Shown in pieces: positions 1 to 64,000 of a DNA stretch of 64,000 nt (positions within the stretch are counted from its first letter, which is position 1; each line of letters starts with the position of its first letter). Source of the DNA: an uncultured Eubacteriales bacterium (GTDB lineage: Bacteria > Bacillota > Clostridia > Christensenellales > CAG-138). The position numbers and the translations under genes were made by a program. Under the pieces are notes generated by a model, which saw only the letters and a program-made list of their open reading frames with translations, made no database searches and was not told the DNA's origin. Where the stretch lies: positions 1 through 64,000 of the forward strand of contig CADACQ010000013.1 in NCBI GenBank assembly GCA_902786465.1. Direction: 5' to 3'.

Positions 1-30
1 CGTTAAGAAGAAAGGCACAGGGAATATCGG

Positions 31-117
31 TTATATGCGGCGGCACACCATGGCTGCGGTGCATCGATGTATATGACCGTTCGATCCGCTTGTGCCGCTA
101 CTACTGCCAGCATCCAT
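31..117 (-). CDS. possible small ORF, 28 aa, unknown
   Basis: A short reading frame beginning MDAGSSSGTSGSNG. It is preceded by an AGAGAGGTGG ribosome binding site about 5 nt before the ATG and by a good sigma-A promoter at 172-201. It stops at 31-33. A second frame starts at the ATG at 111-113 (MLAVVAAQ) and ends at 3-5. I recognise neither product. The promoter and binding site suggest something is expressed leftward here, but it could be the frameshifted remnant of a longer gene. Confidence 0.25.
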   Translation of the reverse strand: MDAGSSSGTSGSNGHIHRCTAAMVCRRI

Positions 118-171
118 GGTGTCCACCTCTCTTTCTGAAATGATCTCGTGGCGAATTTCCACGCCTTAGAA

Positions 172-201
172 ATTTTACAACTTGCCCTTCCCTCTTGTCA
201 A
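172..201 (-). promoter_or_regulatory. sigma-A promoter for the leftward transcript
   Basis: On the minus strand, TTGACA (201-196), an 18-bp spacer and TAAAAT (177-172). It would start a transcript near 165, upstream of the ribosome binding site at about 122-131. Confidence 0.6.
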
Positions 202-211
202 CCATGAATGC

Positions 212-237
212 AAAAAAAGGACGGCGATTTGCCGTCC
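212..237 (-). terminator. rho-independent terminator after the GDPD gene
   Basis: GGACGGC (219-225) pairs with GCCGTCC (231-237). On the minus strand the hairpin is followed by a run of seven T. It lies just past the stop codon of the phosphodiesterase gene. Confidence 0.85.
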
Positions 238-243
238 CACGAA

Positions 244-966
244 TCATTTCCCATCCCGGATTGCTATGGCTTTGTCAGGGTAGTTGGTGATGACGCCTAT
301 GCCGTGCCGAATGCACAAATCCATGATCTCTTCATCGTTCACCGTCCAGGGGTTGATGCCGATCCCGGCAGCCAGGGAGCCCTCGATCATGCCGGGATAG
401 AGGAGCGTTTTCCAATCGGGATGGATATATTTTGCACCGATGGACTTGGCGTACTTCCAGGGCTCGTAGAGGCCTTCGCTGTAGAGGATGCCGTACTTCA
501 CGTCGGGCTTGATCGTCTTGAGCTCCATGAGGGTATAGTGGTTGAAGGAGGAATAGAGGATGCGGCCCTCCATGCCTTTCTCCTGCTCCAGCTTCAGCAC
601 CTTCTCGGCGATGCCGGGGTAGACGATCTGGTCCGTCTTGATCTCCACGTTGACTACGTGGCGAGTGTCCCGGATCAGGTCGTAGAGTTCGCCCAGGGTG
701 GGAATTTTCGCGCCCTTGTACTGAGCCATGCCGTTGCTGGCGTCCAGCGTCTTCAGCTCCTTCAGGGTGAAGGATTGGATCAGCCCGGAGCCGTCCGTGG
801 TCCGATCCACCTTTTCGTCGTGCATTATGATGAGCTCCCCGTCCTTGGAGAGGTGCACGTCCAGTTCAAAGCCGTCCGCCCCCATGTCCATGGCCAGGCG
901 AAAGGCTTCCAGCGTGTTCTCCGGGGCGTAGCCGGACGCCCCCCGATGGCCCAAGATGATCGACAT
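244..966 (-). CDS. glycerophosphodiester phosphodiesterase (GDPD/UgpQ family)
   Basis: A 240-residue single-domain GDPD. It hydrolyses glycerophosphodiesters to glycerol-3-phosphate and an alcohol, and is probably cytoplasmic because no signal peptide is seen. The N-terminus carries the family signature HRGASGYAPENT, with the catalytic His and Arg and the metal-binding Glu. It is followed by ELDVHLSKDGELIIMHD, which contains the second Glu/Asp pair and the second catalytic His. VEIKT is the later conserved Glu. I chose the ATG at 966 (MSIILGHRGAS) because GGAGA lies 9 nt upstream; the ATG at 975 sits directly against GGAGA. The reading frame stays open to 1128, but those extra residues lie antisense to sfsA and are not credible. 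The gene is divergent from sfsA and ends at a clear terminator. Confidence 0.93.
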   Translation of the reverse strand: MSIILGHRGASGYAPENTLEAFRLAMDMGADGFELDVHLSKDGELIIMHDEKVDRTTDGSGLIQSFTLKELKTLDASNGMAQYKGAKIPTLGELYDLIRDTRHVVNVEIKTDQIVYPGIAEKVLKLEQEKGMEGRILYSSFNHYTLMELKTIKPDVKYGILYSEGLYEPWKYAKSIGAKYIHPDWKTLLYPGMIEGSLAAGIGINPWTVNDEEIMDLCIRHGIGVITNYPDKAIAIRDGK

Positions 967-1030
967 ATGCTTCATTCTCCGATCTTTTTTCTCGATTCTA
1001 CTCCCCTTTCCCCCATCTTTCAAGACCGCG

Positions 1031-1059
1031 TTGCAATTTTGTCGAAAGAAAGCTATACT
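1031..1059 (+). promoter_or_regulatory. sigma-A promoter of sfsA (leaderless)
   Basis: TTGCAA (1031-1036), 17 bp, TATACT (1054-1059). The expected start point, about 7 nt past the -10 box, falls at 1065-1067, which is the A of the sfsA ATG (1066). No Shine-Dalgarno sequence is visible between the box and the start codon. Confidence 0.7.
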
Positions 1060-1065
1060 CTGCTC

Positions 1066-1743
1066 ATGAGGTACGACAGCATTCGGGAAGCCATCTTCAT
1101 TGAGCGCCCCAACCGGTTCATCGCCCACGTCCTTTTAGATGGGGCACCGGTGGTTTGCCACGTGAAGAACACCGGTCGCTGCCGGGAACTTTTGGTGCCC
1201 GAAGCCAGAGTCGTCTTGAGCTACAGCACGAACCCTCTGCGCAAGACGGCCTACGACTTGGTCTCCGTCTATAAGGGGGAGCGGCTCATCAATATGGACA
1301 GTCAAGCCCCCAACGCTATCGCCGCCGAGTATCTGCCCCGTCTGTTCCCTGATTTGACGGAGCTGCGCCGAGAGGTCTCATGGGGCGATTCCCGGTTCGA
1401 CTTCTATGGTGTCAAAGGCGATCGCCCCTTCTATCTGGAGGTGAAGGGCGTGACGTTGGAGCGAGACGGACGTGTCCTCTTCCCCGACGCCCCTACGGAG
1501 CGCGGCGCGAAGCACCTCAGGGAGCTAAAGAAGCTGCGGCAGGCCGGGACGGACGCCTATGTGCTGTTCGTGATACAGATGCAGGGCGTCCTTTCCCTGG
1601 AGGCCAATCGAGAGACCGACCCTCCCTTTGCGGACGCGCTGCTGGCAGCCCGGGCGGCGGGCGTAGGCGTCTATGCGGTAGACTGTCTGGTGACGCCGGA
1701 CAGCGTGACGGCGCAATCGACCGTACCCGTGTTATTCTTATAA
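1066..1743 (+). CDS. sfsA: DNA/RNA nuclease SfsA (sugar fermentation stimulation protein)
   Basis: A 225-residue SfsA protein, the usual family length. In the N-terminal OB-like part I see RFIAHVLLDG and HVKNTGRCRELL. In the C-terminal restriction-endonuclease-like part I see SRFDFYG and FYLEVKGVTLE (the Asp and E-x-K catalytic residues), then FPDAPTERGAKHLREL. E. coli SfsA was first described as a maltose regulator and later reported to have nuclease activity; its cellular role is still unclear. The start ATG follows promoter 1031-1059 with no leader, so the mRNA is probably leaderless. A longer frame open from 208 is antisense to the phosphodiesterase gene and was not used. The gene ends at a bidirectional terminator. 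Confidence 0.95.
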   Translation: MRYDSIREAIFIERPNRFIAHVLLDGAPVVCHVKNTGRCRELLVPEARVVLSYSTNPLRKTAYDLVSVYKGERLINMDSQAPNAIAAEYLPRLFPDLTELRREVSWGDSRFDFYGVKGDRPFYLEVKGVTLERDGRVLFPDAPTERGAKHLRELKKLRQAGTDAYVLFVIQMQGVLSLEANRETDPPFADALLAARAAGVGVYAVDCLVTPDSVTAQSTVPVLFL

Positions 1744-1750
1744 GAAAAGA

Positions 1751-1772
1751 CCCGCCGCAAAGCTGCGACGGG
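1751..1772. terminator. bidirectional terminator between sfsA and the antiporter gene
   Basis: CCCGCCGCA and TGCGACGGG form a GC-rich hairpin with AG-C in the loop and one G-T pair. Minus-strand transcripts read into TCTTTTCTTAT; plus-strand transcripts read into CTTGTTGTTTATTT. It sits between the two convergent stop codons. Confidence 0.75.
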
Positions 1773-1793
1773 CCTTGTTGTTTATTTACGCTT

Positions 1794-3179
1794 TTAGTGA
1801 TGCTTCTTCATCTTTTCTGCTTTCTTCTTGCGCCAGTCCATATTTCGATGGGCCTGCTTCATGCTGGCCGGGGACACCTCGTTCTGTGCCAGCGCCTCCT
1901 GGAACTTGCTCATGCGGCGGTCCTGCACGTTGACGGCGGAGGGTTGGATATCGCCGGATTTGGTCAGAGCCCATTTGGTGAGCAGCGGTCCAAACAGTTC
2001 ATAGATCAACACGCTGAACAAAATGATGTTCTTGATCAGGATGCCATCGGCGCTGCCAAGTTTGGCCGCTGTCACGCACATGCCTAAAGCGACGCCCGCC
2101 TGAGGAAGCAGTGTGATGCCCAAATATTTCTTCACCAGAGGATCACACTTGGTGGCCGAACAGCTTACGTAGGAGCCGATATATTTGCCCAGGGAACGCA
2201 TGATGATATAGACCACGCCCACCAGGATCGCTGCCTTGTCCTTCATCACGTCCAGCTCCAGACCGGCGCCGCTGAGCACGAAGAACAGGGCGAACAGAGG
2301 CGCCGTCCATTTGTCGGCCCGCTCCATGAGGTCGTGGGACAGGGGGCAGACGTTGCAGAACACCGTGCCCAGCATCATGCACACCAGGAGCGTGGAGAAG
2401 GAGACCTTCACGCCGCCTACGGTGAAGGAGGTCATGGACAGGGCCACCGTCAGCACCACGAAGGCGATGGTCAGGGAAAGACGGTTGGAGTTGGAGAAGA
2501 AAGTGCGCTCCAGCAAGGTCAGTACCCACCCCAGCAGAGACCCCAGGGCCAGGGACGCCACTATCTCGATGATGGGTTCCACGACGATGCCGACCATGTC
2601 AGTTTTCCCGGTGACAAGAGAATCGGCGATCCCGAAGGAAATGGCGAACACGGCAAGGCCCACTGCGTCGTCCAGAGCGACCACGGGCAGCAAAATATCC
2701 GTCAGCTTGCCTTTGGCCTTATACTGGCGCACGACCATCAGCGTGGCCGCCGGAGCGGTGGCCGTGGCGATGGCGCCCAGAACGATGGTGGCCTCGATGG
2801 AGATCTTGTCGGGCATGGCAAAATGCAGGCCGATCAGCGCCAGGTCCACGAACAGCGTGGCTGTCAGGGCCTGACAGATGCCTACGATGACGGCCTGCTT
2901 GCCGATGGCTTTGAGCTGGGAAAGCAGAAACTCGTTTCCGATGGAGAAGGCGATGAACCCCAGGGCCGCGTTGATGATCACAGAAAGGTTATCCACCTCG
3001 GCAGGGGTGGTGAAGCCGATGCCTTCGATGCCCAAACGACCCAGGCAATGGGGCCCGACGATAAGGCCGGCGATCAAAAACGCCGTCACGTCCGGCAAAT
3101 GGAGCCGAAGCATTTTGAACACGCGGGTCATCAGCAGCCCGATGAGCAATGCAATAGCCGCCGCGAGCATTTTTTCCAT
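1794..3179 (-). CDS. Kef-type cation:proton antiporter (CPA2 family)
   Basis: A 461-residue integral membrane protein with about 11-12 hydrophobic segments. It resembles the membrane domain of Na+/H+ and K+/H+ antiporters of the CPA2 group. The stretch LPVVALDDAVGLAVF contains a DD pair in the position of the ion-binding acidic residues, and the N-terminus LPDVTAFLIAGLIVGP is typical of the family. The roughly 50-residue tail is rich in Lys, Arg and His (DWRKKKAEKMKKHH) and likely cytoplasmic. No C-terminal TrkA/RCK domain is present. The start at 3179 (MEKMLAAA) has GGGAGG about 10 nt upstream; an in-frame ATG six codons earlier lacks such spacing. Its own promoter lies at 3217-3244. The transported ion cannot be read from sequence. 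Confidence 0.88.
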   Translation of the reverse strand: MEKMLAAAIALLIGLLMTRVFKMLRLHLPDVTAFLIAGLIVGPHCLGRLGIEGIGFTTPAEVDNLSVIINAALGFIAFSIGNEFLLSQLKAIGKQAVIVGICQALTATLFVDLALIGLHFAMPDKISIEATIVLGAIATATAPAATLMVVRQYKAKGKLTDILLPVVALDDAVGLAVFAISFGIADSLVTGKTDMVGIVVEPIIEIVASLALGSLLGWVLTLLERTFFSNSNRLSLTIAFVVLTVALSMTSFTVGGVKVSFSTLLVCMMLGTVFCNVCPLSHDLMERADKWTAPLFALFFVLSGAGLELDVMKDKAAILVGVVYIIMRSLGKYIGSYVSCSATKCDPLVKKYLGITLLPQAGVALGMCVTAAKLGSADGILIKNIILFSVLIYELFGPLLTKWALTKSGDIQPSAVNVQDRRMSKFQEALAQNEVSPASMKQAHRNMDWRKKKAEKMKKHH

Positions 3180-3216
3180 ATATGATAAACCTCCCATTCA
3201 CATCAAACAAGGGTGT

Positions 3217-3244
3217 ATGATAGCACGAAAAGAAATAAAGTCAA
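3217..3244 (-). promoter_or_regulatory. sigma-A promoter of the antiporter gene
   Basis: On the minus strand, TTGACT (3244-3239), 16 bp, TATCAT (3222-3217). Confidence 0.65.
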
Positions 3245-3276
3245 GAGCATAAATCTACTGCGAAAAGGGCAAAGCG

Positions 3277-3420
3277 GTATTTGACCTGCGCTTTGGCGCA
3301 GGCAGCAGCCCTCGATCGCTTGCGTGTGAGCCGGGGTGGGATTTGACCTGCGCTGCGGCGCAGGCCATGGGCACGGCTCTGGATCGCCACTGGGGCTTCA
3401 TTCACTACCGAACCCGTTCC
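3277..3420 (-). repeat. degenerate tandem copies of the tRNA-Ser-associated structured repeat
   Basis: A partial copy (3277-3310) and a fuller but decayed copy (3336-3420) of the element that is intact at 3446-3538. The copy at 3336 keeps the GTGGGATTTGA arm, the CCTGCGC/GCGCAGG hairpin and the TTCACTACCGAACCCGTTC block. Its other helices no longer pair: GGGCACGG stands opposite CCGAACCC, and GGATCGCC opposite GGGGCTTC. It has also lost the second outer arm. The units at 3336 and 3446 are 110 bp apart and are separated by a similar CTTGCGTG-containing spacer (3319-3335 and 3429-3445). Confidence 0.8.
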
Positions 3421-3445
3421 CCCAATTACTTGCGTGAAAGTCGGG

Positions 3446-3538
3446 GTGGGATTTGACCTGCGCTGCGGCGCAGGCCATGGGTTCGGCTCTGAAGCCCCAC
3501 CGGGGCTTCATTCACTACCGAACCCGTTCAAATCCCAC
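3446..3538 (-). repeat. structured repeat next to tRNA-Ser, intact copy A
   Basis: A 93-bp element that can fold into a multi-branched structure. The outer helix is GTGGGATTTGA (3446-3456) with TCAAATCCCAC (3528-3538). Inside it are a long arm and a short hairpin. The long arm pairs GGGTTCGG (3479-3486) with CCGAACCC (3518-3525), and GAAGCCCC (3491-3498) with GGGGCTTC (3502-3509). The short hairpin pairs CCTGCGC (3457-3463) with GCGCAGG (3468-3474). A second intact copy lies at 35045-35138 with compensatory changes. It lies downstream of the tRNA-Ser pair, past their terminator. The outer arms resemble the T-arm of tRNA-Ser. Function unknown. Confidence 0.8.
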
Positions 3539-3550
3539 AATTTCGGAGAC

Positions 3551-3588
3551 AAGTTTAAAGGGAGGGTCGTAACCCTCCCTTTAAACTT
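3551..3588 (-). terminator. hairpin terminator following tRNA-Ser(GCU)
   Basis: A perfect 16-bp inverted repeat (3551-3566 with 3573-3588, six-base loop) that starts at the encoded CCA end of the tRNA. The stem is GC-rich at its top and A/T-rich at its base (TTTAAACTT). There is no long T-run, so it may serve as a processing or terminator stem. Confidence 0.65.
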
Positions 3589-3680
3589 GGCGGAGAAAGT
3601 GGGATTTGAACCCACGCACCGGTCATCCCAGTCTACTCCCTTAGCAGGGGAGCCCCTTATAGCCACTTGGGTATTTCTCC
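3588..3680 (-). tRNA. tRNA-Ser (anticodon GCU)
   Basis: On the minus strand the gene starts GGAGAAATACCCAAGTGG and closes with TTTCTCC, a G discriminator and an encoded CCA. The anticodon arm CTCCC-CTGCTAA-GGGAG gives anticodon GCU (codons AGC/AGU). The long variable arm is typical of serine tRNAs. It sits 5 bp downstream of tRNA-Ser(UGA) and is likely transcribed with it. Confidence 0.95.
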
Positions 3681-3685
3681 ATATA

Positions 3686-3773
3686 TGGCGGAGATGGTAG
3701 GATTCGAACCCACGGGCACTTGCATGCCGACGGTTTTCAAGACCGCTTCCTTAGACCACTCGGACACATCTCC
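3686..3773 (-). tRNA. tRNA-Ser (anticodon UGA)
   Basis: It starts GGAGATGTGTCCGAGTGG and closes with CATCTCC, a G discriminator and an encoded CCA. The anticodon arm GCGGT-CTTGAAA-ACCGT gives anticodon UGA (codons UCN). It has a long variable arm. The promoter is at 3809-3837. Confidence 0.95.
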
Positions 3774-3808
3774 GTGCTTTCGATGCCCCCCGCTTCCGTT
3801 CGAAGGGA

Positions 3809-3837
3809 AGTATACCAAACCCCATTTGAATTGTCAA
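3809..3837 (-). promoter_or_regulatory. sigma-A promoter of the tRNA-Ser pair
   Basis: On the minus strand, TTGACA (3837-3832), 17 bp, TATACT (3814-3809). A strong match about 36 bp upstream of tRNA-Ser(UGA). Confidence 0.85.
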
Positions 3838-3846
3838 TGGTGGTTT

Positions 3847-4683
3847 TCAGTATTCATCCACGCAGAAGCAGGGCCGGTCGGACGCCTTCATTTTTTGCCA
3901 AATATCCGCTGCAGCCAGCATGACGTTTTGCGGAAGCACCTCCCCCGGGGCGTCTGCATCGGGCGGGAGCTTGGCGGATACCGGCTTTATGTCTGCTATG
4001 CGCTGCAGCTCGCAAAGGATAGGACCATATGCTCGAAGAGACAGTACCTCCTCCCCATAGACTTCCCCTTTATCGTAATAGATGCAGTAACCTGCGGTCT
4101 TCCCCCCATCCCTGAGTAAAAAGCCCATGGCGTCGTCCGCGGCGTAGTCCGCCATCTTCAGGCGGAACGCGTCCCGATCCCGGCGTACGAAGCCGGTATA
4201 GCGATCGGCCATGGCTGCATAGACCCGAAAGGCTTCTTCCTCCGAAAAAGGAGCGATTTCCCCTTGTGCAAAGCTGCCTTCGCCCTGCCAGTATTTCATG
4301 AAGGTACTGGGTCGAAAGCCGAGATGAGCATAGGTCCCCTGCCGTTGGGGGTGATTGAACAGGGCATGGATGCCCCGTTTCTCCGCCTCTCCCTGCAGAA
4401 AGCGCATGGCAGCGTACATATGCCCCTTCCCCCGTTCTTCGGGTACCGTGGCCACGCCGGAGGTCATTAGGGCTGGGAAGGAGCCGTCCCCCAAGGACAG
4501 GTCCATTGGCGTGCCGTGGATGACCGATATAAGTTGTCCATCAGTAAAGACGCCTGCAGACCATTCCGGCAGATACCGGTTCTCGAAGAACCAGTCCACG
4601 AAGGCAGGCGGATCGTCGAAGGTGCTCTGCCAGAGGGCTTTAGATTGTGCCCGGTCGTCCGCGGTTAGCAATCGGATCGTCAT
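3847..4683 (-). CDS. GNAT-family N-acetyltransferase (Eis-like)
   Basis: A 278-residue acetyltransferase. The acetyl-CoA binding motif GVATVPEERGKGHMYAAM (residues about 76-93) is the V-x-P-x-R-G-x-G/A signature. It is followed by NHPQRQGTYAHLGFRPS, typical of Eis-like proteins. The extra C-terminal half matches the two-domain Eis/YkkB type rather than a small single-domain GNAT. The substrate is unknown. Its ATG overlaps the rodA stop (ATGA, 4680-4683), so it is translationally coupled to rodA and is the last gene of the long minus-strand cluster. The tRNA-Ser promoter at 3809-3837 lies just past its 3' end. Confidence 0.87.
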   Translation of the reverse strand: MTIRLLTADDRAQSKALWQSTFDDPPAFVDWFFENRYLPEWSAGVFTDGQLISVIHGTPMDLSLGDGSFPALMTSGVATVPEERGKGHMYAAMRFLQGEAEKRGIHALFNHPQRQGTYAHLGFRPSTFMKYWQGEGSFAQGEIAPFSEEEAFRVYAAMADRYTGFVRRDRDAFRLKMADYAADDAMGFLLRDGGKTAGYCIYYDKGEVYGEEVLSLRAYGPILCELQRIADIKPVSAKLPPDADAPGEVLPQNVMLAAADIWQKMKASDRPCFCVDEY

Positions 4684-5849
4684 GTGATCTGCCCCCGGTT
4701 ATAGGCCCGATAGTTCACCGACAGCACTATGGCCACAGTCACCAGCGTTGCCATGATGTTGCTGCCGCCGTAGCTGATGAGGGGCAGCGGGATGCCGGTC
4801 ACGGGCATGAGGCCCATGTTCATACCGATGTTTTCGAACACGTGGAAGCCCATCATGGCCACCGTGCCCACGCAAAGGCAGCGCCCGAACATATCCTTGG
4901 ACCGCCGTGCCACCAGCAATATGCGCAGCAGAAGCAGGAAGAACAGCAGGATCAAAATGGCGGCGCCTACGAACCCCAGTCCCTCGGCTATGCTGGAGAA
5001 GATGAAGTCCGTTTGCCGCTCGGGCACGTACTTCTTTTGGGACAGGGTGCCCACAGAAAAGTATCCCTTGCCGAACAGACCGCCGGAGCCCACCAGCTCC
5101 TTGGAACGAAGCACGTTGTAACCGTCGCCCTCCAGATCCAGCGTGGGGTCCAGAAAAACGCGTATGCGGGCCTTCTGATCGTTGGTCAACAGGTATCGAT
5201 AGATGATGGGCAGACTGATCACCGTGGCCGCGCCGCCCCCCAGGATGTAGAGCCAGCTGATCCTGGCGGCGAACACCACGCCGATAAAGATCACGGCAAA
5301 GACCATGGCCGTGCCGAAATCCGGCTGCATCATGACCAGGCCGAAGGGGATGGCGAAGATAATCACCGCCTGCAGCACGTCCCAAAAATTATTGAAATGG
5401 CCCCGGCGGTCATAGCACTCCGAAACGAACTTAGAGAGCGCCACCAGCAGGACCACCTTGCCCAGCTCTGAAGGTTGGAAGGATCGGGAGGTTCCGATCT
5501 TGTACCAACCGAACACGCCGCGAGTGTTCACCTTGACCACCAGCAACAGCACCAGCAGGGCACAGATAACCAGATAAGCCATCTTGACGAAGGGCTTATA
5601 CTTATCGTAATCGAGAAAGGCGATGGGCACGGCTACGACCAGGGAGATGAGGATGCTGACCAACTGCCGGTTGAAATATTCGAGATTCAAGCGGCTCAAA
5701 AAGCCTTCCAGGCCTACCTCCGTGCCGTCGAAAGGATCGGAAAGCACGTTGAGCAGAGAGACAAGGCCAAAAAGGAGCAGCACCGTCACCAGCAAAATGA
5801 TGACGATGTCCACGCCTTTGGTTTGTTTGGTCTTGCCAGACTTAGCCAT
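4680..5849 (-). CDS. rodA: SEDS-family peptidoglycan polymerase RodA
   Basis: A 389-residue polytopic membrane protein of the RodA/FtsW/SpoVE family, which polymerises lipid II into glycan strands. Recognisable segments are NTRGVFGWYKIGTSRSFQPSE (written here in full because it is the classic SEDS loop), MMQPDFGTAMV, FGKGYFSVGTLSQK, VPERQTDFIFS and LPLISYGGSN. The IGTSRSFQPSELGK context fits RodA-type proteins, but SpoVE or FtsW cannot be excluded without a tree. I chose the ATG at 5849 (MAKSGKTK). It has no close ribosome binding site, but it lies 1 nt after the stop of an 18-codon ORF that does, suggesting reinitiation. The in-frame ATG at 5891 also lacks a good site. The next gene overlaps by 4 nt. 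Confidence 0.9.
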   Translation of the reverse strand: MAKSGKTKQTKGVDIVIILLVTVLLLFGLVSLLNVLSDPFDGTEVGLEGFLSRLNLEYFNRQLVSILISLVVAVPIAFLDYDKYKPFVKMAYLVICALLVLLLVVKVNTRGVFGWYKIGTSRSFQPSELGKVVLLVALSKFVSECYDRRGHFNNFWDVLQAVIIFAIPFGLVMMQPDFGTAMVFAVIFIGVVFAARISWLYILGGGAATVISLPIIYRYLLTNDQKARIRVFLDPTLDLEGDGYNVLRSKELVGSGGLFGKGYFSVGTLSQKKYVPERQTDFIFSSIAEGLGFVGAAILILLFFLLLLRILLVARRSKDMFGRCLCVGTVAMMGFHVFENIGMNMGLMPVTGIPLPLISYGGSNIMATLVTVAIVLSVNYRAYNRGQIT

Positions 5850-5850
5850 T

Positions 5851-5907
5851 TTACAGGTTGTACGCCGGGTCCTCCGCGGGCCGGGCAGCATCTTGGTAAG
5901 GCTTCAT
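5851..5907 (-). CDS. 18-aa leader ORF coupled to rodA
   Basis: An 18-codon ORF (MKPYQDAARPAEDPAYNL) with GAGGTG 6 nt before its ATG. It ends TAA, one base before the rodA ATG. Since rodA has no ribosome binding site of its own at usable distance, this ORF may deliver ribosomes to rodA. Alternatively, rodA starts at 5891 and the ORF is chance. Confidence 0.45.
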   Translation of the reverse strand: MKPYQDAARPAEDPAYNL

Positions 5908-5931
5908 ACCAACACCTCAAACTTGTACTTC

Positions 5932-6744
5932 TCAAAGGTCACAAAGGACGGAACGTACGGATTCGTAGGACGCTTTCAGTTCGGCGAGGCCGGAATACAT
6001 GTCGCTGTACACCTCCACGAAGGCGGGGCCTCTGTACCCCTTCTTCACCATGGCGGTCCCCAGGGCCCTGAAGTCGCATTGGCCCTTGCCGGGCATCTTC
6101 AAAGACAGCTTCCCGGCTTCGTCGAAGGCGTAGTCGCACAGATGCCAGTTCTCCAAGTCCTCCCCCACCGCCTCCACGAAGGCGAAGGGGTCCTCACCGG
6201 AACGAACGGCTTGCTTGATGTCCAGTACGAACTTCAGCCGCCCATCCCCCAGTCGCCGCCGCAGCTCTGCGCCGAAGGCTGGGGCGTGGAAGAAGCACCA
6301 GCTCACGTTTTCCAGGCACAGGGTGATTCCGTACTCCGCCGCCACATCGAGGAGCTCCCGGAAGACGGGGACGATCCGCTCAAACTCCAGGTTCTTGGCC
6401 GTGCCGCCCAGGTGTGGGGACCCGTGCATCACGTAGTGGCTGGCGCCCAGGATCCGCCCGGCGTTCAGGGCGTCCCGGTACACGGAGAAGGCGTCCGCCT
6501 TCTGCCGGGGATGGATGGAAAAGAGCTGTGCTTCGAACTGGTTGCTCATGGGATGGACGCTGTATACGCTGAGTCCTGCGTCGTCGATGCGGCTTCTCAG
6601 CAAGCGCACGAAGTCCGGCCGGTACTCGGAGAAGGTGTTGAGGAACACCTCGATCCGCTGGCAACCCATAGGCGAAAGCATGGCGGGGATGTCCTCCACC
6701 ATGGCTTTGTTGAATATGCTTGCTGTGGAAACGCCAACGTCCAT
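5932..6744 (-). CDS. sugar phosphate isomerase/epimerase-like TIM barrel protein
   Basis: A 270-residue protein of the AP endonuclease 2 / xylose isomerase-like TIM barrel superfamily. Conserved metal-site segments are visible: SVHPMSNQFE, YVMHGSPH, LCLENVSW, LKFVLDIKQA, WHLCDYA and GPAFVEVYSD. These supply the Glu, Asp, His and Glu ligands expected for an isomerase or epimerase. The actual sugar is unknown. The start at 6744 (MDVGVSTASIF) lies about 30 bp downstream of the RNase P RNA. Only a weak GGA is seen upstream, so its translation signal is poor. It lies between rnpB and rodA and is probably co-transcribed. Confidence 0.82.
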   Translation of the reverse strand: MDVGVSTASIFNKAMVEDIPAMLSPMGCQRIEVFLNTFSEYRPDFVRLLRSRIDDAGLSVYSVHPMSNQFEAQLFSIHPRQKADAFSVYRDALNAGRILGASHYVMHGSPHLGGTAKNLEFERIVPVFRELLDVAAEYGITLCLENVSWCFFHAPAFGAELRRRLGDGRLKFVLDIKQAVRSGEDPFAFVEAVGEDLENWHLCDYAFDEAGKLSLKMPGKGQCDFRALGTAMVKKGYRGPAFVEVYSDMYSGLAELKASYESVRSVLCDL

Positions 6745-6774
6745 GCTGTTTTTCGGTATGATCCAAATAAAAAT

Positions 6775-7126
6775 GTAACGAGCAAGCAGTAAGCCGAGTT
6801 CTGTCACAGGTTTCCCTGCGGACGATTATCTATCTGAGGCCGGCTGTTGCCAGACGGCTCATGCGATTATCAGGAGCGCAGCGGGCCGCTGTTGAATGCT
6901 CCCATTCCAATCTTGCACCGGGTGGGGTTTACATGGCCGATCCGTCGCCGGACCGCCGGTGAGCTCTTGCCTCGCCTTTCCATCCTTGCCTGCCGAAGCG
7001 GGCGGTTTATTTCTGTTGCACTTTCCCTGATGTCGCCATCGCCGGGTGTTACCCGGCACCCTGCCCTGCGGTGCTCGGACTTTCCTCAGCCCTTGAGGGG
7101 CCGCAATCGTCTTGCTTACTCGTTAC
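6775..7126 (-). ncRNA. rnpB: RNase P RNA, bacterial type A
   Basis: About 352 nt on the minus strand. It contains the universally conserved GAGGAAAGTCCGAGCACC near the 5' end and CAGAACTCGGCTTA near the 3' end, plus GCAACAGAAATAAACC in the middle. The ends pair to form helix P1 (GTAACGAG at 7126-7119 with CTTGCTCGTTAC ending at 6775). This is the catalytic RNA that trims tRNA 5' leaders. It sits inside a run of minus-strand protein genes, 10 bp after the zinc-ribbon gene and 30 bp before the isomerase gene. A T-rich stretch (ATTTTTATTT) follows P1. No separate strong promoter was found. Confidence 0.96.
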
Positions 7127-7136
7127 AATCCTGAAC

Positions 7137-7856
7137 CTATTTCTGATAATACAGTATCCGGCCGCAATTCTCGCATTCCAGCACTGTTTCCTGGCTGGTC
7201 AGCTTCTTGATGACCGCCATGGGGATGGACATGTTGCAGCCGCTGCATTTTTCGTTGACCACCGGGACCACCGGCATGCTGTGATGGACCCGAGCCTTCT
7301 TATATTTTGCGAGGAACGTGGGGTCCACCTGCCGCTCCACCGTCTCCATCTCCTTGGTGGCGGCCGATATGCTGGCGGCGCTCTCATTCTTCTCCACCTC
7401 GCACACCGCCTTGAGACGATCATACTCCTTCTTGGCTCTGCCGCCCAGGGAACGGGCTTTCTGGAAATCGTTGGAGATGCGCTCCAGCTGTTCCAGCAGC
7501 GCCTTCACGTCCTTCTCCAGCCGTCCAAGCTCCCGATTGAGCCGTTCCACATCCTGACGGAATTCGGTGAGTTCCTCGGCGGTCACCTCTTCGTCAGCTT
7601 CCAAGGTCTCCATCTCCGAACGGTTCAGTTCCAGCTCGTGGGTCAGGCTGTCCTGCTGGGAAAGGAGCTTCGCAAGGGCGTTCTGCTGGCCCTCGGCCTC
7701 CTCCGTCAGCTTCTGGATGGCGGTCTGCTGCTCCCGCAGAAGCTTGGTGATCTTGTTCAGCTTTTGGCGGCTCTCCGTGGTGCGGAGACTGTTTTCCAGC
7801 TGCTGCTTCTTGAGATCAGCCTTCTGATACATGAGCAGGTATTCAAGTTTCGTCAT
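7137..7856 (-). CDS. coiled-coil protein with C-terminal C4 zinc ribbon
   Basis: A 239-residue protein. Residues about 10-160 are a long charged coiled coil (many Glu, Lys, Gln and Leu heptads). The C-terminus is a zinc ribbon, CSGCNMSIP, then 20-odd residues and CENCGRILYY. This matches the DUF164/zf-RING_7 family, reported as CdsZ in Listeria and found in many bacteria next to nif3 and trmK, as here. The proposed role is nucleic-acid related or a chaperone-like scaffold; no enzyme activity is apparent. The start follows an AAGGAGGT site. The gap to the upstream nif3 gene is 13 bp. Confidence 0.88.
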   Translation of the reverse strand: MTKLEYLLMYQKADLKKQQLENSLRTTESRQKLNKITKLLREQQTAIQKLTEEAEGQQNALAKLLSQQDSLTHELELNRSEMETLEADEEVTAEELTEFRQDVERLNRELGRLEKDVKALLEQLERISNDFQKARSLGGRAKKEYDRLKAVCEVEKNESAASISAATKEMETVERQVDPTFLAKYKKARVHHSMPVVPVVNEKCSGCNMSIPMAVIKKLTSQETVLECENCGRILYYQK

Positions 7857-7869
7857 AGGGTACCTCCTT

Positions 7870-8624
7870 TCAGGAGAATTGCAAAGGAGCCTTCTCCCGA
7901 AGCGTTATAGTATATTGTACATCAGGCGCGAGCATTTGTAAACGGTCCCGCAAAGATTTCAGCACCACCTGCTCCGTTTCGTAGTGGCCGCAGAGGATCA
8001 GGGGGAGCTTCCGTTCCCAGGATTCCAAAATATCGTGGTGCTTGGCCTCGCCGGTAAGGTAGGCCTCCGCCCCGGCTTCCTGGGCATATCCGATATCACC
8101 GCCGCCGGACCCGCCCAGGACCGCCACCCGAGAGACGAGCTGGTCCCCGTTTCCGGTATATCCTCCGTGGCTGTCCAATAGCCGGTTGCATCGGGCCGCC
8201 AGCTTAGAAAGCTTCATGGGTGCAGGCAAGGTCCCCACCCGGCCGATGTTTTCCGGAGGGATGGGCGCCACGTCCCGAAGGCCCAGCAGATCGGCCAGGG
8301 TGTCGTTCACCCCGCCCTCCGCTGCGTCCAGATTGGTGTGGGCGGCAAAATGTCCGATGCCGTGGCGCAGGAGCAGGGCCGCTGCCCCGGTGACGGGCGA
8401 CGAGAAGCCGATGCTCTTCACCCCGTGGAAGAACTGGGGATGATGGGTGATCAGAAGATCTGCCCCCAGGTCCACGGCCTCCTGGGCCGTGACGGTGGTG
8501 CAGTCCAACGCAAGCAGCACTCTCTTTATCTCGGTGTGGTCCGGCTCCACCAGCAGGCCCACGTTGTCGAAGTCCAGGGCCAAGGCCCGGGGCACGATCC
8601 TTTCCATGCAAGCGCAAAACTCTC

Positions 8625-8634
<10 letters not shown>
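7870..8634 (-). CDS. Nif3-like dinuclear metal centre protein
   Basis: A 254-residue protein of the NIF3/YqfO family. LITHHPQFFHGVKS and FAAHTNLDAAEGGVND carry the His and Asp residues that hold two metal ions. GGSGGGDIGYAQEAGAEAYLTGEAKHHD and CGHYETEQ are the C-terminal metal-site motifs. The length matches the short form that lacks the inserted PII-like domain of B. subtilis YqfO. The proteins form hexameric toroids; a GTP cyclohydrolase annotation exists but is poorly supported. Its start overlaps the trmK stop by 10 bp, the usual arrangement in Firmicutes. Confidence 0.93.
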
Positions 8635-10487
<1,853 letters not shown>

Positions 10488-10512
10488 TTCTGCCGCGTAA
10501 AACGGCGATCCC

Positions 10513-10713
10513 TCAGACGCCGCAGCCCCGGCCGATGGTGCCGGAGTTGCCGCAGCCGCAGCCACAGCCCATGTTGTCGTCGTTGCCGCAGTACCGGGAC
10601 AGGAGCAGCAGCCAGATCAGCGTATCGCAGCTGGCGCAGCCCCCGTTGCCGCCTTCGCCCAGGATGAGCAGAAGGACCAGGACCCACATCATGTTATTGT
10701 TGCCGAAGTTCAT
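10513..10713 (-). CDS. small Gly/Cys-rich membrane-associated protein, 66 aa
   Basis: Two short hydrophobic stretches (MMWVLVLLLILG near residue 8 and LIWLLLLS near residue 32) separate Cys- and Gly-rich segments (GGNGGCASC, then MGCGCGCGNSG). The start has a perfect AAGGAGGT at 7 nt. The stop is at 10513. Small Gly- or Cys-rich hydrophobic proteins are common among spore coat-associated proteins, and this genome encodes SpoIIID, so a spore role is possible, but I do not recognise the family. It lies between the divergent mnmA cluster and glyQS promoters. Confidence 0.75.
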   Translation of the reverse strand: MNFGNNNMMWVLVLLLILGEGGNGGCASCDTLIWLLLLSRYCGNDDNMGCGCGCGNSGTIGRGCGV

Positions 10714-10813
10714 GCTTCCTACCTCCTTATTTTCAGGCGCTCCAGGCGCCCGTATACATCATAGTACGTTCTTTCGCGCCATTTTGTGCCTGGGGCGGAA
10801 AGGGGCCTTTTCC

Positions 10814-10841
10814 TTGACAAATCGGACCGGCCGCATATAAT
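10814..10841 (+). promoter_or_regulatory. sigma-A promoter of the glyQS operon
   Basis: TTGACA (10814-10819), 16 bp, TATAAT (10836-10841). The leader to the ATG at 10882 would be about 34 nt, too short for a T-box riboswitch. Confidence 0.85.
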
Positions 10842-10881
10842 GGAAAGGAAATACTGTGCCCAGAAGGAAAAGGAGGGCAAT

Positions 10882-12273
10882 ATGAGCGAATTGACGATGG
10901 ATAAACTGGTTTCCCTGTGCAAAGGCAGAGGCTTCATCTTTGCGGGGAGCGAGATATACGGGGGCCTCGCCAACACCTGGGACTACGGTCCCCTTGGCGT
11001 GGAGCTGAAGAACAACATCAAGAAGGCCTGGTGGAAGAAGTTCGTCCAGGAGAGCCCCTACAACGTGGGCCTGGACGCCGCCATTTTGATGAACCCCCAG
11101 ACCTGGCAGGCTTCCGGCCACCTGGGCGGCTTTGCCGACCCCCTCATGGACTGCCGGGAGTGCAAGGAGCGCTTCCGCGCCGACAAGCTCATCGAGGACT
11201 GGGCGGTTGAGCACGGCGTGACCCTCGATAAGCCCCTGGACGCCTTCTCCCAGGCGGAGATGAAAGCCTTCATCGAGGACAACAACATCCCCTGCCCCTC
11301 CTGCGGCAAGCACAACTTTACGGACATCCGGCAGTTCAACCTGATGTTCAAGACCTTCCAGGGCGTCACCGAGGACGCCAAGAACACCGTATACCTGCGC
11401 CCCGAGACGGCCCAGGGCATCTTCGTGAACTTTGCCAACGTCCAGCGGACCACCCGCAAAAAGCTCCCCTTCGGCATCGGCCAGATCGGCAAGTCCTTCC
11501 GCAACGAGATCACCCCGGGCAACTTCATCTTCCGGGTCCGGGAGTTCGAGCAAATGGAGCTGGAGTTCTTCTGCGAGCCGGGCACCGATCTTGAGTGGTT
11601 CGACTACTGGCGTTCCTACTGCCACAACTTCCTCCTGTCCCTGGGCATGAAGGACGAGAATCTGCGGCTCCGTGACCATGATCCCGAGGAGCTGTGCTTC
11701 TATTCCAAGGCCACCACGGACTTCGAATTCCGCTTCCCCTTCGGCTGGGGCGAGCTTTGGGGCGTGGCTGATCGGACCGATTACGACCTGACCCAGCATC
11801 AAAACGCCTCCGGCAAGGATCTGAGTTACTTCGACACTGAGAAGAACGCCCGGTATATCCCCTACGTCATCGAGCCCTCTTTGGGCGTGGAGCGCACCTT
11901 CCTGGCGGTGATGTGCAACGCCTACGAGGAGCAGGAGCTCGATAAGGGCGACGTGCGGGTGGTGCTGCACCTGCATCCGGCCTTGGCCCCCTTCAAGGCG
12001 GCGGTGCTGCCGCTGAGCAAGAAGCTGGGCGAGCAGGCCTCCGCCATCCACGCGGAGCTATCGAAGTGGTTCCCCGTGGACTACGACGAGACCGGCTCCA
12101 TCGGCAAGCGCTATCGCCGGGAGGACGAGATCGGCACCCCCATGTGCATCACCTACGACTTCGATTCCGAAGCGGACCACTGCGTCACCGTCCGGGATCG
12201 GGACACCATGGAGCAGGTCCGCCTGCCCATCGACCAGCTCAAGAGCTACATCGAGAGCAAGCTGGCCTTTTAA
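10882..12273 (+). CDS. glyQS: glycine--tRNA ligase, dimeric type
   Basis: A 463-residue class II glycyl-tRNA synthetase of the homodimeric (eukaryote/archaea-like) type found in many Firmicutes, not the alpha2-beta2 GlyQ/GlyS pair. It charges tRNA-Gly in the cytoplasm. Motifs include [15 protein letters not shown] at the N-terminus, [11 protein letters not shown], motif 2 in [19 protein letters not shown], and motif 3 in [10 protein letters not shown] zinc-knuckle-like CPSCGKHNF is present. The C-terminal anticodon-binding domain begins near [14 protein letters not shown]. The start at 10882 (MSELTMDK) follows AAGGAGGG by 5 nt. No T-box is seen. Confidence 0.96.
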
Positions 12274-12289
12274 GAGAAGCACCCTCGCC

Positions 12290-12314
12290 GTGCCCGCCCA
12301 CAGAGGGCGGGCAC
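12290..12314 (+). terminator. GC hairpin between glyQS and the permease gene
   Basis: GTGCCCGCC (12290-12298) pairs with GGCGGGCAC (12306-12314). Only CTGTTTG follows, so it may be a weak or partial terminator, or an mRNA-stability stem separating glyQS from the downstream genes. Confidence 0.5.
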
Positions 12315-12332
12315 CTGTTTGAAAGGAGTTTT

Positions 12333-13184
12333 ATGGCGTTTTTGGAACTGGTATGGGACGTGTTCTATGAGGATTGCCTGATCCTCTTTCCCATCCTGTT
12401 TTTGACCTTCTTCTTTATCGAATACCTGGAGCACCGGGCCGGGGAGAGGTTCTTGCGCCGTGTCGAAAAAGCGGAAAAGACCGGGCCCCTGTGGGGTGCC
12501 CTCATCGGATGCGTGCCTCAGTGCGGGTTCAGCGTGTCCTGCGCCCACCTGTTCAACGGGGGCATCGTCACCGCGGGCACCCTCATCGCCGTGTTCCTCT
12601 CCACCTCCGACGAAGCCCTGCCCGTGCTCCTCTCCCATCGGAGCGCCCTGCCCGTCATCTGGAAGCTACTCCTCGTGAAGGTGCTCCTGGCAGTGATCGC
12701 GGGCTACGCCGTAGACCTTATCTGGAAGCGGGAGCAGCAGCGCGAGAGCTTCGCGAAAAAGAACATCGAGCACGAGTGCCACATTAAGGAGAGCTCCATC
12801 GGCGAGCTTGTCTGGGAAGCCTTCAAGCGCACCTTGGAGGTGTGGGCAGCCCTGTTCGTCGTGTCCATCGTGCTGACCTTCGTCATGGAACGGGTGCCCA
12901 AGGAGAGCATCCAGCGGTTCCTGCTCAGCGGCTTTTTCCAGCCCTTCCTGGCCGCCCTGTTCGGCTTCATCCCCAACTGCGCTGTGTCCGTGGTGCTGGT
13001 GGAGCTGTACCTCTCGGACCTCATCAGCTTCGGCGCGGTGGTGGCCGGCCTCTCCTCGGCGGCGGGCCTGGGCATCCTGGCCCTGCTGCGGGGCAAGCGG
13101 GGCGTGAAGACTTACGCCGCCATCCTGGCGGTTTGCTACCTGGCCGCCTCCCTGGCCGGGACCTTGATCCAGCTTTTGGAGTGA
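12333..13184 (+). CDS. putative heavy-metal/arsenic permease (ArsP_2-like)
   Basis: A 283-residue membrane protein with two related halves. GALIGCVPQCGFSVSCAHLFNGGIV occurs in the first half and FGFIPNCAVSVVLVELYLSD in the second, giving an internal duplication with conserved P-x-C (VPQCG, IPNCA). A His/Cys-containing linker (IEHECHI) separates the halves. This pattern fits the putative ten-segment heavy-metal exporter family annotated as arsenic efflux or manganese transporter. The conserved Cys/Pro pairs suggest metal or metalloid binding, but the substrate is inferred. The start has AAAGGAG 5 nt upstream. The recD2 start lies 1 nt after its stop, so they share an mRNA. Confidence 0.75.
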   Translation: MAFLELVWDVFYEDCLILFPILFLTFFFIEYLEHRAGERFLRRVEKAEKTGPLWGALIGCVPQCGFSVSCAHLFNGGIVTAGTLIAVFLSTSDEALPVLLSHRSALPVIWKLLLVKVLLAVIAGYAVDLIWKREQQRESFAKKNIEHECHIKESSIGELVWEAFKRTLEVWAALFVVSIVLTFVMERVPKESIQRFLLSGFFQPFLAALFGFIPNCAVSVVLVELYLSDLISFGAVVAGLSSAAGLGILALLRGKRGVKTYAAILAVCYLAASLAGTLIQLLE

Positions 13185-13185
13185 T

Positions 13186-15375
13186 ATGGAGATCACGGGC
13201 ATCGTCGACAGGATCATATTCCGGAACGCCGAGAACGGGTACACCGTCCTCTCGCTCCGCACGGATTCGGAGGAGGGCTTCGCCACCCTCTGCGGTACGT
13301 TGCCCCTCGCCTCACCCGGAGAACAGCTCCGGGCGGAGGGGACCATCAAATACCATCCGAAATATGGCCAGCAGTTCCTGGTGAATTACGCCGAAACCCT
13401 GGCTCCCTCCACCCAGCTTGCTATCGAAAACTACCTGGCGGGCGGCACAGTCAAAGGCGTGGGCCCCGCCATGGCCCGGCTCATCGTGGACCGCTTCGGC
13501 ATGGACACCCTGCAGATCATGGAGAAGCAGCCGGAACGGCTGTTGGAGGTGCCCGGCATCGGCCGCAAGAAGCTGGAGATGATCGTGGGCTCCTTCCGCG
13601 AGAACCGGTCCATGCGGGACATCCTGATGGCCCTGGCACCCTACGGGATCACCGTGAACCAGGCCTACCGCATGTATAAGACCTACGGGGATCTGGCCCT
13701 CGCTAAGGTCCAGGAGAATCCCTATCAGCTCATCGACGATATAGACGGCATCGGCTTCATGACCGCCGACGCCATCGCCCAGCGGGTGGCCGGCTTCGAG
13801 ACCAACTCCGCCGCCCGCTTATTCGCTGGAATAAAATACGCTTTGCAAGATGCCAAGAACGAATACGGACACACCTATCTGCCCGCGGAGAAGCTGGTCC
13901 TGAAGGCCTGCGGGCTCCTGGGCGTGGATTCTGAACTGCTGACGGACGCCGTGGACGCCATGATCGCCGAGGGCTCCCTGGTGGAGCAGTTCGTGGGCGA
14001 GCAGCGGGGCGTGTTTCTCCCCTATATCGCCCGCATGGAGTCCAGCATCGCCCAGAAGCTGATGGAGCTTTCTGAACCCCCGGTGGCCAACCCCTTCTGG
14101 GACGTGAGCCAATACGAGCGGGAGCTGGGCCTCACCCTGTCCGAAAGCCAACGCGAAGCGGTAACCCGGGCTCTGGACGCCGGCGTCATGATCATCACCG
14201 GTGGGCCCGGCACCGGCAAGACCACCATCATCCGCTGCATCACCCACGCCTTCGCCGGCATGGGCATGACCTTTGCTCTGGCCGCCCCCACGGGCCGGGC
14301 CGCCAAGCGCATGACCGAGGCCACGGGCGCCGACGCCAAGACCATCCACCGGCTCCTCGAATACAACCCCCAGGGGGGCTTCGTCCGCAACAAGGAGAAT
14401 CCTCTCATCTACGATCTGGTCATCGTGGACGAGATGAGCATGGTGGACGTGCCGCTGATGCACGCCCTCCTAAACGCCCTTCCCCGGGGCACCCGGCTGC
14501 TGCTGGTGGGGGACGCGGATCAGCTGCCCCCCGTGGGCTGCGGCGACGTGCTGCGGGACTGTCTGGACAGCGGGCAGCTGCCCGTCATCCGGCTTACGGA
14601 GATATTCCGCCAGGCGGCCCAAAGCCGCATCATCACCAACGCCCATAGGATCAACCAGGGGCAGATGCCCATTTTAAGCAGCGAGGAATCCGATTTTATC
14701 TATGAGGAGATATTGCCCCCGGAGCATATTTTGGAGCGAGTTAAGCAGCTTTGCCAGCGGGAGTGTGCCCGACTCAATACCTCGGAACCGCTGATGGACG
14801 TGCAGGTGCTGGCCCCCATGAAGAAGGGCATGCTGGGGGTAGAGAACCTGAACCGTGTGCTCCAGGCCGCCCTGAACCCCGCCGCCGGGGACAAGCCAGA
14901 GCACACCTTCGGCGAGACCCTGTTCCGCCAGGGAGACAAGATCATGCAGATCAAGAACGACTACAAGATCGCCTGGTACCGGCAGGATGAAAGCGGCCTC
15001 ATGCAGGAGGGCACTGGAGTCTTCAATGGGGATCTGGGGACCCTCTACCGACTGGACACCGTCAACCGATCCATGCACGTGCTCTTCGACGACGGGCGGC
15101 TGGCGGAGTACAGCTTCACCCAGAGCGACGAGCTGGACCTTGCGTACTGCATCAGCATCCACAAGAGCCAGGGCAGCGAATTCCCCACGGTGCTGCTGCC
15201 CCTCGCCGGCGGTCCCGGCATGCTGCTGAACCGAAATCTGCTCTACACCGCCGTCACCCGGGCCAAGGGCCTGGTCTATTGTCTCGGGCACCGGGACACT
15301 GTGGCGCGGATGGTGCGAACCGTCCAGTCCCGCCGCCGGTACACCTCCCTGTCCGTTCGCCTTCAGGAGCTGTAG
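13186..15375 (+). CDS. recD2: ATP-dependent DNA helicase RecD2 (RecD-like)
   Basis: A 729-residue SF1B 5'-3' helicase of the RecD2/YrrC group, which acts in repair and replication without RecBC. The N-terminal OB-like region is followed by tandem helix-hairpin-helix modules (VKGVGPAMA, LEVPGIGRKKLE, IDDIDGIGF). The helicase core begins near residue 340 with Walker A GGPGTGKTT; Walker B is VIVDEMSMVD. Further motifs are LLLVGDADQLPPVG, LTEIFRQAA and, near the end, AYCISIHKSQGSEFP and LLYTAVTRAKGLV. It has the expected length and is complete. The start ATG at 13186 is 1 nt past the upstream stop. Confidence 0.95.
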   Translation: MEITGIVDRIIFRNAENGYTVLSLRTDSEEGFATLCGTLPLASPGEQLRAEGTIKYHPKYGQQFLVNYAETLAPSTQLAIENYLAGGTVKGVGPAMARLIVDRFGMDTLQIMEKQPERLLEVPGIGRKKLEMIVGSFRENRSMRDILMALAPYGITVNQAYRMYKTYGDLALAKVQENPYQLIDDIDGIGFMTADAIAQRVAGFETNSAARLFAGIKYALQDAKNEYGHTYLPAEKLVLKACGLLGVDSELLTDAVDAMIAEGSLVEQFVGEQRGVFLPYIARMESSIAQKLMELSEPPVANPFWDVSQYERELGLTLSESQREAVTRALDAGVMIITGGPGTGKTTIIRCITHAFAGMGMTFALAAPTGRAAKRMTEATGADAKTIHRLLEYNPQGGFVRNKENPLIYDLVIVDEMSMVDVPLMHALLNALPRGTRLLLVGDADQLPPVGCGDVLRDCLDSGQLPVIRLTEIFRQAAQSRIITNAHRINQGQMPILSSEESDFIYEEILPPEHILERVKQLCQRECARLNTSEPLMDVQVLAPMKKGMLGVENLNRVLQAALNPAAGDKPEHTFGETLFRQGDKIMQIKNDYKIAWYRQDESGLMQEGTGVFNGDLGTLYRLDTVNRSMHVLFDDGRLAEYSFTQSDELDLAYCISIHKSQGSEFPTVLLPLAGGPGMLLNRNLLYTAVTRAKGLVYCLGHRDTVARMVRTVQSRRRYTSLSVRLQEL

Positions 15376-15377
15376 AT

Positions 15378-16010
15378 ATGGATAGGACCCGTGAGCTCCT
15401 TCTCTCCCTGGCGGCGCCGCCGCCCCACCGGTGCTGCCTGTGCGACCGGGAATCCTTGGTGGGCGAGGACGGCCTCTGCGACGAGTGTCGCCGGACACTG
15501 AAGATGGCCATCTCCCCCGCCCCGCCGGAGGGCCTGGACGGGCTCACCGCGGGCCTTCGTTACTGCGACGAGCTGGGCAGCGTCTTCTTCCGCTTCAAGG
15601 TCATGGAGCGCCGGGATTACACGCCCTTCCTGGCCCAGTTCATCTCTATCCCCGAGGAATGGCGCGCGGAATTACTGGTGCCCGTGCCCCTCCATTGGCT
15701 GCGGCTTTACCGGCGCACCTACAATCAAAGCTTCCTGTTGTCTGAATACGTGTCCTCCCGGTACGGCATCCCCATCTGCCAGGAGCTGCTGGTCCGCACC
15801 CGCCCCACCCGTCAACAGAAGTTCGCCAAGAACCGTCGCAAGGGGCTCAAGGGGGCGTTCCGGGCCGCGCCGGAATGTCAGGGCCGGTCCATCGTCCTCA
15901 TCGACGACGTGGTCACCTCCGGCACCACCCTCTCCGAATGCGCCAGGGCACTAAAAAAGGCCGGCGCAAAGCATGTTTACGCGGCCTGTGTTGCCTGTTC
16001 CGACAGGTAA
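15378..16010 (+). CDS. comF: ComF family protein (double zinc ribbon phosphoribosyltransferase)
   Basis: A 210-residue protein with an N-terminal zinc ribbon (HRCCLCDRE, then CDECRR) and a C-terminal phosphoribosyltransferase fold whose PRPP loop is IVLIDDVVTSGTTLSE. LLVPVPLHWLRLYRRTYNQS and RTRPTRQQKFAKNRRKGLKGAF are typical ComF/GntX blocks. In naturally competent bacteria ComF helps single-stranded DNA uptake and processing; in others the role is unknown. It starts 2 nt after the recD2 stop and ends 2 nt from the convergent spoIIID stop. Confidence 0.92.
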   Translation: MDRTRELLLSLAAPPPHRCCLCDRESLVGEDGLCDECRRTLKMAISPAPPEGLDGLTAGLRYCDELGSVFFRFKVMERRDYTPFLAQFISIPEEWRAELLVPVPLHWLRLYRRTYNQSFLLSEYVSSRYGIPICQELLVRTRPTRQQKFAKNRRKGLKGAFRAAPECQGRSIVLIDDVVTSGTTLSECARALKKAGAKHVYAACVACSDR

Positions 16011-16012
16011 TA

Positions 16013-16273
16013 TCACATTTCTTCCTTTTCGTGCAAATATTTCTCCCTGGTCGCCTGGCCGCCGCGGATATGCCGCTCGGCCTTGTTGGTGTCCAGTACC
16101 CGGCGGACCTGAGCGTACAGGCTGGGGTCGGCCTGCTTCAGCCGCCCTGTGACCAGCTTGTGGACCGTGGACTTGGAGGTGCCGAAGAAGTGGGCGGTCT
16201 CCCGGACCGTGGCCCCGTTCTGCACCATATACCGACCGTACAAACAGGCTTTTTCCTTTCGATCTTGCTTCAT
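16013..16273 (-). CDS. spoIIID: sporulation transcription factor SpoIIID
   Basis: An 86-residue DNA-binding protein made in the mother cell. The helix-turn-helix is GATVRETAHFFGTSKSTVHKLV, and the flanking sequence, including LDTNKAERHIRGGQATREKY, is highly characteristic of SpoIIID. The family is restricted to endospore formers, so this is the best organism-level clue in the window. A possible sigma-E promoter (16303-16331) lies upstream, which fits the known control of spoIIID in Bacillus. The ribosome binding site is unusual: GAGGGAG lies only about 3 nt from the ATG. Confidence 0.95.
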   Translation of the reverse strand: MKQDRKEKACLYGRYMVQNGATVRETAHFFGTSKSTVHKLVTGRLKQADPSLYAQVRRVLDTNKAERHIRGGQATREKYLHEKEEM

Positions 16274-16302
16274 GCGCTCCCTCGCTCCCTGACCTTTGCT
16301 CC

Positions 16303-16331
16303 ACTATATGCGGTCGGGAAAGAGGGTATGC
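16303..16331 (-). promoter_or_regulatory. candidate sigma-E promoter of spoIIID
   Basis: On the minus strand, GCATACC (16331-16325), 14 bp, CATATAGT (16310-16303). The -10 fits the CATAnnnT pattern of sporulation sigma-E; the -35 is a looser match. The start would be about 25-30 nt upstream of the ATG. Confidence 0.45.
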
Positions 16332-16335
16332 GCTT

Positions 16336-17136
16336 TTAGAATTGATCGATATTCACCTTCTGCACGTTATCGGCTGAAACGGCGTCCAGATACCGGCGGG
16401 CGATGTCCAGAAAGCCGGTGTCCTCGTCGCTGACGAAGTAGGACACCTGATTGGGCGCGCCGCTTTCCGGCAGGTCGAAATCCTGCCTGAGCCCGAAGGA
16501 GAGGGCCTTCCCCACGTTGACGAAGGTAACGTCGGGCATGTGGCGCTCCAGGGTGTTAGCGAGGAAGGGATAATGGGTGCAGCCCATGATGACGGTGTCC
16601 ACCCCCGTCCCCTGGAAAGCGGAGAGATACCGTTCCACGGTCATCTCCGTGATGGGATCGTCCGGTGCGAAGCCGTTCTCGATCAGGGGCACGAACAGGG
16701 GGCACTCCACCCCCCATGTCTTCGCTTCGGGGCACAGCTCCCGTATTCGGCGCTCGTAGGCGTGGGAGTTGACGGTGGCCCGGGTGCCGATAACGCCGAT
16801 GCGCTTCGTCCTGGACGCCTGCAGCGCCGCCTGGCAGCCCGCGTCGATCACGCCCACGATGGGCAGGGAAAAGCTTTTTTGAAGTGCGGGCAGGCAGTTG
16901 GTGCTCACCGTGCCGCAGGCAATCAGGATGGCCTGTACGCCTTGGGACAGGAGAAAGCGCACGTCCTGCTCCGCATAGCGGGTGATGGTCTCCACCGTGC
17001 GGGAACCGTAGGGGACCCGGGCCGTGTCGCCGAAGTAGACCACGTCCAGGCCGGAGTTGTATTTACAGACCTCGTTGAGGACGGTGAGCCCGCCCAAGCC
17101 GCTGTCGAATACGCCCAATCGTTTCAGGGTGCCCAT
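16336..17136 (-). CDS. murI: glutamate racemase
   Basis: A 266-residue cytoplasmic enzyme making D-glutamate for peptidoglycan. LGVFDSGLGGLTVLNE holds the Asp/Ser substrate motif. The first catalytic Cys is in LIACGTVSTN and the second in MGCTHYPFL. VVYFGDTARVPYGSRT and GVIDAGCQAAL are family blocks. The usual Asn after the first catalytic Cys is Gly here, a substitution I believe occurs in other Firmicute racemases. The start follows AAGGGGAT. A small acidic protein gene lies 22 bp upstream on the same strand and is probably co-transcribed. Confidence 0.94.
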   Translation of the reverse strand: MGTLKRLGVFDSGLGGLTVLNEVCKYNSGLDVVYFGDTARVPYGSRTVETITRYAEQDVRFLLSQGVQAILIACGTVSTNCLPALQKSFSLPIVGVIDAGCQAALQASRTKRIGVIGTRATVNSHAYERRIRELCPEAKTWGVECPLFVPLIENGFAPDDPITEMTVERYLSAFQGTGVDTVIMGCTHYPFLANTLERHMPDVTFVNVGKALSFGLRQDFDLPESGAPNQVSYFVSDEDTGFLDIARRYLDAVSADNVQKVNIDQF

Positions 17137-17158
17137 GAGAAAATCCCCTTGCTTCGTA

Positions 17159-17476
17159 TTATTCCCAGTCTATGAGGCCCGCGCTCTCGAGATACGCTTC
17201 GCTGTACTCCATATAGTCCTCCACGAACCGCATGGCGTACATCTTCTGCTCCGGGAAGGCTTCCTGGAGTTTCTTCATCATATACTCGAAGGCCTGATCG
17301 TCGTCGTAGACCGCCCCGTCGTTGACGCCGGCCTCCGCCATAAACGCTTCGTCCAGGTCCATGACCTTGTCCAGCATCTTTTCGAACACATCCTTGGGCA
17401 GGATGTTGAAGTCCCCCTGCTCCGCGAACTTGTCCGCGATGTACGAACGCGCGTCGGTTCTGCTGTACTCTTCCAT
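17159..17476 (-). CDS. small acidic protein of unknown function, 105 aa
   Basis: A 105-residue, strongly acidic, helix-rich protein (MEEYSRTDARSYIADKF at the start, ending ESAGLIDWE). No signal peptide, membrane segment or Cys motif is present. The start at 17476 has AGGAGGC 6-7 nt upstream; an in-frame ATG ten codons earlier is unsupported. It lies directly upstream of murI. I do not recognise it. Confidence 0.75.
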   Translation of the reverse strand: MEEYSRTDARSYIADKFAEQGDFNILPKDVFEKMLDKVMDLDEAFMAEAGVNDGAVYDDDQAFEYMMKKLQEAFPEQKMYAMRFVEDYMEYSEAYLESAGLIDWE

Positions 17477-17587
17477 ATTTTGCCTCCTGATATCTGTTTG
17501 TGGCATAGTATATCATTTTCTTGGCCTGCCGTCCATAAACCGGATATGAATTTTTCATGACTCCGCAAGAGTTCACCGCAGTTTTAC

Positions 17588-17616
17588 TTGCCATCCGGGC
17601 CTTTTTTTGATACACT
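17588..17616 (+). promoter_or_regulatory. sigma-A promoter of the lipoprotein MBL gene (leaderless)
   Basis: TTGCCA (17588-17593), 17 bp, TACACT (17611-17616). The predicted start point falls at about 17623, at the ATG (17624). No ribosome binding site is visible. This is the same arrangement as at sfsA. Confidence 0.6.
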
Positions 17617-17623
17617 ATCCTAC

Positions 17624-18439
17624 ATGAAAATCATATTCTCCATCTTCATATGCCTGGCCATGCTCTTCGGTTGCACCCCTGCGCCCGTGAAGGGCATGGA
17701 TATCTACACCTTTTCCGTAGGCAAGGCTGACTGTTCCCTCATGTCCTTCGATGGGTACAACGTGCTCATTGACACAGGCGAGGAGGACGACGGGGATGAG
17801 ATCCTTGAAGCGCTGCATCGACTCGAGATCGAGAAGCTGGATCTGGTGATCCTGACCCACTTCGACAAGGACCATATCGGAGGCTTCCCCGAGATCAGCG
17901 ACGGCATCCCCATCGACAAAGTCATCCTTCCGGATTACGTACGGGACAGCGACCTCTATTCAGCCATGACGGCGGCCCTCGAAACCCATGCCATCCCCGC
18001 GGAGCGGCTGGCGCTGGATACATCCTTCTCCCTAGGCCGGGCCGTTTTCGATGTCTGGCCCTCCACCAAGACCTACAACCCGGAGAAAGGGAACGACAAC
18101 CAGATGTCCCTGGTGACCCGCGTCGCCTTCGGCCAGGTCCGCCTCCTGTTCCTGGCGGACGCGGAGGGCGGCTGGCTCAAGGAGCTGTGCTATTCCACCT
18201 ATGAACTGGGCTGCGATATCATCAAGATCCCATGTCACGGTAAATGGCAGAAGAACCTCCCCGTTCTCCTTACACTGTCCCTGCCTCAATACGCCATCAT
18301 CACCGATTCCGATAAGAACCCCGCCGCTGTGGATACCCTGGACACCCTCAGCGCCATGGAAATCACAGCCCTGCGCACCGCGGACGGCGACGTACATCTG
18401 TTCACCGACGGGCAAACCGTGACGATCCCGAAGGACTGA
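17624..18439 (+). CDS. ComEC-like metallo-beta-lactamase fold lipoprotein
   Basis: A 271-residue secreted lipoprotein. Residues 1-17 are a lipoprotein signal (IFICLAMLFGC, Cys17 as lipid anchor). The rest is a metallo-beta-lactamase domain: YTFSVGKADCSLM, NVLIDTGEEDDGDEI, VILTHFDKDHIGG (metal-binding H-x-D-x-D-H, with the second His of the classic H-x-H-x-D-H replaced by Asp), then DNQMSLVTRVAFG, LLFLADAEGG and IIKIPCHGKW. This resembles the extracellular hydrolase domain of ComEC without its membrane channel. The substrate is unknown; phosphodiester or nucleic acid is possible. The start at 17624 gives the signal peptide directly after the promoter; a frame open from 17588 would cover the promoter. 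Confidence 0.85.
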   Translation: MKIIFSIFICLAMLFGCTPAPVKGMDIYTFSVGKADCSLMSFDGYNVLIDTGEEDDGDEILEALHRLEIEKLDLVILTHFDKDHIGGFPEISDGIPIDKVILPDYVRDSDLYSAMTAALETHAIPAERLALDTSFSLGRAVFDVWPSTKTYNPEKGNDNQMSLVTRVAFGQVRLLFLADAEGGWLKELCYSTYELGCDIIKIPCHGKWQKNLPVLLTLSLPQYAIITDSDKNPAAVDTLDTLSAMEITALRTADGDVHLFTDGQTVTIPKD

Positions 18440-18459
18440 TACGTATATAAAATGGAAAA

Positions 18460-18488
18460 GGTGACGGTTTTGCGGCCGTCACCTTTTT
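18460..18488. terminator. bidirectional terminator
   Basis: GGTGACGG (18460-18467) pairs with CCGTCACC (18476-18483), with TTTTT following on the plus strand and CCTTTTCC on the minus strand. It separates the convergent MBL and cohesin-like genes. Confidence 0.85.
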
Positions 18489-18491
18489 ATG

Positions 18492-19403
18492 CTATTTCTT
18501 TCCTCTTCGTACGATCATGATAGGAGGTTGTTCCTCCTCATCTATCGGCTCCTCTTCCGGCGGCGCTTCCTCGTAGGGCTCCTCCTCGGGTGCCGTCAGG
18601 ATTTCCTCCTCTTCCTCGTCGTCTTCAAAATATTTGATGCGAGCCTTGTTCTTGCCCCGCCGCACGATCATGAGCGTCAGGACGACACAAATTAGGAGCG
18701 CTACCACGATGAACAGGCCGAATACGATATAGGCCAAAACATCGCTGTCCCCATTGTTCGGCTCAGGTAAGGGGCTCGAGCCGGGAGAAAGCGTCACCTC
18801 CGTCACCGGGAACCTGGGCTCATCCGTAGCCACGGCTGCGGGAGGCTGGCTGTTGACCGGCGCGCTGGTGAAGGGTGGTATGGTGGTGGGAACGCTTTGA
18901 CCGGTGATCCGCCCCAGATTGATGGTGCCGCCCGTATAGCTCTTCTGTGCGCCGGAACTGGCCGTCACAAAGGAATATGAAACCTTCTTCAGCACAAGCA
19001 TGGTGCTCACGGCGGACAGGATCTTGAAGCGAACGTGCATCAGCACGCCGCTGCCGGAGCAACCGTCGGAGGAGGCGGCCGTATAGGCCACCGAACCGGT
19101 CTTGGTCGTCACGTTGCAGATATACTGGACGCCGAGGATGTTCATGCGATCCTGGGAAAGCTCCTGGATGCCCACAAACTCCAAAGCGGCGCTGTCATAC
19201 TCCAGCACGAACTGCAGGGAATCCATGGTCTGTCCCAGCTTGGGCGGCTCGATGGCGATGTTGATCGCCACAGTCACCGTGTCGCCCACGCTCCCCCGGA
19301 CGTCCTCCGAGGTGATGGCCACGGGGGTCCCGGTCGCCATGGATACGGATATAGGCAGCAAAAGCAATGCTGCTAAAAGAAGAGAAATGATCCTTCGTTT
19401 CAT
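18492..19403 (-). CDS. membrane-anchored protein with cohesin-like extracellular domain
   Basis: A 303-residue protein. The signal peptide is residues 1-24 (RRIISLLLAALLLLPISVSMA). A domain of about 130 residues starts at GTPVAITSEDVRGSVGDTVTVAINI and contains LQFVLEYDSAALEFVGI and VLMHVRFKILSAV. This is the cohesin/dockerin-binding beta-sandwich pattern. A Pro/Ser/Thr-rich linker follows, then one membrane segment (VLAYIVFGLFIVVALLICVVL) and a cytoplasmic tail with a long Glu/Asp/Pro run. The motif MIVRRGK occurs right after the membrane segment and again as the last residues. The start at 19403 (MKRRIIS) has AAGGAG 6 nt upstream. No dockerin is seen in the window; a ligand such as a surface enzyme is speculative. 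Confidence 0.8.
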   Translation of the reverse strand: MKRRIISLLLAALLLLPISVSMATGTPVAITSEDVRGSVGDTVTVAINIAIEPPKLGQTMDSLQFVLEYDSAALEFVGIQELSQDRMNILGVQYICNVTTKTGSVAYTAASSDGCSGSGVLMHVRFKILSAVSTMLVLKKVSYSFVTASSGAQKSYTGGTINLGRITGQSVPTTIPPFTSAPVNSQPPAAVATDEPRFPVTEVTLSPGSSPLPEPNNGDSDVLAYIVFGLFIVVALLICVVLTLMIVRRGKNKARIKYFEDDEEEEEILTAPEEEPYEEAPPEEEPIDEEEQPPIMIVRRGKK

Positions 19404-19476
19404 CCAAAGCTCCTTCATGTAGTATGCGCTCACCACGGGGACCTATGCCCGCGGGCCATGCCATCGTATCGAAAGT

Positions 19477-19505
19477 ATTGTACTATCCCTTGCCTCATAA
19501 GTCAA
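19477..19505 (-). promoter_or_regulatory. sigma-A promoter of the cohesin-like gene
   Basis: On the minus strand, TTGACT (19505-19500), 17 bp, TACAAT (19482-19477). It is back to back with the cysS promoter; the two -35 boxes are 7 bp apart. Confidence 0.7.
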
Positions 19506-19512
19506 ATTCGGA

Positions 19513-19541
19513 TTGACAACGTCATGTAAATTTCATATAAT
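19513..19541 (+). promoter_or_regulatory. sigma-A promoter of cysS
   Basis: TTGACA (19513-19518), 17 bp, TATAAT (19536-19541), a perfect consensus match. The leader is about 28 nt, so there is no T-box. Confidence 0.88.
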
Positions 19542-19575
19542 TTTCTAAATTTGACAGTGAGAAAGGGATCATTCC

Positions 19576-20967
19576 ATGTACATTTACAATACCATGACCC
19601 GCAAGAAGGAGCTGTTCGTGCCGTTGAAGGAGGGCCAGGTCTCCATGTACGCCTGCGGCCCCACGGTGTACAACTTCTTCCATATCGGCAACGCCCGCCC
19701 CTTCATCGTGTTCGACACCCTGCGCCGGTATCTCGAATACCGCGGCTACAAGGTCACCTTCGTTCAGAACTTCACCGACATCGACGACAAGATGATCCGC
19801 CGTGCCAACGAGGAGGGCATCACCGTCAAGGAGCTGGGCGACCGGTTCATCAAGGAGTATTACACCGACGCCGACGCTTTGGGCGTGAAGCGGGCCACCG
19901 TGAACCCCCGGGCCACGGAGCATATCCAGGACATCATCGACCTGGTCGAGACCCTGGTGGAGAAGGGCCACGCCTACCCCGCCCCCAACGGGGACGTATA
20001 CTTCTCCGTCCGCAGCTGGCCCGGCTACGGGAAGCTGTCCGGCCAGAACATCGACGATCTTGAAAACGGGGCCCGGGTGGACCCCACCGAGGAGAAGCGG
20101 GACCCCCTGGACTTCGCCCTCTGGAAGGGACAGAAGCCCGGCGAGCCCGCCTGGCCCTCCCCCTGGGGCATGGGCCGTCCCGGCTGGCACATCGAGTGCT
20201 CCGCCATGAGCATGGCCATCCTGGGCCAGAGCTTCGACATCCACGGCGGCGGCCAGGACCTGATCTTCCCCCACCACGAGAACGAGATCGCCCAGTCCGA
20301 GGCCGCTACGGGCAAGCCCTTCGCCCACTACTGGATGCACAACGGCTTCATCAACGTGGACAATCAGAAGATGAGCAAGTCCCTGGGCAACTTCTTCACC
20401 GTCCGAGACATCGCCAAGGAATACGATCTCGACGTGGTGCGGCTGTTCATGCTCAGCGTCCAGTATCGGAACCCCATCAACTTCTCCCGTGATTTGATCC
20501 AGCAGGCCGCCGTGGCCCTGCAGCGGCTCCGCACGGCCCTCGATCGGCTGAAGGAGGCCCCCGTAGCCCAGGAGGCCGCTGAAGACGAGCAATCGTTCCT
20601 GGATTCCCTGGATGGTTACCGGACCCGGTTCAACGAGGCTATGGACGACGATCTCAACACCGCCGACGCCCTGGGCGTGCTGTTCGATCTGGCCCGGGCT
20701 GCCAACACCTTCGTCAGCGTCCCCCGGACCAGGAAGGCCATCGAGGCCGTCATGGCCCTATATACGGAGCTCATGGACGTGCTGGGGCTCATGCCCCGGG
20801 AGAAGGCCGAAGAGTTCCCCGCCGAGGTGCTGGCCCTGCTGGACGAGCGGCAGGCTGCCCGGAAAGCCAAGAACTACGCCCGGGCCGACGAGATCCGGGA
20901 GCAGCTCAAAGCCCTTGGTTACGCCATCGAGGATTCCCGCCAGGGCGCCAAGCTGAAGAAGCTGTGA
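19576..20967 (+). CDS. cysS: cysteine--tRNA ligase
   Basis: A 463-residue class I synthetase, the normal length. [19 protein letters not shown] contains the zinc Cys and the HIGN motif. [12 protein letters not shown] carries the second zinc Cys, and [13 protein letters not shown] the zinc His/Glu. [12 protein letters not shown] is the KMSKS loop. The C-terminal helical anticodon-binding region ends in a Lys-rich tail (RQGAKLKKL). An AAAGGGA site precedes the ATG. It is followed after 19 bp by a membrane protein gene with its own AAAGGAG, so the two are probably one transcript. Confidence 0.97.
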
Positions 20968-20986
20968 GATAAAAGGAGTACCGCCT

Positions 20987-21670
20987 ATGTTTTTTAGTCT
21001 GTTGCTGTTAGTCGTAGCCGGCGTGCTGGCCGTCCCCGTGTTCACCGGCAAGGGAAAGATGATGAACACGGAGAACATCAAGAAGGACAAGCTCCCTAAG
21101 TATAAGAAGTGGGTCCGCGTCCTCTACGCCCTCATGATGGTGACGGTGCTGTTCATGGCCTTCTTCAACTTCGTGGAGAAGGTAGCCTATACCCAGACCA
21201 ACTATTTCGAGTTCACAGAGCCTTACGTGGGCGCGGACGGCGTCACCTACGCCGCCGGGGAACCCCATACCACCGATGAGATGCGGGAGATCCTGCTCCC
21301 CACGGAGACCAGTCAGAGCCTGTGCAGCCCCGTGGATACGGAGAGCCTGCCCTACCGGTTCGTGGAGACCACCTACACGCTGGATGAAAAGTACGCCTTC
21401 CTGGACTTCGTCCCCTATAAGACCGCCCACATCCTGAACTTCGTCACCTTGGGCGTCTCCATGGCTGTCATCTTCGCCCTGTTCGTGTTCATCAACATGA
21501 TGACCGACAAGGAGGCCCAGAAGAAGAACTCCCGGGCGGCGAAGCAGAACCCCGTTCGCCCCTCCATGCCCAAGGGCGCTTTCGACTTCTCCGACTACAA
21601 GGACGAGGTAGAGGTCAAGGACGACCGCTTCGACGGCGAACCACAGGAGATCCCCTCCAAGAAAAAATGA
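20987..21670 (+). CDS. membrane protein of unknown function, 227 aa
   Basis: A 227-residue protein with three predicted membrane segments: residues about 2-19 (FSLLLLVVAGVLAVPVF), 46-63 (VLYALMMVTVLFMAFFNF) and 147-168 (NFVTLGVSMAVIFALFVF). Between the second and third lies an extracytoplasmic domain of about 80 residues. The C-terminal 60 residues are charged and likely cytoplasmic (DYKDEVEVKDDRFDG). I do not recognise a family. It has a strong ribosome binding site and follows cysS closely. Confidence 0.8.
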   Translation: MFFSLLLLVVAGVLAVPVFTGKGKMMNTENIKKDKLPKYKKWVRVLYALMMVTVLFMAFFNFVEKVAYTQTNYFEFTEPYVGADGVTYAAGEPHTTDEMREILLPTETSQSLCSPVDTESLPYRFVETTYTLDEKYAFLDFVPYKTAHILNFVTLGVSMAVIFALFVFINMMTDKEAQKKNSRAAKQNPVRPSMPKGAFDFSDYKDEVEVKDDRFDGEPQEIPSKKK

Positions 21671-21723
21671 CCATCTTTTCTACAGAGAGGGCAGGCAGCG
21701 CTGGTCCTTTTCGCATACAAAAA

Positions 21724-21748
21724 CGGCCACCGATTAACTCGGTGGCCG
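21724..21748 (-). terminator. terminator of gap
   Basis: CGGCCACCG (21724-21732) pairs with CGGTGGCCG (21740-21748). On the minus strand it is followed by TTTTTGTATG. It could also stop the plus-strand transcript (CATTAGTTTTG follows). Confidence 0.88.
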
Positions 21749-21766
21749 CATTAGTTTTGTGAGAAA

Positions 21767-22837
21767 TTACAGCTCCGCGAAGTACTTGATGGTGCGGACC
21801 ATCTGGCTGGTGTAGCTGTTCTCGTTGTCGTACCAGGACACGACCTGGACCTGGTAGGTGTCCTCGTCGATCTTCTGGACCATGGTCTGGTTGGCATCGA
21901 ACAGGGAGCCGTAGGTCATGCCGATGATGTCGGAGGAAACCAGCTTCTCGGTGGTGTAGCCGAAGGACTCGCTGGTCTGGGCCTTCATGGCGGCGTTGAC
22001 CGCTTCCTTGGTGATGTCCTTGCCCTTGACGACCGCCACCAGGATGGTGGTGGAGCCGGTGGCTACGGGGACGCGCTGGGCGGAGCCGATCAGCTTCCCA
22101 TTGAGCTCGGGGATGACCAGGCCGATGGCCTTGGCAGCGCCGGTGCTGTTGGGCACGATGTTGGCGGCGCCGGCACGGGCACGCTGCAGATCGCCCTTCT
22201 TATGGGGGCCGTCCAGGATCATCTGGTCGCCGGTGTAGGCGTGGACCGTGGTCATGATGCCGGCCTGGATGGGGAAGTTGTCGTTGAGGGCCTTGGTCAT
22301 GGGCGCCAGGCAGTTGGTGGTGCAGCTGGCGGCGGAGATGATCTTGTCCTCCTTGGTGAGGATGTTGTTGTTCACATTGAACACCACGGTGGGCAGGTCG
22401 TTGCCCGCGGGGGCGGAGATGACGACCTTCTTGGCGCCGGCATCGATGTGGGCCTGGGCCTTGGCCTTGCTGGTGTAGAAGCCGGTGCACTCCAGCACCA
22501 CGTCCACCTTCAGCTTGCCCCAGGGCAGGTTCTGGGCCTTGGGCTCAGCGGCGTAGATGGTGATCTCCTTGCCGTCCACGGTGATGGAGCCGGGGACCTT
22601 CACGGTCTTGCCGTCCTCTTCGAAGACGGGCTCCTTGGAAGTGACGGTGTGCTTGTTCTCGCCGATCACGCCGCAATAGCCCTTCTGAGCGGTATCGTAC
22701 TTCAGCAGGTGAGCGAGCATGGCGGGGCTGGTGAGATCGTTGATGGCGACGATCTTGTACCCCTTTGCGCCGAACATCTGACGGAATGCAAGACGACCGA
22801 TGCGGCCGAATCCATTGATTGCAACTCTAATAGCCAT
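21767..22837 (-). CDS. gap: glyceraldehyde-3-phosphate dehydrogenase, type I
   Basis: A 356-residue glycolytic dehydrogenase. [15 protein letters not shown] is the NAD-binding loop. The catalytic Cys is in [12 protein letters not shown], and the catalytic His in [40 protein letters not shown] is the conserved C-terminal block. The protein is about 20 residues longer than the E. coli enzyme, from an insert near [21 protein letters not shown], as in a subset of bacterial GapA proteins. CAAGGAGG precedes the ATG. It has its own promoter and terminator, as expected for a highly expressed gene. Confidence 0.97.
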
Positions 22838-22865
22838 AGAAGCCTCCTTGTTTTGATTTCAAGCT

Positions 22866-22894
22866 ATTATACTATAAGACCTTTTGGTTTTCAA
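22866..22894 (-). promoter_or_regulatory. sigma-A promoter of gap
   Basis: On the minus strand, TTGAAA (22894-22889), 17 bp, TATAAT (22871-22866). Confidence 0.8.
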
Positions 22895-22920
22895 TAAAAA
22901 GATATAATATTTTCAACGAA

Positions 22921-23847
22921 TCACAGATTGATCTTCTCCGCAACGATATAGAGGGGCCTCGCCTTGGACTCCTCGAAGATGCGGCCGATGTAAGCCCCCT
23001 GGACGCCCAGGAAAAAGAGCACCGCGCCGAGGAGCAGGCAGACGCCGCACAGGGCCCAGAGCCATGCCGCCGCGCCCACGGTCAGGGCGCAGATGAGCAC
23101 CGCCAGGAAGCCCAGCAGAGAGAGGCCCATCACCGCCCCGCCCAGGTAGAGGGGCATGGTCAAAGGCTTGGTAGAGAAGCCGGTGATCCCGTCCAAAGCG
23201 AGCTTCAGCATCTTCTTCAGGGTGTACTTGGTCTTCCCCGCCGCCCGTTCCTGCCGAACGTATTCGAGAGGCACCGCGTCAAAGCCCATCCAGGCGGACA
23301 TGCCCCGAAGGAACCGGCCGTGCTCCCGCATCTTCAAAAATACGTCCGCCACGTTCCGACCGATGAGCCGAAAGTCGCCTGTATCGAGGGGGATCGGGTA
23401 GGCGCTCATGCTGGTGAGCAGCCGATAGTAGCAGGCGGCTGTGAACTTTTTGAAGAAGGTCTCCCCCTCCCGCTTCTTGCGCTTCCCGTAGACGATGTCC
23501 GCCCCCTGCTCCCACAGCTTCACCATGTCGGGGATCAGCTCCGGTGGGTCCTGCAGATCGGCGTCGATGATGATTAGGGCGTCGCCGGTGGCCTCGTCCA
23601 TGCCCGCTGTGACCGCCAGCTGATGGCCGAAGTTCCGGGAGAAGGACAGCACCTTTACCCGCTGGTCCTCTGCGGCGATCTTCCTCAGCTCCCGCATGGT
23701 GCCGTCCCGGCTGCCGTCGTTGACGAAGAGGATCTCGTAGTCGTGCCCCGTCTGTTCGAGGGCCGCCTTCATCCTTGGATAGGCGATGGGCAGCACCTCC
23801 TCCTCATAGTAGACCGGAACGATCAGAGAGATCTTTTTTTCTGACAT
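22921..23847 (-). CDS. GT2 glycosyltransferase, polyprenyl-phosphate sugar transferase type
   Basis: A 308-residue protein of the DPM1/GtrB family, which moves a sugar from a nucleotide donor onto undecaprenyl phosphate at the inner membrane face. ISLIVPVYYEEEVLP starts the GT-A domain. LFVNDGSRDGT and LIIIDADLQDPPELI (the D-x-D-type metal site) follow, then DTGDFRLIGRNV and RQERAAGKTKYTLKKML. Two C-terminal membrane hairpin segments lie at about 225-290. The start at 23847 (MSEKKISLIVP) has GAGGAGG 9 nt upstream. A much longer in-frame ORF continues to 24969 but is antisense to fba and was rejected. The upstream region carries a perfect 18-bp duplication with two -10 boxes. Confidence 0.9.
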   Translation of the reverse strand: MSEKKISLIVPVYYEEEVLPIAYPRMKAALEQTGHDYEILFVNDGSRDGTMRELRKIAAEDQRVKVLSFSRNFGHQLAVTAGMDEATGDALIIIDADLQDPPELIPDMVKLWEQGADIVYGKRKKREGETFFKKFTAACYYRLLTSMSAYPIPLDTGDFRLIGRNVADVFLKMREHGRFLRGMSAWMGFDAVPLEYVRQERAAGKTKYTLKKMLKLALDGITGFSTKPLTMPLYLGGAVMGLSLLGFLAVLICALTVGAAAWLWALCGVCLLLGAVLFFLGVQGAYIGRIFEESKARPLYIVAEKINL

Positions 23848-23872
23848 GGCCCGAAGCCTCCTCAAGCACTTT

Positions 23873-23908
23873 ATAGGGAAAGTATACCAGATAGGGAAAG
23901 TATACCAG
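23873..23908 (-). repeat. 18-bp tandem duplication carrying two -10 boxes
   Basis: The 18-bp unit ATAGGGAAAGTATACCAG occurs twice head to tail (23873-23890, 23891-23908). On the minus strand each copy carries TATACT. The distal copy has TTGCTT 17 bp upstream; the proximal one lacks a good -35. They lie just before the glycosyltransferase gene. Confidence 0.9.
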
Positions 23909-23960
23909 TTCCCCGACCGTAAAGCAAACCTGGACGGGAGTTTTTGCAGTTTTGTTACAG

Positions 23961-23989
23961 TTGCATTTTTCCGTTGCCGCTGATATAAT
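23961..23989 (+). promoter_or_regulatory. sigma-A promoter of fba
   Basis: TTGCAT (23961-23966), 17 bp, TATAAT (23984-23989). Confidence 0.8.
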
Positions 23990-24024
23990 GAAAAAAACGA
24001 AAAAACTATAAAGGAGAATATTCT

Positions 24025-25008
24025 ATGGCAATCGTAACCACCAAAGAAATGTTCAAGAAGGCCTATGACGGCGGCTACGCCATCGGCGCGTTCAACGTGA
24101 ACAACATGGAGATCATCCAGGGCATCACCGAGGCAGCCATCGAGCAGCACGCCCCCCTGATCCTTCAGGTGAGCAAGGGCGCCCGGGCTTACGCCAAGCA
24201 CGTGTACCTGATGAAGCTCATCGAGGCCGCCATCCAGGACGCGGAGCAGACTGCCGGTTTCGACCTGCCCATCTGCGTGCACCTCGATCACGGCGACACC
24301 TTCGAGCTGTGCAAGAGCTGCATCGACGGCGGTTTCTCCTCCGTCATGATCGACGGATCCAGCAAGCCCTATGAGGAGAACGTGGCCCTGACCCGCAAGG
24401 TGGTGGAATACGCTCACGACCACGGCGTGGTGGTGGAAGGCGAGCTCGGCACCCTGGCCGGCATCGAGGATGAGGTCAACGTTTCTGCCGAGGATTCCTC
24501 CTACACCCGTCCCGAGGAAGTGGAGGACTTCGTCACCCGCACGGGCGTGGACTCCCTGGCCATCGCCATCGGCACCAGCCACGGCGCCTACAAGTTCACT
24601 GCCGCCCAGTGCACCCGGGACGCCGACGGCAAGCTGGTGCCCCCGCCCCTCCGGTTCGACATCCTTCGCGAGGTAGAGAAGCGCCTCCCCGGCTTCCCCA
24701 TCGTGCTCCACGGCTCCTCCTCCGTGCCCCAGGAGTTCGTCAAGATCATCAACGAGTGCGGCGGCAAGATGCCCGACGCCGTGGGCATCCCCGAGGAGCA
24801 GCTCCGGGAAGCGGCCCGGATGGCTGTCTGCAAGATCAACATCGACTCCGATCTGCGCCTTGCCCTGACCGCCTGCATCCGCAAGCACTTTGTGGAGCAT
24901 CCGGACCACTTCGATCCTCGCCAGTACCTGAAGCCCGGCCGGGAGGCCATCAAGGCCATGGTCACCCACAAGCTCATCAACGTGCTGGGCTGCAACGGCA
25001 AAGCGTAA
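24025..25008 (+). CDS. fba: fructose-bisphosphate aldolase, class II
   Basis: A 327-residue zinc-dependent aldolase of glycolysis and gluconeogenesis. The N-terminus GGYAIGAFNVNNMEIIQGI is typical. CVHLDHGDTFELCKSCIDGGFSSVMIDGS carries the catalytic Asp and a zinc His. VVVEGELGTLAGIED, SLAIAIGTSHGAYK and VLHGSSSVP carry the remaining zinc and phosphate contacts. KINIDSDLRLA is the conserved C-terminal block. The length fits the 310-330 residue class IIB group. Its promoter is at 23961-23989 and a hairpin terminator follows. The other glycolytic gene here, gap, lies 1.2 kb away on the other strand. Confidence 0.96.
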   Translation: MAIVTTKEMFKKAYDGGYAIGAFNVNNMEIIQGITEAAIEQHAPLILQVSKGARAYAKHVYLMKLIEAAIQDAEQTAGFDLPICVHLDHGDTFELCKSCIDGGFSSVMIDGSSKPYEENVALTRKVVEYAHDHGVVVEGELGTLAGIEDEVNVSAEDSSYTRPEEVEDFVTRTGVDSLAIAIGTSHGAYKFTAAQCTRDADGKLVPPPLRFDILREVEKRLPGFPIVLHGSSSVPQEFVKIINECGGKMPDAVGIPEEQLREAARMAVCKINIDSDLRLALTACIRKHFVEHPDHFDPRQYLKPGREAIKAMVTHKLINVLGCNGKA

Positions 25009-25034
25009 AGCCTGTAAAAGCGGGCTGCGTTTTT
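25009..25034 (+). terminator. terminator of fba
   Basis: AGCCTG (25009-25014) pairs with CGGGCT (25021-25026, one G-T pair), then GCG and TTTTT. Confidence 0.7.
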
Positions 25035-25077
25035 ATCTTTCATGCAACCGATCCCCCTTCTTTCGGCTCTATAGGGG

Positions 25078-25091
25078 TGTAAGCGCTTACA
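25078..25091. promoter_or_regulatory. perfect 14-bp palindrome matching a CcpA cre site
   Basis: TGTAAGCGCTTACA is fully palindromic and fits the catabolite response element pattern TGWAARCGYTWWCA. It lies 15 bp before the start codon of the ECF sigma gene, so a bound repressor would block initiation or elongation. A CcpA gene is not in the window. Confidence 0.65.
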
Positions 25092-25106
25092 GAAAGAGAA
25101 AGAAAC

Positions 25107-25562
25107 ATGGATCAACAATACTTTGATCGAATCTACGAATCCACATACCTGCCCCTGCTCCGGTACGCCATCGTGCACCTGAGCGACCCCACGGACGCGG
25201 AGGACGCCCTACAAAACGTGTACCTCAGCTTCTACCGCCGCATCGAGCGGTACGGCCATCTGGACGTGCTGTTCCCCAAAGCGTTCCTGTTGAAGATGCT
25301 GAAGCGGGAGATCATCGAGCAGTACGCCGAGCGGGAGAAGCACGCCGTACGCCCCCTGGAGGACGTGCCCCAGGAGCGGCTCAAGGACGGGGACACCTAT
25401 CGGATATTCGTGCTGTACTACGGGTACGAGCTGACCATCTCGGAGGTCGCCAGGGAGCTGGGCATGGGAGCGGAAGCCGTCAAGAGCCGCCTGTTTCGGG
25501 GGCGGAACGCCATCCGGCAATTTCTGACGGCGGAGGATGCGGATTCGGAGTCTGGGAGGTAA
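25107..25562 (+). CDS. ECF-type RNA polymerase sigma factor
   Basis: A 151-residue sigma-70-like factor with region 2 (YAIVHLSDPTDAEDALQNVYLSFYRRI) and region 4 (ELTISEVARELGMGAEAVKSRLFRGRNAI) only, as in ECF sigmas. It directs RNA polymerase to a small stress or envelope regulon, probably held inactive by the next gene product. The ribosome binding site is modest (AGAAAGAG). A cre-like palindrome lies immediately upstream. The downstream membrane protein starts 4 nt after its stop, the classic sigma/anti-sigma pair. Confidence 0.9.
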   Translation: MDQQYFDRIYESTYLPLLRYAIVHLSDPTDAEDALQNVYLSFYRRIERYGHLDVLFPKAFLLKMLKREIIEQYAEREKHAVRPLEDVPQERLKDGDTYRIFVLYYGYELTISEVARELGMGAEAVKSRLFRGRNAIRQFLTAEDADSESGR

Positions 25563-25566
25563 GAGC

Positions 25567-27198
25567 ATGAAAGAAACGAGATTCTACCATAAAGCGCTGC
25601 ATATGTCGCTGCTGGACGGCAAGGCCGTCAAGGCAGCGCTGGACCAACAGATCGCACGAGAGCCCATAGAGGCCCGGGAAACCGTCGGCTTCCCCTGGCG
25701 CCGGGCAGGCATGGTGGCGGCAGCCGTTCTGGTGCTGCTGGCCACCACCATCATGGCCATCCCCTCCACCCGAGCGGAGGTCCTTTCCTGGCTGGGGATC
25801 ATCTCCCGGCCCCAGGATTATCTGACGGCGGACCCCTCCGAGCGGCCCAGCATCCCGGCCCTGGAGGGCATGATCGCAGAAGCGAAGCCGGAGGATACGG
25901 AGGTTAAGGTCCTGCCCATCGACCGCACGGATTCCCAGGCAGTGAACAGCGAAGGCGCGCTCAAGGTGGCAGAGTTGCTCAAAAAAGATGTGCGGATCAC
26001 GGTGGGCGACACCCTTTTTGACGGGAACACGGCCTATGTCCGATTGGGCGGCACGGCGGCCCTGCCCCTGCTGGAAAACCGGACGGGCGGCAACCGGACG
26101 TGGGTCCAAGTGGACCCGCAGCGGATGTATGACTTCTTTGAAGGCGGTCCGGACAAAGAATACCTGTCCGGCGAGAAAGAGATGTATTGGGGGTCCACGG
26201 CCGAGATCGTGTTAGAGCTTGCCGACGGGTCAAAACTGGCTGATTTGCTGATGAACGTCTCTGAGACGGAGGCCCTCAAAGCCCACATCGCCGCCCTGGA
26301 AGCCAAAAACTTCCATTGGGACGATCTCTCGCCGGAGGAGCGGGCCGAGATCAACAGCATGAATCAGGCCTTCCTGGAGAAAAATGAGATCATTGCCACC
26401 GCGCAGATGTATAACGAGCGAGAAAAACTGGAACGAAACGCGGACGAAAACGGAGAAGTGATCGCCAAGGCCTGGTTCAGGGTGTTCGTGGAGGAGGACT
26501 ATGATCTGCCTGCCACGGAGCTGCTGAACGTGGAGGTGGGCACGGTGCGGTTCAACGTGGCCGGGTACAAGGCCATGGAGCAGCGCACCGTGCAAGCGGA
26601 GGGACAAAAGGTCGTTTGGAAGGGCGACACCGTCATCACCTATATGGAGCTGGTTGATCCGGAGGATCATGACAAAGAGGCCACAGATTGGAACACCGCC
26701 GTACAGATGTACACCAGCTACCCCGTCTCTCTGGACGGCATGACGCTGGAAGCCCTGCCCCATGCCCACGCCGATGATTTGAGCATCTATGATCTGGATG
26801 TACAGATCACCCTGCCGGACAGCATCCAAGGGGAAGCCCGGGCCGCCTGGACAGGCTTTGCTTCCATATTCCCCATCGACTTCAAGATCCTGATCGACGG
26901 ACAGGAGGGCAGTTGGTATCCCGGCGGCTTCGGCATGACAGAGAACGGCGACGGCACGTTTACCTATCACATCGTGGAGGTCCGGGGTCTGGATCTGGAG
27001 ACTATCGATCAAATCAGGACCGTCACCCTTGTCCCTGTACTGCGGTATGTGAAGGGCTTTGAGGATAGGGACCAACGCTTTACGGAGCTGCCCCTCAACA
27101 CCCGCACGGCGCAGCCGCCAACAGGGGACGGCTATATGGGCGCCCGGTTCGCGACCACCGAGTACCCTGAGTACGCCCTCACCTTCACCCTGGGATAA
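25567..27198 (+). CDS. probable membrane anti-sigma factor with large external domain
   Basis: A 543-residue protein with a short cytoplasmic N-terminus (about 35 residues), one membrane segment at about 38-56 (MVAAAVLVLLATTIMAIPS) and an exported region of about 485 residues. The exported part resembles DUF4179-type sensor domains found in proteins encoded after ECF sigma genes. It contains GDTLFDGNTAYVRLGG, an acidic helix-rich middle and beta-strand-rich C-terminal parts. The start at 25567 (MKETRFYHKAL) follows GGGAGGT; an in-frame ATG ten codons earlier lies inside the sigma gene. The anti-sigma role is inferred from topology and position; the signal sensed is unknown. Confidence 0.75.
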   Translation: MKETRFYHKALHMSLLDGKAVKAALDQQIAREPIEARETVGFPWRRAGMVAAAVLVLLATTIMAIPSTRAEVLSWLGIISRPQDYLTADPSERPSIPALEGMIAEAKPEDTEVKVLPIDRTDSQAVNSEGALKVAELLKKDVRITVGDTLFDGNTAYVRLGGTAALPLLENRTGGNRTWVQVDPQRMYDFFEGGPDKEYLSGEKEMYWGSTAEIVLELADGSKLADLLMNVSETEALKAHIAALEAKNFHWDDLSPEERAEINSMNQAFLEKNEIIATAQMYNEREKLERNADENGEVIAKAWFRVFVEEDYDLPATELLNVEVGTVRFNVAGYKAMEQRTVQAEGQKVVWKGDTVITYMELVDPEDHDKEATDWNTAVQMYTSYPVSLDGMTLEALPHAHADDLSIYDLDVQITLPDSIQGEARAAWTGFASIFPIDFKILIDGQEGSWYPGGFGMTENGDGTFTYHIVEVRGLDLETIDQIRTVTLVPVLRYVKGFEDRDQRFTELPLNTRTAQPPTGDGYMGARFATTEYPEYALTFTLG

Positions 27199-27213
27199 AT
27201 CGACAGACAGCAA

Positions 27214-27242
27214 AAGAGCCGGGGCTCCTTCCCCGGCTCTTC
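27214..27242. terminator. bidirectional terminator
   Basis: AAGAGCCGGGG and CCCCGGCTCTT form an 11-bp stem with loop CTCCTT. T-rich sequence follows on the minus strand (TTTTGC), and CCTGTGTTTTGG on the plus strand. It separates the convergent anti-sigma and nrdD genes. Confidence 0.88.
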
Positions 27243-27255
27243 CTGTGTTTTGGGC

Positions 27256-29406
27256 TCAGCAGGCGCTCTTCTGCTCGTGCTCCAGCTCGCTCTCGTCCAG
27301 GACGAACTTCTTGCGCAACACGTACTCCTCCTTCTTTCCGGCGTTGAAGTTCTGCACGGGGCGAAGGTAACCCACCACCCGGCTCCAAACCTCCGTGGCC
27401 TTGCCGCACTCCGGGCAGGTGAAGTGCTCGCCGGAGATGTAGCCGTGCTCCTCGCAGATGGAGAAGGTGGGCGTGATGGAGATGTAGGGCATCTTGTACT
27501 TGGTGAAGATGGTGCGTATGAGGTCCTTCACCGTCTCCACGTCGTTGATCCGCTCCCCGAGGTACAGGTGCTGGACCGTGCCGCCGGTGTACAGGGACTG
27601 GAGCTCGTCCTGCAGATCCATGCACTCGAAGATGTCGTCCGTGTAGGTCACAGGCAGCTGGGTGCTGTTGGTGTACTGAGGCTCGTCGTGGCCGCTCTGG
27701 ATGATGTTGGGGTACTTCTCCTTGTCCAGCCGGGCCAGGCGATAGCTGGTGCCCTCGGCGGGGGTGGCCTCCAGGTTGTAGCTGTGGCCCGTCTCCTCCT
27801 GGAACTCCACCATGAGATCCCGCAGGAAGTGCATGACCTCCAGGGCGAAGGCCAGGCCCTCCTGGCTGCCGATGTCCTTCCCGAGGAAGTTGAGGCAGGC
27901 TTCGTTCATGCCCACGAGGCCGATGGTGTTGAAGTGGTTGTACCAATATTCCCCGGTCCGGGCCTTCACGTTCCGCAGGTAATGGGCGGAATAGGGGTAC
28001 AGCCCCCGGTCCGTCTGGTGCTCGATGATCTTGCGCTTGATCTCTAAACTGACCTTGCCGAGCTCCGCCACATGCCGCAGCCGAGCGAAGAAGTCTGCTT
28101 TGTCGGTGGCGAGATATCCGATCCTAGGCAGGTTGATGGTGTACACGCCGATGCTGCCCGTCATAGGGTTGCTGCCGAAGAGGCCGCCGCCCCGCTTGCG
28201 AAGCTCCCGCTTGTCGAGGCGCAGCCGGCAGCACATGCTCACCGCGTCCTCCGGGGACAGGTCGGAGTTCACGTAGTTGGCGAAGTAGGGGATGCCGTAC
28301 TTGCAGGTGATCTCCATGAAGCTGTTGACCACCGGGCTGTCCCAATCGAAATCCTTTGTGATGTTGATGGTGGGGATGGGGAACGTGAACACCCGGCCCT
28401 TGGAATCCCCCTCCAGCATGACGGCGCAGAAGGCCTGGTTGAAGAGATCCATTTCCTTCTGGAAGTCGCCGTAGGTCCTGTCCTTATACTCGCCCCCGAT
28501 GATGACGGGCTCCTCCCGAAGGGTGCTGGGCACCTTGATGTCGAAGGTCAGGTTGGAGAAGGGGCACTGGAAGCCCACCCGGGTGGGCACGTTGATGTTG
28601 AAGACGAACTCCTGCAAACACTGCTTCACCTGCTCGAAGGTCATGTGATCGTAGTAGATGAATGGGGCGCAGTAGGTGTCGAAGGAGGACCAGGCCTGGG
28701 CGCCGGCGGTCTCGCCCTGGGTGGTGAAGGTGGAGTTGACCACCTGACCCAGGAACGAGCGAAGGTGCCTGGCGGGGCTCGATTCTACCTTCCCCTCCAC
28801 GCCGCCGAAGCCGTCCATCAAAAGCTGCCGCAGGTCCCAGCCCGCGCAGTAGGGGCCGAAGAAGCCGAGATCGTGGATATGGGCGTCGCCGCTTTCGTGG
28901 GCCTGGCGCACGTCCTCGGGGTAGACCTTGTAGAGCCAGTATTTCTTGGTGAAGGACTCCCGGACGTAGTTGTTGAGGCCGTTGACGCTGCGCTGCATGT
29001 TGGCGTTTTCCTTGGTGCCCACGCTGCGCTGCATGTTGGCGTTTTCCTTGGTGCCCCAGTCCTTGTCGTCCAGATAGTCGGCGAACATGTCGATGGTGGC
29101 GCCAATCATGGCGTTGATCTCCCGGGTGGCCCGTCGCTTCTCCCGATAGAGGATGTAGGCCTTGGCGGTCTTGGCGTGGCCGTTCTCGATGAGGACCTTC
29201 TCCACCGCGTCCTGGATATCCTCCACCTCGGGGATGGCGTCCGTGTACCGTTCGGAGATGATCTCCACCACCTGGTCCGCCAAATCCTCCGCGATGGCCT
29301 CGTTGGTGCCACCCACGGCCTTGGCCGCCTTCCAAATGGCGTTCTTGATCTTCTCCTGATCGAAGGATTCGATGCGTCCGTCACGCTTTTTGATCTGTCG
29401 AATCAT
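27256..29406 (-). CDS. nrdD: anaerobic ribonucleoside-triphosphate reductase (class III)
   Basis: A 716-residue glycyl-radical enzyme that makes dNTPs without oxygen. The N-terminal ATP-cone (residues about 1-95) starts IRQIKKRDGRIESFDQEKI. CAGWDLRQLLMDGF and NSTFTTQGETAGAQ lie in the core, and CPFSNLTFD is also conserved. The C-terminal zinc site is CEEHG plus CPECG, and the glycyl radical motif is RVVGYLRP. The start at 29406 has AGGAGGGG 4 nt upstream. Oddity: residues GTKENANMQRSV occur twice in tandem (36-bp DNA duplication, 28985-29056), where relatives have one copy. No activase gene (nrdG) is next to it; it ends at a terminator. Confidence 0.95.
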   Translation of the reverse strand: MIRQIKKRDGRIESFDQEKIKNAIWKAAKAVGGTNEAIAEDLADQVVEIISERYTDAIPEVEDIQDAVEKVLIENGHAKTAKAYILYREKRRATREINAMIGATIDMFADYLDDKDWGTKENANMQRSVGTKENANMQRSVNGLNNYVRESFTKKYWLYKVYPEDVRQAHESGDAHIHDLGFFGPYCAGWDLRQLLMDGFGGVEGKVESSPARHLRSFLGQVVNSTFTTQGETAGAQAWSSFDTYCAPFIYYDHMTFEQVKQCLQEFVFNINVPTRVGFQCPFSNLTFDIKVPSTLREEPVIIGGEYKDRTYGDFQKEMDLFNQAFCAVMLEGDSKGRVFTFPIPTINITKDFDWDSPVVNSFMEITCKYGIPYFANYVNSDLSPEDAVSMCCRLRLDKRELRKRGGGLFGSNPMTGSIGVYTINLPRIGYLATDKADFFARLRHVAELGKVSLEIKRKIIEHQTDRGLYPYSAHYLRNVKARTGEYWYNHFNTIGLVGMNEACLNFLGKDIGSQEGLAFALEVMHFLRDLMVEFQEETGHSYNLEATPAEGTSYRLARLDKEKYPNIIQSGHDEPQYTNSTQLPVTYTDDIFECMDLQDELQSLYTGGTVQHLYLGERINDVETVKDLIRTIFTKYKMPYISITPTFSICEEHGYISGEHFTCPECGKATEVWSRVVGYLRPVQNFNAGKKEEYVLRKKFVLDESELEHEQKSAC
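28985..29056 (-). repeat. perfect 36-bp tandem duplication inside nrdD
   Basis: Positions 28985-29020 and 29021-29056 are identical. The reading frame is kept, adding 12 residues after the ATP-cone region. The identity suggests a very recent event or an assembly error. Confidence 0.95.
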
Positions 29407-29436
29407 ACGCCCCTCCTGCTGTATCCTTGCAGCTGA

Positions 29437-29465
29437 AGTATACCCACTGCCATATTTTGTGTCAA
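29437..29465 (-). promoter_or_regulatory. sigma-A promoter of nrdD
   Basis: On the minus strand, TTGACA (29465-29460), 17 bp, TATACT (29442-29437). Confidence 0.85.
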
Positions 29466-29751
29466 CCGCCCGAAATGAATACAATATCTTGCTCATGTTT
29501 TGGGTATGCGATGAATAAACCCTGTGGAAAAACCAAAAAGCGGCCCCCAAAAGGCGAGCCGCCGCGGTTTTGGATATGCACCTATGCGAGAAACTATTCA
29601 GCCAAAATGCATAGGTCCTGAATGGGCGTGAGTATCTATAAATAATGTTTAAGGAGCGTTCAAAAATGATTCATGACTCATTCAATTTTCCGTCATGGCT
29701 CATTCAACATGTTGTGTACGGCCTGTGAACGGGTCACAAGGGGCTGTTGCC
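29466..29751. other. AT-rich intergenic stretch without a clear gene
   Basis: About 290 bp with no credible ORF. It holds a GCGGC/GCCGC stem flanked by AAAA and TTTT (29538-29576), which may be a terminator for rightward or leftward transcripts. An inverted repeat CCTATGC/GCATAGG lies near 29582-29617. A near-identical pair TCATGACTCATTCAA (29671-29685) and TCATGGCTCATTCAA (29693-29707) lies 22 bp apart. Base composition is lower in GC than the flanks. Confidence 0.5.
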
Positions 29752-31098
29752 TCAGCCCAAAAGGCGGTGGATCTCCCGCCGCCCTTCCCGGTACAGCCGA
29801 CCCTCGTCCACGGTCAGTATCTGCCCCGCCTGGACCGTCAGTTTTCCGTTCACGAACACCAGGTCGCAGGGCCTGTGGTAGCCCACGTTCCCGAAGAGGT
29901 CCAGGGGGTCCAGCTCCGCGCAGAGAAGATCCGGCTGCTCCTTCTGGATCAGGAAGCAGTCCGCTGACTTCCCCTCCTCGATAGTGCCGATATCGCTTCG
30001 GCCCAGGAGGGCGGCGCTGCCCGCCGTGGCCATCTTCAACAGCTCATACCCCGTAGGCGCTTTCTCGCCCCAGGTGAGGCGGTGCAGCAGGAAGGCGGAC
30101 CGGATCTCGTCCATCATGTTGCTGCTGTCGTTGCTGGCGGAGCCGTCTACAGCGAGACCCACCTTCACGCCCCGGCGGAGCATGTCCGGCACCCGGCAGA
30201 CGCCGCTGTGGAGCTTCATGTTGGAATTGGGGCAATGGGCCACCCCTGTGCCTGTGGCGGCCAGCAGGTCCAGCTCCTCGTCGTTCATATGGATGCCGTG
30301 AGCGTACCACACGTCCGGCCCCACCCAGCCCAGAGATTCCATGTAGGCCACGGGCCGCATGCCGAACCGGGCGAGAGTATAGTCCTCCTCGTCCCGGGTC
30401 TCCCCCACGTGGGTGTGGAGCCGGACCCCGTAGGCCCGGGCCAGCCGGGCGCTCTCCCGCATCAAATCGCCGCTGACGGAGAAGGGCGAGCAGGGGGCCA
30501 GGACGATGTCGTGCATATGGTCCGTATCCGGGTGATGCCAGGTTTCGATGAGCCGCTGGCTGTCCGCCATGATCTCATCGATGGTTTGTACCACGCTGTC
30601 CGGCGGCAAGCCACCGTCCTTCTTGGACAGGTCCATGCTGCCCCGGGAGGCCACGAAGCGGATGCCCAGCTCATCCGCCGCCGCCATCTGCCGAACGATC
30701 AGGTCCCCCGCCCCCTGGGGGAATACGTAGTGATGGTCGAAGCAGGTGGTGCAGCCGTAGCGCATGAGCTCCCCCATGGCGGACAGGGAGGAAAGAAAGA
30801 CCGTGTCCCCGTTGAGATTCTTCCATATCTCGTAGAGGGTCTTGAGCCAGTCGAAGAGCTCCATGCCCTGGACCTGCCGCAGGCTCCGGGTGAAATATTG
30901 GTATAGATGATGATGGGTGTTTACGAAGCCGGGATAGAGGAGCATCCCCGTACAGTCGAAGGCCTGATCCGCCACCTGGTCCAGGGGGCCGATGTGCTCG
31001 ATCACCCCGTCCCTGAACCAAACATCCGTATTCCTGTACACCCGATCCGCCCCGTCGCAGGAAATGATGGTGTCCACAGCTTTCAGCAGCGTGCGCAT
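29752..31098 (-). CDS. 8-oxoguanine deaminase-like amidohydrolase
   Basis: A 448-residue enzyme of the ATZ/TRZ amidohydrolase group. PGFVNTHHHLYQYFTRSL holds the metal-binding H-x-H. LHTHVGET and YAHGIHM hold further metal His residues, and the catalytic Asp lies in LAVDGSASNDSSNM. VAHCPNSNMKLHSG completes the family set. DGSASNDSSNM with CPNSNMKL fits 8-oxoguanine deaminase, which converts 8-oxoguanine to uric acid; atrazine chlorohydrolase-like or guanine deaminase relatives share much of this. The start has GGGAGGTGGG upstream. It is divergent from the ECF transporter genes. The substrate is inferred. Confidence 0.85.
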   Translation of the reverse strand: MRTLLKAVDTIISCDGADRVYRNTDVWFRDGVIEHIGPLDQVADQAFDCTGMLLYPGFVNTHHHLYQYFTRSLRQVQGMELFDWLKTLYEIWKNLNGDTVFLSSLSAMGELMRYGCTTCFDHHYVFPQGAGDLIVRQMAAADELGIRFVASRGSMDLSKKDGGLPPDSVVQTIDEIMADSQRLIETWHHPDTDHMHDIVLAPCSPFSVSGDLMRESARLARAYGVRLHTHVGETRDEEDYTLARFGMRPVAYMESLGWVGPDVWYAHGIHMNDEELDLLAATGTGVAHCPNSNMKLHSGVCRVPDMLRRGVKVGLAVDGSASNDSSNMMDEIRSAFLLHRLTWGEKAPTGYELLKMATAGSAALLGRSDIGTIEEGKSADCFLIQKEQPDLLCAELDPLDLFGNVGYHRPCDLVFVNGKLTVQAGQILTVDEGRLYREGRREIHRLLG

Positions 31099-31153
31099 AG
31101 TCCCACCTCCCTTTACGGTCAGTATACCATGATCCCCCCTGTGGATTTCAGGC

Positions 31154-31182
31154 TTGTTTTATGGGCCGGTCCTTGGTATAAT
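31154..31182 (+). promoter_or_regulatory. sigma-A promoter of the ecfA1-tadA operon
   Basis: TTGTTT (31154-31159), 17 bp, TATAAT (31177-31182), about 20 nt upstream of the GGAGGAG binding site. A TATACT facing the other way at 31126-31131 may serve the deaminase gene, but its -35 is poor. Confidence 0.75.
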
Positions 31183-31205
31183 GAAATAGTTTTGGAGGAG
31201 AGAAA

Positions 31206-32027
31206 ATGATCGAATTCAAAGGCGTACGATTCCGATACGACAACGAGGGACCCGAGGCGCTCCAGGGCATCGACCTCATGATCCCCGACGGCATCTTCCT
31301 GGTGGTGGCCGGACACAACGGCAGCGGCAAGAGCACTTTGTCAAAGCACATCAACGGGCTCCTGCTCCCCACGGAGGGGCAGGTGCTGGTGAACGGCCTG
31401 GACACCCGGGACGAAAACAACCTCCTTTCCATCCGCCAGCAGGTGGGCATGGTGTTCCAGAACCCGGACAACCAGCTGGTGACCACCATCGTGGAGGAGG
31501 ACGTGGCCTTCGGGCCCGAGAATTTGGGCGTCCCCTCCCCCGAGATACGGGTGCGGGTGGACAAAGCCCTCCAAAAGGTGGGCATGACCGCCTACGCCGA
31601 GAGCGCCGCCCACCGTCTGTCCGGCGGCCAGAAGCAGCGTATCGCCATCGCCGGGATGTTGGCCATGGAGCCGAAGATCTTGGTGCTGGACGAGGCCACC
31701 GCCATGCTGGACCCCAAGGGCCGGGAGGAGCTTTTACAAACGGTCTACGAGCTGAACCGGAAGAACGGCATGACCGTGATCATGATCACCCAGTACATGG
31801 AGGAGGCGGTCATGGCGGATAGGGTGGTGGTCATGAACGGGGGCCAGATCGTCATGGACGACGTGCCCCAGGCCATCTTCTCCCAGGGGGACGAGCTCCG
31901 CGCTCTGGGGCTCGACGTGCCGGAGATCGTGCGCATCCGGGAGGACCTACAAAAGGCGGGCGTCTCCCTTCCTCTCACCGTGTTGACCGACAGCCAGCTT
32001 GCGGAGGCCCTATGCCCATTGTTTTAG
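31206..32027 (+). CDS. ecfA1: ECF transporter ATPase EcfA1
   Basis: A 273-residue ABC ATPase of a group II energy-coupling factor importer (vitamins, cobalt or nickel). Walker A is GHNGSGKST, the Q-loop VFQNPDNQLV, the signature LSGGQKQRIAIAG, Walker B ILVLDEATAMLDP and the H-loop region ITQYMEEA. ITQYMEEA, with Gln in place of the usual His switch (ITH), is shared with other EcfA1 proteins. The gene overlaps ecfA2 by 16 bp. The A1-A2-T module usually serves several separate S-components; none is encoded nearby. Confidence 0.95.
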   Translation: MIEFKGVRFRYDNEGPEALQGIDLMIPDGIFLVVAGHNGSGKSTLSKHINGLLLPTEGQVLVNGLDTRDENNLLSIRQQVGMVFQNPDNQLVTTIVEEDVAFGPENLGVPSPEIRVRVDKALQKVGMTAYAESAAHRLSGGQKQRIAIAGMLAMEPKILVLDEATAMLDPKGREELLQTVYELNRKNGMTVIMITQYMEEAVMADRVVVMNGGQIVMDDVPQAIFSQGDELRALGLDVPEIVRIREDLQKAGVSLPLTVLTDSQLAEALCPLF

Positions 32028-32857
32028 AGCATCTTTCCCATACCTATTTCGACGGCGCAACGTCCAACGCTGCGGTGAAGGACGTGTCCTTGGAGATCCG
32101 GGAGGGCGAGTTCTTGTCCGTCATCGGTCACACCGGCTGCGGCAAGACCACGTTGGTCCAGCATCTCAACGGCCTGCTGCTCCCCAGCGCCGGCCGGGTG
32201 CTGGTGGACGGCCTCGACACGGCGGACAAGAAGCAGCGGCCCTCCATTCGCGCCCTGGTGGGCATGGTGTTCCAGTACCCGGAGTACCAGCTCTTTGCGG
32301 ACACAGTCCGGGAGGACGTGGGCTTCGGCCCCAAGAACATGAAGCTATCCGAAGAGGAGATCGCCCTGCGGGTCAGCGAGGCCATGTCCATGGTGAGTCT
32401 CTCCATGGAGGAGTTCGCCGAAAAATCCCCCTTCGAGCTGTCCGGCGGCGAGAAGCGCAGGGCGGCCCTGGCGGGGATCCTCGCTATGCGGCCCAAGTAC
32501 CTGGTGCTGGACGAGCCCATGGCGGGCCTCGATCCCCAGGGGCGGCAGAACATCCTCTCCATGCTGGAAAAGCTTCGGCAGGACACGGGCTGCAGCATCA
32601 TCATGGTCTCCCACTCCATGGAGGACGTGGCCCGGCATGCGGACCGCATATTGGTCATGGACCATGGGGAGGTCAAGTATCTCGATACCCCCAAGGCGGT
32701 CTTCTCCCACAGCGACGAGCTCTCTCAAATGGGCCTCTCCCTCCCCGCCCCCTGCCGGGTGGCGGCTCTGCTGCGGCAGAAGGGCGTGGACGCCCCGGCG
32801 GACATCTGCACCCGGGAGGACCTGGAAGCGTTTTTGACGAGGAGGCTGAAGGCATGA
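32012..32857 (+). CDS. ecfA2: ECF transporter ATPase EcfA2
   Basis: A 281-residue partner ATPase. Walker A is GHTGCGKTT, the Q-loop VFQYPEYQLFADTV, the signature LSGGEKRRAALAG, Walker B YLVLDEPMAGLDP and the switch His in MVSHSMEDVA. The VFQYPEYQLF stretch is diagnostic of EcfA2. Its start overlaps the ecfA1 end, and the ecfT ATG overlaps its TGA (ATGA), so all three are translationally coupled. Confidence 0.95.
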   Translation: MPIVLEHLSHTYFDGATSNAAVKDVSLEIREGEFLSVIGHTGCGKTTLVQHLNGLLLPSAGRVLVDGLDTADKKQRPSIRALVGMVFQYPEYQLFADTVREDVGFGPKNMKLSEEEIALRVSEAMSMVSLSMEEFAEKSPFELSGGEKRRAALAGILAMRPKYLVLDEPMAGLDPQGRQNILSMLEKLRQDTGCSIIMVSHSMEDVARHADRILVMDHGEVKYLDTPKAVFSHSDELSQMGLSLPAPCRVAALLRQKGVDAPADICTREDLEAFLTRRLKA

Positions 32858-33666
32858 CAGACATTACCTTAGGCCAATTCATCCCCGGCAACTCCTGCAT
32901 CCACCGGCTGGACCCCCGGACGAAGATCGTGCTGATGCTGGTCTACATCGTCATGGTGTTCCTGGTGAAGTCCCTGCCCCTGTTCTTGGTGCCCCTCATC
33001 TACGTGTTTCTGTGCCTGGGGCTGGGGCATATCTCCTTCAGCTACTTCGGCAAGGCCATCAAGCCCATCCGGTTCCTGCTGGTGTTCATGTTCCTGCTGA
33101 ACCTGTTCATCACCCCGGGGGACAATGTGCTCTTCAGCTGGAAGTTCATCCATATCACTAAGGAAGGCCTGCTGCAGGCAGTCTATATCTCCCTGCGGCT
33201 CATTCTGCTGGTGACCGGGGCCTCCATCATGACGTTGACCACCTCCCCCATCGCCCTGACGGACGGCCTCGAACGGATGCTCTCGCCCCTCAAGGTCTTC
33301 AAGTTCCCCGCCCACGAGCTGGCCATGATGATGACCATCGCCCTTCGGTTCATCCCCACCCTCATGGAGGAGGCGGACAAGATCCGCAAGGCCCAGATGG
33401 CCCGGGGCGCGGACTTCGAGTCCGGCAACATCATCGCCCGGGCAAAGGCCATGATCCCCATCCTGATCCCCCTGTTCGTGTCCGCGTTCCGGCGGGCGGA
33501 CGAGCTCGCCATGGCCATGGAGTCCCGCTGCTACCACGGCGGCGAGGGCCGGACCAAGCTCCACCAGCTGAAGCTGGGTCGGAACGATCTCGTGGCGGCG
33601 CTGGTGACGGCGGCCTTCCTGGCCCTGATCCTGATCGTGCAGGGGCTGTTCCCGGGGCTCGTGTAA
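32854..33666 (+). CDS. ecfT: ECF transporter transmembrane protein EcfT
   Basis: A 270-residue membrane protein with about five hydrophobic segments. LDPRTKIVLMLVYIV opens the family. The two coupling-helix signatures are KAQMARGADFES and EL AMAMESRCY (both A-R-G-like motifs that touch the ATPases). It forms the membrane scaffold of the ECF importer and captures S-components. The start at 32854 uses GAGGAGG inside the ecfA2 end. truA starts 1 nt after its stop. Confidence 0.94.
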   Translation: MTDITLGQFIPGNSCIHRLDPRTKIVLMLVYIVMVFLVKSLPLFLVPLIYVFLCLGLGHISFSYFGKAIKPIRFLLVFMFLLNLFITPGDNVLFSWKFIHITKEGLLQAVYISLRLILLVTGASIMTLTTSPIALTDGLERMLSPLKVFKFPAHELAMMMTIALRFIPTLMEEADKIRKAQMARGADFESGNIIARAKAMIPILIPLFVSAFRRADELAMAMESRCYHGGEGRTKLHQLKLGRNDLVAALVTAAFLALILIVQGLFPGLV

Positions 33667-33667
33667 G

Positions 33668-34441
33668 ATGCGGCGCATCCGGACCATAATTTCATACGAC
33701 GGCACGGACTATGTGGGCTGGCAGACCCAGCCCAACGGTATAGCTGTGCAAGAGGTGATCGAAAAAGCCATCCTGGAGGTGACCGGCGAACAGACCACCC
33801 TCCAGGGCAGCGGCCGCACGGACTCCGGCGTCCACGCCCGGGCCCAGGTGGCCCACTTTGACACGGAGACCCGCATGGCGGCGGACAAGTTCGCCATCGC
33901 CCTAAACACCCACCTGCCCGCCGATATCCGGGTCCTCTATTCTGAGGAGGTCTCCCCCGATTTCCACGCCCGCTTCTCCGCCAAGGAGAAGCAGTATCGC
34001 TACTTCGTCCAGACCGGTCCCCACGCCGACGTGTTCGCCCGCAAATACGCCCTCCACGCCTATATGCCTCTCGATCTGGACCTGATGAACGAGGCCGCCG
34101 CCCTGGCGGTGGGCACCCACGACTTCTCGGCCTTCATGTCCACGGGCCGGGAGGTGGAAACCGCCGTCCGCACCGTGAGCCTGTCAAAATGGGAGAAACA
34201 GGGCAAGTTTTTGGTTTACACCGTCCAGGGGAACGGGTTCCTCTACAACATGGTCCGCATCCTGGTGGGTACCATGGTGGGCATGGGCAGCGGCCGCATC
34301 CCGAAGGACAGCATGGAGAAGGCCCTCGCCTCCCTGTCCCGGAAGGACGCCGGTCCCACGGCCCCGCCCCACGGCCTGGTGCTGTGGCGGGTGAAGTACC
34401 CCGACTTCGACACGGAGGAGGTGCTCTCCCGTGAACCATGA
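33668..34441 (+). CDS. truA: tRNA pseudouridine(38-40) synthase
   Basis: A 257-residue TruA. The catalytic Asp lies in LQGSGRTDSGVHARAQVAHF, and YRYFVQTGPHADVFARKYA and GNGFLYNMVRILVGTMV are standard blocks. It modifies uridines in the anticodon stem-loop of many tRNAs. In Firmicutes truA is often placed right after ecfT, as here. tadA overlaps its 3' end by 11 bp. Confidence 0.96.
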   Translation: MRRIRTIISYDGTDYVGWQTQPNGIAVQEVIEKAILEVTGEQTTLQGSGRTDSGVHARAQVAHFDTETRMAADKFAIALNTHLPADIRVLYSEEVSPDFHARFSAKEKQYRYFVQTGPHADVFARKYALHAYMPLDLDLMNEAAALAVGTHDFSAFMSTGREVETAVRTVSLSKWEKQGKFLVYTVQGNGFLYNMVRILVGTMVGMGSGRIPKDSMEKALASLSRKDAGPTAPPHGLVLWRVKYPDFDTEEVLSREP

Positions 34442-34871
34442 CGAACGCTGGATACTGGAAGCCCTGAAGGAGGCCCGTGCCGCCTTGCAGGAGGACGAGG
34501 TGCCCGTAGGCGCCGTCGTCGTCAAGGACGGCGAGATCGTGGCCCGGGCCCACAACCTGTCCCGGCAGCAGAACGATCCCACCCTCCACGCGGAGGTCCT
34601 GGCCCTTCGCGAAGCTCAAAAACAGCTTGGGTCCCTCACCGGCTGCACCCTCTATGTGACCATGGAGCCCTGCGCCATGTGCGCCGGAGCCATGGTGCTG
34701 CTGAAGCTCCCCCGGCTGGTCTTCGGGGCCTTCGATCCAAGCTGCGGTTGCACCGGCTCCCGGGTGGATCTGACGGACCACTGGTTCTATCACTCCGTGG
34801 AGACCTGGGGCGGCGTCCTCGAAGGGGACTGCGCCGCCCTGCTGACGGAATTCTTTCAAAGAAAGCGTTGA
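34431..34871 (+). CDS. tadA: tRNA-specific adenosine deaminase TadA
   Basis: A 146-residue deaminase that converts A34 to inosine in tRNA-Arg(ACG). The zinc site is PTLHAEVLAL (H-A-E) plus MEPCAMCAGAM (P-C-x-x-C). FGAFDPSCGCTGS matches TadA rather than cytosine deaminases. The start is GTG at 34431 with GGAGGAGG 9 nt upstream, inside the truA end; the ATG at 34438 is in another frame. A tRNA-Ser promoter begins at the stop codon, so the operon ends here without an obvious terminator. Confidence 0.94.
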   Translation: MNHDERWILEALKEARAALQEDEVPVGAVVVKDGEIVARAHNLSRQQNDPTLHAEVLALREAQKQLGSLTGCTLYVTMEPCAMCAGAMVLLKLPRLVFGAFDPSCGCTGSRVDLTDHWFYHSVETWGGVLEGDCAALLTEFFQRKR

Positions 34872-34896
34872 TTTTTTGTTTTTGATACGGTATACT
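34868..34896 (+). promoter_or_regulatory. sigma-A promoter of tRNA-Ser(CGA)
   Basis: TTGATT (34868-34873), 17 bp, TATACT (34891-34896). The -35 overlaps the tadA stop codon. Confidence 0.75.
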
Positions 34897-34907
34897 ACCC
34901 TCTGCCT

Positions 34908-34996
34908 GGAGACGTATCGAAGTGGTCATAACGGGGCTGACTCGAAATCAGTTTGCGTGAAAGCGCACGTGGGTTCGAATCCCACCGTCTCCGCCA
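34908..34996 (+). tRNA. tRNA-Ser (anticodon CGA)
   Basis: It starts GGAGACGTATCGAAGTGG and closes CGTCTCC, a G discriminator and an encoded CCA. The anticodon arm CTGA-CTCGAAA-TCAG gives anticodon CGA (codon UCG). It has a long variable arm. A strong terminator follows directly. Confidence 0.95.
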
Positions 34997-35031
34997 AAAA
35001 CAAAACCACCCAACCGGGTGGTTTTGTTTTT
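34997..35031 (+). terminator. terminator of tRNA-Ser(CGA)
   Basis: CCACCC and GGGTGG form the core stem (loop AACC), extended by AAAAC/GTTTT pairing, followed by TTTTGTTTTT. It starts at the CCA end. Confidence 0.93.
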
Positions 35032-35044
35032 GGCTATTGGAGAC

Positions 35045-35138
35045 GGTGGATTCGAACGGGTTCGGTAGTGAATGAAGCGCCTGTGGCGCTTCAGAGCCGA
35101 GCCCATGGCCCGCCGCGCACGGCGGGTCGAATCCCACC
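35045..35138 (+). repeat. structured repeat next to tRNA-Ser, intact copy B
   Basis: The second intact copy of the element found at 3446-3538, here on the plus strand downstream of tRNA-Ser(CGA). Helices: outer GGTGGATTCGA (35045-35055) with TCGAATCCCACC (35127-35138, one bulged C); GGGTTCGG (35058-35065) with CCGAGCCC (35097-35104); GAAGCGCC (35074-35081) with GGCGCTTC (35085-35092); CCCGCCG (35109-35115) with CGGCGGG (35120-35126). The GAAGCxCC, CCyGCsx and ATTyGA helices differ from copy A by paired changes. GGAGACGGTGGATTCGAAC at its left edge is the inverted 3' end of the neighbouring tRNA-Ser. Confidence 0.85.
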
Positions 35139-35354
35139 CCAGCTTACACGTACCCCCCTGGGGGCCGCAAGCCACCCGCCTAGTATCTTTCTTTGTTGGA
35201 GTTCAATCAAAACCTTAGGTTTGGAAAATGATACTTTTAATCCAAGTTGTCTTATTATTTCTTTACCGTTATCCACGCACATGATATAATTATGTTTAAG
35301 ATTATGTCTATTCTTGTTTTTGCCTCTATTCTTTTGATTCGGGAGGGAAGAATA

Positions 35355-36758
35355 ATGCCTTATACTGAGATTTCGAGAAAGCCTTATAAGTCGCCCTGCG
35401 CATGCGGTAATGGATTCTTGCGTTTTTATATAATAACAAAAGAAAACGATACTGATTATGTTAAAACTATAGAGAAAAAAACTGAAGTAGAGATCCTATG
35501 CGATTATTGCAAAAACAATTATCATTTCGAATGGTCAGATGATGAATGTGGATTTCTTGTCCCAAATGGTTTAACTTTTCCTCCTAGAATTCCTTATCTT
35601 GATAGTAAATATGATTACACTACAGATGAAAAGTTTATCGGCAACCACGATAAAGGTGTTATTGAGAAAATGATTTCTGATATGACTGCGCCTAAGCATA
35701 GATTTATTCAAGACCTTACATTCGAACCTGCAATTGCTTTTGCAAATAATTGGGCATATAGAACAAAAAAACGCTCTTTAGCGCCAATGGTCAAATATCT
35801 TGAGAAAACTCTATCTAATTATGATGCTATATTCACATCGCGCGCAAATAAAGAACCACATAATATTGAATACAAAAAACAGCATGAAGATAGAATACAG
35901 CGAATTGAACAAGTTAAGAACCAGAGCTATAAAGCAAATTTTGTATTTGATTCAGAACAAGATGAGATTGACCACGCGAAAGCTCGGAAAGAAAGAATTG
36001 CTCATCAATACGATCCTTTTCAAGCTATGGTGACTTATCATAATTCATATAAGGTTGATGCGACTGGACGTTATTGGGACACCCTTCATATTCTAAAATG
36101 CGTTGAACCACGATATTTTGTACAAGAAAGCGCTTATCATCTTTCTATTGTAAAAAGGTATCTATGCAAGTGCACAATATGCAACAAGAAGCTGGTTGTT
36201 ACTTCATCTGATTTTGAAATATTATATGATGAATACGAAGGATACTTTCCTGCAGTTAAGTGTGACTGCCATATAGTATCATCATTTGAGGCAAAAGCAA
36301 TGGATATCCTTAATCGCTTAGGGATTTCATATGCGCGCGAGTACTCATTTGACGATTTAGTTGGTAACAAAGATGTACCGTTACGTTTTGATTTTGCAAT
36401 ATTTGAACCAGATTCACAACATAATAATTCCAGTAAAAAGATTCGACTGCTAATCGAATTGCAAGGCCCACATCATTATACGCGTGGCATATATGATAAA
36501 GATGGTAATTTTATAGAAGATAAAAGAGGAACATCTTTTTCCGCCAGAATTCGACTAAATAAGCAAAAATGCTATGATGGTTTGAAGCAACAATACTGCA
36601 AGGAGCACGAGATCATTTTAGAAACCATAAAACACGATGAAAGCGATTATACTACACTGGAAAAGCGACTGATAGATATTCTGAATCAAAATGGTTTTAA
36701 TTGCAAGCAGGCTGAATTATATATTGACTCGGAAGAAGATTTGTTTGATCTTGATTAG
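35355..36758 (+). CDS. AT-rich gene: zinc-ribbon protein with probable PD-(D/E)XK nuclease domain
   Basis: A 467-residue protein. Its codon use is very AT-rich, unlike all neighbours, so it was probably acquired. The N-terminal zinc ribbon is CACGNGFLRF plus CDYCKNNYHF; a second ribbon is CKCTICNKKLV plus CDC near residue 290-315. The C-terminal 140 residues look like a PD-(D/E)XK nuclease: GISYAREYSFDDL, then LRFDFAIFEP (Asp), then RLLIELQGPHHY (E-x-Q) and a basic helix NKQKCYDGLKQQYCKEH. This arrangement resembles treble-clef/zinc-ribbon nucleases with a terminal D...E-x-Q core often found in phage or defence loci. I chose the ATG at 35355 (MPYTEISRKP) because GGGAGGG lies 7-10 nt upstream. 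There is no integrase or partner gene. Function unknown. Confidence 0.7.
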   Translation: MPYTEISRKPYKSPCACGNGFLRFYIITKENDTDYVKTIEKKTEVEILCDYCKNNYHFEWSDDECGFLVPNGLTFPPRIPYLDSKYDYTTDEKFIGNHDKGVIEKMISDMTAPKHRFIQDLTFEPAIAFANNWAYRTKKRSLAPMVKYLEKTLSNYDAIFTSRANKEPHNIEYKKQHEDRIQRIEQVKNQSYKANFVFDSEQDEIDHAKARKERIAHQYDPFQAMVTYHNSYKVDATGRYWDTLHILKCVEPRYFVQESAYHLSIVKRYLCKCTICNKKLVVTSSDFEILYDEYEGYFPAVKCDCHIVSSFEAKAMDILNRLGISYAREYSFDDLVGNKDVPLRFDFAIFEPDSQHNNSSKKIRLLIELQGPHHYTRGIYDKDGNFIEDKRGTSFSARIRLNKQKCYDGLKQQYCKEHEIILETIKHDESDYTTLEKRLIDILNQNGFNCKQAELYIDSEEDLFDLD

Positions 36759-36769
36759 TTCTTCTCTAC

Positions 36770-36798
36770 TTGACTTTTTCTATCATCCTTTATATACT
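36770..36798 (+). promoter_or_regulatory. sigma-A promoter of the ABC-F gene
   Basis: TTGACT (36770-36775), 17 bp, TATACT (36793-36798). It gives a leader of about 175 nt before the ABC-F start. Confidence 0.75.
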
Positions 36799-36869
36799 TG
36801 AGCCAACAACACAAAGGAGCACTTCATTTAAGGCATGCGCAACTGATCGATTTTGAACGTCACATCATC

Positions 36870-36930
36870 CCTGCGGCACCCGGGTGTCGCTTAGTGTGTG
36901 CGCTCAAAGGATCACGACCGCAGGCTTTTT
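36870..36930 (+). promoter_or_regulatory. candidate transcription attenuator in the ABC-F leader
   Basis: CCTGCGG (36870-36876) can pair with CCGCAGG (36918-36924), which is followed by CTTTTT: a terminator-like stem. The same GCGG also belongs to a competing palindrome GCGGCACCCGGGTGTCGC (36873-36890). A 3-codon frame (ATG at 36835, stop 36844-36846) with AAGG 2 nt upstream precedes it. ABC-F resistance genes are commonly controlled by such leader attenuation. The long 41-nt loop is a weakness. Confidence 0.45.
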
Positions 36931-36978
36931 CTATTCTGCCGGACGTGCTTTTTCTGAGCGCGGAAATGGGAGGCAGAT

Positions 36979-38511
36979 ATGCTGCAAATTCGAAACGTTA
37001 CCATAGTATCTCGAAAGGACGACCGTCTGCTGGCGGACGACCTTTCCTTCACCCTGCACAAGGGCGAGCGAGCGGCCCTCATCGGCGAGGAGGGCAACGG
37101 CAAGTCCACCCTTTTAAAATGGATATACGACCCCAACCTGGTGGAAAGCTACGCCCTGGTCAGGGGTCAGCGGGTCGTGGAGGGCAAGATGGGGTATCTC
37201 CCCCAGGAGCTGCCGCCCGAGGAGAAGGCCCTGCCCGTCTGCGCCTATATGGAGGGGGCCTGCGGGTTCTACGCCCTGTCCCCCAAGGAGATCAACGACG
37301 CAGCGGATCGGCTGGGCCTGTCCCCCGCCCTCTTCGAGGAAGCCCGGCCCATGGACACCCTATCCGGCGGAGAGCGGGTGAAGATCCAGATGGCCGCCCT
37401 CCTCCTGAGCCAATGCGATATCCTGCTGCTGGACGAGCCCTCCAACGACCTGGACATCGAGACCCTGGAATGGCTGTCTGACTTTATGAACGCCTTCCCC
37501 GGGGCCGTGCTCTACATCTCCCACGACGAGGTCCTCTTGGAGGAGACGGCGGACGTGATCATCCACCTGGAGCAGGTGCGCCGAAAGACCATCTGCCGGT
37601 CCACCGTGTCCCGGGAGGGGTATCGGGCGTATATGGAGAAGCGGGCCCGGCAGTTCGCCCATCAGGAACAGCAGGCCCGGTTCGAGCAGGCGGACTTTCG
37701 CAAGAAGAAGGAGCGGTATCTCTCCATCTACAACGCCGTGGAGCACGCCCAGGAAAACATAAGTCGACAAGCTCCTGCTGCCGGCAGACTACTGAAAAAG
37801 AAGATGCATGCGGTGAAGTCCATGGGGCGGCGCCTGGACAAGGAGGAGGAAAGCCTGACCCAGCTCCCCGAAGCGGAGTGGGCCATCCTGCCCAAGTGGG
37901 AGCCGGGCATCGAGCTGAGCCGGGGCAAGGTGGTCCTGGACTTTGTTTTGGACGAGCTGCTGGTAGGCGACCGGCTGTTGTCGAAGGATATCCGGCTCAA
38001 GATCGTGGGGCCGGAAAAGGTGTGTATTTTGGGGCCCAACGGCTGCGGCAAGAGCACGCTGATGGACCGGATCGCCGAGGAGCTCCTGGCCCGCAGGGAC
38101 ATCCGCTGCACCTATATGCCCCAGCGCTACGGGGAGGGCGTGAGCTACAGCATGCGACCCGAGGAATTCCTTGCCCCGGACGGAGACAAGGAGAGCGTGA
38201 CGAAGGCCCGGATCTATCTCGGCAGCATGAAGTACACCACCGACGAGATGAGCCACGCCGTCAGCGACCTTTCGGGGGGCCAGCGGGCCAAGCTCCTGCT
38301 GCTGAAGGCCATCCTGGACAGGAGCAACGTGCTGTTGCTGGACGAGCCCACCCGGAACTTCAGCCCCCTGTCCTGCCCCGCCGTGCGCAAGCTTCTCAGC
38401 GAGTTCCCCGGCTGCATCCTGGCCGTGTCCCACGATCGGAAGTTCATAGAGGAGGTCACTCCCGTCCTCTACACCCTGACGGAAGAGGGCTTGCAGCGGA
38501 TATACAGATAG
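36979..38511 (+). CDS. ABC-F family ATPase (possible ribosome-protection/antibiotic resistance type)
   Basis: A 510-residue soluble protein with two ABC ATPase domains and no membrane segment. Domain 1: Walker A GEEGNGKST, signature LSGGERVKIQ, Walker B ILLLDEPSNDLD. Domain 2: GPNGCGKST, LSGGQRAKLLLL and LLLDEPTRNFSP. Between them (about 200-300) is a charged helical linker (FEQADFRKKKERYLSIYNAVEHAQ), the interdomain arm that reaches the ribosomal peptidyl-transferase centre in ABC-F proteins. The DEPTRNFSP variant is seen in Firmicute ABC-F groups linked to resistance. The drug is not predictable. GGGAGG lies 6 nt before the ATG. The leader may contain an attenuator, and the gene lies next to the AT-rich nuclease gene. 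Confidence 0.88.
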   Translation: MLQIRNVTIVSRKDDRLLADDLSFTLHKGERAALIGEEGNGKSTLLKWIYDPNLVESYALVRGQRVVEGKMGYLPQELPPEEKALPVCAYMEGACGFYALSPKEINDAADRLGLSPALFEEARPMDTLSGGERVKIQMAALLLSQCDILLLDEPSNDLDIETLEWLSDFMNAFPGAVLYISHDEVLLEETADVIIHLEQVRRKTICRSTVSREGYRAYMEKRARQFAHQEQQARFEQADFRKKKERYLSIYNAVEHAQENISRQAPAAGRLLKKKMHAVKSMGRRLDKEEESLTQLPEAEWAILPKWEPGIELSRGKVVLDFVLDELLVGDRLLSKDIRLKIVGPEKVCILGPNGCGKSTLMDRIAEELLARRDIRCTYMPQRYGEGVSYSMRPEEFLAPDGDKESVTKARIYLGSMKYTTDEMSHAVSDLSGGQRAKLLLLKAILDRSNVLLLDEPTRNFSPLSCPAVRKLLSEFPGCILAVSHDRKFIEEVTPVLYTLTEEGLQRIYR

Positions 38512-38517
38512 CAAAAA

Positions 38518-38539
38518 GGAGGCGCCCTTCGACGCCTCC
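38518..38539 (-). terminator. terminator of the alcohol dehydrogenase gene
   Basis: GGAGGCG (38518-38524) pairs with CGCCTCC (38533-38539); on the minus strand TTTTTGC follows. It lies between convergent genes and may also act on the ABC-F transcript. Confidence 0.85.
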
Positions 38540-38554
38540 CGTGCTATTATCCGC

Positions 38555-39736
38555 TTATTTCGCCATGCGGAAGATATTGGCCATGTCCGCCTCGTAGAGG
38601 ACCATGGCGCTGCCCACCTTGCCGCCGGTGGCCAGGGCGCAATTCTTGGCGAGGAGGGCTATCTCCTCCTCGGTGATCTCCTTGCCCAGGAGCTCCCGGA
38701 TGGTCACAGGCATGCCGATGGACCTAAAGTAGTCCTCCATGGCAGCGATGCCCTGCAGTGCCGTTTCCTCGTCGGAAGCGCCCGGGGCCACGCCCATGAC
38801 GTTCACGGCGAACTTTACGAACCGGGGCAGGCAGTTTTTATACACGTACCGAGCCCAGCTGGGCCACACGGCGGTGAGGCCCGCCCCGTGGGTCACTCCG
38901 TAGAGGGCCCCCAGCTCGTGCTCCAGCCGGTGGGAGGCGAAGTCGTTCCCATCGTTCCCGCAGCCGGTGAGACCGTTGTGAGAGAGGCTCCCGGCCCACA
39001 TGATCTCCGCCCGGGCCTGGTAGTTCAGGGGGTCCTTGTGGAGGACGGCGGCGAATTGCATCACAGTCCGCAGGAGCCCCTCGGCCAGGGCGTCCGTGAT
39101 CTCCAGCTTGCTGCCGCTGGTGAAGTACCGCTCCAAGGTGTGCATCAGGATGTCGGAGCAGCCCGCGCAGGTATGATAATCCGGCAGGGTCATGGTGAGC
39201 TCCGGGTCCATGATGGCGAACTTGGGCCGGCACAGGTCGCTGTTGTAACCCCGCTTCTTGTCCTCGTAGGAGATGACGCTGCTGTCGCTCATCTCGCTTC
39301 CCGAGGCGGCGATGGTCAGGATGGTCCCAACGGGGAAGCAGGCCTTGGCCGTGCGGGTGTGCTCGTATAGCTCCTTCACGTCGTATTCCGGCTCCGCGAG
39401 AGCGTAGGCGATGGCCTTGGCCGAGTCGATGACGGACCCGCCGCCCACGGCCAGCAGGAAGTCCACGCCGTTCGCCTTCGCGAGCTCGATCCCCTCGTAC
39501 ACCTTGGAAAGCTGGGGATTGGGCACCACGCCGCCCAACTCCACGTGGAAGACGCCCGCCGCATCCAGGGACGCTTTCACCCGGTCGATGAGGCCCGAGC
39601 GAACAGCACTGCTGCCGCCGTAGTGGATGAGAACCCGGCTGCCGCCGAAGGCGCTGACCAGCTCGCCCGCTTTCTCCTCCGTCTTCCGTCCAAAGACCAC
39701 CTTAGTGGGGGTATAGAGTGTAAAGTCTCCGTTCAT
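38555..39736 (-). CDS. iron-containing alcohol dehydrogenase (butanol dehydrogenase-like)
   Basis: A 393-residue group III NAD(P)H-dependent alcohol dehydrogenase. FTLYTPTKVVFG opens the family. LLAVGGGSVIDSAKAIA is the nucleotide-binding GGGS. The metal ligands lie in CSDILMHTLERYF (Asp, His) and in FASHRLEHELGALYGVTHGAGL (two His). It resembles BdhA/YqhD enzymes that reduce C4 and other aldehydes in fermentation; the actual substrate is not defined. GGGAGG precedes the ATG by 6-7 nt. It has its own promoter and terminator. Confidence 0.92.
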   Translation of the reverse strand: MNGDFTLYTPTKVVFGRKTEEKAGELVSAFGGSRVLIHYGGSSAVRSGLIDRVKASLDAAGVFHVELGGVVPNPQLSKVYEGIELAKANGVDFLLAVGGGSVIDSAKAIAYALAEPEYDVKELYEHTRTAKACFPVGTILTIAASGSEMSDSSVISYEDKKRGYNSDLCRPKFAIMDPELTMTLPDYHTCAGCSDILMHTLERYFTSGSKLEITDALAEGLLRTVMQFAAVLHKDPLNYQARAEIMWAGSLSHNGLTGCGNDGNDFASHRLEHELGALYGVTHGAGLTAVWPSWARYVYKNCLPRFVKFAVNVMGVAPGASDEETALQGIAAMEDYFRSIGMPVTIRELLGKEITEEEIALLAKNCALATGGKVGSAMVLYEADMANIFRMAK

Positions 39737-39764
39737 ATGCTGCCTCCCTTTTCGTATTGAAATA

Positions 39765-39792
39765 AGTATACCTCATACGCGTTCTTTTTCAA
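39765..39792 (-). promoter_or_regulatory. sigma-A promoter of the alcohol dehydrogenase gene
   Basis: On the minus strand, TTGAAA (39792-39787), 16 bp, TATACT (39770-39765). Confidence 0.75.
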
Positions 39793-39886
39793 AGCGTTTT
39801 ATATGCTTAGATCGAAAAAATGTCGACAACACCCCTGCTCCCATCGGTTTCTCGTTCTTTTTTTGTAAGAATCCGAAAAAGAATGC

Positions 39887-39964
39887 TGTACAAATCTTGA
39901 TTGTTCTGTTAAAATAAGGTCGTGCATTTATTTGGTGAAGGATTTGTTCACGCGAGCGTGACAA
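39887..39964 (+). promoter_or_regulatory. promoter and inverted repeat upstream of the BMP operon
   Basis: TGTACA (39887-39892), 17 bp, TAAAAT (39910-39915) is a plausible sigma-A promoter. Downstream, TTGT(T)CACGC-GA-GCGTGACAA (39944-39964) is an inverted repeat with one bulged T that could be an operator or leader hairpin. A second small hairpin (AGACC-ATA-GGTCT) lies near 39980-40000. The surrounding 39737-40030 stretch is AT-rich and has no gene. No purine riboswitch core was recognised. Confidence 0.5.
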
Positions 39965-40030
39965 TATCTTAACAGGATTGTAAGACCATAGGTCTGCAAT
40001 AAAACCTACAAAATAGGAGGAAGTATCTTA

Positions 40031-41230
40031 ATGAAACGCTTTTTGGCAATCATGATGTGTCTGGTGATGGTTCTCGCCATCGTTGGCTGCAAGGGCACCA
40101 AGCCCGCCGAGGAGCCCGCAAAGAAGGTCAAGGTAGGCTTTATCTGCCTGCATGACGAGCAGTCCACCTACGACCTGAACTTCATCAACGCCGCCAAGGC
40201 TGCCTGCGAGAAGCTGGGTGTCGAGATGGTTCTGAAGACCGGCATCAACGAGGACAACAGCTGCTACGAGACTGCTGCCGATATGGCCAGCTCCGGCTGC
40301 ATCGCCGTCTTCGCCGACAGCTTCGGCCATGAGGATTACATGATCCAGGCCGCCAAGGAGTTCCCCAACGTACAGTTCTGCCACTCCACCGGCACCAAGG
40401 CCCACACCGAGAATCTGGCCAACTATCACAACGCCTTTGCGGCCATCTATGAGGGCCGTTACCTGGCGGGCGTGGTCGCTGGTCTGAAGCTCAACGAGAT
40501 GATCGAAGCCGGCAAGTTCACCGCTGAGGAAGCCAAGGTCGGTTACGTCGGCGCCTTCACCTACGCCGAGGTTATCTCCGGTTACACCTCCTTCTTCCTG
40601 GGCGTCCGGTCCGTGTGCCCCACCGCCACCATGGAGGTCACCTTCACCGGTTCCTGGTACGATCCCACCGCTGAGAAGGAAGGCGCTCAGAAGCTGATCC
40701 AGGGCGGCTGCAAGCTCATCAGCCAGCACGCCGACTCCCTGGGCGCTCCCTCCGCCTGTGAAGAAGCTGGTATCCCCGACGTGTCCTACAACGGCAGCAC
40801 CAAGGAAGCCGGCCCCAACACCTACCTGATCTCCTCCCGTATCGACTGGGAGCCCTACTATGAGTACGCCATCACCGCGGCCATGAACGGCAAGCCCATC
40901 GACACCGACTGGACCGGCACCATCGCCACCGGCTCCGTGAAGCTCACCGAGCTTAACGAGGGCGTCGTGGCCGCCGGCACCAAGGAGAAGCTGGAAGAGG
41001 TCCAGAAGGCCCTCGAAGCCGGCACCCTCCATGTGTTCGACACCGCCACCTTCACCAAGGACGGCGCGCCCCTGACCAGCTACCTGGCCGATGTGGACAC
41101 CGACGCGGCGTTCACTCCCGACACCGAGGTCATCAAGGACGGCTACTTCCATGAGTCCGAGTACCGCAGCGCTCCTTACTTCGACGTCCAGATCGACGGC
41201 ATCACGCTGCTGGATGTGAACTTCGGTTAA
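40031..41230 (+). CDS. BMP-family (PnrA-like) substrate-binding lipoprotein
   Basis: A 399-residue lipoprotein binding subunit of a nucleoside-type ABC importer. The signal peptide ends LVMVLAIVGC with Cys20 as lipid anchor, followed by a Lys/Pro/Glu linker. The periplasmic-binding fold starts KVKVGFICLHDEQSTYDLNF. NYHNAFAAIYEGRYLAGVVAG and KVGYVGAFTYAEVISGYTSFFLGVRSV are typical BMP blocks, as is WYDPTAEKEGAQKLIQGGCKLISQHADS. BMP proteins such as PnrA bind purine nucleosides. AGGAGG lies about 10 nt upstream of the ATG. A terminator follows, which would leave the binding protein more abundant than the downstream ABC parts. Confidence 0.94.
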   Translation: MKRFLAIMMCLVMVLAIVGCKGTKPAEEPAKKVKVGFICLHDEQSTYDLNFINAAKAACEKLGVEMVLKTGINEDNSCYETAADMASSGCIAVFADSFGHEDYMIQAAKEFPNVQFCHSTGTKAHTENLANYHNAFAAIYEGRYLAGVVAGLKLNEMIEAGKFTAEEAKVGYVGAFTYAEVISGYTSFFLGVRSVCPTATMEVTFTGSWYDPTAEKEGAQKLIQGGCKLISQHADSLGAPSACEEAGIPDVSYNGSTKEAGPNTYLISSRIDWEPYYEYAITAAMNGKPIDTDWTGTIATGSVKLTELNEGVVAAGTKEKLEEVQKALEAGTLHVFDTATFTKDGAPLTSYLADVDTDAAFTPDTEVIKDGYFHESEYRSAPYFDVQIDGITLLDVNFG

Positions 41231-41248
41231 TCCTCAATCTGCTCCCGA

Positions 41249-41277
41249 CAGGCCGCACCTCGTGCGGCCTGTTTTTT
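41249..41277 (+). terminator. intra-operon terminator after the BMP gene
   Basis: CAGGCCGCAC and GTGCGGCCTG form a 10-bp stem, followed by TTTTTT. It lies between the binding-protein gene and the ATPase gene. Confidence 0.9.
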
Positions 41278-41313
41278 GATCCAAAAAGTTTTTTTGACGA
41301 CCCGCATTTTTGA

Positions 41314-41342
41314 TTTACAACCTGGTTTACGTATGATAAAAT
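41314..41342 (+). promoter_or_regulatory. internal sigma-A promoter before the ATPase gene
   Basis: TTTACA (41314-41319), 17 bp, TAAAAT (41337-41342), allowing ATPase and permease transcription independent of the BMP gene. Confidence 0.6.
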
Positions 41343-41398
41343 GTTAAATAATCGAGTTTTAGATATATTTTGACGCTCGGTGGAAAGGATGCTCTGCC

Positions 41399-42940
41399 TT
41401 GGAAGCTGTAAGGAACGCCATCAAAATGGAGGGGATCACCAAGCGATTCGGCAGCGTGGTCGCCAACAACGCCATCAATCTGGAGCTGCACGAGGGGGAG
41501 ATCCTGTCCCTCCTGGGTGAGAACGGCAGCGGGAAGACCACGTTGATGAATATGCTTTCCGGCATATACTACCCCGACGAAGGCCAGATCTACATCCACG
41601 ACAAGCCCGTGACCATCGCCTCCCCTAAGGACGCCTTCGACAACGGCATCGGCATGATCCATCAGCACTTCAAGTTGGTGGACGTGTTCACCGCCACCGA
41701 GAACATCATCCTGGGCCTCAACGAGGACGGGAAGATGAATCTGAAGGAGGCCGGCAAGCGGATCAAGGAGATCAGCCAGAAATACGGCTTTGAGATCGAC
41801 CCGGACCAGAAGGTCTACAACATGTCCGTCTCCCAGAAGCAGACCGTGGAGATCGTCAAGGTCCTGTACCGGGGCGCGGACATCCTGATCCTGGACGAGC
41901 CCACCGCCGTGCTGACCCCCCAGGAGACAGATCGGCTCTTCGCCGTCATGCGCAACATGCAGAAGGACGGCAAGTCCCTCATCATCATCACCCACAAGCT
42001 CCACGAGGTGCTGGAGGTCTCCGACCGGGTGGCCATCCTGCGCAAGGGCGAATACATCGGCGATGTGCTCACCAAAGACGCGGACCAGCAGAGTCTGACG
42101 GACATGATGGTGGGCCGGGCCGTGAGCCTGAATATCGACCGGCCCATGCCTGTGGACCCCCAACCCCGCCTTGAGGTGAAGGGTCTGACGGTCTACGATG
42201 AGCTGGGCGTAAAGCGTCTCAACAACATCAACTTCACCGCCTACAGCGGCGAGATCTTGGGCATCGCCGGCGTGGCCGGGTCCGGCCAACGGGAGCTCCT
42301 CGAGGCCATCTCCGGCCTCTACCCCATCGCCGAAGGCTCCATCATCTACCACAATCCCAAGACTAACAAGACCGGCGACTTAGCCGGGAAAGACCCTCTG
42401 GAGATCCAGAAGGCCGGCATCTCCATGGCCTTCGTGCCGGAGGACCGGCTGGGCATGGGTCTTGTGGGCTCCATGGGCATGACGGGTAACATGATGCTCC
42501 GGTCCTGGCGCAAGAACAAGGGCATGTTCCTGGACAAGAAGGAGCCCGAGCGGGTGGCCAACGAAGTATGGAAGGAGCTGGAGGTGGTGACCCCCAGCAT
42601 CGACTTCCCCGTGCGGCGCATGTCCGGCGGCAACGTGCAAAAGGTGCTGGTGGGCCGGGAGATCGCCCAGGACCCGGCGGTGCTCATGACCGCCTACGCG
42701 GTCCGGGGCTTGGATATCAACACCTCGTATACCATCTACAACCTGCTCACCGCCGAGAAGATGAAGGGCGTAGCCGTCATCTACGTGGGCGAGGATCTGG
42801 ACGTGCTGCTGGAGCTCTGCGATCGGCTTCTGGTCCTATGCGGCGGACAGGTCTCCGGCGTGGTGGACGCCCGGACTACCGACAAGCGGCAGGTTGGCGT
42901 GCTGATGACCCGTGTGGGAGGAAAGACCAATGAAAAATAA
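41399..42940 (+). CDS. nucleoside-type ABC transporter ATPase (double NBD)
   Basis: A 513-residue protein with two fused ABC domains, as in RbsA/NupA-type ATPases. Domain 1: GENGSGKTT, MIHQHFKLV, MSVSQKQTVEIVKVL, LILDEPTAVLTP, ITHKLHEV. Domain 2 is degenerate (GVAGSGQREL, FVPEDRLGMGL, MSGGNVQKVLVGREI, VLMTAYAVRGLDI), with GSGQ lacking the Walker Lys, as is usual in the family. The start is TTG at 41399 in the frame MEAVRNAIKMEGITKRFG; the ATG nine codons later (MEGITKRFG) is an alternative with AAGGA upstream. It overlaps the permease start by 11 bp. Confidence 0.94.
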   Translation: MEAVRNAIKMEGITKRFGSVVANNAINLELHEGEILSLLGENGSGKTTLMNMLSGIYYPDEGQIYIHDKPVTIASPKDAFDNGIGMIHQHFKLVDVFTATENIILGLNEDGKMNLKEAGKRIKEISQKYGFEIDPDQKVYNMSVSQKQTVEIVKVLYRGADILILDEPTAVLTPQETDRLFAVMRNMQKDGKSLIIITHKLHEVLEVSDRVAILRKGEYIGDVLTKDADQQSLTDMMVGRAVSLNIDRPMPVDPQPRLEVKGLTVYDELGVKRLNNINFTAYSGEILGIAGVAGSGQRELLEAISGLYPIAEGSIIYHNPKTNKTGDLAGKDPLEIQKAGISMAFVPEDRLGMGLVGSMGMTGNMMLRSWRKNKGMFLDKKEPERVANEVWKELEVVTPSIDFPVRRMSGGNVQKVLVGREIAQDPAVLMTAYAVRGLDINTSYTIYNLLTAEKMKGVAVIYVGEDLDVLLELCDRLLVLCGGQVSGVVDARTTDKRQVGVLMTRVGGKTNEK

Positions 42941-44024
42941 ACGCACTCTGTTCCACATCGTCAAGCGGGAGGCCCTCCCCTGGTACCAGGCGTGGATGAT
43001 CCGGGGCGCGGCCATCCTGCTGGCCCTGATCGTGTGTTCCCTGGTCACGGTCATGGTCACGGGGCTGAACCCCCTGGACCTCTATAAGTCCATGTTCTAC
43101 GGTGCCTTCGGCACCGAGCGGAAGACCTGGGTCCTGTTCCAGAAGCTGGCTATCCTGTTGGGTATCTCCCTGGCGGTGACCCCAGCCTTCAAGATGCGGT
43201 TCTGGAACATCGGCGCTGAGGGACAGGTCATGGCCGGCGCCCTGGCCTGTGCCACCGTTATGATCACCCTGGGCAACAAGATCACCTCCAACTGGCTCAT
43301 GCTCCTCATCATGCTGGTGGTCAGCGTGGCCGCAGGGGCCCTGTGGGGCTTTTTGCCTGCCTTCTTCAAGGCCCACTGGAACACCAACGAGACCTTGTTC
43401 ACCCTGATGATGAACTACATCGCCATCCAGCTGGCCGCCTACTTCATCATCATCTGGGAGGTACCCAAGGGGTCCGGTAAGATCGGCATGATCAACCAGA
43501 ACACCCGTATCGGCTGGCTCCCCTATATCGGCGGCAAGCAGTACGCCATCATCATCATCCTGATCGCGATCTTGACGGTATTGCTGCACATCTACCTCAA
43601 ATACAGCAAGCAGGGCTATGAGATAGCTGTGGTGGGCGAAAGCGAGCGGACCGCCCGGTACGCGGGCATCAAGGTGGAATGGGTCATCATCCGCACCATG
43701 ATCCTTTCCGGCGCCCTGTGCGGTTTCATCGGGATGCTCCTGGCCGGCGGCACGGACCACACCTTGTCCACGGACATCGTTGGCGGCCGAGGCTTCACCG
43801 CCGTCATGGTGTCCTGGCTCGCCAAGTTCAATCCCATCGTCATGATCCTGACCAGCTTCCTGCTTGTGTTCCTGCAGTTGGGGGCCAAAGAGGTGGCCAC
43901 CAGCTTCTACCTGAACGAATCCTTCTCGGAGATCTTGACGGGCATCATCCTGTTCTTCATCATCGGCTGCGAATTCTTCATCACCTACAAGATCCAGTTC
44001 GCCAAGAGCGGTAAGGAGGCATAA
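42930..44024 (+). CDS. nucleoside-type ABC transporter permease 1
   Basis: A 364-residue permease of the BPD_transp_2 family (NupB/YufP-like) with about 9 membrane segments. RFWNIGAEGQVMAGAL is the characteristic NIGAEGQ motif, and GGRGFTAVMVSWLAKFNP the later conserved motif. The start at 42930 (MKNKRTLF) has GGGAGG 8-10 nt upstream, inside the end of the ATPase gene. The second permease follows after 2 bp. Confidence 0.93.
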   Translation: MKNKRTLFHIVKREALPWYQAWMIRGAAILLALIVCSLVTVMVTGLNPLDLYKSMFYGAFGTERKTWVLFQKLAILLGISLAVTPAFKMRFWNIGAEGQVMAGALACATVMITLGNKITSNWLMLLIMLVVSVAAGALWGFLPAFFKAHWNTNETLFTLMMNYIAIQLAAYFIIIWEVPKGSGKIGMINQNTRIGWLPYIGGKQYAIIIILIAILTVLLHIYLKYSKQGYEIAVVGESERTARYAGIKVEWVIIRTMILSGALCGFIGMLLAGGTDHTLSTDIVGGRGFTAVMVSWLAKFNPIVMILTSFLLVFLQLGAKEVATSFYLNESFSEILTGIILFFIIGCEFFITYKIQFAKSGKEA

Positions 44025-44026
44025 CG

Positions 44027-45022
44027 ATGCTGAACTTTCTCGTGACCTTTATCCCGCGGGCCATCATGCAGGGCATCCCCCTGCTGTACGGCAGCACCGG
44101 CGAGATCCTGACGGAGAAATCCGGCAACCTGAACCTGGGCATCCCGGGTATCATGTACATGGGGGCCATCTCCAGCGTCATCGGCGCCTTCTACTACGAG
44201 ACCTTCACCCCCAAGGGCATGATGAACCCGGTGCTGGCGGTGCTGATCCCCCTGGTCTGCTGCCTTATCGGCTCCTTCCTGACGGGCCTTCTCTACTGCT
44301 TCCTCACCGTCTCCCTCCGGGCCAACCAGAACGTGACCGGCCTTGCCATCACCACCTTCGGCGTGGGCTTCGGCAACTTCTTCGGCGGGTCCCTCATCAA
44401 GCTCTCCAACGCGGAGGTCCCCGCCATCGTGCTGGGCGGCACCAGCGGCTACATCAAGACTACCCTGCCCTTCGCCAACAAGCTGGGCTGGTTCGGCCAG
44501 GTGTTCCTTTCCTACGGGTTTTTGGCGTACCTCGCCATCGTGATCGCCATCGTGGCCTCCTACATCCTCAAGCGCACCCGGACGGGCCTGCACCTGAGGG
44601 CCGTGGGCGAGAGCCCCGCCACGGCGGACGCCGCCGGCATCAACGTGGTCAAGTACAAGTACGTGGCTACCTGCGTGGGCAGCATGATTGCGGGTCTGGG
44701 CGGTCTCTACTACGTGCTGGACTACTCCAACGGCATCTGGTCTCACAACGCCTTCGGCGACAGAGGGTGGCTGGCCATCGCTCTGGTCATCTTCACCATC
44801 TGGCGGCCCAGCGTGAGCATCCTGGCCTCCATCCTCTTCGGCGGCCTCTATATCCTGTACCTGTACATCCCCACGGGCACGGAGATGGCCATCAAGGAGA
44901 TCTACAAGATGTTCCCCTACATCATCACCCTGCTGGTGCTCATCATCGTGTCCCTCCGCAAAAAGCGGGAGGATCAGCCCCCCATGTCGTTGGGTCTCCC
45001 CTACTTCCGCGAGGAGCGCTGA
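44027..45022 (+). CDS. nucleoside-type ABC transporter permease 2
   Basis: A 331-residue permease (NupC/YufQ-like). Conserved segments are YGSTGEILTEKSGNLNLGIPGIMYMGA, TGLAITTFGVGFGNFFGG, LRAVGESPATADAAGINV and GDRGWLAIALVIFTIWRP. AGGAGG precedes the ATG. With the BMP protein, ATPase and permease 1 it completes an importer; the cargo is probably purine nucleosides, inferred from the family. Confidence 0.93.
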   Translation: MLNFLVTFIPRAIMQGIPLLYGSTGEILTEKSGNLNLGIPGIMYMGAISSVIGAFYYETFTPKGMMNPVLAVLIPLVCCLIGSFLTGLLYCFLTVSLRANQNVTGLAITTFGVGFGNFFGGSLIKLSNAEVPAIVLGGTSGYIKTTLPFANKLGWFGQVFLSYGFLAYLAIVIAIVASYILKRTRTGLHLRAVGESPATADAAGINVVKYKYVATCVGSMIAGLGGLYYVLDYSNGIWSHNAFGDRGWLAIALVIFTIWRPSVSILASILFGGLYILYLYIPTGTEMAIKEIYKMFPYIITLLVLIIVSLRKKREDQPPMSLGLPYFREER

Positions 45023-45038
45023 ACCGAATACATGCGAA

Positions 45039-45067
45039 AGCAGCAGGCCGAAACCTGCTGCTTTTTT
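45039..45067 (+). terminator. terminator of the BMP transporter operon
   Basis: AGCAGCAGG pairs with CCTGCTGCT, loop CCGAAA, followed by TTTTT. Confidence 0.92.
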
Positions 45068-45079
45068 GTTGCCTATAGT

Positions 45080-45922
45080 TTATTCTCCGTCCTGGATATG
45101 GAACCCCTGCTCCCACAGGAACCGGATAGCCAGCTCCGGCCAGTCCCGGACCCCGTCACTGACGGGCGGCAGATTTTCCCGCCGGTATACGAGATCGTCC
45201 GCCGTGGCGAGGCCGTGGCGGCCTTCGGCGAACACGTGGAGGGCGAAGGCCACGTCCTGCTCCGCCAGAGCTAACGCGAGGCGCATGGTCCCGTCCACGG
45301 GCACGGAATCGTCGGTCCGGGTGTGCCACAGGAACACGGGCATCATGTCCCGCCGGACCAAATGGTCCAGGGAAAGCCTATCTTTCAGAGCCTGATCCTC
45401 CCCGCAGAGGTTGTTGAAGCTGTCCTCGTGGGTCCGGCCGTGGGCGGCGGAGACGGGATAGCAGAGCACCAGGGCGTCGGGCCGGATCATGTCAGAGGGG
45501 GCGATATCCGCCACCTCCGGGGCGTCGTAGAGTGTGCCCAATGTGCCGCACAGGTGTCCCCCGGCGGAAAAGCCCAGGGCAGCCACCCTGTGGGGGTCCA
45601 CATGGAGCCGGTCCGCCTGCTCCCGAAGGAAGCGCATGGCCATGGCCGCCTCACGGAGGGCCACAGGGAACCGGGCGGGAGCGCAGGAATAGTTGAGGAT
45701 GGCGCAGGTGAAGCCCCGGCTGAGGAACCGCATGGCCACGGGTTCCGCCTCCCGGGGGGACACCCACGAATAGGCTCCGCCGGGCAGGATCAGCAGCGCA
45801 GGGAACCGGCGGTCAGGGTCTACCTTGGGAATGGGCTCCAAAGCATAGACGACCAACTGCCCACCGTCGCCGGGGGCAGCCAGATGGTAGTGCTCGTATA
45901 GGTTTATGGTCTCAATATGCAT
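45080..45922 (-). CDS. alpha/beta hydrolase (esterase, BD-FAE/acetyl xylan esterase-like)
   Basis: A 280-residue serine hydrolase. The oxyanion motif is LLILPGGAYSWVSPREAEPVA, the nucleophile elbow ALGFSAGGHLCGTL (Ser), the acid in LWHTRTDDSVPVDG (Asp) and the base His in FAEGRHGLAT. There is no signal peptide, so it is cytoplasmic. Relatives remove acetyl or feruloyl groups from plant oligosaccharides; the substrate here is unknown. The start at 45922 overlaps the upstream stop by one base (TGATG). It is the last gene of the glgP operon. Confidence 0.88.
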   Translation of the reverse strand: MHIETINLYEHYHLAAPGDGGQLVVYALEPIPKVDPDRRFPALLILPGGAYSWVSPREAEPVAMRFLSRGFTCAILNYSCAPARFPVALREAAMAMRFLREQADRLHVDPHRVAALGFSAGGHLCGTLGTLYDAPEVADIAPSDMIRPDALVLCYPVSAAHGRTHEDSFNNLCGEDQALKDRLSLDHLVRRDMMPVFLWHTRTDDSVPVDGTMRLALALAEQDVAFALHVFAEGRHGLATADDLVYRRENLPPVSDGVRDWPELAIRFLWEQGFHIQDGE

Positions 45923-46875
45923 CAGCGCAGGGCGGCCATGACCAGCAGCCCCGTCAGGGCGCAGATGAGCTGGACGATGGCGAAGCGGAATACGGTCTGG
46001 GTGTCGGACCAGTGGCGCTTCTTCCGGGTCTCGTCGTGGAGGGGCGTCAACAGCCACATCATGAAGGTCTTGCTGTGGAAGGTGCGCATGACGGCCAGCT
46101 TGAGTAGGCCCAGGCCCCCATCCAACAGGATGACGATAGCGAAGGGCAGGCACAGCAGGAAGTTCCCCGTCTGCAGCACCAGGATGCCCATGAACAGGCC
46201 GATGGCCCGGCTGCCCGCATCGCCCATCATGACGAGGCAGGGATGGGCGTTAAAAAGCAGATAGGCAAGGACACAGCCTATAAGTGTCAAGACGCAGTGG
46301 GCCCAATCCTGGCCCTCACAGAAGGCGTACAGGGCGTACCCCAGAGCCCCCAGGGCGATGACGGACAGGGTGCCGAAGTGGCCGTCCACCCCGTCGGCAC
46401 AGTTGCAGCAGTTGATGAAAGCCCACAGCAAAAACAACCCGATTGGCGCAAACAGCCACCAGGGCAGAGCCACCCGCCATCCAAAGAGGGTGAAGCCGTA
46501 GTCGCTATGGGTGTTCATAAAGGTAACAAGGGCCAGCAGGCAGATGGCCAGGTCCAACAGTCCCTTCTTAAGCTCGCCCCAAGGCAGGTCCGACCGATCG
46601 TCCAGATAGCCGGTCAGCATGGCGGCCAAGGTCAAAAACAGGTAGGCGCAACGCTCCCAGGAGAAGGGCGTCACCAGCAGGGACACCGCCGCGAACACGG
46701 GGATGAACACCACGCCGCTGCCCCGGGCCTTGCCCTTGGTCATCTGGCCGTCCACCGCGTAGGCCCGGCCGTGGTCCTGGGGGAGCTTGTCCCGCAGCAA
46801 AGCGATGAGGGCCCCGCTCAGGACGAACCCGAGCAGCAGCCCCAGCAGGGCGGAGATGGGTGAAAGTGCCAGCAT
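45922..46875 (-). CDS. MraY/WecA-family phospho-sugar transferase paralog
   Basis: A 317-residue membrane protein with about nine hydrophobic segments. It belongs to the family that joins a UDP-sugar phosphate to undecaprenyl phosphate. The catalytic Asp motifs are LTGYLDDRSD, NCADGVDGHFG and MMGDAGSRAIGLFMG; TPLHDETRKKRHWSDTQTVFRF carries the His motif near the C-terminus. It resembles MraY but stands outside a division/cell-wall cluster, so it is probably a paralog for a different glycan or a second MraY. GGGAGG lies 7 nt before the ATG. It is coupled to the esterase and lies 15 bp after glgP. Confidence 0.88.
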   Translation of the reverse strand: MLALSPISALLGLLLGFVLSGALIALLRDKLPQDHGRAYAVDGQMTKGKARGSGVVFIPVFAAVSLLVTPFSWERCAYLFLTLAAMLTGYLDDRSDLPWGELKKGLLDLAICLLALVTFMNTHSDYGFTLFGWRVALPWWLFAPIGLFLLWAFINCCNCADGVDGHFGTLSVIALGALGYALYAFCEGQDWAHCVLTLIGCVLAYLLFNAHPCLVMMGDAGSRAIGLFMGILVLQTGNFLLCLPFAIVILLDGGLGLLKLAVMRTFHSKTFMMWLLTPLHDETRKKRHWSDTQTVFRFAIVQLICALTGLLVMAALR

Positions 46876-46890
46876 GGCGGGTCCTCCCGA

Positions 46891-49179
46891 TCAGAACAGG
46901 TTCAGGGTGTATTGGTGGGGGAAGGGCTTCAAGTCCCAGATGTCCCGGGCGTAGTCCAGCACCGTGCGGTCCGAGGAGAAATATCCGGCGCTGGCAGTAT
47001 TCATAAGGGCCTTGCGGCCGAAGGACAGGGGGTCCTGGGTGTCGTAGATGGCGTCCAGCTTCCGATCGATATAGGGGAGCAGCTCGTAGAGCACGAAGTA
47101 ATAGTCCGGCTTCTGCCAGCTGTTGCCGGTGACCAGGGAGTTGTACAGGCTCCGGAACACACCCGTGCCCCCGTCCTGGAAGGTGCCGTTCACCAGGGTG
47201 TCCACCACCCGCTTCACCCGAGGCTCGTGCTCGTAGATGGCCTTGGGGTCGTAGTGGGGCCGCAGCTCGTTGAGGGTGTCCACACTGGCGCCGAAGCGGT
47301 AGTTGTTCTCCTCCCCCGCCGCGTCCAAAATCTCGATGTTGGCCCCGTCGTAGGTGCACAGGCTCACCGCGCCGTTGAGCATCAGCTTCATGTTGCCGGT
47401 GCCGGAGGCCTCGGTGCCCGCCGGGGAGATCTGTTCGGAGATGTCCGCCGCGGGGATGATGTGCTCAGCGTAGGAACAGTTGTAGTTCTGGACGAAGACC
47501 ACCCGCATGCGGTCGTTGACGGAGTCGTCGTTGTTGATGAGCTTGGCGATCTCGTTGATGAATTTGATGACCGTCTTGGCGATGATGTAGCCCGGGGCGG
47601 ACTTAGCGCCGAAGAGGAATGCCGTGGGCGGGAAGTCCTTGATCCGGCCGTCCTTGATGCCGTAGTAGATGTCCAGGATGGCAAAGGCGTTCATCAGCTG
47701 CCGCTTATACTCGTGCATGCGCTTGATCTGCACGTCGAAGACGAAGTTCTCCGGCAGGCGCACGCCCTCCCGGGCGTAGACGTAATCGGACAGGGCGCGC
47801 TTGTTCTGGCGCTTCACCTCCAGGAATTCCCGGATGTCGGTGGAGGTCATGTGCTCCTTCAGCTTCTCGAGCTCGGAAAGGTCCAGCAGCCACCCGTCGC
47901 CGATCCGCTTGGTGATGTAGGCGGCGAGCCCCGGGTTGCAGAGGCCCAGCCAGCGGCGCTGGGTGATGCCGTTGGTCTTGTTCTGGAAGCGTTCGGGATA
48001 GAGCTCGTACCAGTTCTTCAGCACGTCGTTCTTCAAAATCTCGGAGTGGATCTTGGCCACGCCGTTCACCGCATGGCTCACGTACACGGCGAGATTCGCC
48101 ATGTGGATCCGGTTCCCCTGGATGATGGCGTAGGAGGAGCAGTCGATCCCTCGGCTCATGAGCTCGCCGCAGAGCTTGGCGTTGATGCGGTAGATGATGT
48201 CGAAGATCTCAGGCAGCAGCTCCTGGAACAGGTCCGCATCCCACTTCTCCAACGCCTCCTGCATGACCGTGTGGTTGGTGTAGCCGAAGGTCTTTTGGGC
48301 GATGTCGAAGCTCTGCTCGAAGGTGAGCCCCTCGTTCATCAGCAATCGGATCAGCTCCGGGATGCTGACGGTGGGATGGGTGTCGTTGAGCTGGATGGCG
48401 TTGTGAGCGGCGAACTTCTCCATGGACAGGTTCTCCCGCTTGAACCGGAGCATCAGGTCCTGCAGCGACGCGGAGGACAGGAAATACTGCTGCTTCAGCC
48501 GCAGCTTCTTGCCGGCGCGGGTGGTGTCGTTGGGGTACAGGACCCGGGTGATGTCCTCCACCGCGTTCTTCTCCTTCAGCGTGCCGATGTTATCCGTATG
48601 GTAGCCGATGATGGGCATGTCGTAGGGCACGGCCCGGACGGTCTGGTCCGCGAACTTCACCAGCACCTCGTGGGTGGAGCGGCGGCGGCTCCAGGGGTCC
48701 CCGAACCGCTGCCAGTCGTCGGCGGCTTCGTGCTGATAGCCGTCCCGCCAGCTCTGCTTGAACAGGCCGTACTTATACCGGATGCCGTAGCCGTCCAGAG
48801 GCAGATCGTGGGTGGCGGCGGAGTCCAGGAAGCAGGCGGCGAGACGCCCCAAACCGCCGTTGCCCAAGGCGCAGTCCTCGATCTCCTCGAACATGTTGAT
48901 ATCCAGCCCGTGCTCGGCGAAAGCCGCCTTCACCTGGTCCAGAAGCCCCAGGTTATACAGGTTGTTATAGACCATGCGGCCCGTAAGATACTCGGCGGAG
49001 AAATAGTAAGCGCCCCGGCTCCGCTCATGCATATGACGGCTTTCGTACCAGGTGTCGGCGATGCCGTCCATGATCAGCTTGCTCAGGGCGTCGTGGATCT
49101 GATATACGGTGGCCTCGTTGGGCGTCACCTGATGATCCTGTTTCAGTCGCAGCTCTATCTTCTCGAAAATCTTATCCAT
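46891..49179 (-). CDS. glgP: glycogen/maltodextrin phosphorylase, with internal deletion
   Basis: A 762-residue PLP enzyme releasing glucose-1-phosphate from alpha-glucan. Conserved parts include EDCALGNGGLGRLAACFLDS, AAHNAIQLNDTHPT, RIHMANLAVYVSHAVNGVA, KTNGITQRRWL, the VDIK-like FVFDVQIKRMHEYKRQLMN, and EASGTGNMKLMLNGA with the PLP lysine. Oddity: relatives have about 25-30 residues (starting RLW) between PIIGYHTDNIGTL and EKNAVEDITRVLYPND; here they are joined directly as GTLKEKNAVED, which shortens the protein. It may be a natural deletion or an assembly error. Its promoter is at 49225-49253. Confidence 0.9.
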   Translation of the reverse strand: MDKIFEKIELRLKQDHQVTPNEATVYQIHDALSKLIMDGIADTWYESRHMHERSRGAYYFSAEYLTGRMVYNNLYNLGLLDQVKAAFAEHGLDINMFEEIEDCALGNGGLGRLAACFLDSAATHDLPLDGYGIRYKYGLFKQSWRDGYQHEAADDWQRFGDPWSRRRSTHEVLVKFADQTVRAVPYDMPIIGYHTDNIGTLKEKNAVEDITRVLYPNDTTRAGKKLRLKQQYFLSSASLQDLMLRFKRENLSMEKFAAHNAIQLNDTHPTVSIPELIRLLMNEGLTFEQSFDIAQKTFGYTNHTVMQEALEKWDADLFQELLPEIFDIIYRINAKLCGELMSRGIDCSSYAIIQGNRIHMANLAVYVSHAVNGVAKIHSEILKNDVLKNWYELYPERFQNKTNGITQRRWLGLCNPGLAAYITKRIGDGWLLDLSELEKLKEHMTSTDIREFLEVKRQNKRALSDYVYAREGVRLPENFVFDVQIKRMHEYKRQLMNAFAILDIYYGIKDGRIKDFPPTAFLFGAKSAPGYIIAKTVIKFINEIAKLINNDDSVNDRMRVVFVQNYNCSYAEHIIPAADISEQISPAGTEASGTGNMKLMLNGAVSLCTYDGANIEILDAAGEENNYRFGASVDTLNELRPHYDPKAIYEHEPRVKRVVDTLVNGTFQDGGTGVFRSLYNSLVTGNSWQKPDYYFVLYELLPYIDRKLDAIYDTQDPLSFGRKALMNTASAGYFSSDRTVLDYARDIWDLKPFPHQYTLNLF

Positions 49180-49224
49180 GAAAAACCTTTCCTAAATATG
49201 GGCCCGATCGCCCAATATGGTGGA

Positions 49225-49253
49225 ATTATACCATACCCGGCGCTTCAATGCAA
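49225..49253 (-). promoter_or_regulatory. sigma-A promoter of the glgP operon
   Basis: On the minus strand, TTGCAT (49253-49248), 17 bp, TATAAT (49230-49225). Confidence 0.8.
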
Positions 49254-49306
49254 TAGGAAAGTCCAGCCATTGCGTCATATTCCGGCAGGAAGCGCCCTTT
49301 GGACAC

Positions 49307-50095
49307 TCACTTTCGGAACCGTTTTTCGAGCAAGGCCACCGCCCCGTACATGAGGGCCGCCAGCACGCACAGGATCACCACCGAGGCCATGACGAGGTCC
49401 AGCTTGAACACCTGGCCCCCGTAGACGATCAGGTATCCGAGGCCCGACTTGCTCACCAGGTATTCCCCCACGATGACGCCCACCCAGCTCATGCCCACGG
49501 AGATCTTCAGGGCAGACATCATATGGGGCACCCCCGCGGGCAGGACCACCTTCTCGAAGGTCTGCCCCTTTTTTGCCCCCAAGGTGCGCATCAAAAACTG
49601 CTTCTCCGCCGCCGCGGCGGTGAAGCCGGAGAGGACCGTCACCGTGGTCACCACCAGGGAGATGAGCACCGCCATGACGATGATGGAGCCCATGCCCGCC
49701 CCGATCCAGACGATGAGCACCGGCCCAAGGGCGATCTTCGGCAGAGCGTTCAGCACCACCAGATAGGGGTCCATGACCTCGTTGACAAAGGGCAGCCACC
49801 ATAGGAGCACGGCCAGCAGGATGCCGAGACCCGTGCCCAGCAGGAAGCCCATAATGGTCTCGTAGAGGGTCACGCCCACATGGAGGAACAAACTCCCCTC
49901 CCCCCACAACCGCCCGATGGCCGCCAGGACCCGGCTGGGGCTCGAAAGGATAAACACGTCGAACCACCCAAGGCGCGCCCCCAGCTCCCAGAAGCCCAGC
50001 AGGAGGACCAGTACCAAAATGCGGCACAGGCCCACCGTCCAACCATGGATGCGGATGGCCCGCAGATACGCTGCATGCTCTTTTGTATAGTTCAT
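49307..50095 (-). CDS. ABC transporter permease (SsuC/TauC/ThiX-like)
   Basis: A 262-residue permease with about six membrane segments. The cytoplasmic EAA loop is EKQFLMRTLGAKKGQTFEKVVLPAGVPHMM. LNALPKIALGPVLIVWIGAG and GMSWVGVIVGEYLVSKSGLGYLIVYGG are typical of the nitrate/sulfonate/taurine/HMP permease family. Its start overlaps the ATPase stop (ATGA, 50092-50095). No substrate-binding protein is encoded next to it, so the cargo is unknown. Confidence 0.88.
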   Translation of the reverse strand: MNYTKEHAAYLRAIRIHGWTVGLCRILVLVLLLGFWELGARLGWFDVFILSSPSRVLAAIGRLWGEGSLFLHVGVTLYETIMGFLLGTGLGILLAVLLWWLPFVNEVMDPYLVVLNALPKIALGPVLIVWIGAGMGSIIVMAVLISLVVTTVTVLSGFTAAAAEKQFLMRTLGAKKGQTFEKVVLPAGVPHMMSALKISVGMSWVGVIVGEYLVSKSGLGYLIVYGGQVFKLDLVMASVVILCVLAALMYGAVALLEKRFRK

Positions 50096-50838
50096 CTTTC
50101 CAGCTCCTTCCAGATGGCGGCGAAGTGGTCCTGAAACGCGGGCGTTCCCCGGCGCTCGAGGGGCGTCATCCCCCGGGGGTATTCGAGGACCACCTCCCGC
50201 TTCAGGGTGGCGGGCCGGTCCGAGAACACCAGCACCCGGTCCGCCATGGACACGGCCTCCCCGATGTCGTGGGTCACCAGCAGGGCGGTCTTCCCCTCTT
50301 GCCGGATGATGGAGAACACCTCGTCGGCCAGGGTCAGCCTTGTCTGATAATCGAGGGCTGAAAAGGGTTCGTCCAATAGCAGCAGCTCCGGGTCTAAAGC
50401 CAGGGTCCTTATCAGGGCCGCCTTCTGCCGCATGCCTCCGGAGAGCTGGCTGGGATAGTGGGAAAGGAAGTCGCCCAGGCCGTACTTCTTCAGCAGGGCC
50501 ACGGTCTTTGCCCGGCTTTCCTCAGTGAGCTTGTGCTGGACCTCCAGACCCAGCACAGCATTCTTTTCCAAGGTGCGCCACTCCAGCAAATTATCCCGCT
50601 GGAGCATGTACCCCATGGGGCAGGGCCCTAGTGGGAAGCGAACCCGACCCTTGGAGGGCGGGTTCAGCCCCATGATGAGGGACAGCATGGTGGTCTTGCC
50701 GCAGCCCGAGGGCCCCACTACCGCCACGAACTCCCCCTTGGCTACCTGAAAGCTAAGGTCCCGCACCGCCTCCGTCTCCCCCTGGGGCGTGTGATAGTAC
50801 ACGGATACGTTTTCCACCGACAACAAGGCTCCTTCCAT
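50092..50838 (-). CDS. ABC transporter ATPase (SsuB/TauB/ThiZ-like)
   Basis: A 248-residue ATPase. Walker A is GPSGCGKTT, the Q-loop YMLQRDNLLEW, the signature LSGGMRQKAALIRTL, Walker B LLLLDEPFSALDYQTR and the switch His VTHDIGEAV. It pairs with the following permease. GAAGGAGG lies about 7 nt before the ATG. The upstream divergent region carries a 12-bp palindrome. The usual lipoprotein binding subunit is missing from the locus. Confidence 0.88.
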   Translation of the reverse strand: MEGALLSVENVSVYYHTPQGETEAVRDLSFQVAKGEFVAVVGPSGCGKTTMLSLIMGLNPPSKGRVRFPLGPCPMGYMLQRDNLLEWRTLEKNAVLGLEVQHKLTEESRAKTVALLKKYGLGDFLSHYPSQLSGGMRQKAALIRTLALDPELLLLDEPFSALDYQTRLTLADEVFSIIRQEGKTALLVTHDIGEAVSMADRVLVFSDRPATLKREVVLEYPRGMTPLERRGTPAFQDHFAAIWKELER

Positions 50839-50863
50839 GGGCAGCCTCCTTCACAAAATACAT

Positions 50864-50875
50864 GATACATGTATC
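50864..50875. promoter_or_regulatory. 12-bp palindrome in the divergent region
   Basis: GATACATGTATC is fully symmetric and overlaps a second TACATG 8 bp away. It lies 26 bp before the ABC ATPase start and 74 bp before the small membrane protein. It is a candidate operator. Confidence 0.4.
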
Positions 50876-50948
50876 CTATGCCCGCTGACAAATTTCGGGA
50901 ACCTTTCGCCAATGGGCTGCGTACCATGTACTATGGGGGTGCTTTCCT

Positions 50949-51119
50949 ATGAAAAGAGCCAAATGTTTTTGCTGCGTCAACTGGCGCAACGTGATCCTGT
51001 ATCTTCTGCTGACGGTGCTGGCCGTGATCCTCCTCTGCCTGTTGCCCCGGTGGGTGCTGTGCTTTTTGGTGGTGACCCTTGCCTGTGGATGTCTGGCACT
51101 GGTAATGATGAAGCGATAG
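50949..51119 (+). CDS. small Cys-rich membrane protein, 56 aa
   Basis: A 56-residue protein: a basic, Cys-rich start (MKRAKCFCCVNWRN), two adjacent hydrophobic segments (VILYLLLTVLAVILLCLLP and VLCFLVVTLACGCLALVMM) and a final KR. GGGGGTG lies 6 nt upstream of the ATG. It stops 2 bp short of the convergent lipoprotein stop. The tight packing and clean topology suggest a real gene, which I do not recognise. Confidence 0.65.
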   Translation: MKRAKCFCCVNWRNVILYLLLTVLAVILLCLLPRWVLCFLVVTLACGCLALVMMKR

Positions 51120-51121
51120 TT

Positions 51122-52516
51122 TCAATCGCCCTCGCGATTGATGATGGACCCGTCCACGGCGTTGATGGTCAAAAAGGGCTTAAGGCCGTTGGTGGCCCAG
51201 TCCACGACGCCGTCATAGGGGCTCTCCACGTGGGCGTAGCCCAGGAAGGTCCAGGCGGGGACCAGGAGGCCGTTTTCGGAATTCTTCTCCGGGATGTTCA
51301 CGAGACCCAGCTCCACTCTTTGGATGTGGTAGGTCATGTAGGTCTTGTCCCGGGTGCCGTCGTTCAGGTTATTATCATAGATCAGGATCATCTTGTCGAA
51401 GATCTCCTCGATTTTTGAGAACGGCATCAGGTTCGTCTTCTCCGCCAGGGTCTCCATCATCGTGTATGGCGCGTCGTAGCGGACTCCGGCTACCCCGTCC
51501 TTGTCCACGGTCACCAGGAGCTTCTCATAGTCCCGCTGGTGGTTGTAGCCCTCGTCCCGGGTGCACTCTGCGTTGGTGATGGTCTCCCGGGCGCTGCCGT
51601 AGGCCCGGCCAAAGAAGAACCGCCAGCAGGGCTCGGTGCCGTTGCCATAGAGGTCATACTTCTCCGGCCAGGCGACGCTCAGGGCAAAATCCCCGATGGG
51701 GAGCTTGTTCACCAGCGCCACGGCCGCCGCCTCCGCCGTCCGGTAGTCCAGGTCGTTAGGGATCCTATTCTTATAGATCACGTTGGGGTTGTCATGGTCG
51801 TTGCGGATATACTCGATCCGGTCCACCGTGCCGTCCCAGGGATTGGAGAACACGTATATGCTGGACAGGGTCGCGTCGTCCACCGTGGCCTGCCACCAGC
51901 CCAGCATACCCAAGTCCTCCCGGGCTATCCGGGGCATCTTCTCCGGGGCCAGGCTCTGCTCCGTCAGGGTCTCGGCGAGGCGCTTCTCCACGTCCGCTTT
52001 GGTGGAATCGTCGTTGTCGAAGAGGGCGCTGCCGCCCTCGTCCCAGTGGTCGATGGCACACTGCATGAGCTGGATGGTGGGCACATACCAGGCCTTGGAC
52101 CGGAGGTAATAGGTCTTTTCCTCGTTCACCTCCAGGACCTGGGGCGTGACGAACTCCGCCCCCGCAGGCAGCACCGCGTCAGCGAACTGAAGCAGCCACG
52201 CCTTGGTCAAGGCCCGCTCCGGTTCCACCCGGATGATGGGCAGCTCGTTCTCCGGCAGGATCACCTGGGCGTCCACGTCCACCATGAGCCGCCCGCCCGT
52301 GCCGGAGAGCTGTTTTTGAAAGGTCCTGGGCGCGCCCAACCGTTCATAGAAGTCCACCGGCTCCGCCGCCGGTTCCGGCTTCGATTCCTCCACTCTCTTG
52401 GCCGTTTCCAGCATCTTCTCCTGCTCGTTCTGAATGACGAAGGGCTGTTCCGGCGTGGGCTGGCAGGCACTGAGCAGGCACAGCAGGGACAAGCATAGGA
52501 TCATCATGCGTTTCAT
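51122..52516 (-). CDS. DUF6034-like lipoprotein, paralog 1
   Basis: A 464-residue exported lipoprotein: signal LCLSLLCLLSACQPTPE with the lipid-anchor Cys18. An acidic linker is followed by GGRLMVDVDAQVILPENELPIIRVEP, matching the N-terminal beta domain of the two neighbouring paralogs (a sequence of the form VxVxAxVxxPxxxxxPxxR). The C-terminus ends LTINAVDGSIINREGD, matching ILNAVDGSIVHGE and IFNAADGTLIGT in the other two. AGGAGGTG lies about 5 nt before the ATG. It has its own promoter-like block. The DUF6034 name is from memory; no function is known. Confidence 0.82.
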   Translation of the reverse strand: MKRMMILCLSLLCLLSACQPTPEQPFVIQNEQEKMLETAKRVEESKPEPAAEPVDFYERLGAPRTFQKQLSGTGGRLMVDVDAQVILPENELPIIRVEPERALTKAWLLQFADAVLPAGAEFVTPQVLEVNEEKTYYLRSKAWYVPTIQLMQCAIDHWDEGGSALFDNDDSTKADVEKRLAETLTEQSLAPEKMPRIAREDLGMLGWWQATVDDATLSSIYVFSNPWDGTVDRIEYIRNDHDNPNVIYKNRIPNDLDYRTAEAAAVALVNKLPIGDFALSVAWPEKYDLYGNGTEPCWRFFFGRAYGSARETITNAECTRDEGYNHQRDYEKLLVTVDKDGVAGVRYDAPYTMMETLAEKTNLMPFSKIEEIFDKMILIYDNNLNDGTRDKTYMTYHIQRVELGLVNIPEKNSENGLLVPAWTFLGYAHVESPYDGVVDWATNGLKPFLTINAVDGSIINREGD

Positions 52517-52544
52517 AGATACACCTCCTGTTCGATGTCTGCCT

Positions 52545-52631
52545 CATTGTACCGGTCAAATGCGGACGAATTGCAACACGCCTATGAACAGCGCCCCCAA
52601 AGATGTTACGTTCTTGTAATGATCTTGTAAT
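52545..52631 (-). promoter_or_regulatory. promoter block and direct repeats upstream of lipoprotein 1
   Basis: A 45-bp block (52545-52589) aligns without gaps to the block at 55457-55501 (about 32 of 45 identical). It holds TTGCAA, an unusually long 19-bp spacer and TACAAT on the minus strand, plus GTTCATA just upstream. Two 11-bp direct repeats (GTTCTTGTAAT 52610-52620, GATCTTGTAAT 52621-52631) lie further upstream and look like response-regulator boxes. Confidence 0.55.
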
Positions 52632-52647
52632 TTTGGTGGACAGCCCG

Positions 52648-54066
52648 TCAATACCCGTATTCCCCGTGGACGATGGACCCGTCCACGGCGTTGAGGATCA
52701 GGGCCTCCTGCATGACCTGGGGGTTGTCTACTAGGTCCGCCTGGCCGTCGTTCCAGGTGAAAAATACCACCCAGCAGGGCATCTCGTAGTAGTCGTCACT
52801 GTCCTTCACCCGTACGGTACAGGTGGTGAGCAGCAGCCGGTAGATGGTGCAGGGGATGGGCTGGTCCAGCTTGGCCGTGCCCATGCCCGTCACCAGGGCG
52901 TTCTTGATCCGCATCTGGACCTGCTCGAAGGGCAGCAGCTCCACGTTTTCACTCTCCTGCGATACCACCTCCTTGGGGTTTAGGCAGCGAAGGGCCTGGA
53001 GGCCGTTTTCATCTATAAATATCTCCAGCATCTCGTCGGGGATGGGACGGTTGTAAACGAGGGTGTCCTGGTCCCCGTAGAGCAGGGCCCGGGAGTCCAT
53101 GAAGCTCACCGCGCTCAGGGGGTACCCGCCGTAGCTCCGTCGAACCTGGAACCCCCACCCGGCGGACTGGGGCCTCTGGCTGTCGTTGCGACCGATGACG
53201 CACAGGTTGGCTGGGGCTGCCCTTGACACGGTGAAGCCGGAAAGGCCCAGACGGTCCAGTTCTCGATGCAAGGCCTCTTCCGCCGCTTCCCGGCTCATCT
53301 TCACCGTCAAAAATGGTTTCACCTCCCCCAGCTCCTTCTCCCGCTCATAGGTGTACTGGTAGTAGATGTATCCGGAGCCGCTGCAGCCCTTGAAGACGTC
53401 TATGCTGACAAAGCTGCTGTATGCCATGGCCTCCACGGTGGCCTTGGAGCCGTCAGCGAGCTCATAGACCCGGGCGCCCTCGTTCAGCTTCAGACCGGAA
53501 TAATCAGAAACGGGGGTGGTTGTGAGCTCGTCCGGGGCCTCGGCGATGAGCCGCTGATACTCCTTGGAGATGCGGTCGATCTCCTCTGCGCTCATCATAG
53601 CCTCATCCCGGTCCATCCCGTCCTGGGGCTTGCCCGCGGTCACCCAGGCCTGCTGCTCCGCCAGATCGTCCAGCCATTCCTGGTAGGACTGCTGCCAATC
53701 CACCTTGGTGTCCACGGGGATGGTCACGGAGGTGGGCGGCGGCAGCAGCTGTTCCACCAGCGCTACCACCTCCTCCTGAGTCACGGCGTGCTGCCGGGTA
53801 CGGTACACGGGATAGAGCCCATCTTCCTTCACGACCACCTCCGCCCGGACGGTCAAGGTCAGCCGATCGTTTACCGTCTCCGGCCCCTCGTCCCACCGAT
53901 CCGGGAAGGTCTGCCGCCCCTCCCCCGCCGTTCCGTCCTGGACCGCCGCCAGCTTCTCCTCGACCACATCGTCCCCTTTGTTCACCACGAACTCTACCTC
54001 CGGTGTTGGCTGGCAGGCAGTGCATAACAGCAACGTTGATAGTATAAACATACATATCTTTTTCAT
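52648..54066 (-). CDS. DUF6034-like lipoprotein, paralog 2
   Basis: A 472-residue lipoprotein: signal MFILSTLLLCTACQPTPE, then FVVNKGDDVVEEKL, a hallmark shared with paralog 3 (VIPNKGDDTLQAVI). The N-terminal domain contains RLTLTVRAEVVVKEDGLYPVYRTRQ. A middle helical segment carries many Asp and Glu. The C-terminus is ALILNAVDGSIVHGEYGY. The start at 54066 (MKKICMF) is 9 nt past GGAGA; the ATG 9 nt earlier touches GGAGA. It lies 16 bp after paralog 3 and is probably co-transcribed with it. Confidence 0.82.
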   Translation of the reverse strand: MKKICMFILSTLLLCTACQPTPEVEFVVNKGDDVVEEKLAAVQDGTAGEGRQTFPDRWDEGPETVNDRLTLTVRAEVVVKEDGLYPVYRTRQHAVTQEEVVALVEQLLPPPTSVTIPVDTKVDWQQSYQEWLDDLAEQQAWVTAGKPQDGMDRDEAMMSAEEIDRISKEYQRLIAEAPDELTTTPVSDYSGLKLNEGARVYELADGSKATVEAMAYSSFVSIDVFKGCSGSGYIYYQYTYEREKELGEVKPFLTVKMSREAAEEALHRELDRLGLSGFTVSRAAPANLCVIGRNDSQRPQSAGWGFQVRRSYGGYPLSAVSFMDSRALLYGDQDTLVYNRPIPDEMLEIFIDENGLQALRCLNPKEVVSQESENVELLPFEQVQMRIKNALVTGMGTAKLDQPIPCTIYRLLLTTCTVRVKDSDDYYEMPCWVVFFTWNDGQADLVDNPQVMQEALILNAVDGSIVHGEYGY

Positions 54067-54082
54067 TATATTCATTCTCCTC

Positions 54083-55432
54083 TCACTCCATATTTGCTGT
54101 GCCGATCAGCGTCCCGTCGGCGGCGTTGAAGATCAGCAGGGCGCCCTCCTTGGTTTTGTTGGAATAAGCGATTATATCTCCGGTGTCCAGGTCCGTGGAG
54201 AAGCCGCTGTCCGTGACCGTGCCCACCACCGCCCAGGCGGGAACCAGGAGCCAGCTCTGCTCATTTGGGGTCCGGATGCGCTTGTAGCCGAAGCGCAGCT
54301 CCTGTATATTCACTTGTCGACTGCGGATATTCTCGTTGGTCCAGCTCATCAGGAACCGAAGATCGTTCTGTACCAGAGCCTGCACCTCAGGGAAGGGCAA
54401 TAGGGCGGTGTCCTCTGTCATCGGCCGCAACAGCTCGCTACGACCCACCCAGGAAAGGACGCAAAGCTTCTTTACCGCCTTGTCCATTGTCACCTCGAAA
54501 CATTCCTCCGGCGCGAAGGTGGCCCAGTCGAACTCGTTCTCCTCCTCGCAGCCGGAGAGATACTCTATCCCGTCTACCAGCGGTCCGAAGATCAGGGTGA
54601 TGGTGGCGGAGCTTTCGTATGCCTTCTGCAACCCATACCTGTTCCCATAGCCCAGGGCATCCAGCAGGGATCGGGCCCAAACTGTGGCTTCCTCTTTGCT
54701 GGACACGGTCATCTCTCCTATCCCTCCGCTCATGGCCCTCAGATGCACCTGCTCCCGCTGGCGGCCTGTACCGTCGAACACTAGCGTCATATCCGCCACC
54801 CGTCGGCCTTCCCGGTCGAAAAGGCCTAAATCCCCCTGGAAACCCTCCTCCTGCAGGGTGGACAGATCCTCGATGGGCTGGGGCGTCTCGTCGCTGGCTT
54901 CCTGATATTGGCGCATCAGCTCCTGGTTGGCTGCCTCCAGGTCCCGTAGATAGATATCCAGCTCCTTCTGGCTGGCGTCCGGCTGCAGCTCCCTGGCGTG
55001 GTCCATGCGCCATCTGTTCTGCTCCATCTCCGCCTGGATCCGATCCTTTGTCCACACGGCTGAGCCGAATTCGTCCACCGGGATTCTGGACAGGTACCCG
55101 CCTGGGACTAGCGCCTGTACCAGCTTTTCCACCGCGTCCAGGTCCACGCCGCCGGGCACGGTCTCCCATATGGGCACCCGATCCACCGCCGGGAAGGTGA
55201 CGGGCCCGTTGGCCGTGACCGTCACAGCCCCGTTGCCCACGTCCAGCAGTTCTTCCCACCGTTCGGGCAGGCCGGTTTTATATGCCGCCGCGTCGAAGCC
55301 CTCTCCGTTCTCCCGAATCACCGCCTGCAGGGTATCGTCCCCCTTGTTGGGGATCACCTCCGCCTTAGGCGTAGGCTGGCAGGCAGTGAATAAAACCATA
55401 GTAAAAAGTATAATAATGCAGATACGCATCAT
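54083..55432 (-). CDS. DUF6034-like lipoprotein, paralog 3
   Basis: A 449-residue lipoprotein: signal CIIILFTMVLFTACQPTPK, then VIPNKGDDTLQAVI, then GAVTVTANGPVTFPAVDRVPIWE and a helical segment rich in Glu and Gln. The C-terminus is LLIFNAADGTLIGTANME. The start at 55432 (MMRICIII) has AAAGGAG 8 nt upstream. It is first in the three-gene row and carries the shared promoter block at 55457-55501. It is divergent in sequence from paralogs 1 and 2, so the duplication is old. Confidence 0.82.
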   Translation of the reverse strand: MMRICIIILFTMVLFTACQPTPKAEVIPNKGDDTLQAVIRENGEGFDAAAYKTGLPERWEELLDVGNGAVTVTANGPVTFPAVDRVPIWETVPGGVDLDAVEKLVQALVPGGYLSRIPVDEFGSAVWTKDRIQAEMEQNRWRMDHARELQPDASQKELDIYLRDLEAANQELMRQYQEASDETPQPIEDLSTLQEEGFQGDLGLFDREGRRVADMTLVFDGTGRQREQVHLRAMSGGIGEMTVSSKEEATVWARSLLDALGYGNRYGLQKAYESSATITLIFGPLVDGIEYLSGCEEENEFDWATFAPEECFEVTMDKAVKKLCVLSWVGRSELLRPMTEDTALLPFPEVQALVQNDLRFLMSWTNENIRSRQVNIQELRFGYKRIRTPNEQSWLLVPAWAVVGTVTDSGFSTDLDTGDIIAYSNKTKEGALLIFNAADGTLIGTANME

Positions 55433-55456
55433 GGCATGCACTCCTTTCATCTTCAA

Positions 55457-55522
55457 CATCCTACCAGGTATATTCGGACAAACCGCAACAAGGTTATGAA
55501 CGAGACGTAATAGAGTTGTAAA
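55457..55522 (-). promoter_or_regulatory. promoter block and direct repeats upstream of lipoprotein 3
   Basis: The counterpart of the block at 52545-52589. On the minus strand it has TTGCGG, 19 bp and TAGGAT, with GTTCATA just upstream. Two imperfect 11-bp repeats (CGAGACGTAAT 55501-55511, AGAGTTGTAAA 55512-55522) carry the same GTAA core. Confidence 0.5.
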
Positions 55523-55541
55523 ATCCTGGATAAAAGCAAAC

Positions 55542-55580
55542 CAAGAGGAGCGCGAACCATAATAGCTCGCGCTCCTCTTG
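55542..55580. terminator. terminator hairpin after the solute-binding protein gene
   Basis: CAAGAGGAGCGCGA pairs with TCGCGCTCCTCTTG (14-bp perfect stem, 11-base loop). No long T-run follows on either strand (GGTTTGCTTTTAT on minus), so it may be a weak terminator. Confidence 0.65.
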
Positions 55581-55618
55581 CAAATGGTGTGTCCCTTCTT
55601 GTAAAGGTACTGTTCGAT

Positions 55619-57697
55619 TTATGAATTGGGTTTCAGATAGCTCTCCAGAATCGCCTGTGCCCAAGTCCCATGAGCTGTGATATCGTAGTTCTGCAACTCG
55701 GGTATATAGAAGTCATAGTAAGTATTCGAATACACAGGGATGGCCGGCAGAACTTTGTTGTACTGCTTCTGGAATGCGATCCACTTAGACAGATACGCAT
55801 ACACGTCACCCGGCTCCGTTTTGCGCATATCCACAGCCAAACGATAGAGCGTCTCGTCATTGGTATACATGGTATTCCACTGCTCATGATTCACGCTGGT
55901 ATCGGTGCTGAGCAGGATCGCAGGATCATACACGGTGTTGAAATTGGTCGCCAGGAAGATCATTTCCGCCGTCCGTTCCGTCTGCCGATAATAGGCGGAA
56001 AGCAGATCCTGTCCAGATGTGGGCACCAAAGTCAGCTTGATGCCGCAAGCATTCAGGTTTTCCACCGCACTCGCCTGGATGACGTCACCGATCCGGCTTC
56101 CCTCCAGATACATCAGCTTCAGATCCAGCGCCACCAATTCGCCATCCACCTTCTTGCAGCGCACTTCGTCCGTGCCTGCGCGATAGGATGTCCCATCTTG
56201 ATTCAACGTCCAGCCTGCATTGTTCAGCAAGGCATTGGCTTTGTCCACATTCACCGCATACTCGGTAAGATCGTTCATGGACAAAGCGCGCCATCTGGTA
56301 AGTATCCGCATGTATTCCTGTTTGTCATGCGCATAGCGATTTGCAAATGCAGAGGAACCATCATCCGCTGCCGCAGGACCGTCTTCGCTGTCATATCCTT
56401 TCAGTATAGGATATCCGATCTTGCCTTCTACCATCAGATACTCCCACTGCTGCAATCCATAGAAGCCATCCATACGGACGCCGTAGGAGCCACAATACTC
56501 CGAAGTGATACGATCCCTGTCGATGCACCATGCGATCGCCTGGCGAACCGCCTGCTCTCGCACCGCAGGCAGCTCATAGCTGAAGGTCAGGAAGGATAGG
56601 CCCACCCGTGGATAGGAGCTGTTTTTAATCTGTTCCGCTTTGCGCACGGAATCGATCACAGACCCATCGACTACCTTGTTCACAAGATGCAGCTCACCGT
56701 TCAACAGTTTGTCCTGAATATCCTCGTTCTTGACATAAGTATATCCGATCTTTTGGATGCTTGGTTTAACCAGGGTATGCTCGTTTCCGTTACCATCAAC
56801 GATCGTCACCAGGTTTTCCCGATCGAGATCAGCAGCAGAACGATCGCCCAGCCAAACGCCCTTGAAATAGGGGTTGAGCGCGAAATGGCAGGTAATGCCG
56901 TCATAACTGGTCAACACATAGGCGCCGCTGGTCACGGAAGGATGAGAATTATAACCTGTATCCGGATCCAGGATCGTCTTTTTCAGCAAATCAGCTGTAA
57001 AGCCGCTTTCTCCGATGCCGTCCTCGTTGCCAATATAGGCGCCCTCACCGTCATCAAAGACCTTGCAGCCGGGTGCGATCACCGAAATGGGATAGGGCAG
57101 GCAAAGGAGCAACCCTTCCTCATAGTAATGAGGAAGATAGGCGCTGTCCAGCGTAATTGCTAATTCTTGATCGCTGATGACGCGCACCCCCCTCAGGGCC
57201 TTGCTCTCCCCCTTCAGGTATTCAGCATTTCCAAGAATATGCTCAGCCAGATAGATCTTGCCGCCGATCTCTTCGATTTCAGAGCTCATCTGCAGCAGCA
57301 GAGAAAAGGCGTAGTCCCACGCCGTGATCTTCGATCCGTCGGAGTAGCAAAGATCGTCCCACAGCTTGAACTGATAGGTCTTGTTCCCCTGAGCATCCAT
57401 CTCCGTCGTGTAGGAGTAAACTACGGAGGGATCCACCGCATACTCCCCTTGAGACTGATCCCAGTTTATCAGATTGTAGCCGTGTATCAATGCTCTCACA
57501 TCAAGATCAGCGCTATTGGTACCGAACATATCTGCAAAGAAGTCACCACGGGTAGGATTTGGATTGCCCACCATCAGTTCCTCGGGCTGAGATGCATCTG
57601 CCCTGGCGCTGGCTGGCATTCCGAAGAATGCCGCCAGCAGGAACATCAACGTGAACATCAAGGTCATCGTTCGCTTTATGCTGATGTATTTCATCAT
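55619..57697 (-). CDS. extracellular solute-binding protein, family 5 (peptide type)
   Basis: A 692-residue exported binding protein of the oligopeptide/dipeptide (SBP_bac_5) class. The signal is a classical Sec type, MTLMFTLMFLLAAFFGMPASARADA, with no lipobox Cys, which is unusual for a Gram-positive binding protein. YQFKLWDDLCYSDGSKITAWDYAFSL is the typical family block (K/L-W-S/D-DG-x-x-V/I-TA-x-D). NPYFKG and VREQAVRQAIAWCIDRDRI are the other conserved ones. GAGGAGG lies 6 nt before the ATG. It sits 27 bp after the end of the giant surface protein, so they are probably co-transcribed. No permease or ATPase genes are adjacent. Confidence 0.85.
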   Translation of the reverse strand: MMKYISIKRTMTLMFTLMFLLAAFFGMPASARADASQPEELMVGNPNPTRGDFFADMFGTNSADLDVRALIHGYNLINWDQSQGEYAVDPSVVYSYTTEMDAQGNKTYQFKLWDDLCYSDGSKITAWDYAFSLLLQMSSEIEEIGGKIYLAEHILGNAEYLKGESKALRGVRVISDQELAITLDSAYLPHYYEEGLLLCLPYPISVIAPGCKVFDDGEGAYIGNEDGIGESGFTADLLKKTILDPDTGYNSHPSVTSGAYVLTSYDGITCHFALNPYFKGVWLGDRSAADLDRENLVTIVDGNGNEHTLVKPSIQKIGYTYVKNEDIQDKLLNGELHLVNKVVDGSVIDSVRKAEQIKNSSYPRVGLSFLTFSYELPAVREQAVRQAIAWCIDRDRITSEYCGSYGVRMDGFYGLQQWEYLMVEGKIGYPILKGYDSEDGPAAADDGSSAFANRYAHDKQEYMRILTRWRALSMNDLTEYAVNVDKANALLNNAGWTLNQDGTSYRAGTDEVRCKKVDGELVALDLKLMYLEGSRIGDVIQASAVENLNACGIKLTLVPTSGQDLLSAYYRQTERTAEMIFLATNFNTVYDPAILLSTDTSVNHEQWNTMYTNDETLYRLAVDMRKTEPGDVYAYLSKWIAFQKQYNKVLPAIPVYSNTYYDFYIPELQNYDITAHGTWAQAILESYLKPNS

Positions 57698-57724
57698 TTC
57701 GTACCTCCTCTTTTCCTACCCTGC

Positions 57725-59149
57725 TCACTCGAAGCATTCGCCGAACTGGCTGCCCAAATAGCCTGCTTGAGGTGCGTTCTTCTCAAGTTCAGCAAGGATA
57801 GTCAGCTTGCCGATTACAGTAGTGATCTTATAGTTCTTCGCCTTTGTGTTCTCGTTCAGCTTGTACGTAAAGCCATTGTTGCTTGTACCGACTTCTGTAC
57901 GATAACCCGTCACGTTATAAGTCGCACCTTCACCATCTACGAAGCCATCACCGCTTACCGTAACGGTAGCTATGCGCAAAGGCGTACCGTCGTACCACTT
58001 GCTTCCTGTTGCACTAGTCAGTATGATTTCACGCGGTGTCACCTTCAAATAGAAGCCATCCATTTGAGCTGTCTCGTATCCTACCTTCGTCGCACGGACG
58101 GAGAAGGTTGTATTGCCGACATCCGTCAATTCAGGTGCAGTCGTGCTCCAGCTTGAACCGCCATCAGTACTATACTCGATGATCGCGTCATCGATATTCG
58201 ACGTTGCCGTGACCGTATGAGCTTTGCCATCGTATTTCACCGATACACTTTCGCTGTCAACGGTCATGCCTTTCAGTAGTCCGACAGGATCTGTGACCGT
58301 GTCAGAATCCTCAACGGTCGGGTTCTTAGGATCAGGGCTCGTACCCTTCGCCGTCGCCTCGTTAACGACCTTGAGCGCTTCAACATCGGTATCGTTCACA
58401 ACATGACTGTCGGTGTATACCTTGTCCTCACCAGGCGCCATAGATGCGATCGTCCACACGTTGCCTGTGAGTATATCCGTCACGGTAATGTTCGTGATCG
58501 TCAGATTGCCGTCGTTGGTCACCGTGATCTTGTAGGCAATCATCTCACCCAGTACGTACTTGCCATCCTCGGCTGCGGCCGTCGATGTGGTCTCCTTCGT
58601 GATAGTGATATGGCCTTTTTGTTCAGCAGTCACTGTTGCACTTGCGCTTGCTTCTGCTGGGTTTTCGCCACGTACCGCCGTCGCGTTCGCCTTTACCACG
58701 TTCACAATCGAACCTGCGTCAACGTCTGCCTGCGTCACTTCGTACGTGTACGTGAAGGTCGCTTCCTCATTGGGAGCCAAATCGAAGGTCTTGTCGCTCA
58801 GATCGGCGTGATCGTCTGCCAGATTGCCGTCCTTCACGCTCACGTTGCCGCTGTTCGTTACTACAACCGTGTACGTGACCTTGTCGCCTACCTTCACGCC
58901 GCTCTCAGGAGACGCCGTCTTCTCGACCGTCAGCGCCGTGACCTCTGCATCGTCAGATGCCGTCACTTCATTATTCTTCGGATCCTTACCGGTTGCAGTC
59001 ACTTCGTTCTCGATCTTGCCCGCATCCACGTCGGCCTGCGTCACCGTGTACTCGTAGGTGATCGTCTTCGTCCCGGCAGGCGCCAGATCGAACGCGGCCT
59101 CACTCAAGGTGACCAGCGTATCGCTCAGCGCAATGCCGCTCACCGTCAC
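57725..59149 (-). pseudogene. C-terminal part of the giant surface protein, out of frame
   Basis: A 474-codon open frame that continues the protein read from 59164-64000 once one copy of the 29-bp repeat at 59139-59196 is removed (…TNSGNVTV then SGIALSDTL). It holds three DUF11/DUF7507-like beta domains (ALTVEKTASPESGVKVGDK, GHITITKETTSTAAAEDGK) with conserved VTYTVVVTNSGNVSV. Two MBG-like modules follow (VKYDGKAHTVTA, SKWYDGTPL), and it ends GYLGSQFGECFE. No LPXTG, membrane segment or SLH module is seen. The first start codon in this frame is a GTG at 59149 without a ribosome binding site, so this part is translated only if the repeat contracts or ribosomes shift. Confidence 0.85.
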
Positions 59150-59196
59150 GTTGCCGCTGTTCGTTACCTCACCGTCACGTTGCCGCTGTTCGTTAC
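59139..59196 (-). repeat. perfect 29-bp tandem duplication causing a frameshift
   Basis: Positions 59139-59167 and 59168-59196 are identical. Since 29 is not a multiple of three, the reading frame is broken and the upstream frame stops at 59164-59166. Confidence 0.97.
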
Positions 59197-62100
59197 GACC
59201 ACCGTGTACGTGACCGTCTCGCCCACGCCCACACCGGAGGTAGGATCGGCGCTCTTCGTCACCGTCAGCGCCGCTGCGATCTCTTCGGTGTGGACCGTAT
59301 CGCTGGCGGTATAGTTCTTGCCTTCCAGCTTTGCGGTGACCGTGTTCGTGAAGCTGCCCGCAGCCATATCGGCAGGGGTGATGACGTAGGTCGCCGTGGT
59401 GGTACGAGTCTCACCTGCAGGAACATCTGTGAAGGTGGTATCCGCCAGCGTCACGCCCGTGATCTCAGTGAGGGTGATCGTCTTGGCTTCAGCATAGATA
59501 TTCTTGACGGTGATGGTGAAGGTTACCGTCTCGCCTTCGGCGTAAGTCGCATCGTCCGCCTTGCCGTCGTTCTTGGTCACGATCAGGCTCGGATCGATAT
59601 TCTCGTCCGTGACCGTCAGCGTGCCCGGCGTGTACGTGATGTTGTAGTTCGCCGTCACGTCGACGCCGTCACCGTTCTTGATGACCGCTACGCTCGGCGT
59701 GTTCGCACTGCTGCCCACCTCGGTCTGGCTGCCCGTTACCGTCACGTTATCAACTGTGTCAGTGCCCTGCAGACCAACAGGCGCTGTATCCTGCCATCCG
59801 TCATCCGTCAGCGCCGTGCCGTCATAGGGCTTGCTGGTGGAATCCGCCGTAATCGTCAGCGGCGCCTTCGTGATGGTCAACTTGCCGGCGATCGGAGTAA
59901 TGGTCGTGTAGAACTCGGCAGTGATATCTTCCCCGTCGCGAGTGATGGTTATATCGGCATGCTCGAAGCTGCCGTTTTCGTAGGTGGCAACATTGGTGCC
60001 GGTAGCGGACACATAATCAGTGATGATCAAAACGTCGCCCGCTGCAAGGCCTTCGATCGTATATTCATCCGTATCGATCGTATCGCCGGTACCAATGATG
60101 GGGTCGGTGAAGCCATAACCATTTTGAGCGCTGCCATTGTAGACCTTAGAAGCGTCCTTGGCAGTGATCTTGATCGTCGCACCGGTGACCGTCAGGGTAC
60201 CGAGATTATCGGTGATCGTGTAATTGCTTGCCTTGGCAGTGTCCCACTCGATCGTATAGGTATTCTCGGTGCTGCCAGGGTCGGTGATCGTTCCGTTCGC
60301 CGTAGCCGTCGCCGTTTCGCCATCAACCAGCCCTTCGATAGTCGCCTCGGAATTCGTCAGCGGCGTACCGTCGTATGCCTTGGTGTCGCTGGCCGTGGTG
60401 ACCGTAACGGGCTTGGGCTTGATCTCCAAGCGACCGGAACGGACAAACAGGCTGACGCTGTAGTTATCATTCTGCGGCAAGTCTGCCAGAGTGAAATCTA
60501 TATAATAGGTATAATCGCCCGCATCCGCATATGCGATCGCCACATAGCCCAGACCGACGGCGCTGTCATCATGGGTGACCTGTGAATAATTGGTTTCGCC
60601 CGAAACGTGAGCGCTGTTGACAGCAGCCCAAATAGTATTCAGATACTGCGCCTTGTAGCCGTCATGGCTGATCGCGACATAGTCCTCGATGCCCTTGCCG
60701 GTGTTGGTGAAACCGGTCTTCCTAACCGTACCGTCATAGACGTTGCCGGTCCAGCGGTCGGGCTCGATACGGACGTTGACGTTGATCTTGGTGACTTCGA
60801 GCGTGCCGCTGATATAGCGGACCGTATAGTAGTTTTCGGTTGCGCCGGTAATGACGGCATCGTGCGGCGTGACCGTCGCGACGCCCGCATTCAAACGGCC
60901 CTTGGAATCGTTCGAATCCGCTTCAGTATAGGTATACTGGATCGAATTCAGCGAGTGACCGTCCAGCAGGCCCTCTACCGTGACCTGATCCGCCAGACTC
61001 TCAGGCAGAGTCAGCGCGGTGCCGTCATACTGCTTGCTTCGGGGCTCCACCGTGATGGTGAGCTTCTTCTGATAGAACAGTGTGAAGACCAGGCCGTCGC
61101 CTTCCGCGACTGCATCCGTGATCTTATAATCCGTACCTGCAGCGGTTCCGCCGTAAGCAATGCCTTCGACCGCCTTGTTGAGCTCCCATCCGGCGATCGG
61201 CGTGCGCGCCAAAGTAAAGGTCTTGCCGACCTTCAGGTGCTGCACGTCCGCCGTGATACCGGGAATGGGATTGCCGTCCATGTCAACAAAGTTGACCGTA
61301 ACGAGCGCGTTCTTGTAGCTCGAATAAATGAACGTATAGACGTTGTTCTCTTCGATCGCCGTCAGAACGAAGGTCTTTTCGGACGCATCCGGGAAGAACT
61401 CGATGCCGTCCAGTTCGGGATGCGCCGCGTAGAGCGTCGTATAATCGACCGCCTTTGCAAGCTCGATGACGGATGCCGTATCGCCGGGAACGTCATTGAC
61501 CGTCTTTTCCTCCGCAACCGGGATATCACCTGCGTACTCTTCCGGGTCGATGATGTATCTGACCTTATAGCTGGTCTTATCGCCCTTTACTCTGTAAACA
61601 AAGGTGATCTCGTTGCCTTCAACCGCAAGCTCGATCGTCTGCGTATCGGTCTCCGGACGGTAGCCCGCGACTGCGATCGCGGATTCCGTGATGCTCTGAC
61701 CGACCGTGAAGTTCGGGTTGGAGACTTCCTTGTCCGGCGCAACCGGATTACCGTCTTCATCCACATAGTGGACGACGTAGCTCAGCGTCGCGCGGGTCCA
61801 GTGCGCATAGACCGTGGTATTCGCCGTGATCTGCATGCCGAAGTCAAACAGATCATTGCCGTCCGCCGCGGTGTACCAACCGTCGAAGACGTAGCCCGCC
61901 TTGGTGGGTGTGCCGGGGTTCGTCGCCTTCTTGTACTTTTCGACCGTCTGATCCGCAAACAGATTCGTCGAAGTGGCTTCACCGTCTACAAAGCTGACCG
62001 TGAAGCTCGGCGCCGTCCACTTGGCATAGAGCACAAGGTTGCTCGCCGGCATCGTGGCAAAGGTATACTTTGCGGTCAGACCGGAATCGGAATACCAGCC

Positions 62101-64000
62101 GTCGAACGTATAGTCGTCGTCCACGCCGCACTGCGCCGCGGTGGGCGTCCAGTCATACGTCGCCGTATTGATGTTGGCTCCGAATCTGACCGTTTTGCTG
62201 TTGTTCAGATCCCTGCTCAGGTAATAGTAATCGATAACGTACTGATACCGATCATAGTACAGATTCATGTAGGGATTCTTATGATTGCCCGTATACTCCC
62301 AGGTACCGTCCGGGGTGCTCAGGCTTTCGTTATAGATATAGCCGTTAATCGGGTCGTGTGAATATGTAGTAGCCCACTGCCGACCCGACCAGCCGTCAGC
62401 TACAAAGCTTTGGCTGTAAATTTCCGACAGAGTGTAGCCGTCATCATCCGCATTTTGCAGATAAATGTTGATCCTATATGTTGTGTCACCATCCGTCCAT
62501 ACACCAGTATAAGTGATGGTCGTGCCGCTTTCGGGAAGCAAGCCGGTGGTCAACCGATACTGCTTCAGGTCCTGATATACAGTAGTATCGGTCGGTTTCC
62601 GCCAACCGGCAAGTGTAACGTCATAATAGTCGTAATAGTATGTTCCAGTCCCTGCGGAAGGCCACAGGTTGGTGATATTCTGTCCGATTTTCGCGGTAAA
62701 CGAATAGTTCAGCAATCCCGTACCGGAAACGTTTTTGCCGGTCAGCGTCGCATTAACATTATAACGACCAAAAGTACCTGCATTAAACTGGAAAGTGTAC
62801 TCGACCAGTTTATAGTATACATTCAATACGGAAGAGCCATCCGCCGCGATTTCCACGCTGGAGGTTGCGTTCTTTGCGGTATCCACTTCCCAACCGGCTC
62901 TGGTGATGGTCGGCGCGGAAGACGCCTGCACCGTAGTGCCAACCGTACCGGTTGCATTTCTGGAATTATCATACACGTAGGAAGATTCTGTTCCGGTATC
63001 GTTATACTTCTCGAACATATAGACGATCGTATAATCGACCGTATCGCCCGTCCACTTCGCATAGAGCGTAGTGTTGCCGTTGACGGTGACCGTGCTGCCC
63101 GCCGCTGTCGTCAAGGCTTCGTCCGTATACCATCCTGCGAAGGTGTAGCCGTCGCGGGTCGGGACGGTTTCGGTGACCGCCTGCTCGGTGCCATAAGGCA
63201 CGGTGACGCCGCCGACGTAGGAACCGCCGTTGGATTCGTAGGTCAACTGGAAGCTCTTGCGGGTATAGTAGACTTTCAGCTCCTGCTTCGGCTGACCGTT
63301 AATACCGGAGGTCTCGATGGTTGCGCCTTCCGCGCGCTCAAGCGTTGCGTATGTAAAGGTCTTGACCGTCGGAGTGACATAGCTGTTCAGAACGCCCTCT
63401 ACGTAGCTCTCTCTGTCGATCTCGGTATAACCGTCGCCGGTGAGATCTTTCAGCATGTACACAAAGTCATAGACCGCCGTGTACGGAACGTACTTGACCC
63501 GGACCAGGCAATGCTTGTCGTTGTCGAAATCGGTTTCTTTGACTTCAACCGTCGGCGTTTCCGGATAGTAGATCGGTGCGCCGGTAACTTCGTTGGGATC
63601 CGTCTTCGTCGTGGAGGGCGCCGTGATCGTATACGGCAGCTCGCTGTGTTCTACCTGCAGAAGTTCGGTGCTGAAGATGACTTCACCGTTATTGCCGATA
63701 TAGTAGTATTCCACCGTGATGTTATAAACATCGACGGTACGGAACTGCGCAACGGCGACGATATTGCCATTGACGACTGTAGCGGCAGTGACGTCTGCAC
63801 CGGTCTCCTGATCAACCCACTTCTCGAAGATCTTGCCTTCGATGAAGGGATCCTGCGGCATGGTGCCGATGGGGTCGCCTTCGGTGCGGAAGTACTGCGA
63901 CAGGGTCTCGATGACTGTTACGCCATCGTCGTCCAGAATGACGAAGCGGACGTAGAACTCGTCCCTAAACTCCGCGATGATCTCCATATCGGAGGTAACC
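59164..64000 (-). CDS. giant repeat-domain surface protein, 5' end beyond the window
   Basis: At least 1,611 residues. The frame is open to the right edge (the codons before the ATG at 63987 read VTSD), so the N-terminus and signal peptide are outside. From the N-terminal side it has: InlB-type beta-grasp repeats (GGYTFAGWYT-like, each ending LYAKWT; about residues 1-700), a MucBP-like module (VHYVDEDGNPVAPDKEV) and a second VNFVDMDGNPIPG. Then come MBG-type modules (KQYDGTALTLPE, TKAYDGTPLTNSE, SKPYDGTALTDDG) and a DUF11-like start (LTVTKSADPTSGVGVGETV). This is typical of adhesins of gut Clostridia. It ends early at 59164 because of the 29-bp duplication; the remaining domains are at 57725-59149. 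Confidence 0.88.
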   Translation of the reverse strand, partial: VTSDMEIIAEFRDEFYVRFVILDDDGVTVIETLSQYFRTEGDPIGTMPQDPFIEGKIFEKWVDQETGADVTAATVVNGNIVAVAQFRTVDVYNITVEYYYIGNNGEVIFSTELLQVEHSELPYTITAPSTTKTDPNEVTGAPIYYPETPTVEVKETDFDNDKHCLVRVKYVPYTAVYDFVYMLKDLTGDGYTEIDRESYVEGVLNSYVTPTVKTFTYATLERAEGATIETSGINGQPKQELKVYYTRKSFQLTYESNGGSYVGGVTVPYGTEQAVTETVPTRDGYTFAGWYTDEALTTAAGSTVTVNGNTTLYAKWTGDTVDYTIVYMFEKYNDTGTESSYVYDNSRNATGTVGTTVQASSAPTITRAGWEVDTAKNATSSVEIAADGSSVLNVYYKLVEYTFQFNAGTFGRYNVNATLTGKNVSGTGLLNYSFTAKIGQNITNLWPSAGTGTYYYDYYDVTLAGWRKPTDTTVYQDLKQYRLTTGLLPESGTTITYTGVWTDGDTTYRINIYLQNADDDGYTLSEIYSQSFVADGWSGRQWATTYSHDPINGYIYNESLSTPDGTWEYTGNHKNPYMNLYYDRYQYVIDYYYLSRDLNNSKTVRFGANINTATYDWTPTAAQCGVDDDYTFDGWYSDSGLTAKYTFATMPASNLVLYAKWTAPSFTVSFVDGEATSTNLFADQTVEKYKKATNPGTPTKAGYVFDGWYTAADGNDLFDFGMQITANTTVYAHWTRATLSYVVHYVDEDGNPVAPDKEVSNPNFTVGQSITESAIAVAGYRPETDTQTIELAVEGNEITFVYRVKGDKTSYKVRYIIDPEEYAGDIPVAEEKTVNDVPGDTASVIELAKAVDYTTLYAAHPELDGIEFFPDASEKTFVLTAIEENNVYTFIYSSYKNALVTVNFVDMDGNPIPGITADVQHLKVGKTFTLARTPIAGWELNKAVEGIAYGGTAAGTDYKITDAVAEGDGLVFTLFYQKKLTITVEPRSKQYDGTALTLPESLADQVTVEGLLDGHSLNSIQYTYTEADSNDSKGRLNAGVATVTPHDAVITGATENYYTVRYISGTLEVTKINVNVRIEPDRWTGNVYDGTVRKTGFTNTGKGIEDYVAISHDGYKAQYLNTIWAAVNSAHVSGETNYSQVTHDDSAVGLGYVAIAYADAGDYTYYIDFTLADLPQNDNYSVSLFVRSGRLEIKPKPVTVTTASDTKAYDGTPLTNSEATIEGLVDGETATATANGTITDPGSTENTYTIEWDTAKASNYTITDNLGTLTVTGATIKITAKDASKVYNGSAQNGYGFTDPIIGTGDTIDTDEYTIEGLAAGDVLIITDYVSATGTNVATYENGSFEHADITITRDGEDITAEFYTTITPIAGKLTITKAPLTITADSTSKPYDGTALTDDGWQDTAPVGLQGTDTVDNVTVTGSQTEVGSSANTPSVAVIKNGDGVDVTANYNITYTPGTLTVTDENIDPSLIVTKNDGKADDATYAEGETVTFTITVKNIYAEAKTITLTEITGVTLADTTFTDVPAGETRTTTATYVITPADMAAGSFTNTVTAKLEGKNYTASDTVHTEEIAAALTVTKSADPTSGVGVGETVTYTVVVTNSGNVTVR

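Follow-up and report, generated by a model that had tools for sequence, protein, structure and literature searches.

To our knowledge, recognition of a single-strand fold by a tyrosine recombinase has few natural examples, namely the integron attC sites and some filamentous phages. In the integron attC site, a single strand folds into two stacked helices, leaving signature bases unpaired and an apical part free, and its R' and R'' boxes read GTTRRRY / RYYYAAC. In the filamentous phages, a folded single-strand attP imitates a double-stranded host site and is joined at dif by the host Xer tyrosine recombinase. Tandem repeats behind a tRNA gene, each with a copy of the tRNA 3' end, occur as the 178-bp repeats of E. 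coli tyrT (rtT RNA). Prokaryotic islands usually insert into tRNA and tmRNA genes, and in genomic islands and IMEs located in these genes (Islander; PMC4383910) a duplicated 3' tail of the target marks the far end.

The elements analysed here form a small, abundant and mostly gene-less family that copies the end of the local tRNA in both orientations and seems to act as folded DNA; no description of such an element was found in a collection of open-access literature, searched by titles and the beginnings of abstracts. Like integron attC sites and cassettes, they appear to combine a folded strand, one-gene cassettes and stacking at a fixed receiving site. Unlike them, the unit ends read GTTCGAA/TTCGAAC and not GTTRRRY / RYYYAAC (compared by eye), the receiving sites are many tRNA genes, most units are gene-less, and the integron integrase (TIGR02249) was over its cut-off in none of the 12 genomes of the genus (best 49.5 bits against 265). 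The likeness to Xer-using filamentous phages lies in a folded strand that would imitate a host site and in an XerS-like recombinase of the genus, a candidate for this role only, whereas the receiving sites are tRNA/tmRNA 3' ends instead of dif. As in tRNA-targeting islands and IMEs, the 3' end of the target is duplicated at the far end (the own RNA comes first among the 18 types for 84 of the 102 copies), but the units measure about 110-160 bp, lack an integrase, possess an inverted tail copy and a core hairpin, and are stacked in tandem at many tRNAs per genome. The E. coli tyrT repeats similarly hold the 3' end of the tRNA in front of them; the present units differ in having no Rfam match, many tRNA types, a hairpin core and DNA-type covariation. 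REP/BIME sequences and their RAYT (Y1) transposases also involve short intergenic hairpins in many copies that are probably mobilised in trans, and many off-tRNA copies of our core sit in REP-like palindromes, although the Y1 transposase (PF01797) is present in only two of the 12 genomes and the unit ends are matched to tRNA. MITEs, finally, are likewise small and non-coding with inverted ends, but here the inverted ends are the sequence of the target itself and therefore vary with the insertion site.

The window refers to the whole stretch of DNA analysed, 64,000 nucleotides from an uncultured Eubacteriales bacterium. The original prediction had placed two copies of the element in it, at 3446-3538 (minus strand) and 35045-35138 (plus strand), just downstream of tRNA-Ser genes and their terminators. 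Both copies, together with the tRNA-Ser genes and terminator-like hairpins in front of them, were confirmed from the sequence. Three things came in addition, namely a decayed second copy and a remnant at the first locus, outer arms matched to the tRNA, and many further host RNAs. The features are as follows, with core positions taken from a model (R1) that is described below.

3588-3773, minus strand: pair of tRNA-Ser(TGA) and tRNA-Ser(GCT) genes, upstream of the units of the first locus
3588-3680, minus strand: tRNA-Ser(GCT); the element copies its 3' end GTTCAAATCCCACTTTCTCCGCCA
3551-3587, minus strand: terminator-like hairpin between tRNA-Ser(GCT) and the element (sequence and folding)
3526-3538, minus strand: inverted copy of the tRNA-Ser(GCT) 3' end GTGGGATTTGAAC, the 5' strand of the outer helix
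3477-3531, minus strand: core hairpin (model R1)
3517-3525 with 3479-3487, minus strand: core stem 1
3511-3516 (AGTGAA) with 3488-3489 (GA), minus strand: core loop
3502-3510 with 3490-3498, minus strand: core stem 2
3457-3474, minus strand: second hairpin CCTGCGCCGCAGCGCAGG (sequence and DNA folding)
3446-3456, minus strand: direct tail copy, confined to the T-arm part of the tRNA 3' end TCAAATCCCAC
3336-3421, minus strand: decayed second tandem unit (BLAST 3336-3419; core match 3367-3421)
3276-3303, minus strand: what remains of a third unit, with only its second hairpin and tRNA end (BLAST)
34908-34996, plus strand: tRNA-Ser(CGA), upstream of the element of the second locus
34997-35031, plus strand: terminator-like hairpin (sequence and folding)
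35039-35138, plus strand: whole element of the second locus
35039-35057, plus strand: inverted copy of the tRNA-Ser(CGA) 3' end GGAGACGGTGGATTCGAAC
35052-35106, plus strand: core hairpin (model R1, 79.7 bits)
35109-35126, plus strand: second hairpin CCCGCCGCGCACGGCGGG (sequence and DNA folding)
35127-35138, plus strand: direct tail copy, confined to the T-arm part of the tRNA 3' end TCGAATCCCACC
35150-36768, plus strand: A+T-rich segment of about 1.6 kb behind the unit, with a 503-aa reading frame (35247-36758)

The common fold proposed for the two copies was recovered by RNA folding as an outer helix, a two-part long arm and a second hairpin, and single-stranded DNA folding gave the same shape with z values of -8.7 and -6.1, none of 200 shuffles being as stable. 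The paired substitutions previously listed between the copies are present, and the right end of both copies retains T-arm parts only. The outer arms had been likened to the T-arm of tRNA-Ser; they do match the neighbouring tRNA, so that the difference between ATTTGA/TCAAAT and ATTCGA/TCGAAT follows the T-loops of the two tRNA-Ser genes, but tRNA-Ser proved to be only one host of many. At the gathering score, no Rfam family was found over either element in the whole window, and a search of the first locus at E up to 10 returned weak sub-threshold matches only. An ordinary class A RNase P RNA (271.5 bits) lies elsewhere in the window, at 6775-7122.

The A+T-rich segment behind the second unit has a GC content of 34-43% (in 500-base steps) against 61-65% on either side and is foreign-looking. 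Its reading frame has a weak likeness, below the cut-off, to PF21991 (cap-snatching endonuclease), and no second tRNA tail was found flanking the segment. The genes of relatives differ at this place, with a variant unit and no gene in genome G011, a different gene in common in G002 and G010, and another in G004.

Using the first copy as query, BLAST found 11 places in its own genome and matches in 14 of 61 genomes, including each of the 12 genomes of the genus. Model R1 was built from an alignment of 28 copies, without gaps, over 55 columns of the core. In this alignment 95.0% of the cells are paired (shuffled mean 81.4%) and two-sided changes occur at 14 of the 18 pairs (shuffled 6.0); none of 500 shuffles equalled either value, bearing in mind that sequence kinship can inflate such statistics. 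Pairing fell to 33-51% when the structure was slid along the alignment. The earlier view that the fold is maintained is borne out by this covariation. The invariance of the asymmetric AGTGAA/GA loop was read from this one alignment, in which its second column position varies between A and G, and the regular expressions used later require the loop and so add no independent support for it.

The original prediction had proposed a search of this and related genomes with a covariance model, with a lack of further copies or of covariation counting against it. Further copies and covariation were both found. At E up to 0.01, model R1 found 5-21 copies in each of the 12 genomes of the genus, and under stricter filters it also found the core in other genera, with 42 of 103 genomes and five of 26 genera at the family level, and 15 of 297 genomes and eight of 125 genera in a sample of the order. 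A scan of named GTDB contigs for the core pattern gave at least 119 stretches; among the matches listed, 79 of 80 stretches carry clostridial names (Oscillospiraceae, Clostridiales, Clostridia, Ruminococcaceae and others) and one is named 'uncultured bacterium', while many of the contig titles name ruminant hosts. Thirteen stretches with the core were found in viral contigs, and a blastn search of plasmid and cultured-phage collections gave no match. The hairpin family is widespread across uncultured gut and rumen clostridia.

Placement was examined in 88 stretches from nine of the 12 genomes of the genus, which contain 119 matches to model R1. ARAGORN identified an upstream tRNA for 95 copies, on the same strand in all 95, and at six loci a tmRNA takes the place of the tRNA for seven further copies. 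Hence 102 of the 119 copies lie at most 700 nt behind a tRNA (17 types) or tmRNA on the same strand, the 17 copies left out being at contig ends, tRNA fragments or genes, or more than 700 nt from a tmRNA. The core starts 44-63 nt after the RNA end in 63 of the 102 copies. One further core starts at 29 nt, four (all behind tRNA-Cys) start at 91-98 nt, and 34, many of which are later tandem copies, at more than 100 nt. The hosts in the genus sample are Ala, Arg, Cys, Gln, Glu, Gly, Leu, Lys, Pro, Ser, Trp and Val tRNAs and tmRNA. In a further set of 98 loci, taken from GTDB and other genera and in part from the same genus, 45 of 95 cores lie at most 400 nt behind a tRNA or tmRNA on the same strand, and Asp, Tyr and Met tRNAs and further isoacceptors are added as hosts. 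A specific association with tRNA-Ser, as originally suggested, is therefore not upheld.

A second class of the same core has no tie to tRNA and occurs in clostridial MAGs and viral contigs. Among the matches listed, the 86 exact cores in 80 GTDB loci comprise 29 with a REP-like left end, 45 with a T-arm-like one and 12 with neither, and the REP-like kind predominates among the viral-contig copies. The cores of this second class (L286-L298 and 29 of the 86 exact cores of L167-L246) sit in REP-like palindromes with other ends, such as GGGTAGCGAAGCG ... GACCGAGCCGCAGCGAGAC. One viral contig (L286) carries two T-arm-type units in its last 320 bases, next to genes that resemble phage structural and lysin genes by eye, and these units are perhaps near a prophage attachment site. 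At three loci (L089, L096, L140) the units follow 3' fragments of tRNAs whose 5' half is not recognisable; these may be scars of other tRNA-targeting elements.

The complete unit is about 110-160 bp long and gene-less, and consists of a terminator-like hairpin, an inverted tail (mostly the T-arm part alone), a core with the AGTGAA/GA loop, a second hairpin and a direct tail. We compared the flanks of the 102 copies with the 3' end of each of the 18 RNA types (17 tRNA types and tmRNA), for which about six of 102 own-best assignments are expected by chance. The own RNA was the best of the 18 at the direct right end in all but 18 copies and at the inverted left end in 57; it was best at both ends in 45 and at neither in six. 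In the window, the own tRNA ranks first of 18 at the inverted end of both loci, and second (first locus) and first (second locus) at the direct end. The T-arm part of the own tail is found at 75% identity or more in the left arm of 89 and the right arm of 80 of the 102 copies, while it is strictly own-best in only 40 and 45, respectively, since T-arms are alike among the types. The acceptor part is found at the right in 56 copies (own-best in 39) and at the left in 16 (own-best in 13). Such a distribution, with the T-arm part in both arms and the acceptor part mainly in the right one, would be expected were the T-arm helix the functional element, with the remainder left over from the duplication.

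The unit ends are thus tRNA sequence, usually that of the local tRNA, and the core is of separate origin and is also found away from tRNAs. With respect to the mobile tRNA-derived element considered originally, mobility is kept among the options, but only the ends are derived from tRNA. Variant cores without the AGTGAAT motif (e.g. GCCGCGTTAAGAAAACGCC) were observed between inverted and direct tRNA ends at five loci (L103, L138, L100, L015, L112). The middle part of the unit is exchangeable, since cores of other make-up fill the same place between the tails.

The kind of paired change found in the core bears on whether DNA or RNA is folded. In 192 unique cores, the variable pairs of stem 2 comprise 1126 Watson-Crick, 6 G-U, 11 A-C and 9 other combinations, and the corresponding counts in 68 unique cores from structure-blind pattern scans are 392, 2, 8 and 6. 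For stem 1, the counts are 1016, 25, 16 and 31 in the 136 of 192 cores that are well paired (at least seven of eight tolerable pairs) and 1293, 42, 27 and 174 in all 192 cores unfiltered. In the tRNAs of the same loci, taken as a control (110 of 120 unique tRNAs), G-U exceeds A-C by 42 to 3 in the acceptor stems and by 43 to 7 in the T stems. An RNA made from either strand would tolerate one of the two wobbles; as stem 2 favours neither and only a slight G-U lead remains in stem 1, we infer that a DNA strand folds or that the palindromes are corrected as DNA. The tolerance of G-U wobbles in conserved stems that is expected of structured RNA was not observed, and DNA folding with nearly Watson-Crick-only covariation would fit recombination of one folded strand, as at attC. 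The object is likely to be a folded DNA strand rather than an RNA, and the unit would act as a folded single strand. Of the options raised originally, a structured DNA target is retained and a small RNA is no longer a first choice, there being no G-U excess of the tRNA-stem kind.

Units repeat in tandem, each with its terminator-like hairpin, inverted tail, core, second hairpin and tail. Coding stretches between two tRNA-end copies were found at four loci (in genomes G006, G000, G008 and G085). At the tmRNA locus, G001 has units in the order A-B and G006 in the order B-A followed by a stretch with a 47-aa frame, absent from G001, and then B'. The tRNA-Trp locus of G000, read across contigs C43 and C15, which overlap at their ends, has tRNA, unit, tail, a gene that is GNAT-acetyltransferase-like by eye, unit and tail; its far-right tail is of the variant form that occurs in the tRNA of G004, and its tRNA and inner tail are of the common form. 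At tRNA-Glu in G008, a repeat of second hairpin and tail flanks two frames, one of which is YpsA/SLOG-like below the cut-off and the other without a Pfam match. In G085, which belongs to another genus, a GNAT gene (PF12746, 1.1e-75) lies between two units behind a tmRNA. No integrase was found by eye in the cargo stretches read (the two G008 frames and the G085 frame were also scanned with Pfam), nor any recombinase by eye among the genes between the paired cores of L288 and L174. A tRNA-Leu locus (L216) has a small gene followed by a terminator and core, with no clear final tail.

A wide reading of these loci as an 'integron array' is weakened by a scan of 40 downstream stretches, 34 of which showed both a core and a tRNA or tmRNA, as single-contig tails behind a coding stretch were found only at G006 tmRNA and G008 tRNA-Glu. 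In one further stretch (L366), a tail-like word with two mismatches lies 5.3 kb on. A 10-kb insert at tRNA-Val in G010 was rejected as unit cargo; this unrelated element (L403, G010:C1:33300-45500) sits inside the terminator hairpin behind the tRNA and encodes a 570-aa protein of large serine-recombinase type (by eye). A cassette-specific start (the CCTCTTTTGTCTACC hairpin), suspected from L085, L008/L009 and L216, directly follows the tmRNA in L071 and is a common terminator, and a cassette end motif was seen just before a unit in those three loci only. A terminator-like hairpin follows the last tail in L251, L407 and L085, while most final tail copies have no second terminator after them by eye, the tRNA-Cys loci excepted; a search for a unit-specific type of terminator was uninformative.

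Core likeness at variable positions is 0.665 between copies at the same tRNA in other genomes, against 0.580 for other tRNAs of the own genome and 0.593 for other tRNAs of other genomes, and none of 300 label shuffles gave a same-tRNA value as high. Most copies were therefore inherited in place, and no recent spread inside a genome is apparent. One sign of travel is provided by the tmRNA and tRNA-Val units of G008, which have a common distal left end and a local T-arm part. No empty and filled pair of one site was found at tRNA-Val, the only locus searched, where the flanks are rearranged.

The enzyme search covered four families (Phage_integrase, Y1 transposase, RVT_1 and integron integrase). 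Neither the Y1 transposase nor the reverse transcriptase RVT_1, which was likewise found in only two of the 12 genomes of the genus, is conserved. Phage_integrase matches occur in all 12 genomes. The most widely held of these recombinases, found in 10 of 12, is XerS-like (185.7 bits against a cut-off of 267 for the one copy scanned) and lies beside a conserved neighbour gene in seven of the nine loci in which the frame was displayed. It is probably a housekeeping Xer, in view of its wide occurrence and this neighbour. A host Xer that acts on the folded strand would be the boldest candidate for the enzyme.

The explanation we prefer, with belief and doubt in even balance, is that the units are non-autonomous mobile DNA hairpins that enter at the T-arm/3' end of tRNA and tmRNA genes and undergo recombination in the form of folded DNA. 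The inverted and direct tRNA ends would pair into a helix of about 12 bp that reproduces the T-arm half of the tRNA gene, and a tyrosine-recombinase-like enzyme, supplied in trans, would join the folded unit to the real T-arm. The incoming unit would provide a new identical tRNA tail and terminator, and the old tail, displaced to the distal side of the unit, would become the direct copy. Survival would be limited to units with a tail that restores the tRNA, and in this way the ends would stay matched to the local tRNA. Tandem copies may later shuffle by ordinary recombination, and genes may occasionally be carried between two tail copies. In its favour are the covariation without a clear G-U excess, the same-strand placement behind tRNAs, the match of the ends to the own tRNA, the T-arm part in both arms, the tandem units, the terminator-like hairpin after the last tail in L251, L407 and L085, the coding stretches between tails and the G004-type far-right tail at tRNA-Trp of G000. 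Several observations count against this explanation: no enzyme was found among the families searched, no empty and filled pair was found at tRNA-Val, most cores are inherited in place, 18 of the 102 right ends do not have their own tRNA as the best match, and stem 1 retains its slight G-U lead. In addition, simple insertion before the native terminator predicts a second terminator after the final tail, which is usually absent, and the tRNA-Trp case of G000 requires a further conversion of the tRNA tail. The swapped unit order in G006 and G001 is weakened as evidence of movement, since unequal recombination alone suffices.

The main rival, which we consider unlikely even so, is that the units are made and kept by replication without a dedicated enzyme. 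The terminator hairpin would let the new strand fold back and copy the tail inverted, later switches would add the direct copy, intrastrand copying would keep the hairpins perfect and slippage would give tandem copies. At some loci (e.g. L139, L094, L098) the tRNA tail, terminator and inverted tail can form a continuous palindrome centred on the terminator loop; changes restricted to Watson-Crick pairs are the expected product of palindrome correction, the cores are inherited in place and no enzyme was found among the families searched. What replication leaves unexplained is the presence of one AGTGAA/GA-loop core at many tRNA types, in many taxa and at off-tRNA places, as well as the gene-bearing stretches between tails.

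A bolder extension, to which we assign a rather low probability, is an integron-like cassette system in which tRNA and tmRNA genes would serve as receiving sites. A recombinase would join the folded strand, with its T-arm-mimicking outer helix, to the matching tRNA gene at the T-arm, and the tRNA would stay functional owing to the tail and terminator that the strand brings in. If true, this would amount to a platform spread over many sites of one genome.

It is improbable that the units are leftovers of ordinary tRNA-targeting islands, phages or integrative elements, with direct tails as attR scars and the core as a repeat near the element ends. Genes are present at some sites, a pair of copies lies at the end of the viral contig L286, and islands in tRNA and tmRNA genes are known to be marked at their end by a displaced 3' fragment of the target (PMC4383910). 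Against this stand the 5-21 copies per genome, the narrow placement of 63 of 102 cores behind the RNA, the mostly cargo-free units and the lack of an integrase, by eye, in the cargo stretches read. An inverted target tail is also not known to belong to a normal attR.

A functional RNA within the 3' trailer of the tRNA, such as an anti-tRNA switch on maturation, would account for the fixed strand and distance behind tRNAs, the strong RNA fold of the first copy and the complementarity of the inverted tail to the tRNA tail, but is very improbable given that neither strand sense has a clear G-U excess, that a terminator-like hairpin separates the tRNA from the element, that copies without a tRNA exist and that no Rfam family matches.

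Counting G-U against A-C changes, with tRNA stems as a control, is an inexpensive test of general use for separating DNA hairpins from RNA genes when screening for covariation. As for the mobile hairpins that we prefer, the 17 tRNA types and tmRNA provide ready-made natural variants for testing mobilisation of a folded strand. If the units are mobilised in this form, the family would join the few cases of folds that are read by a recombinase.
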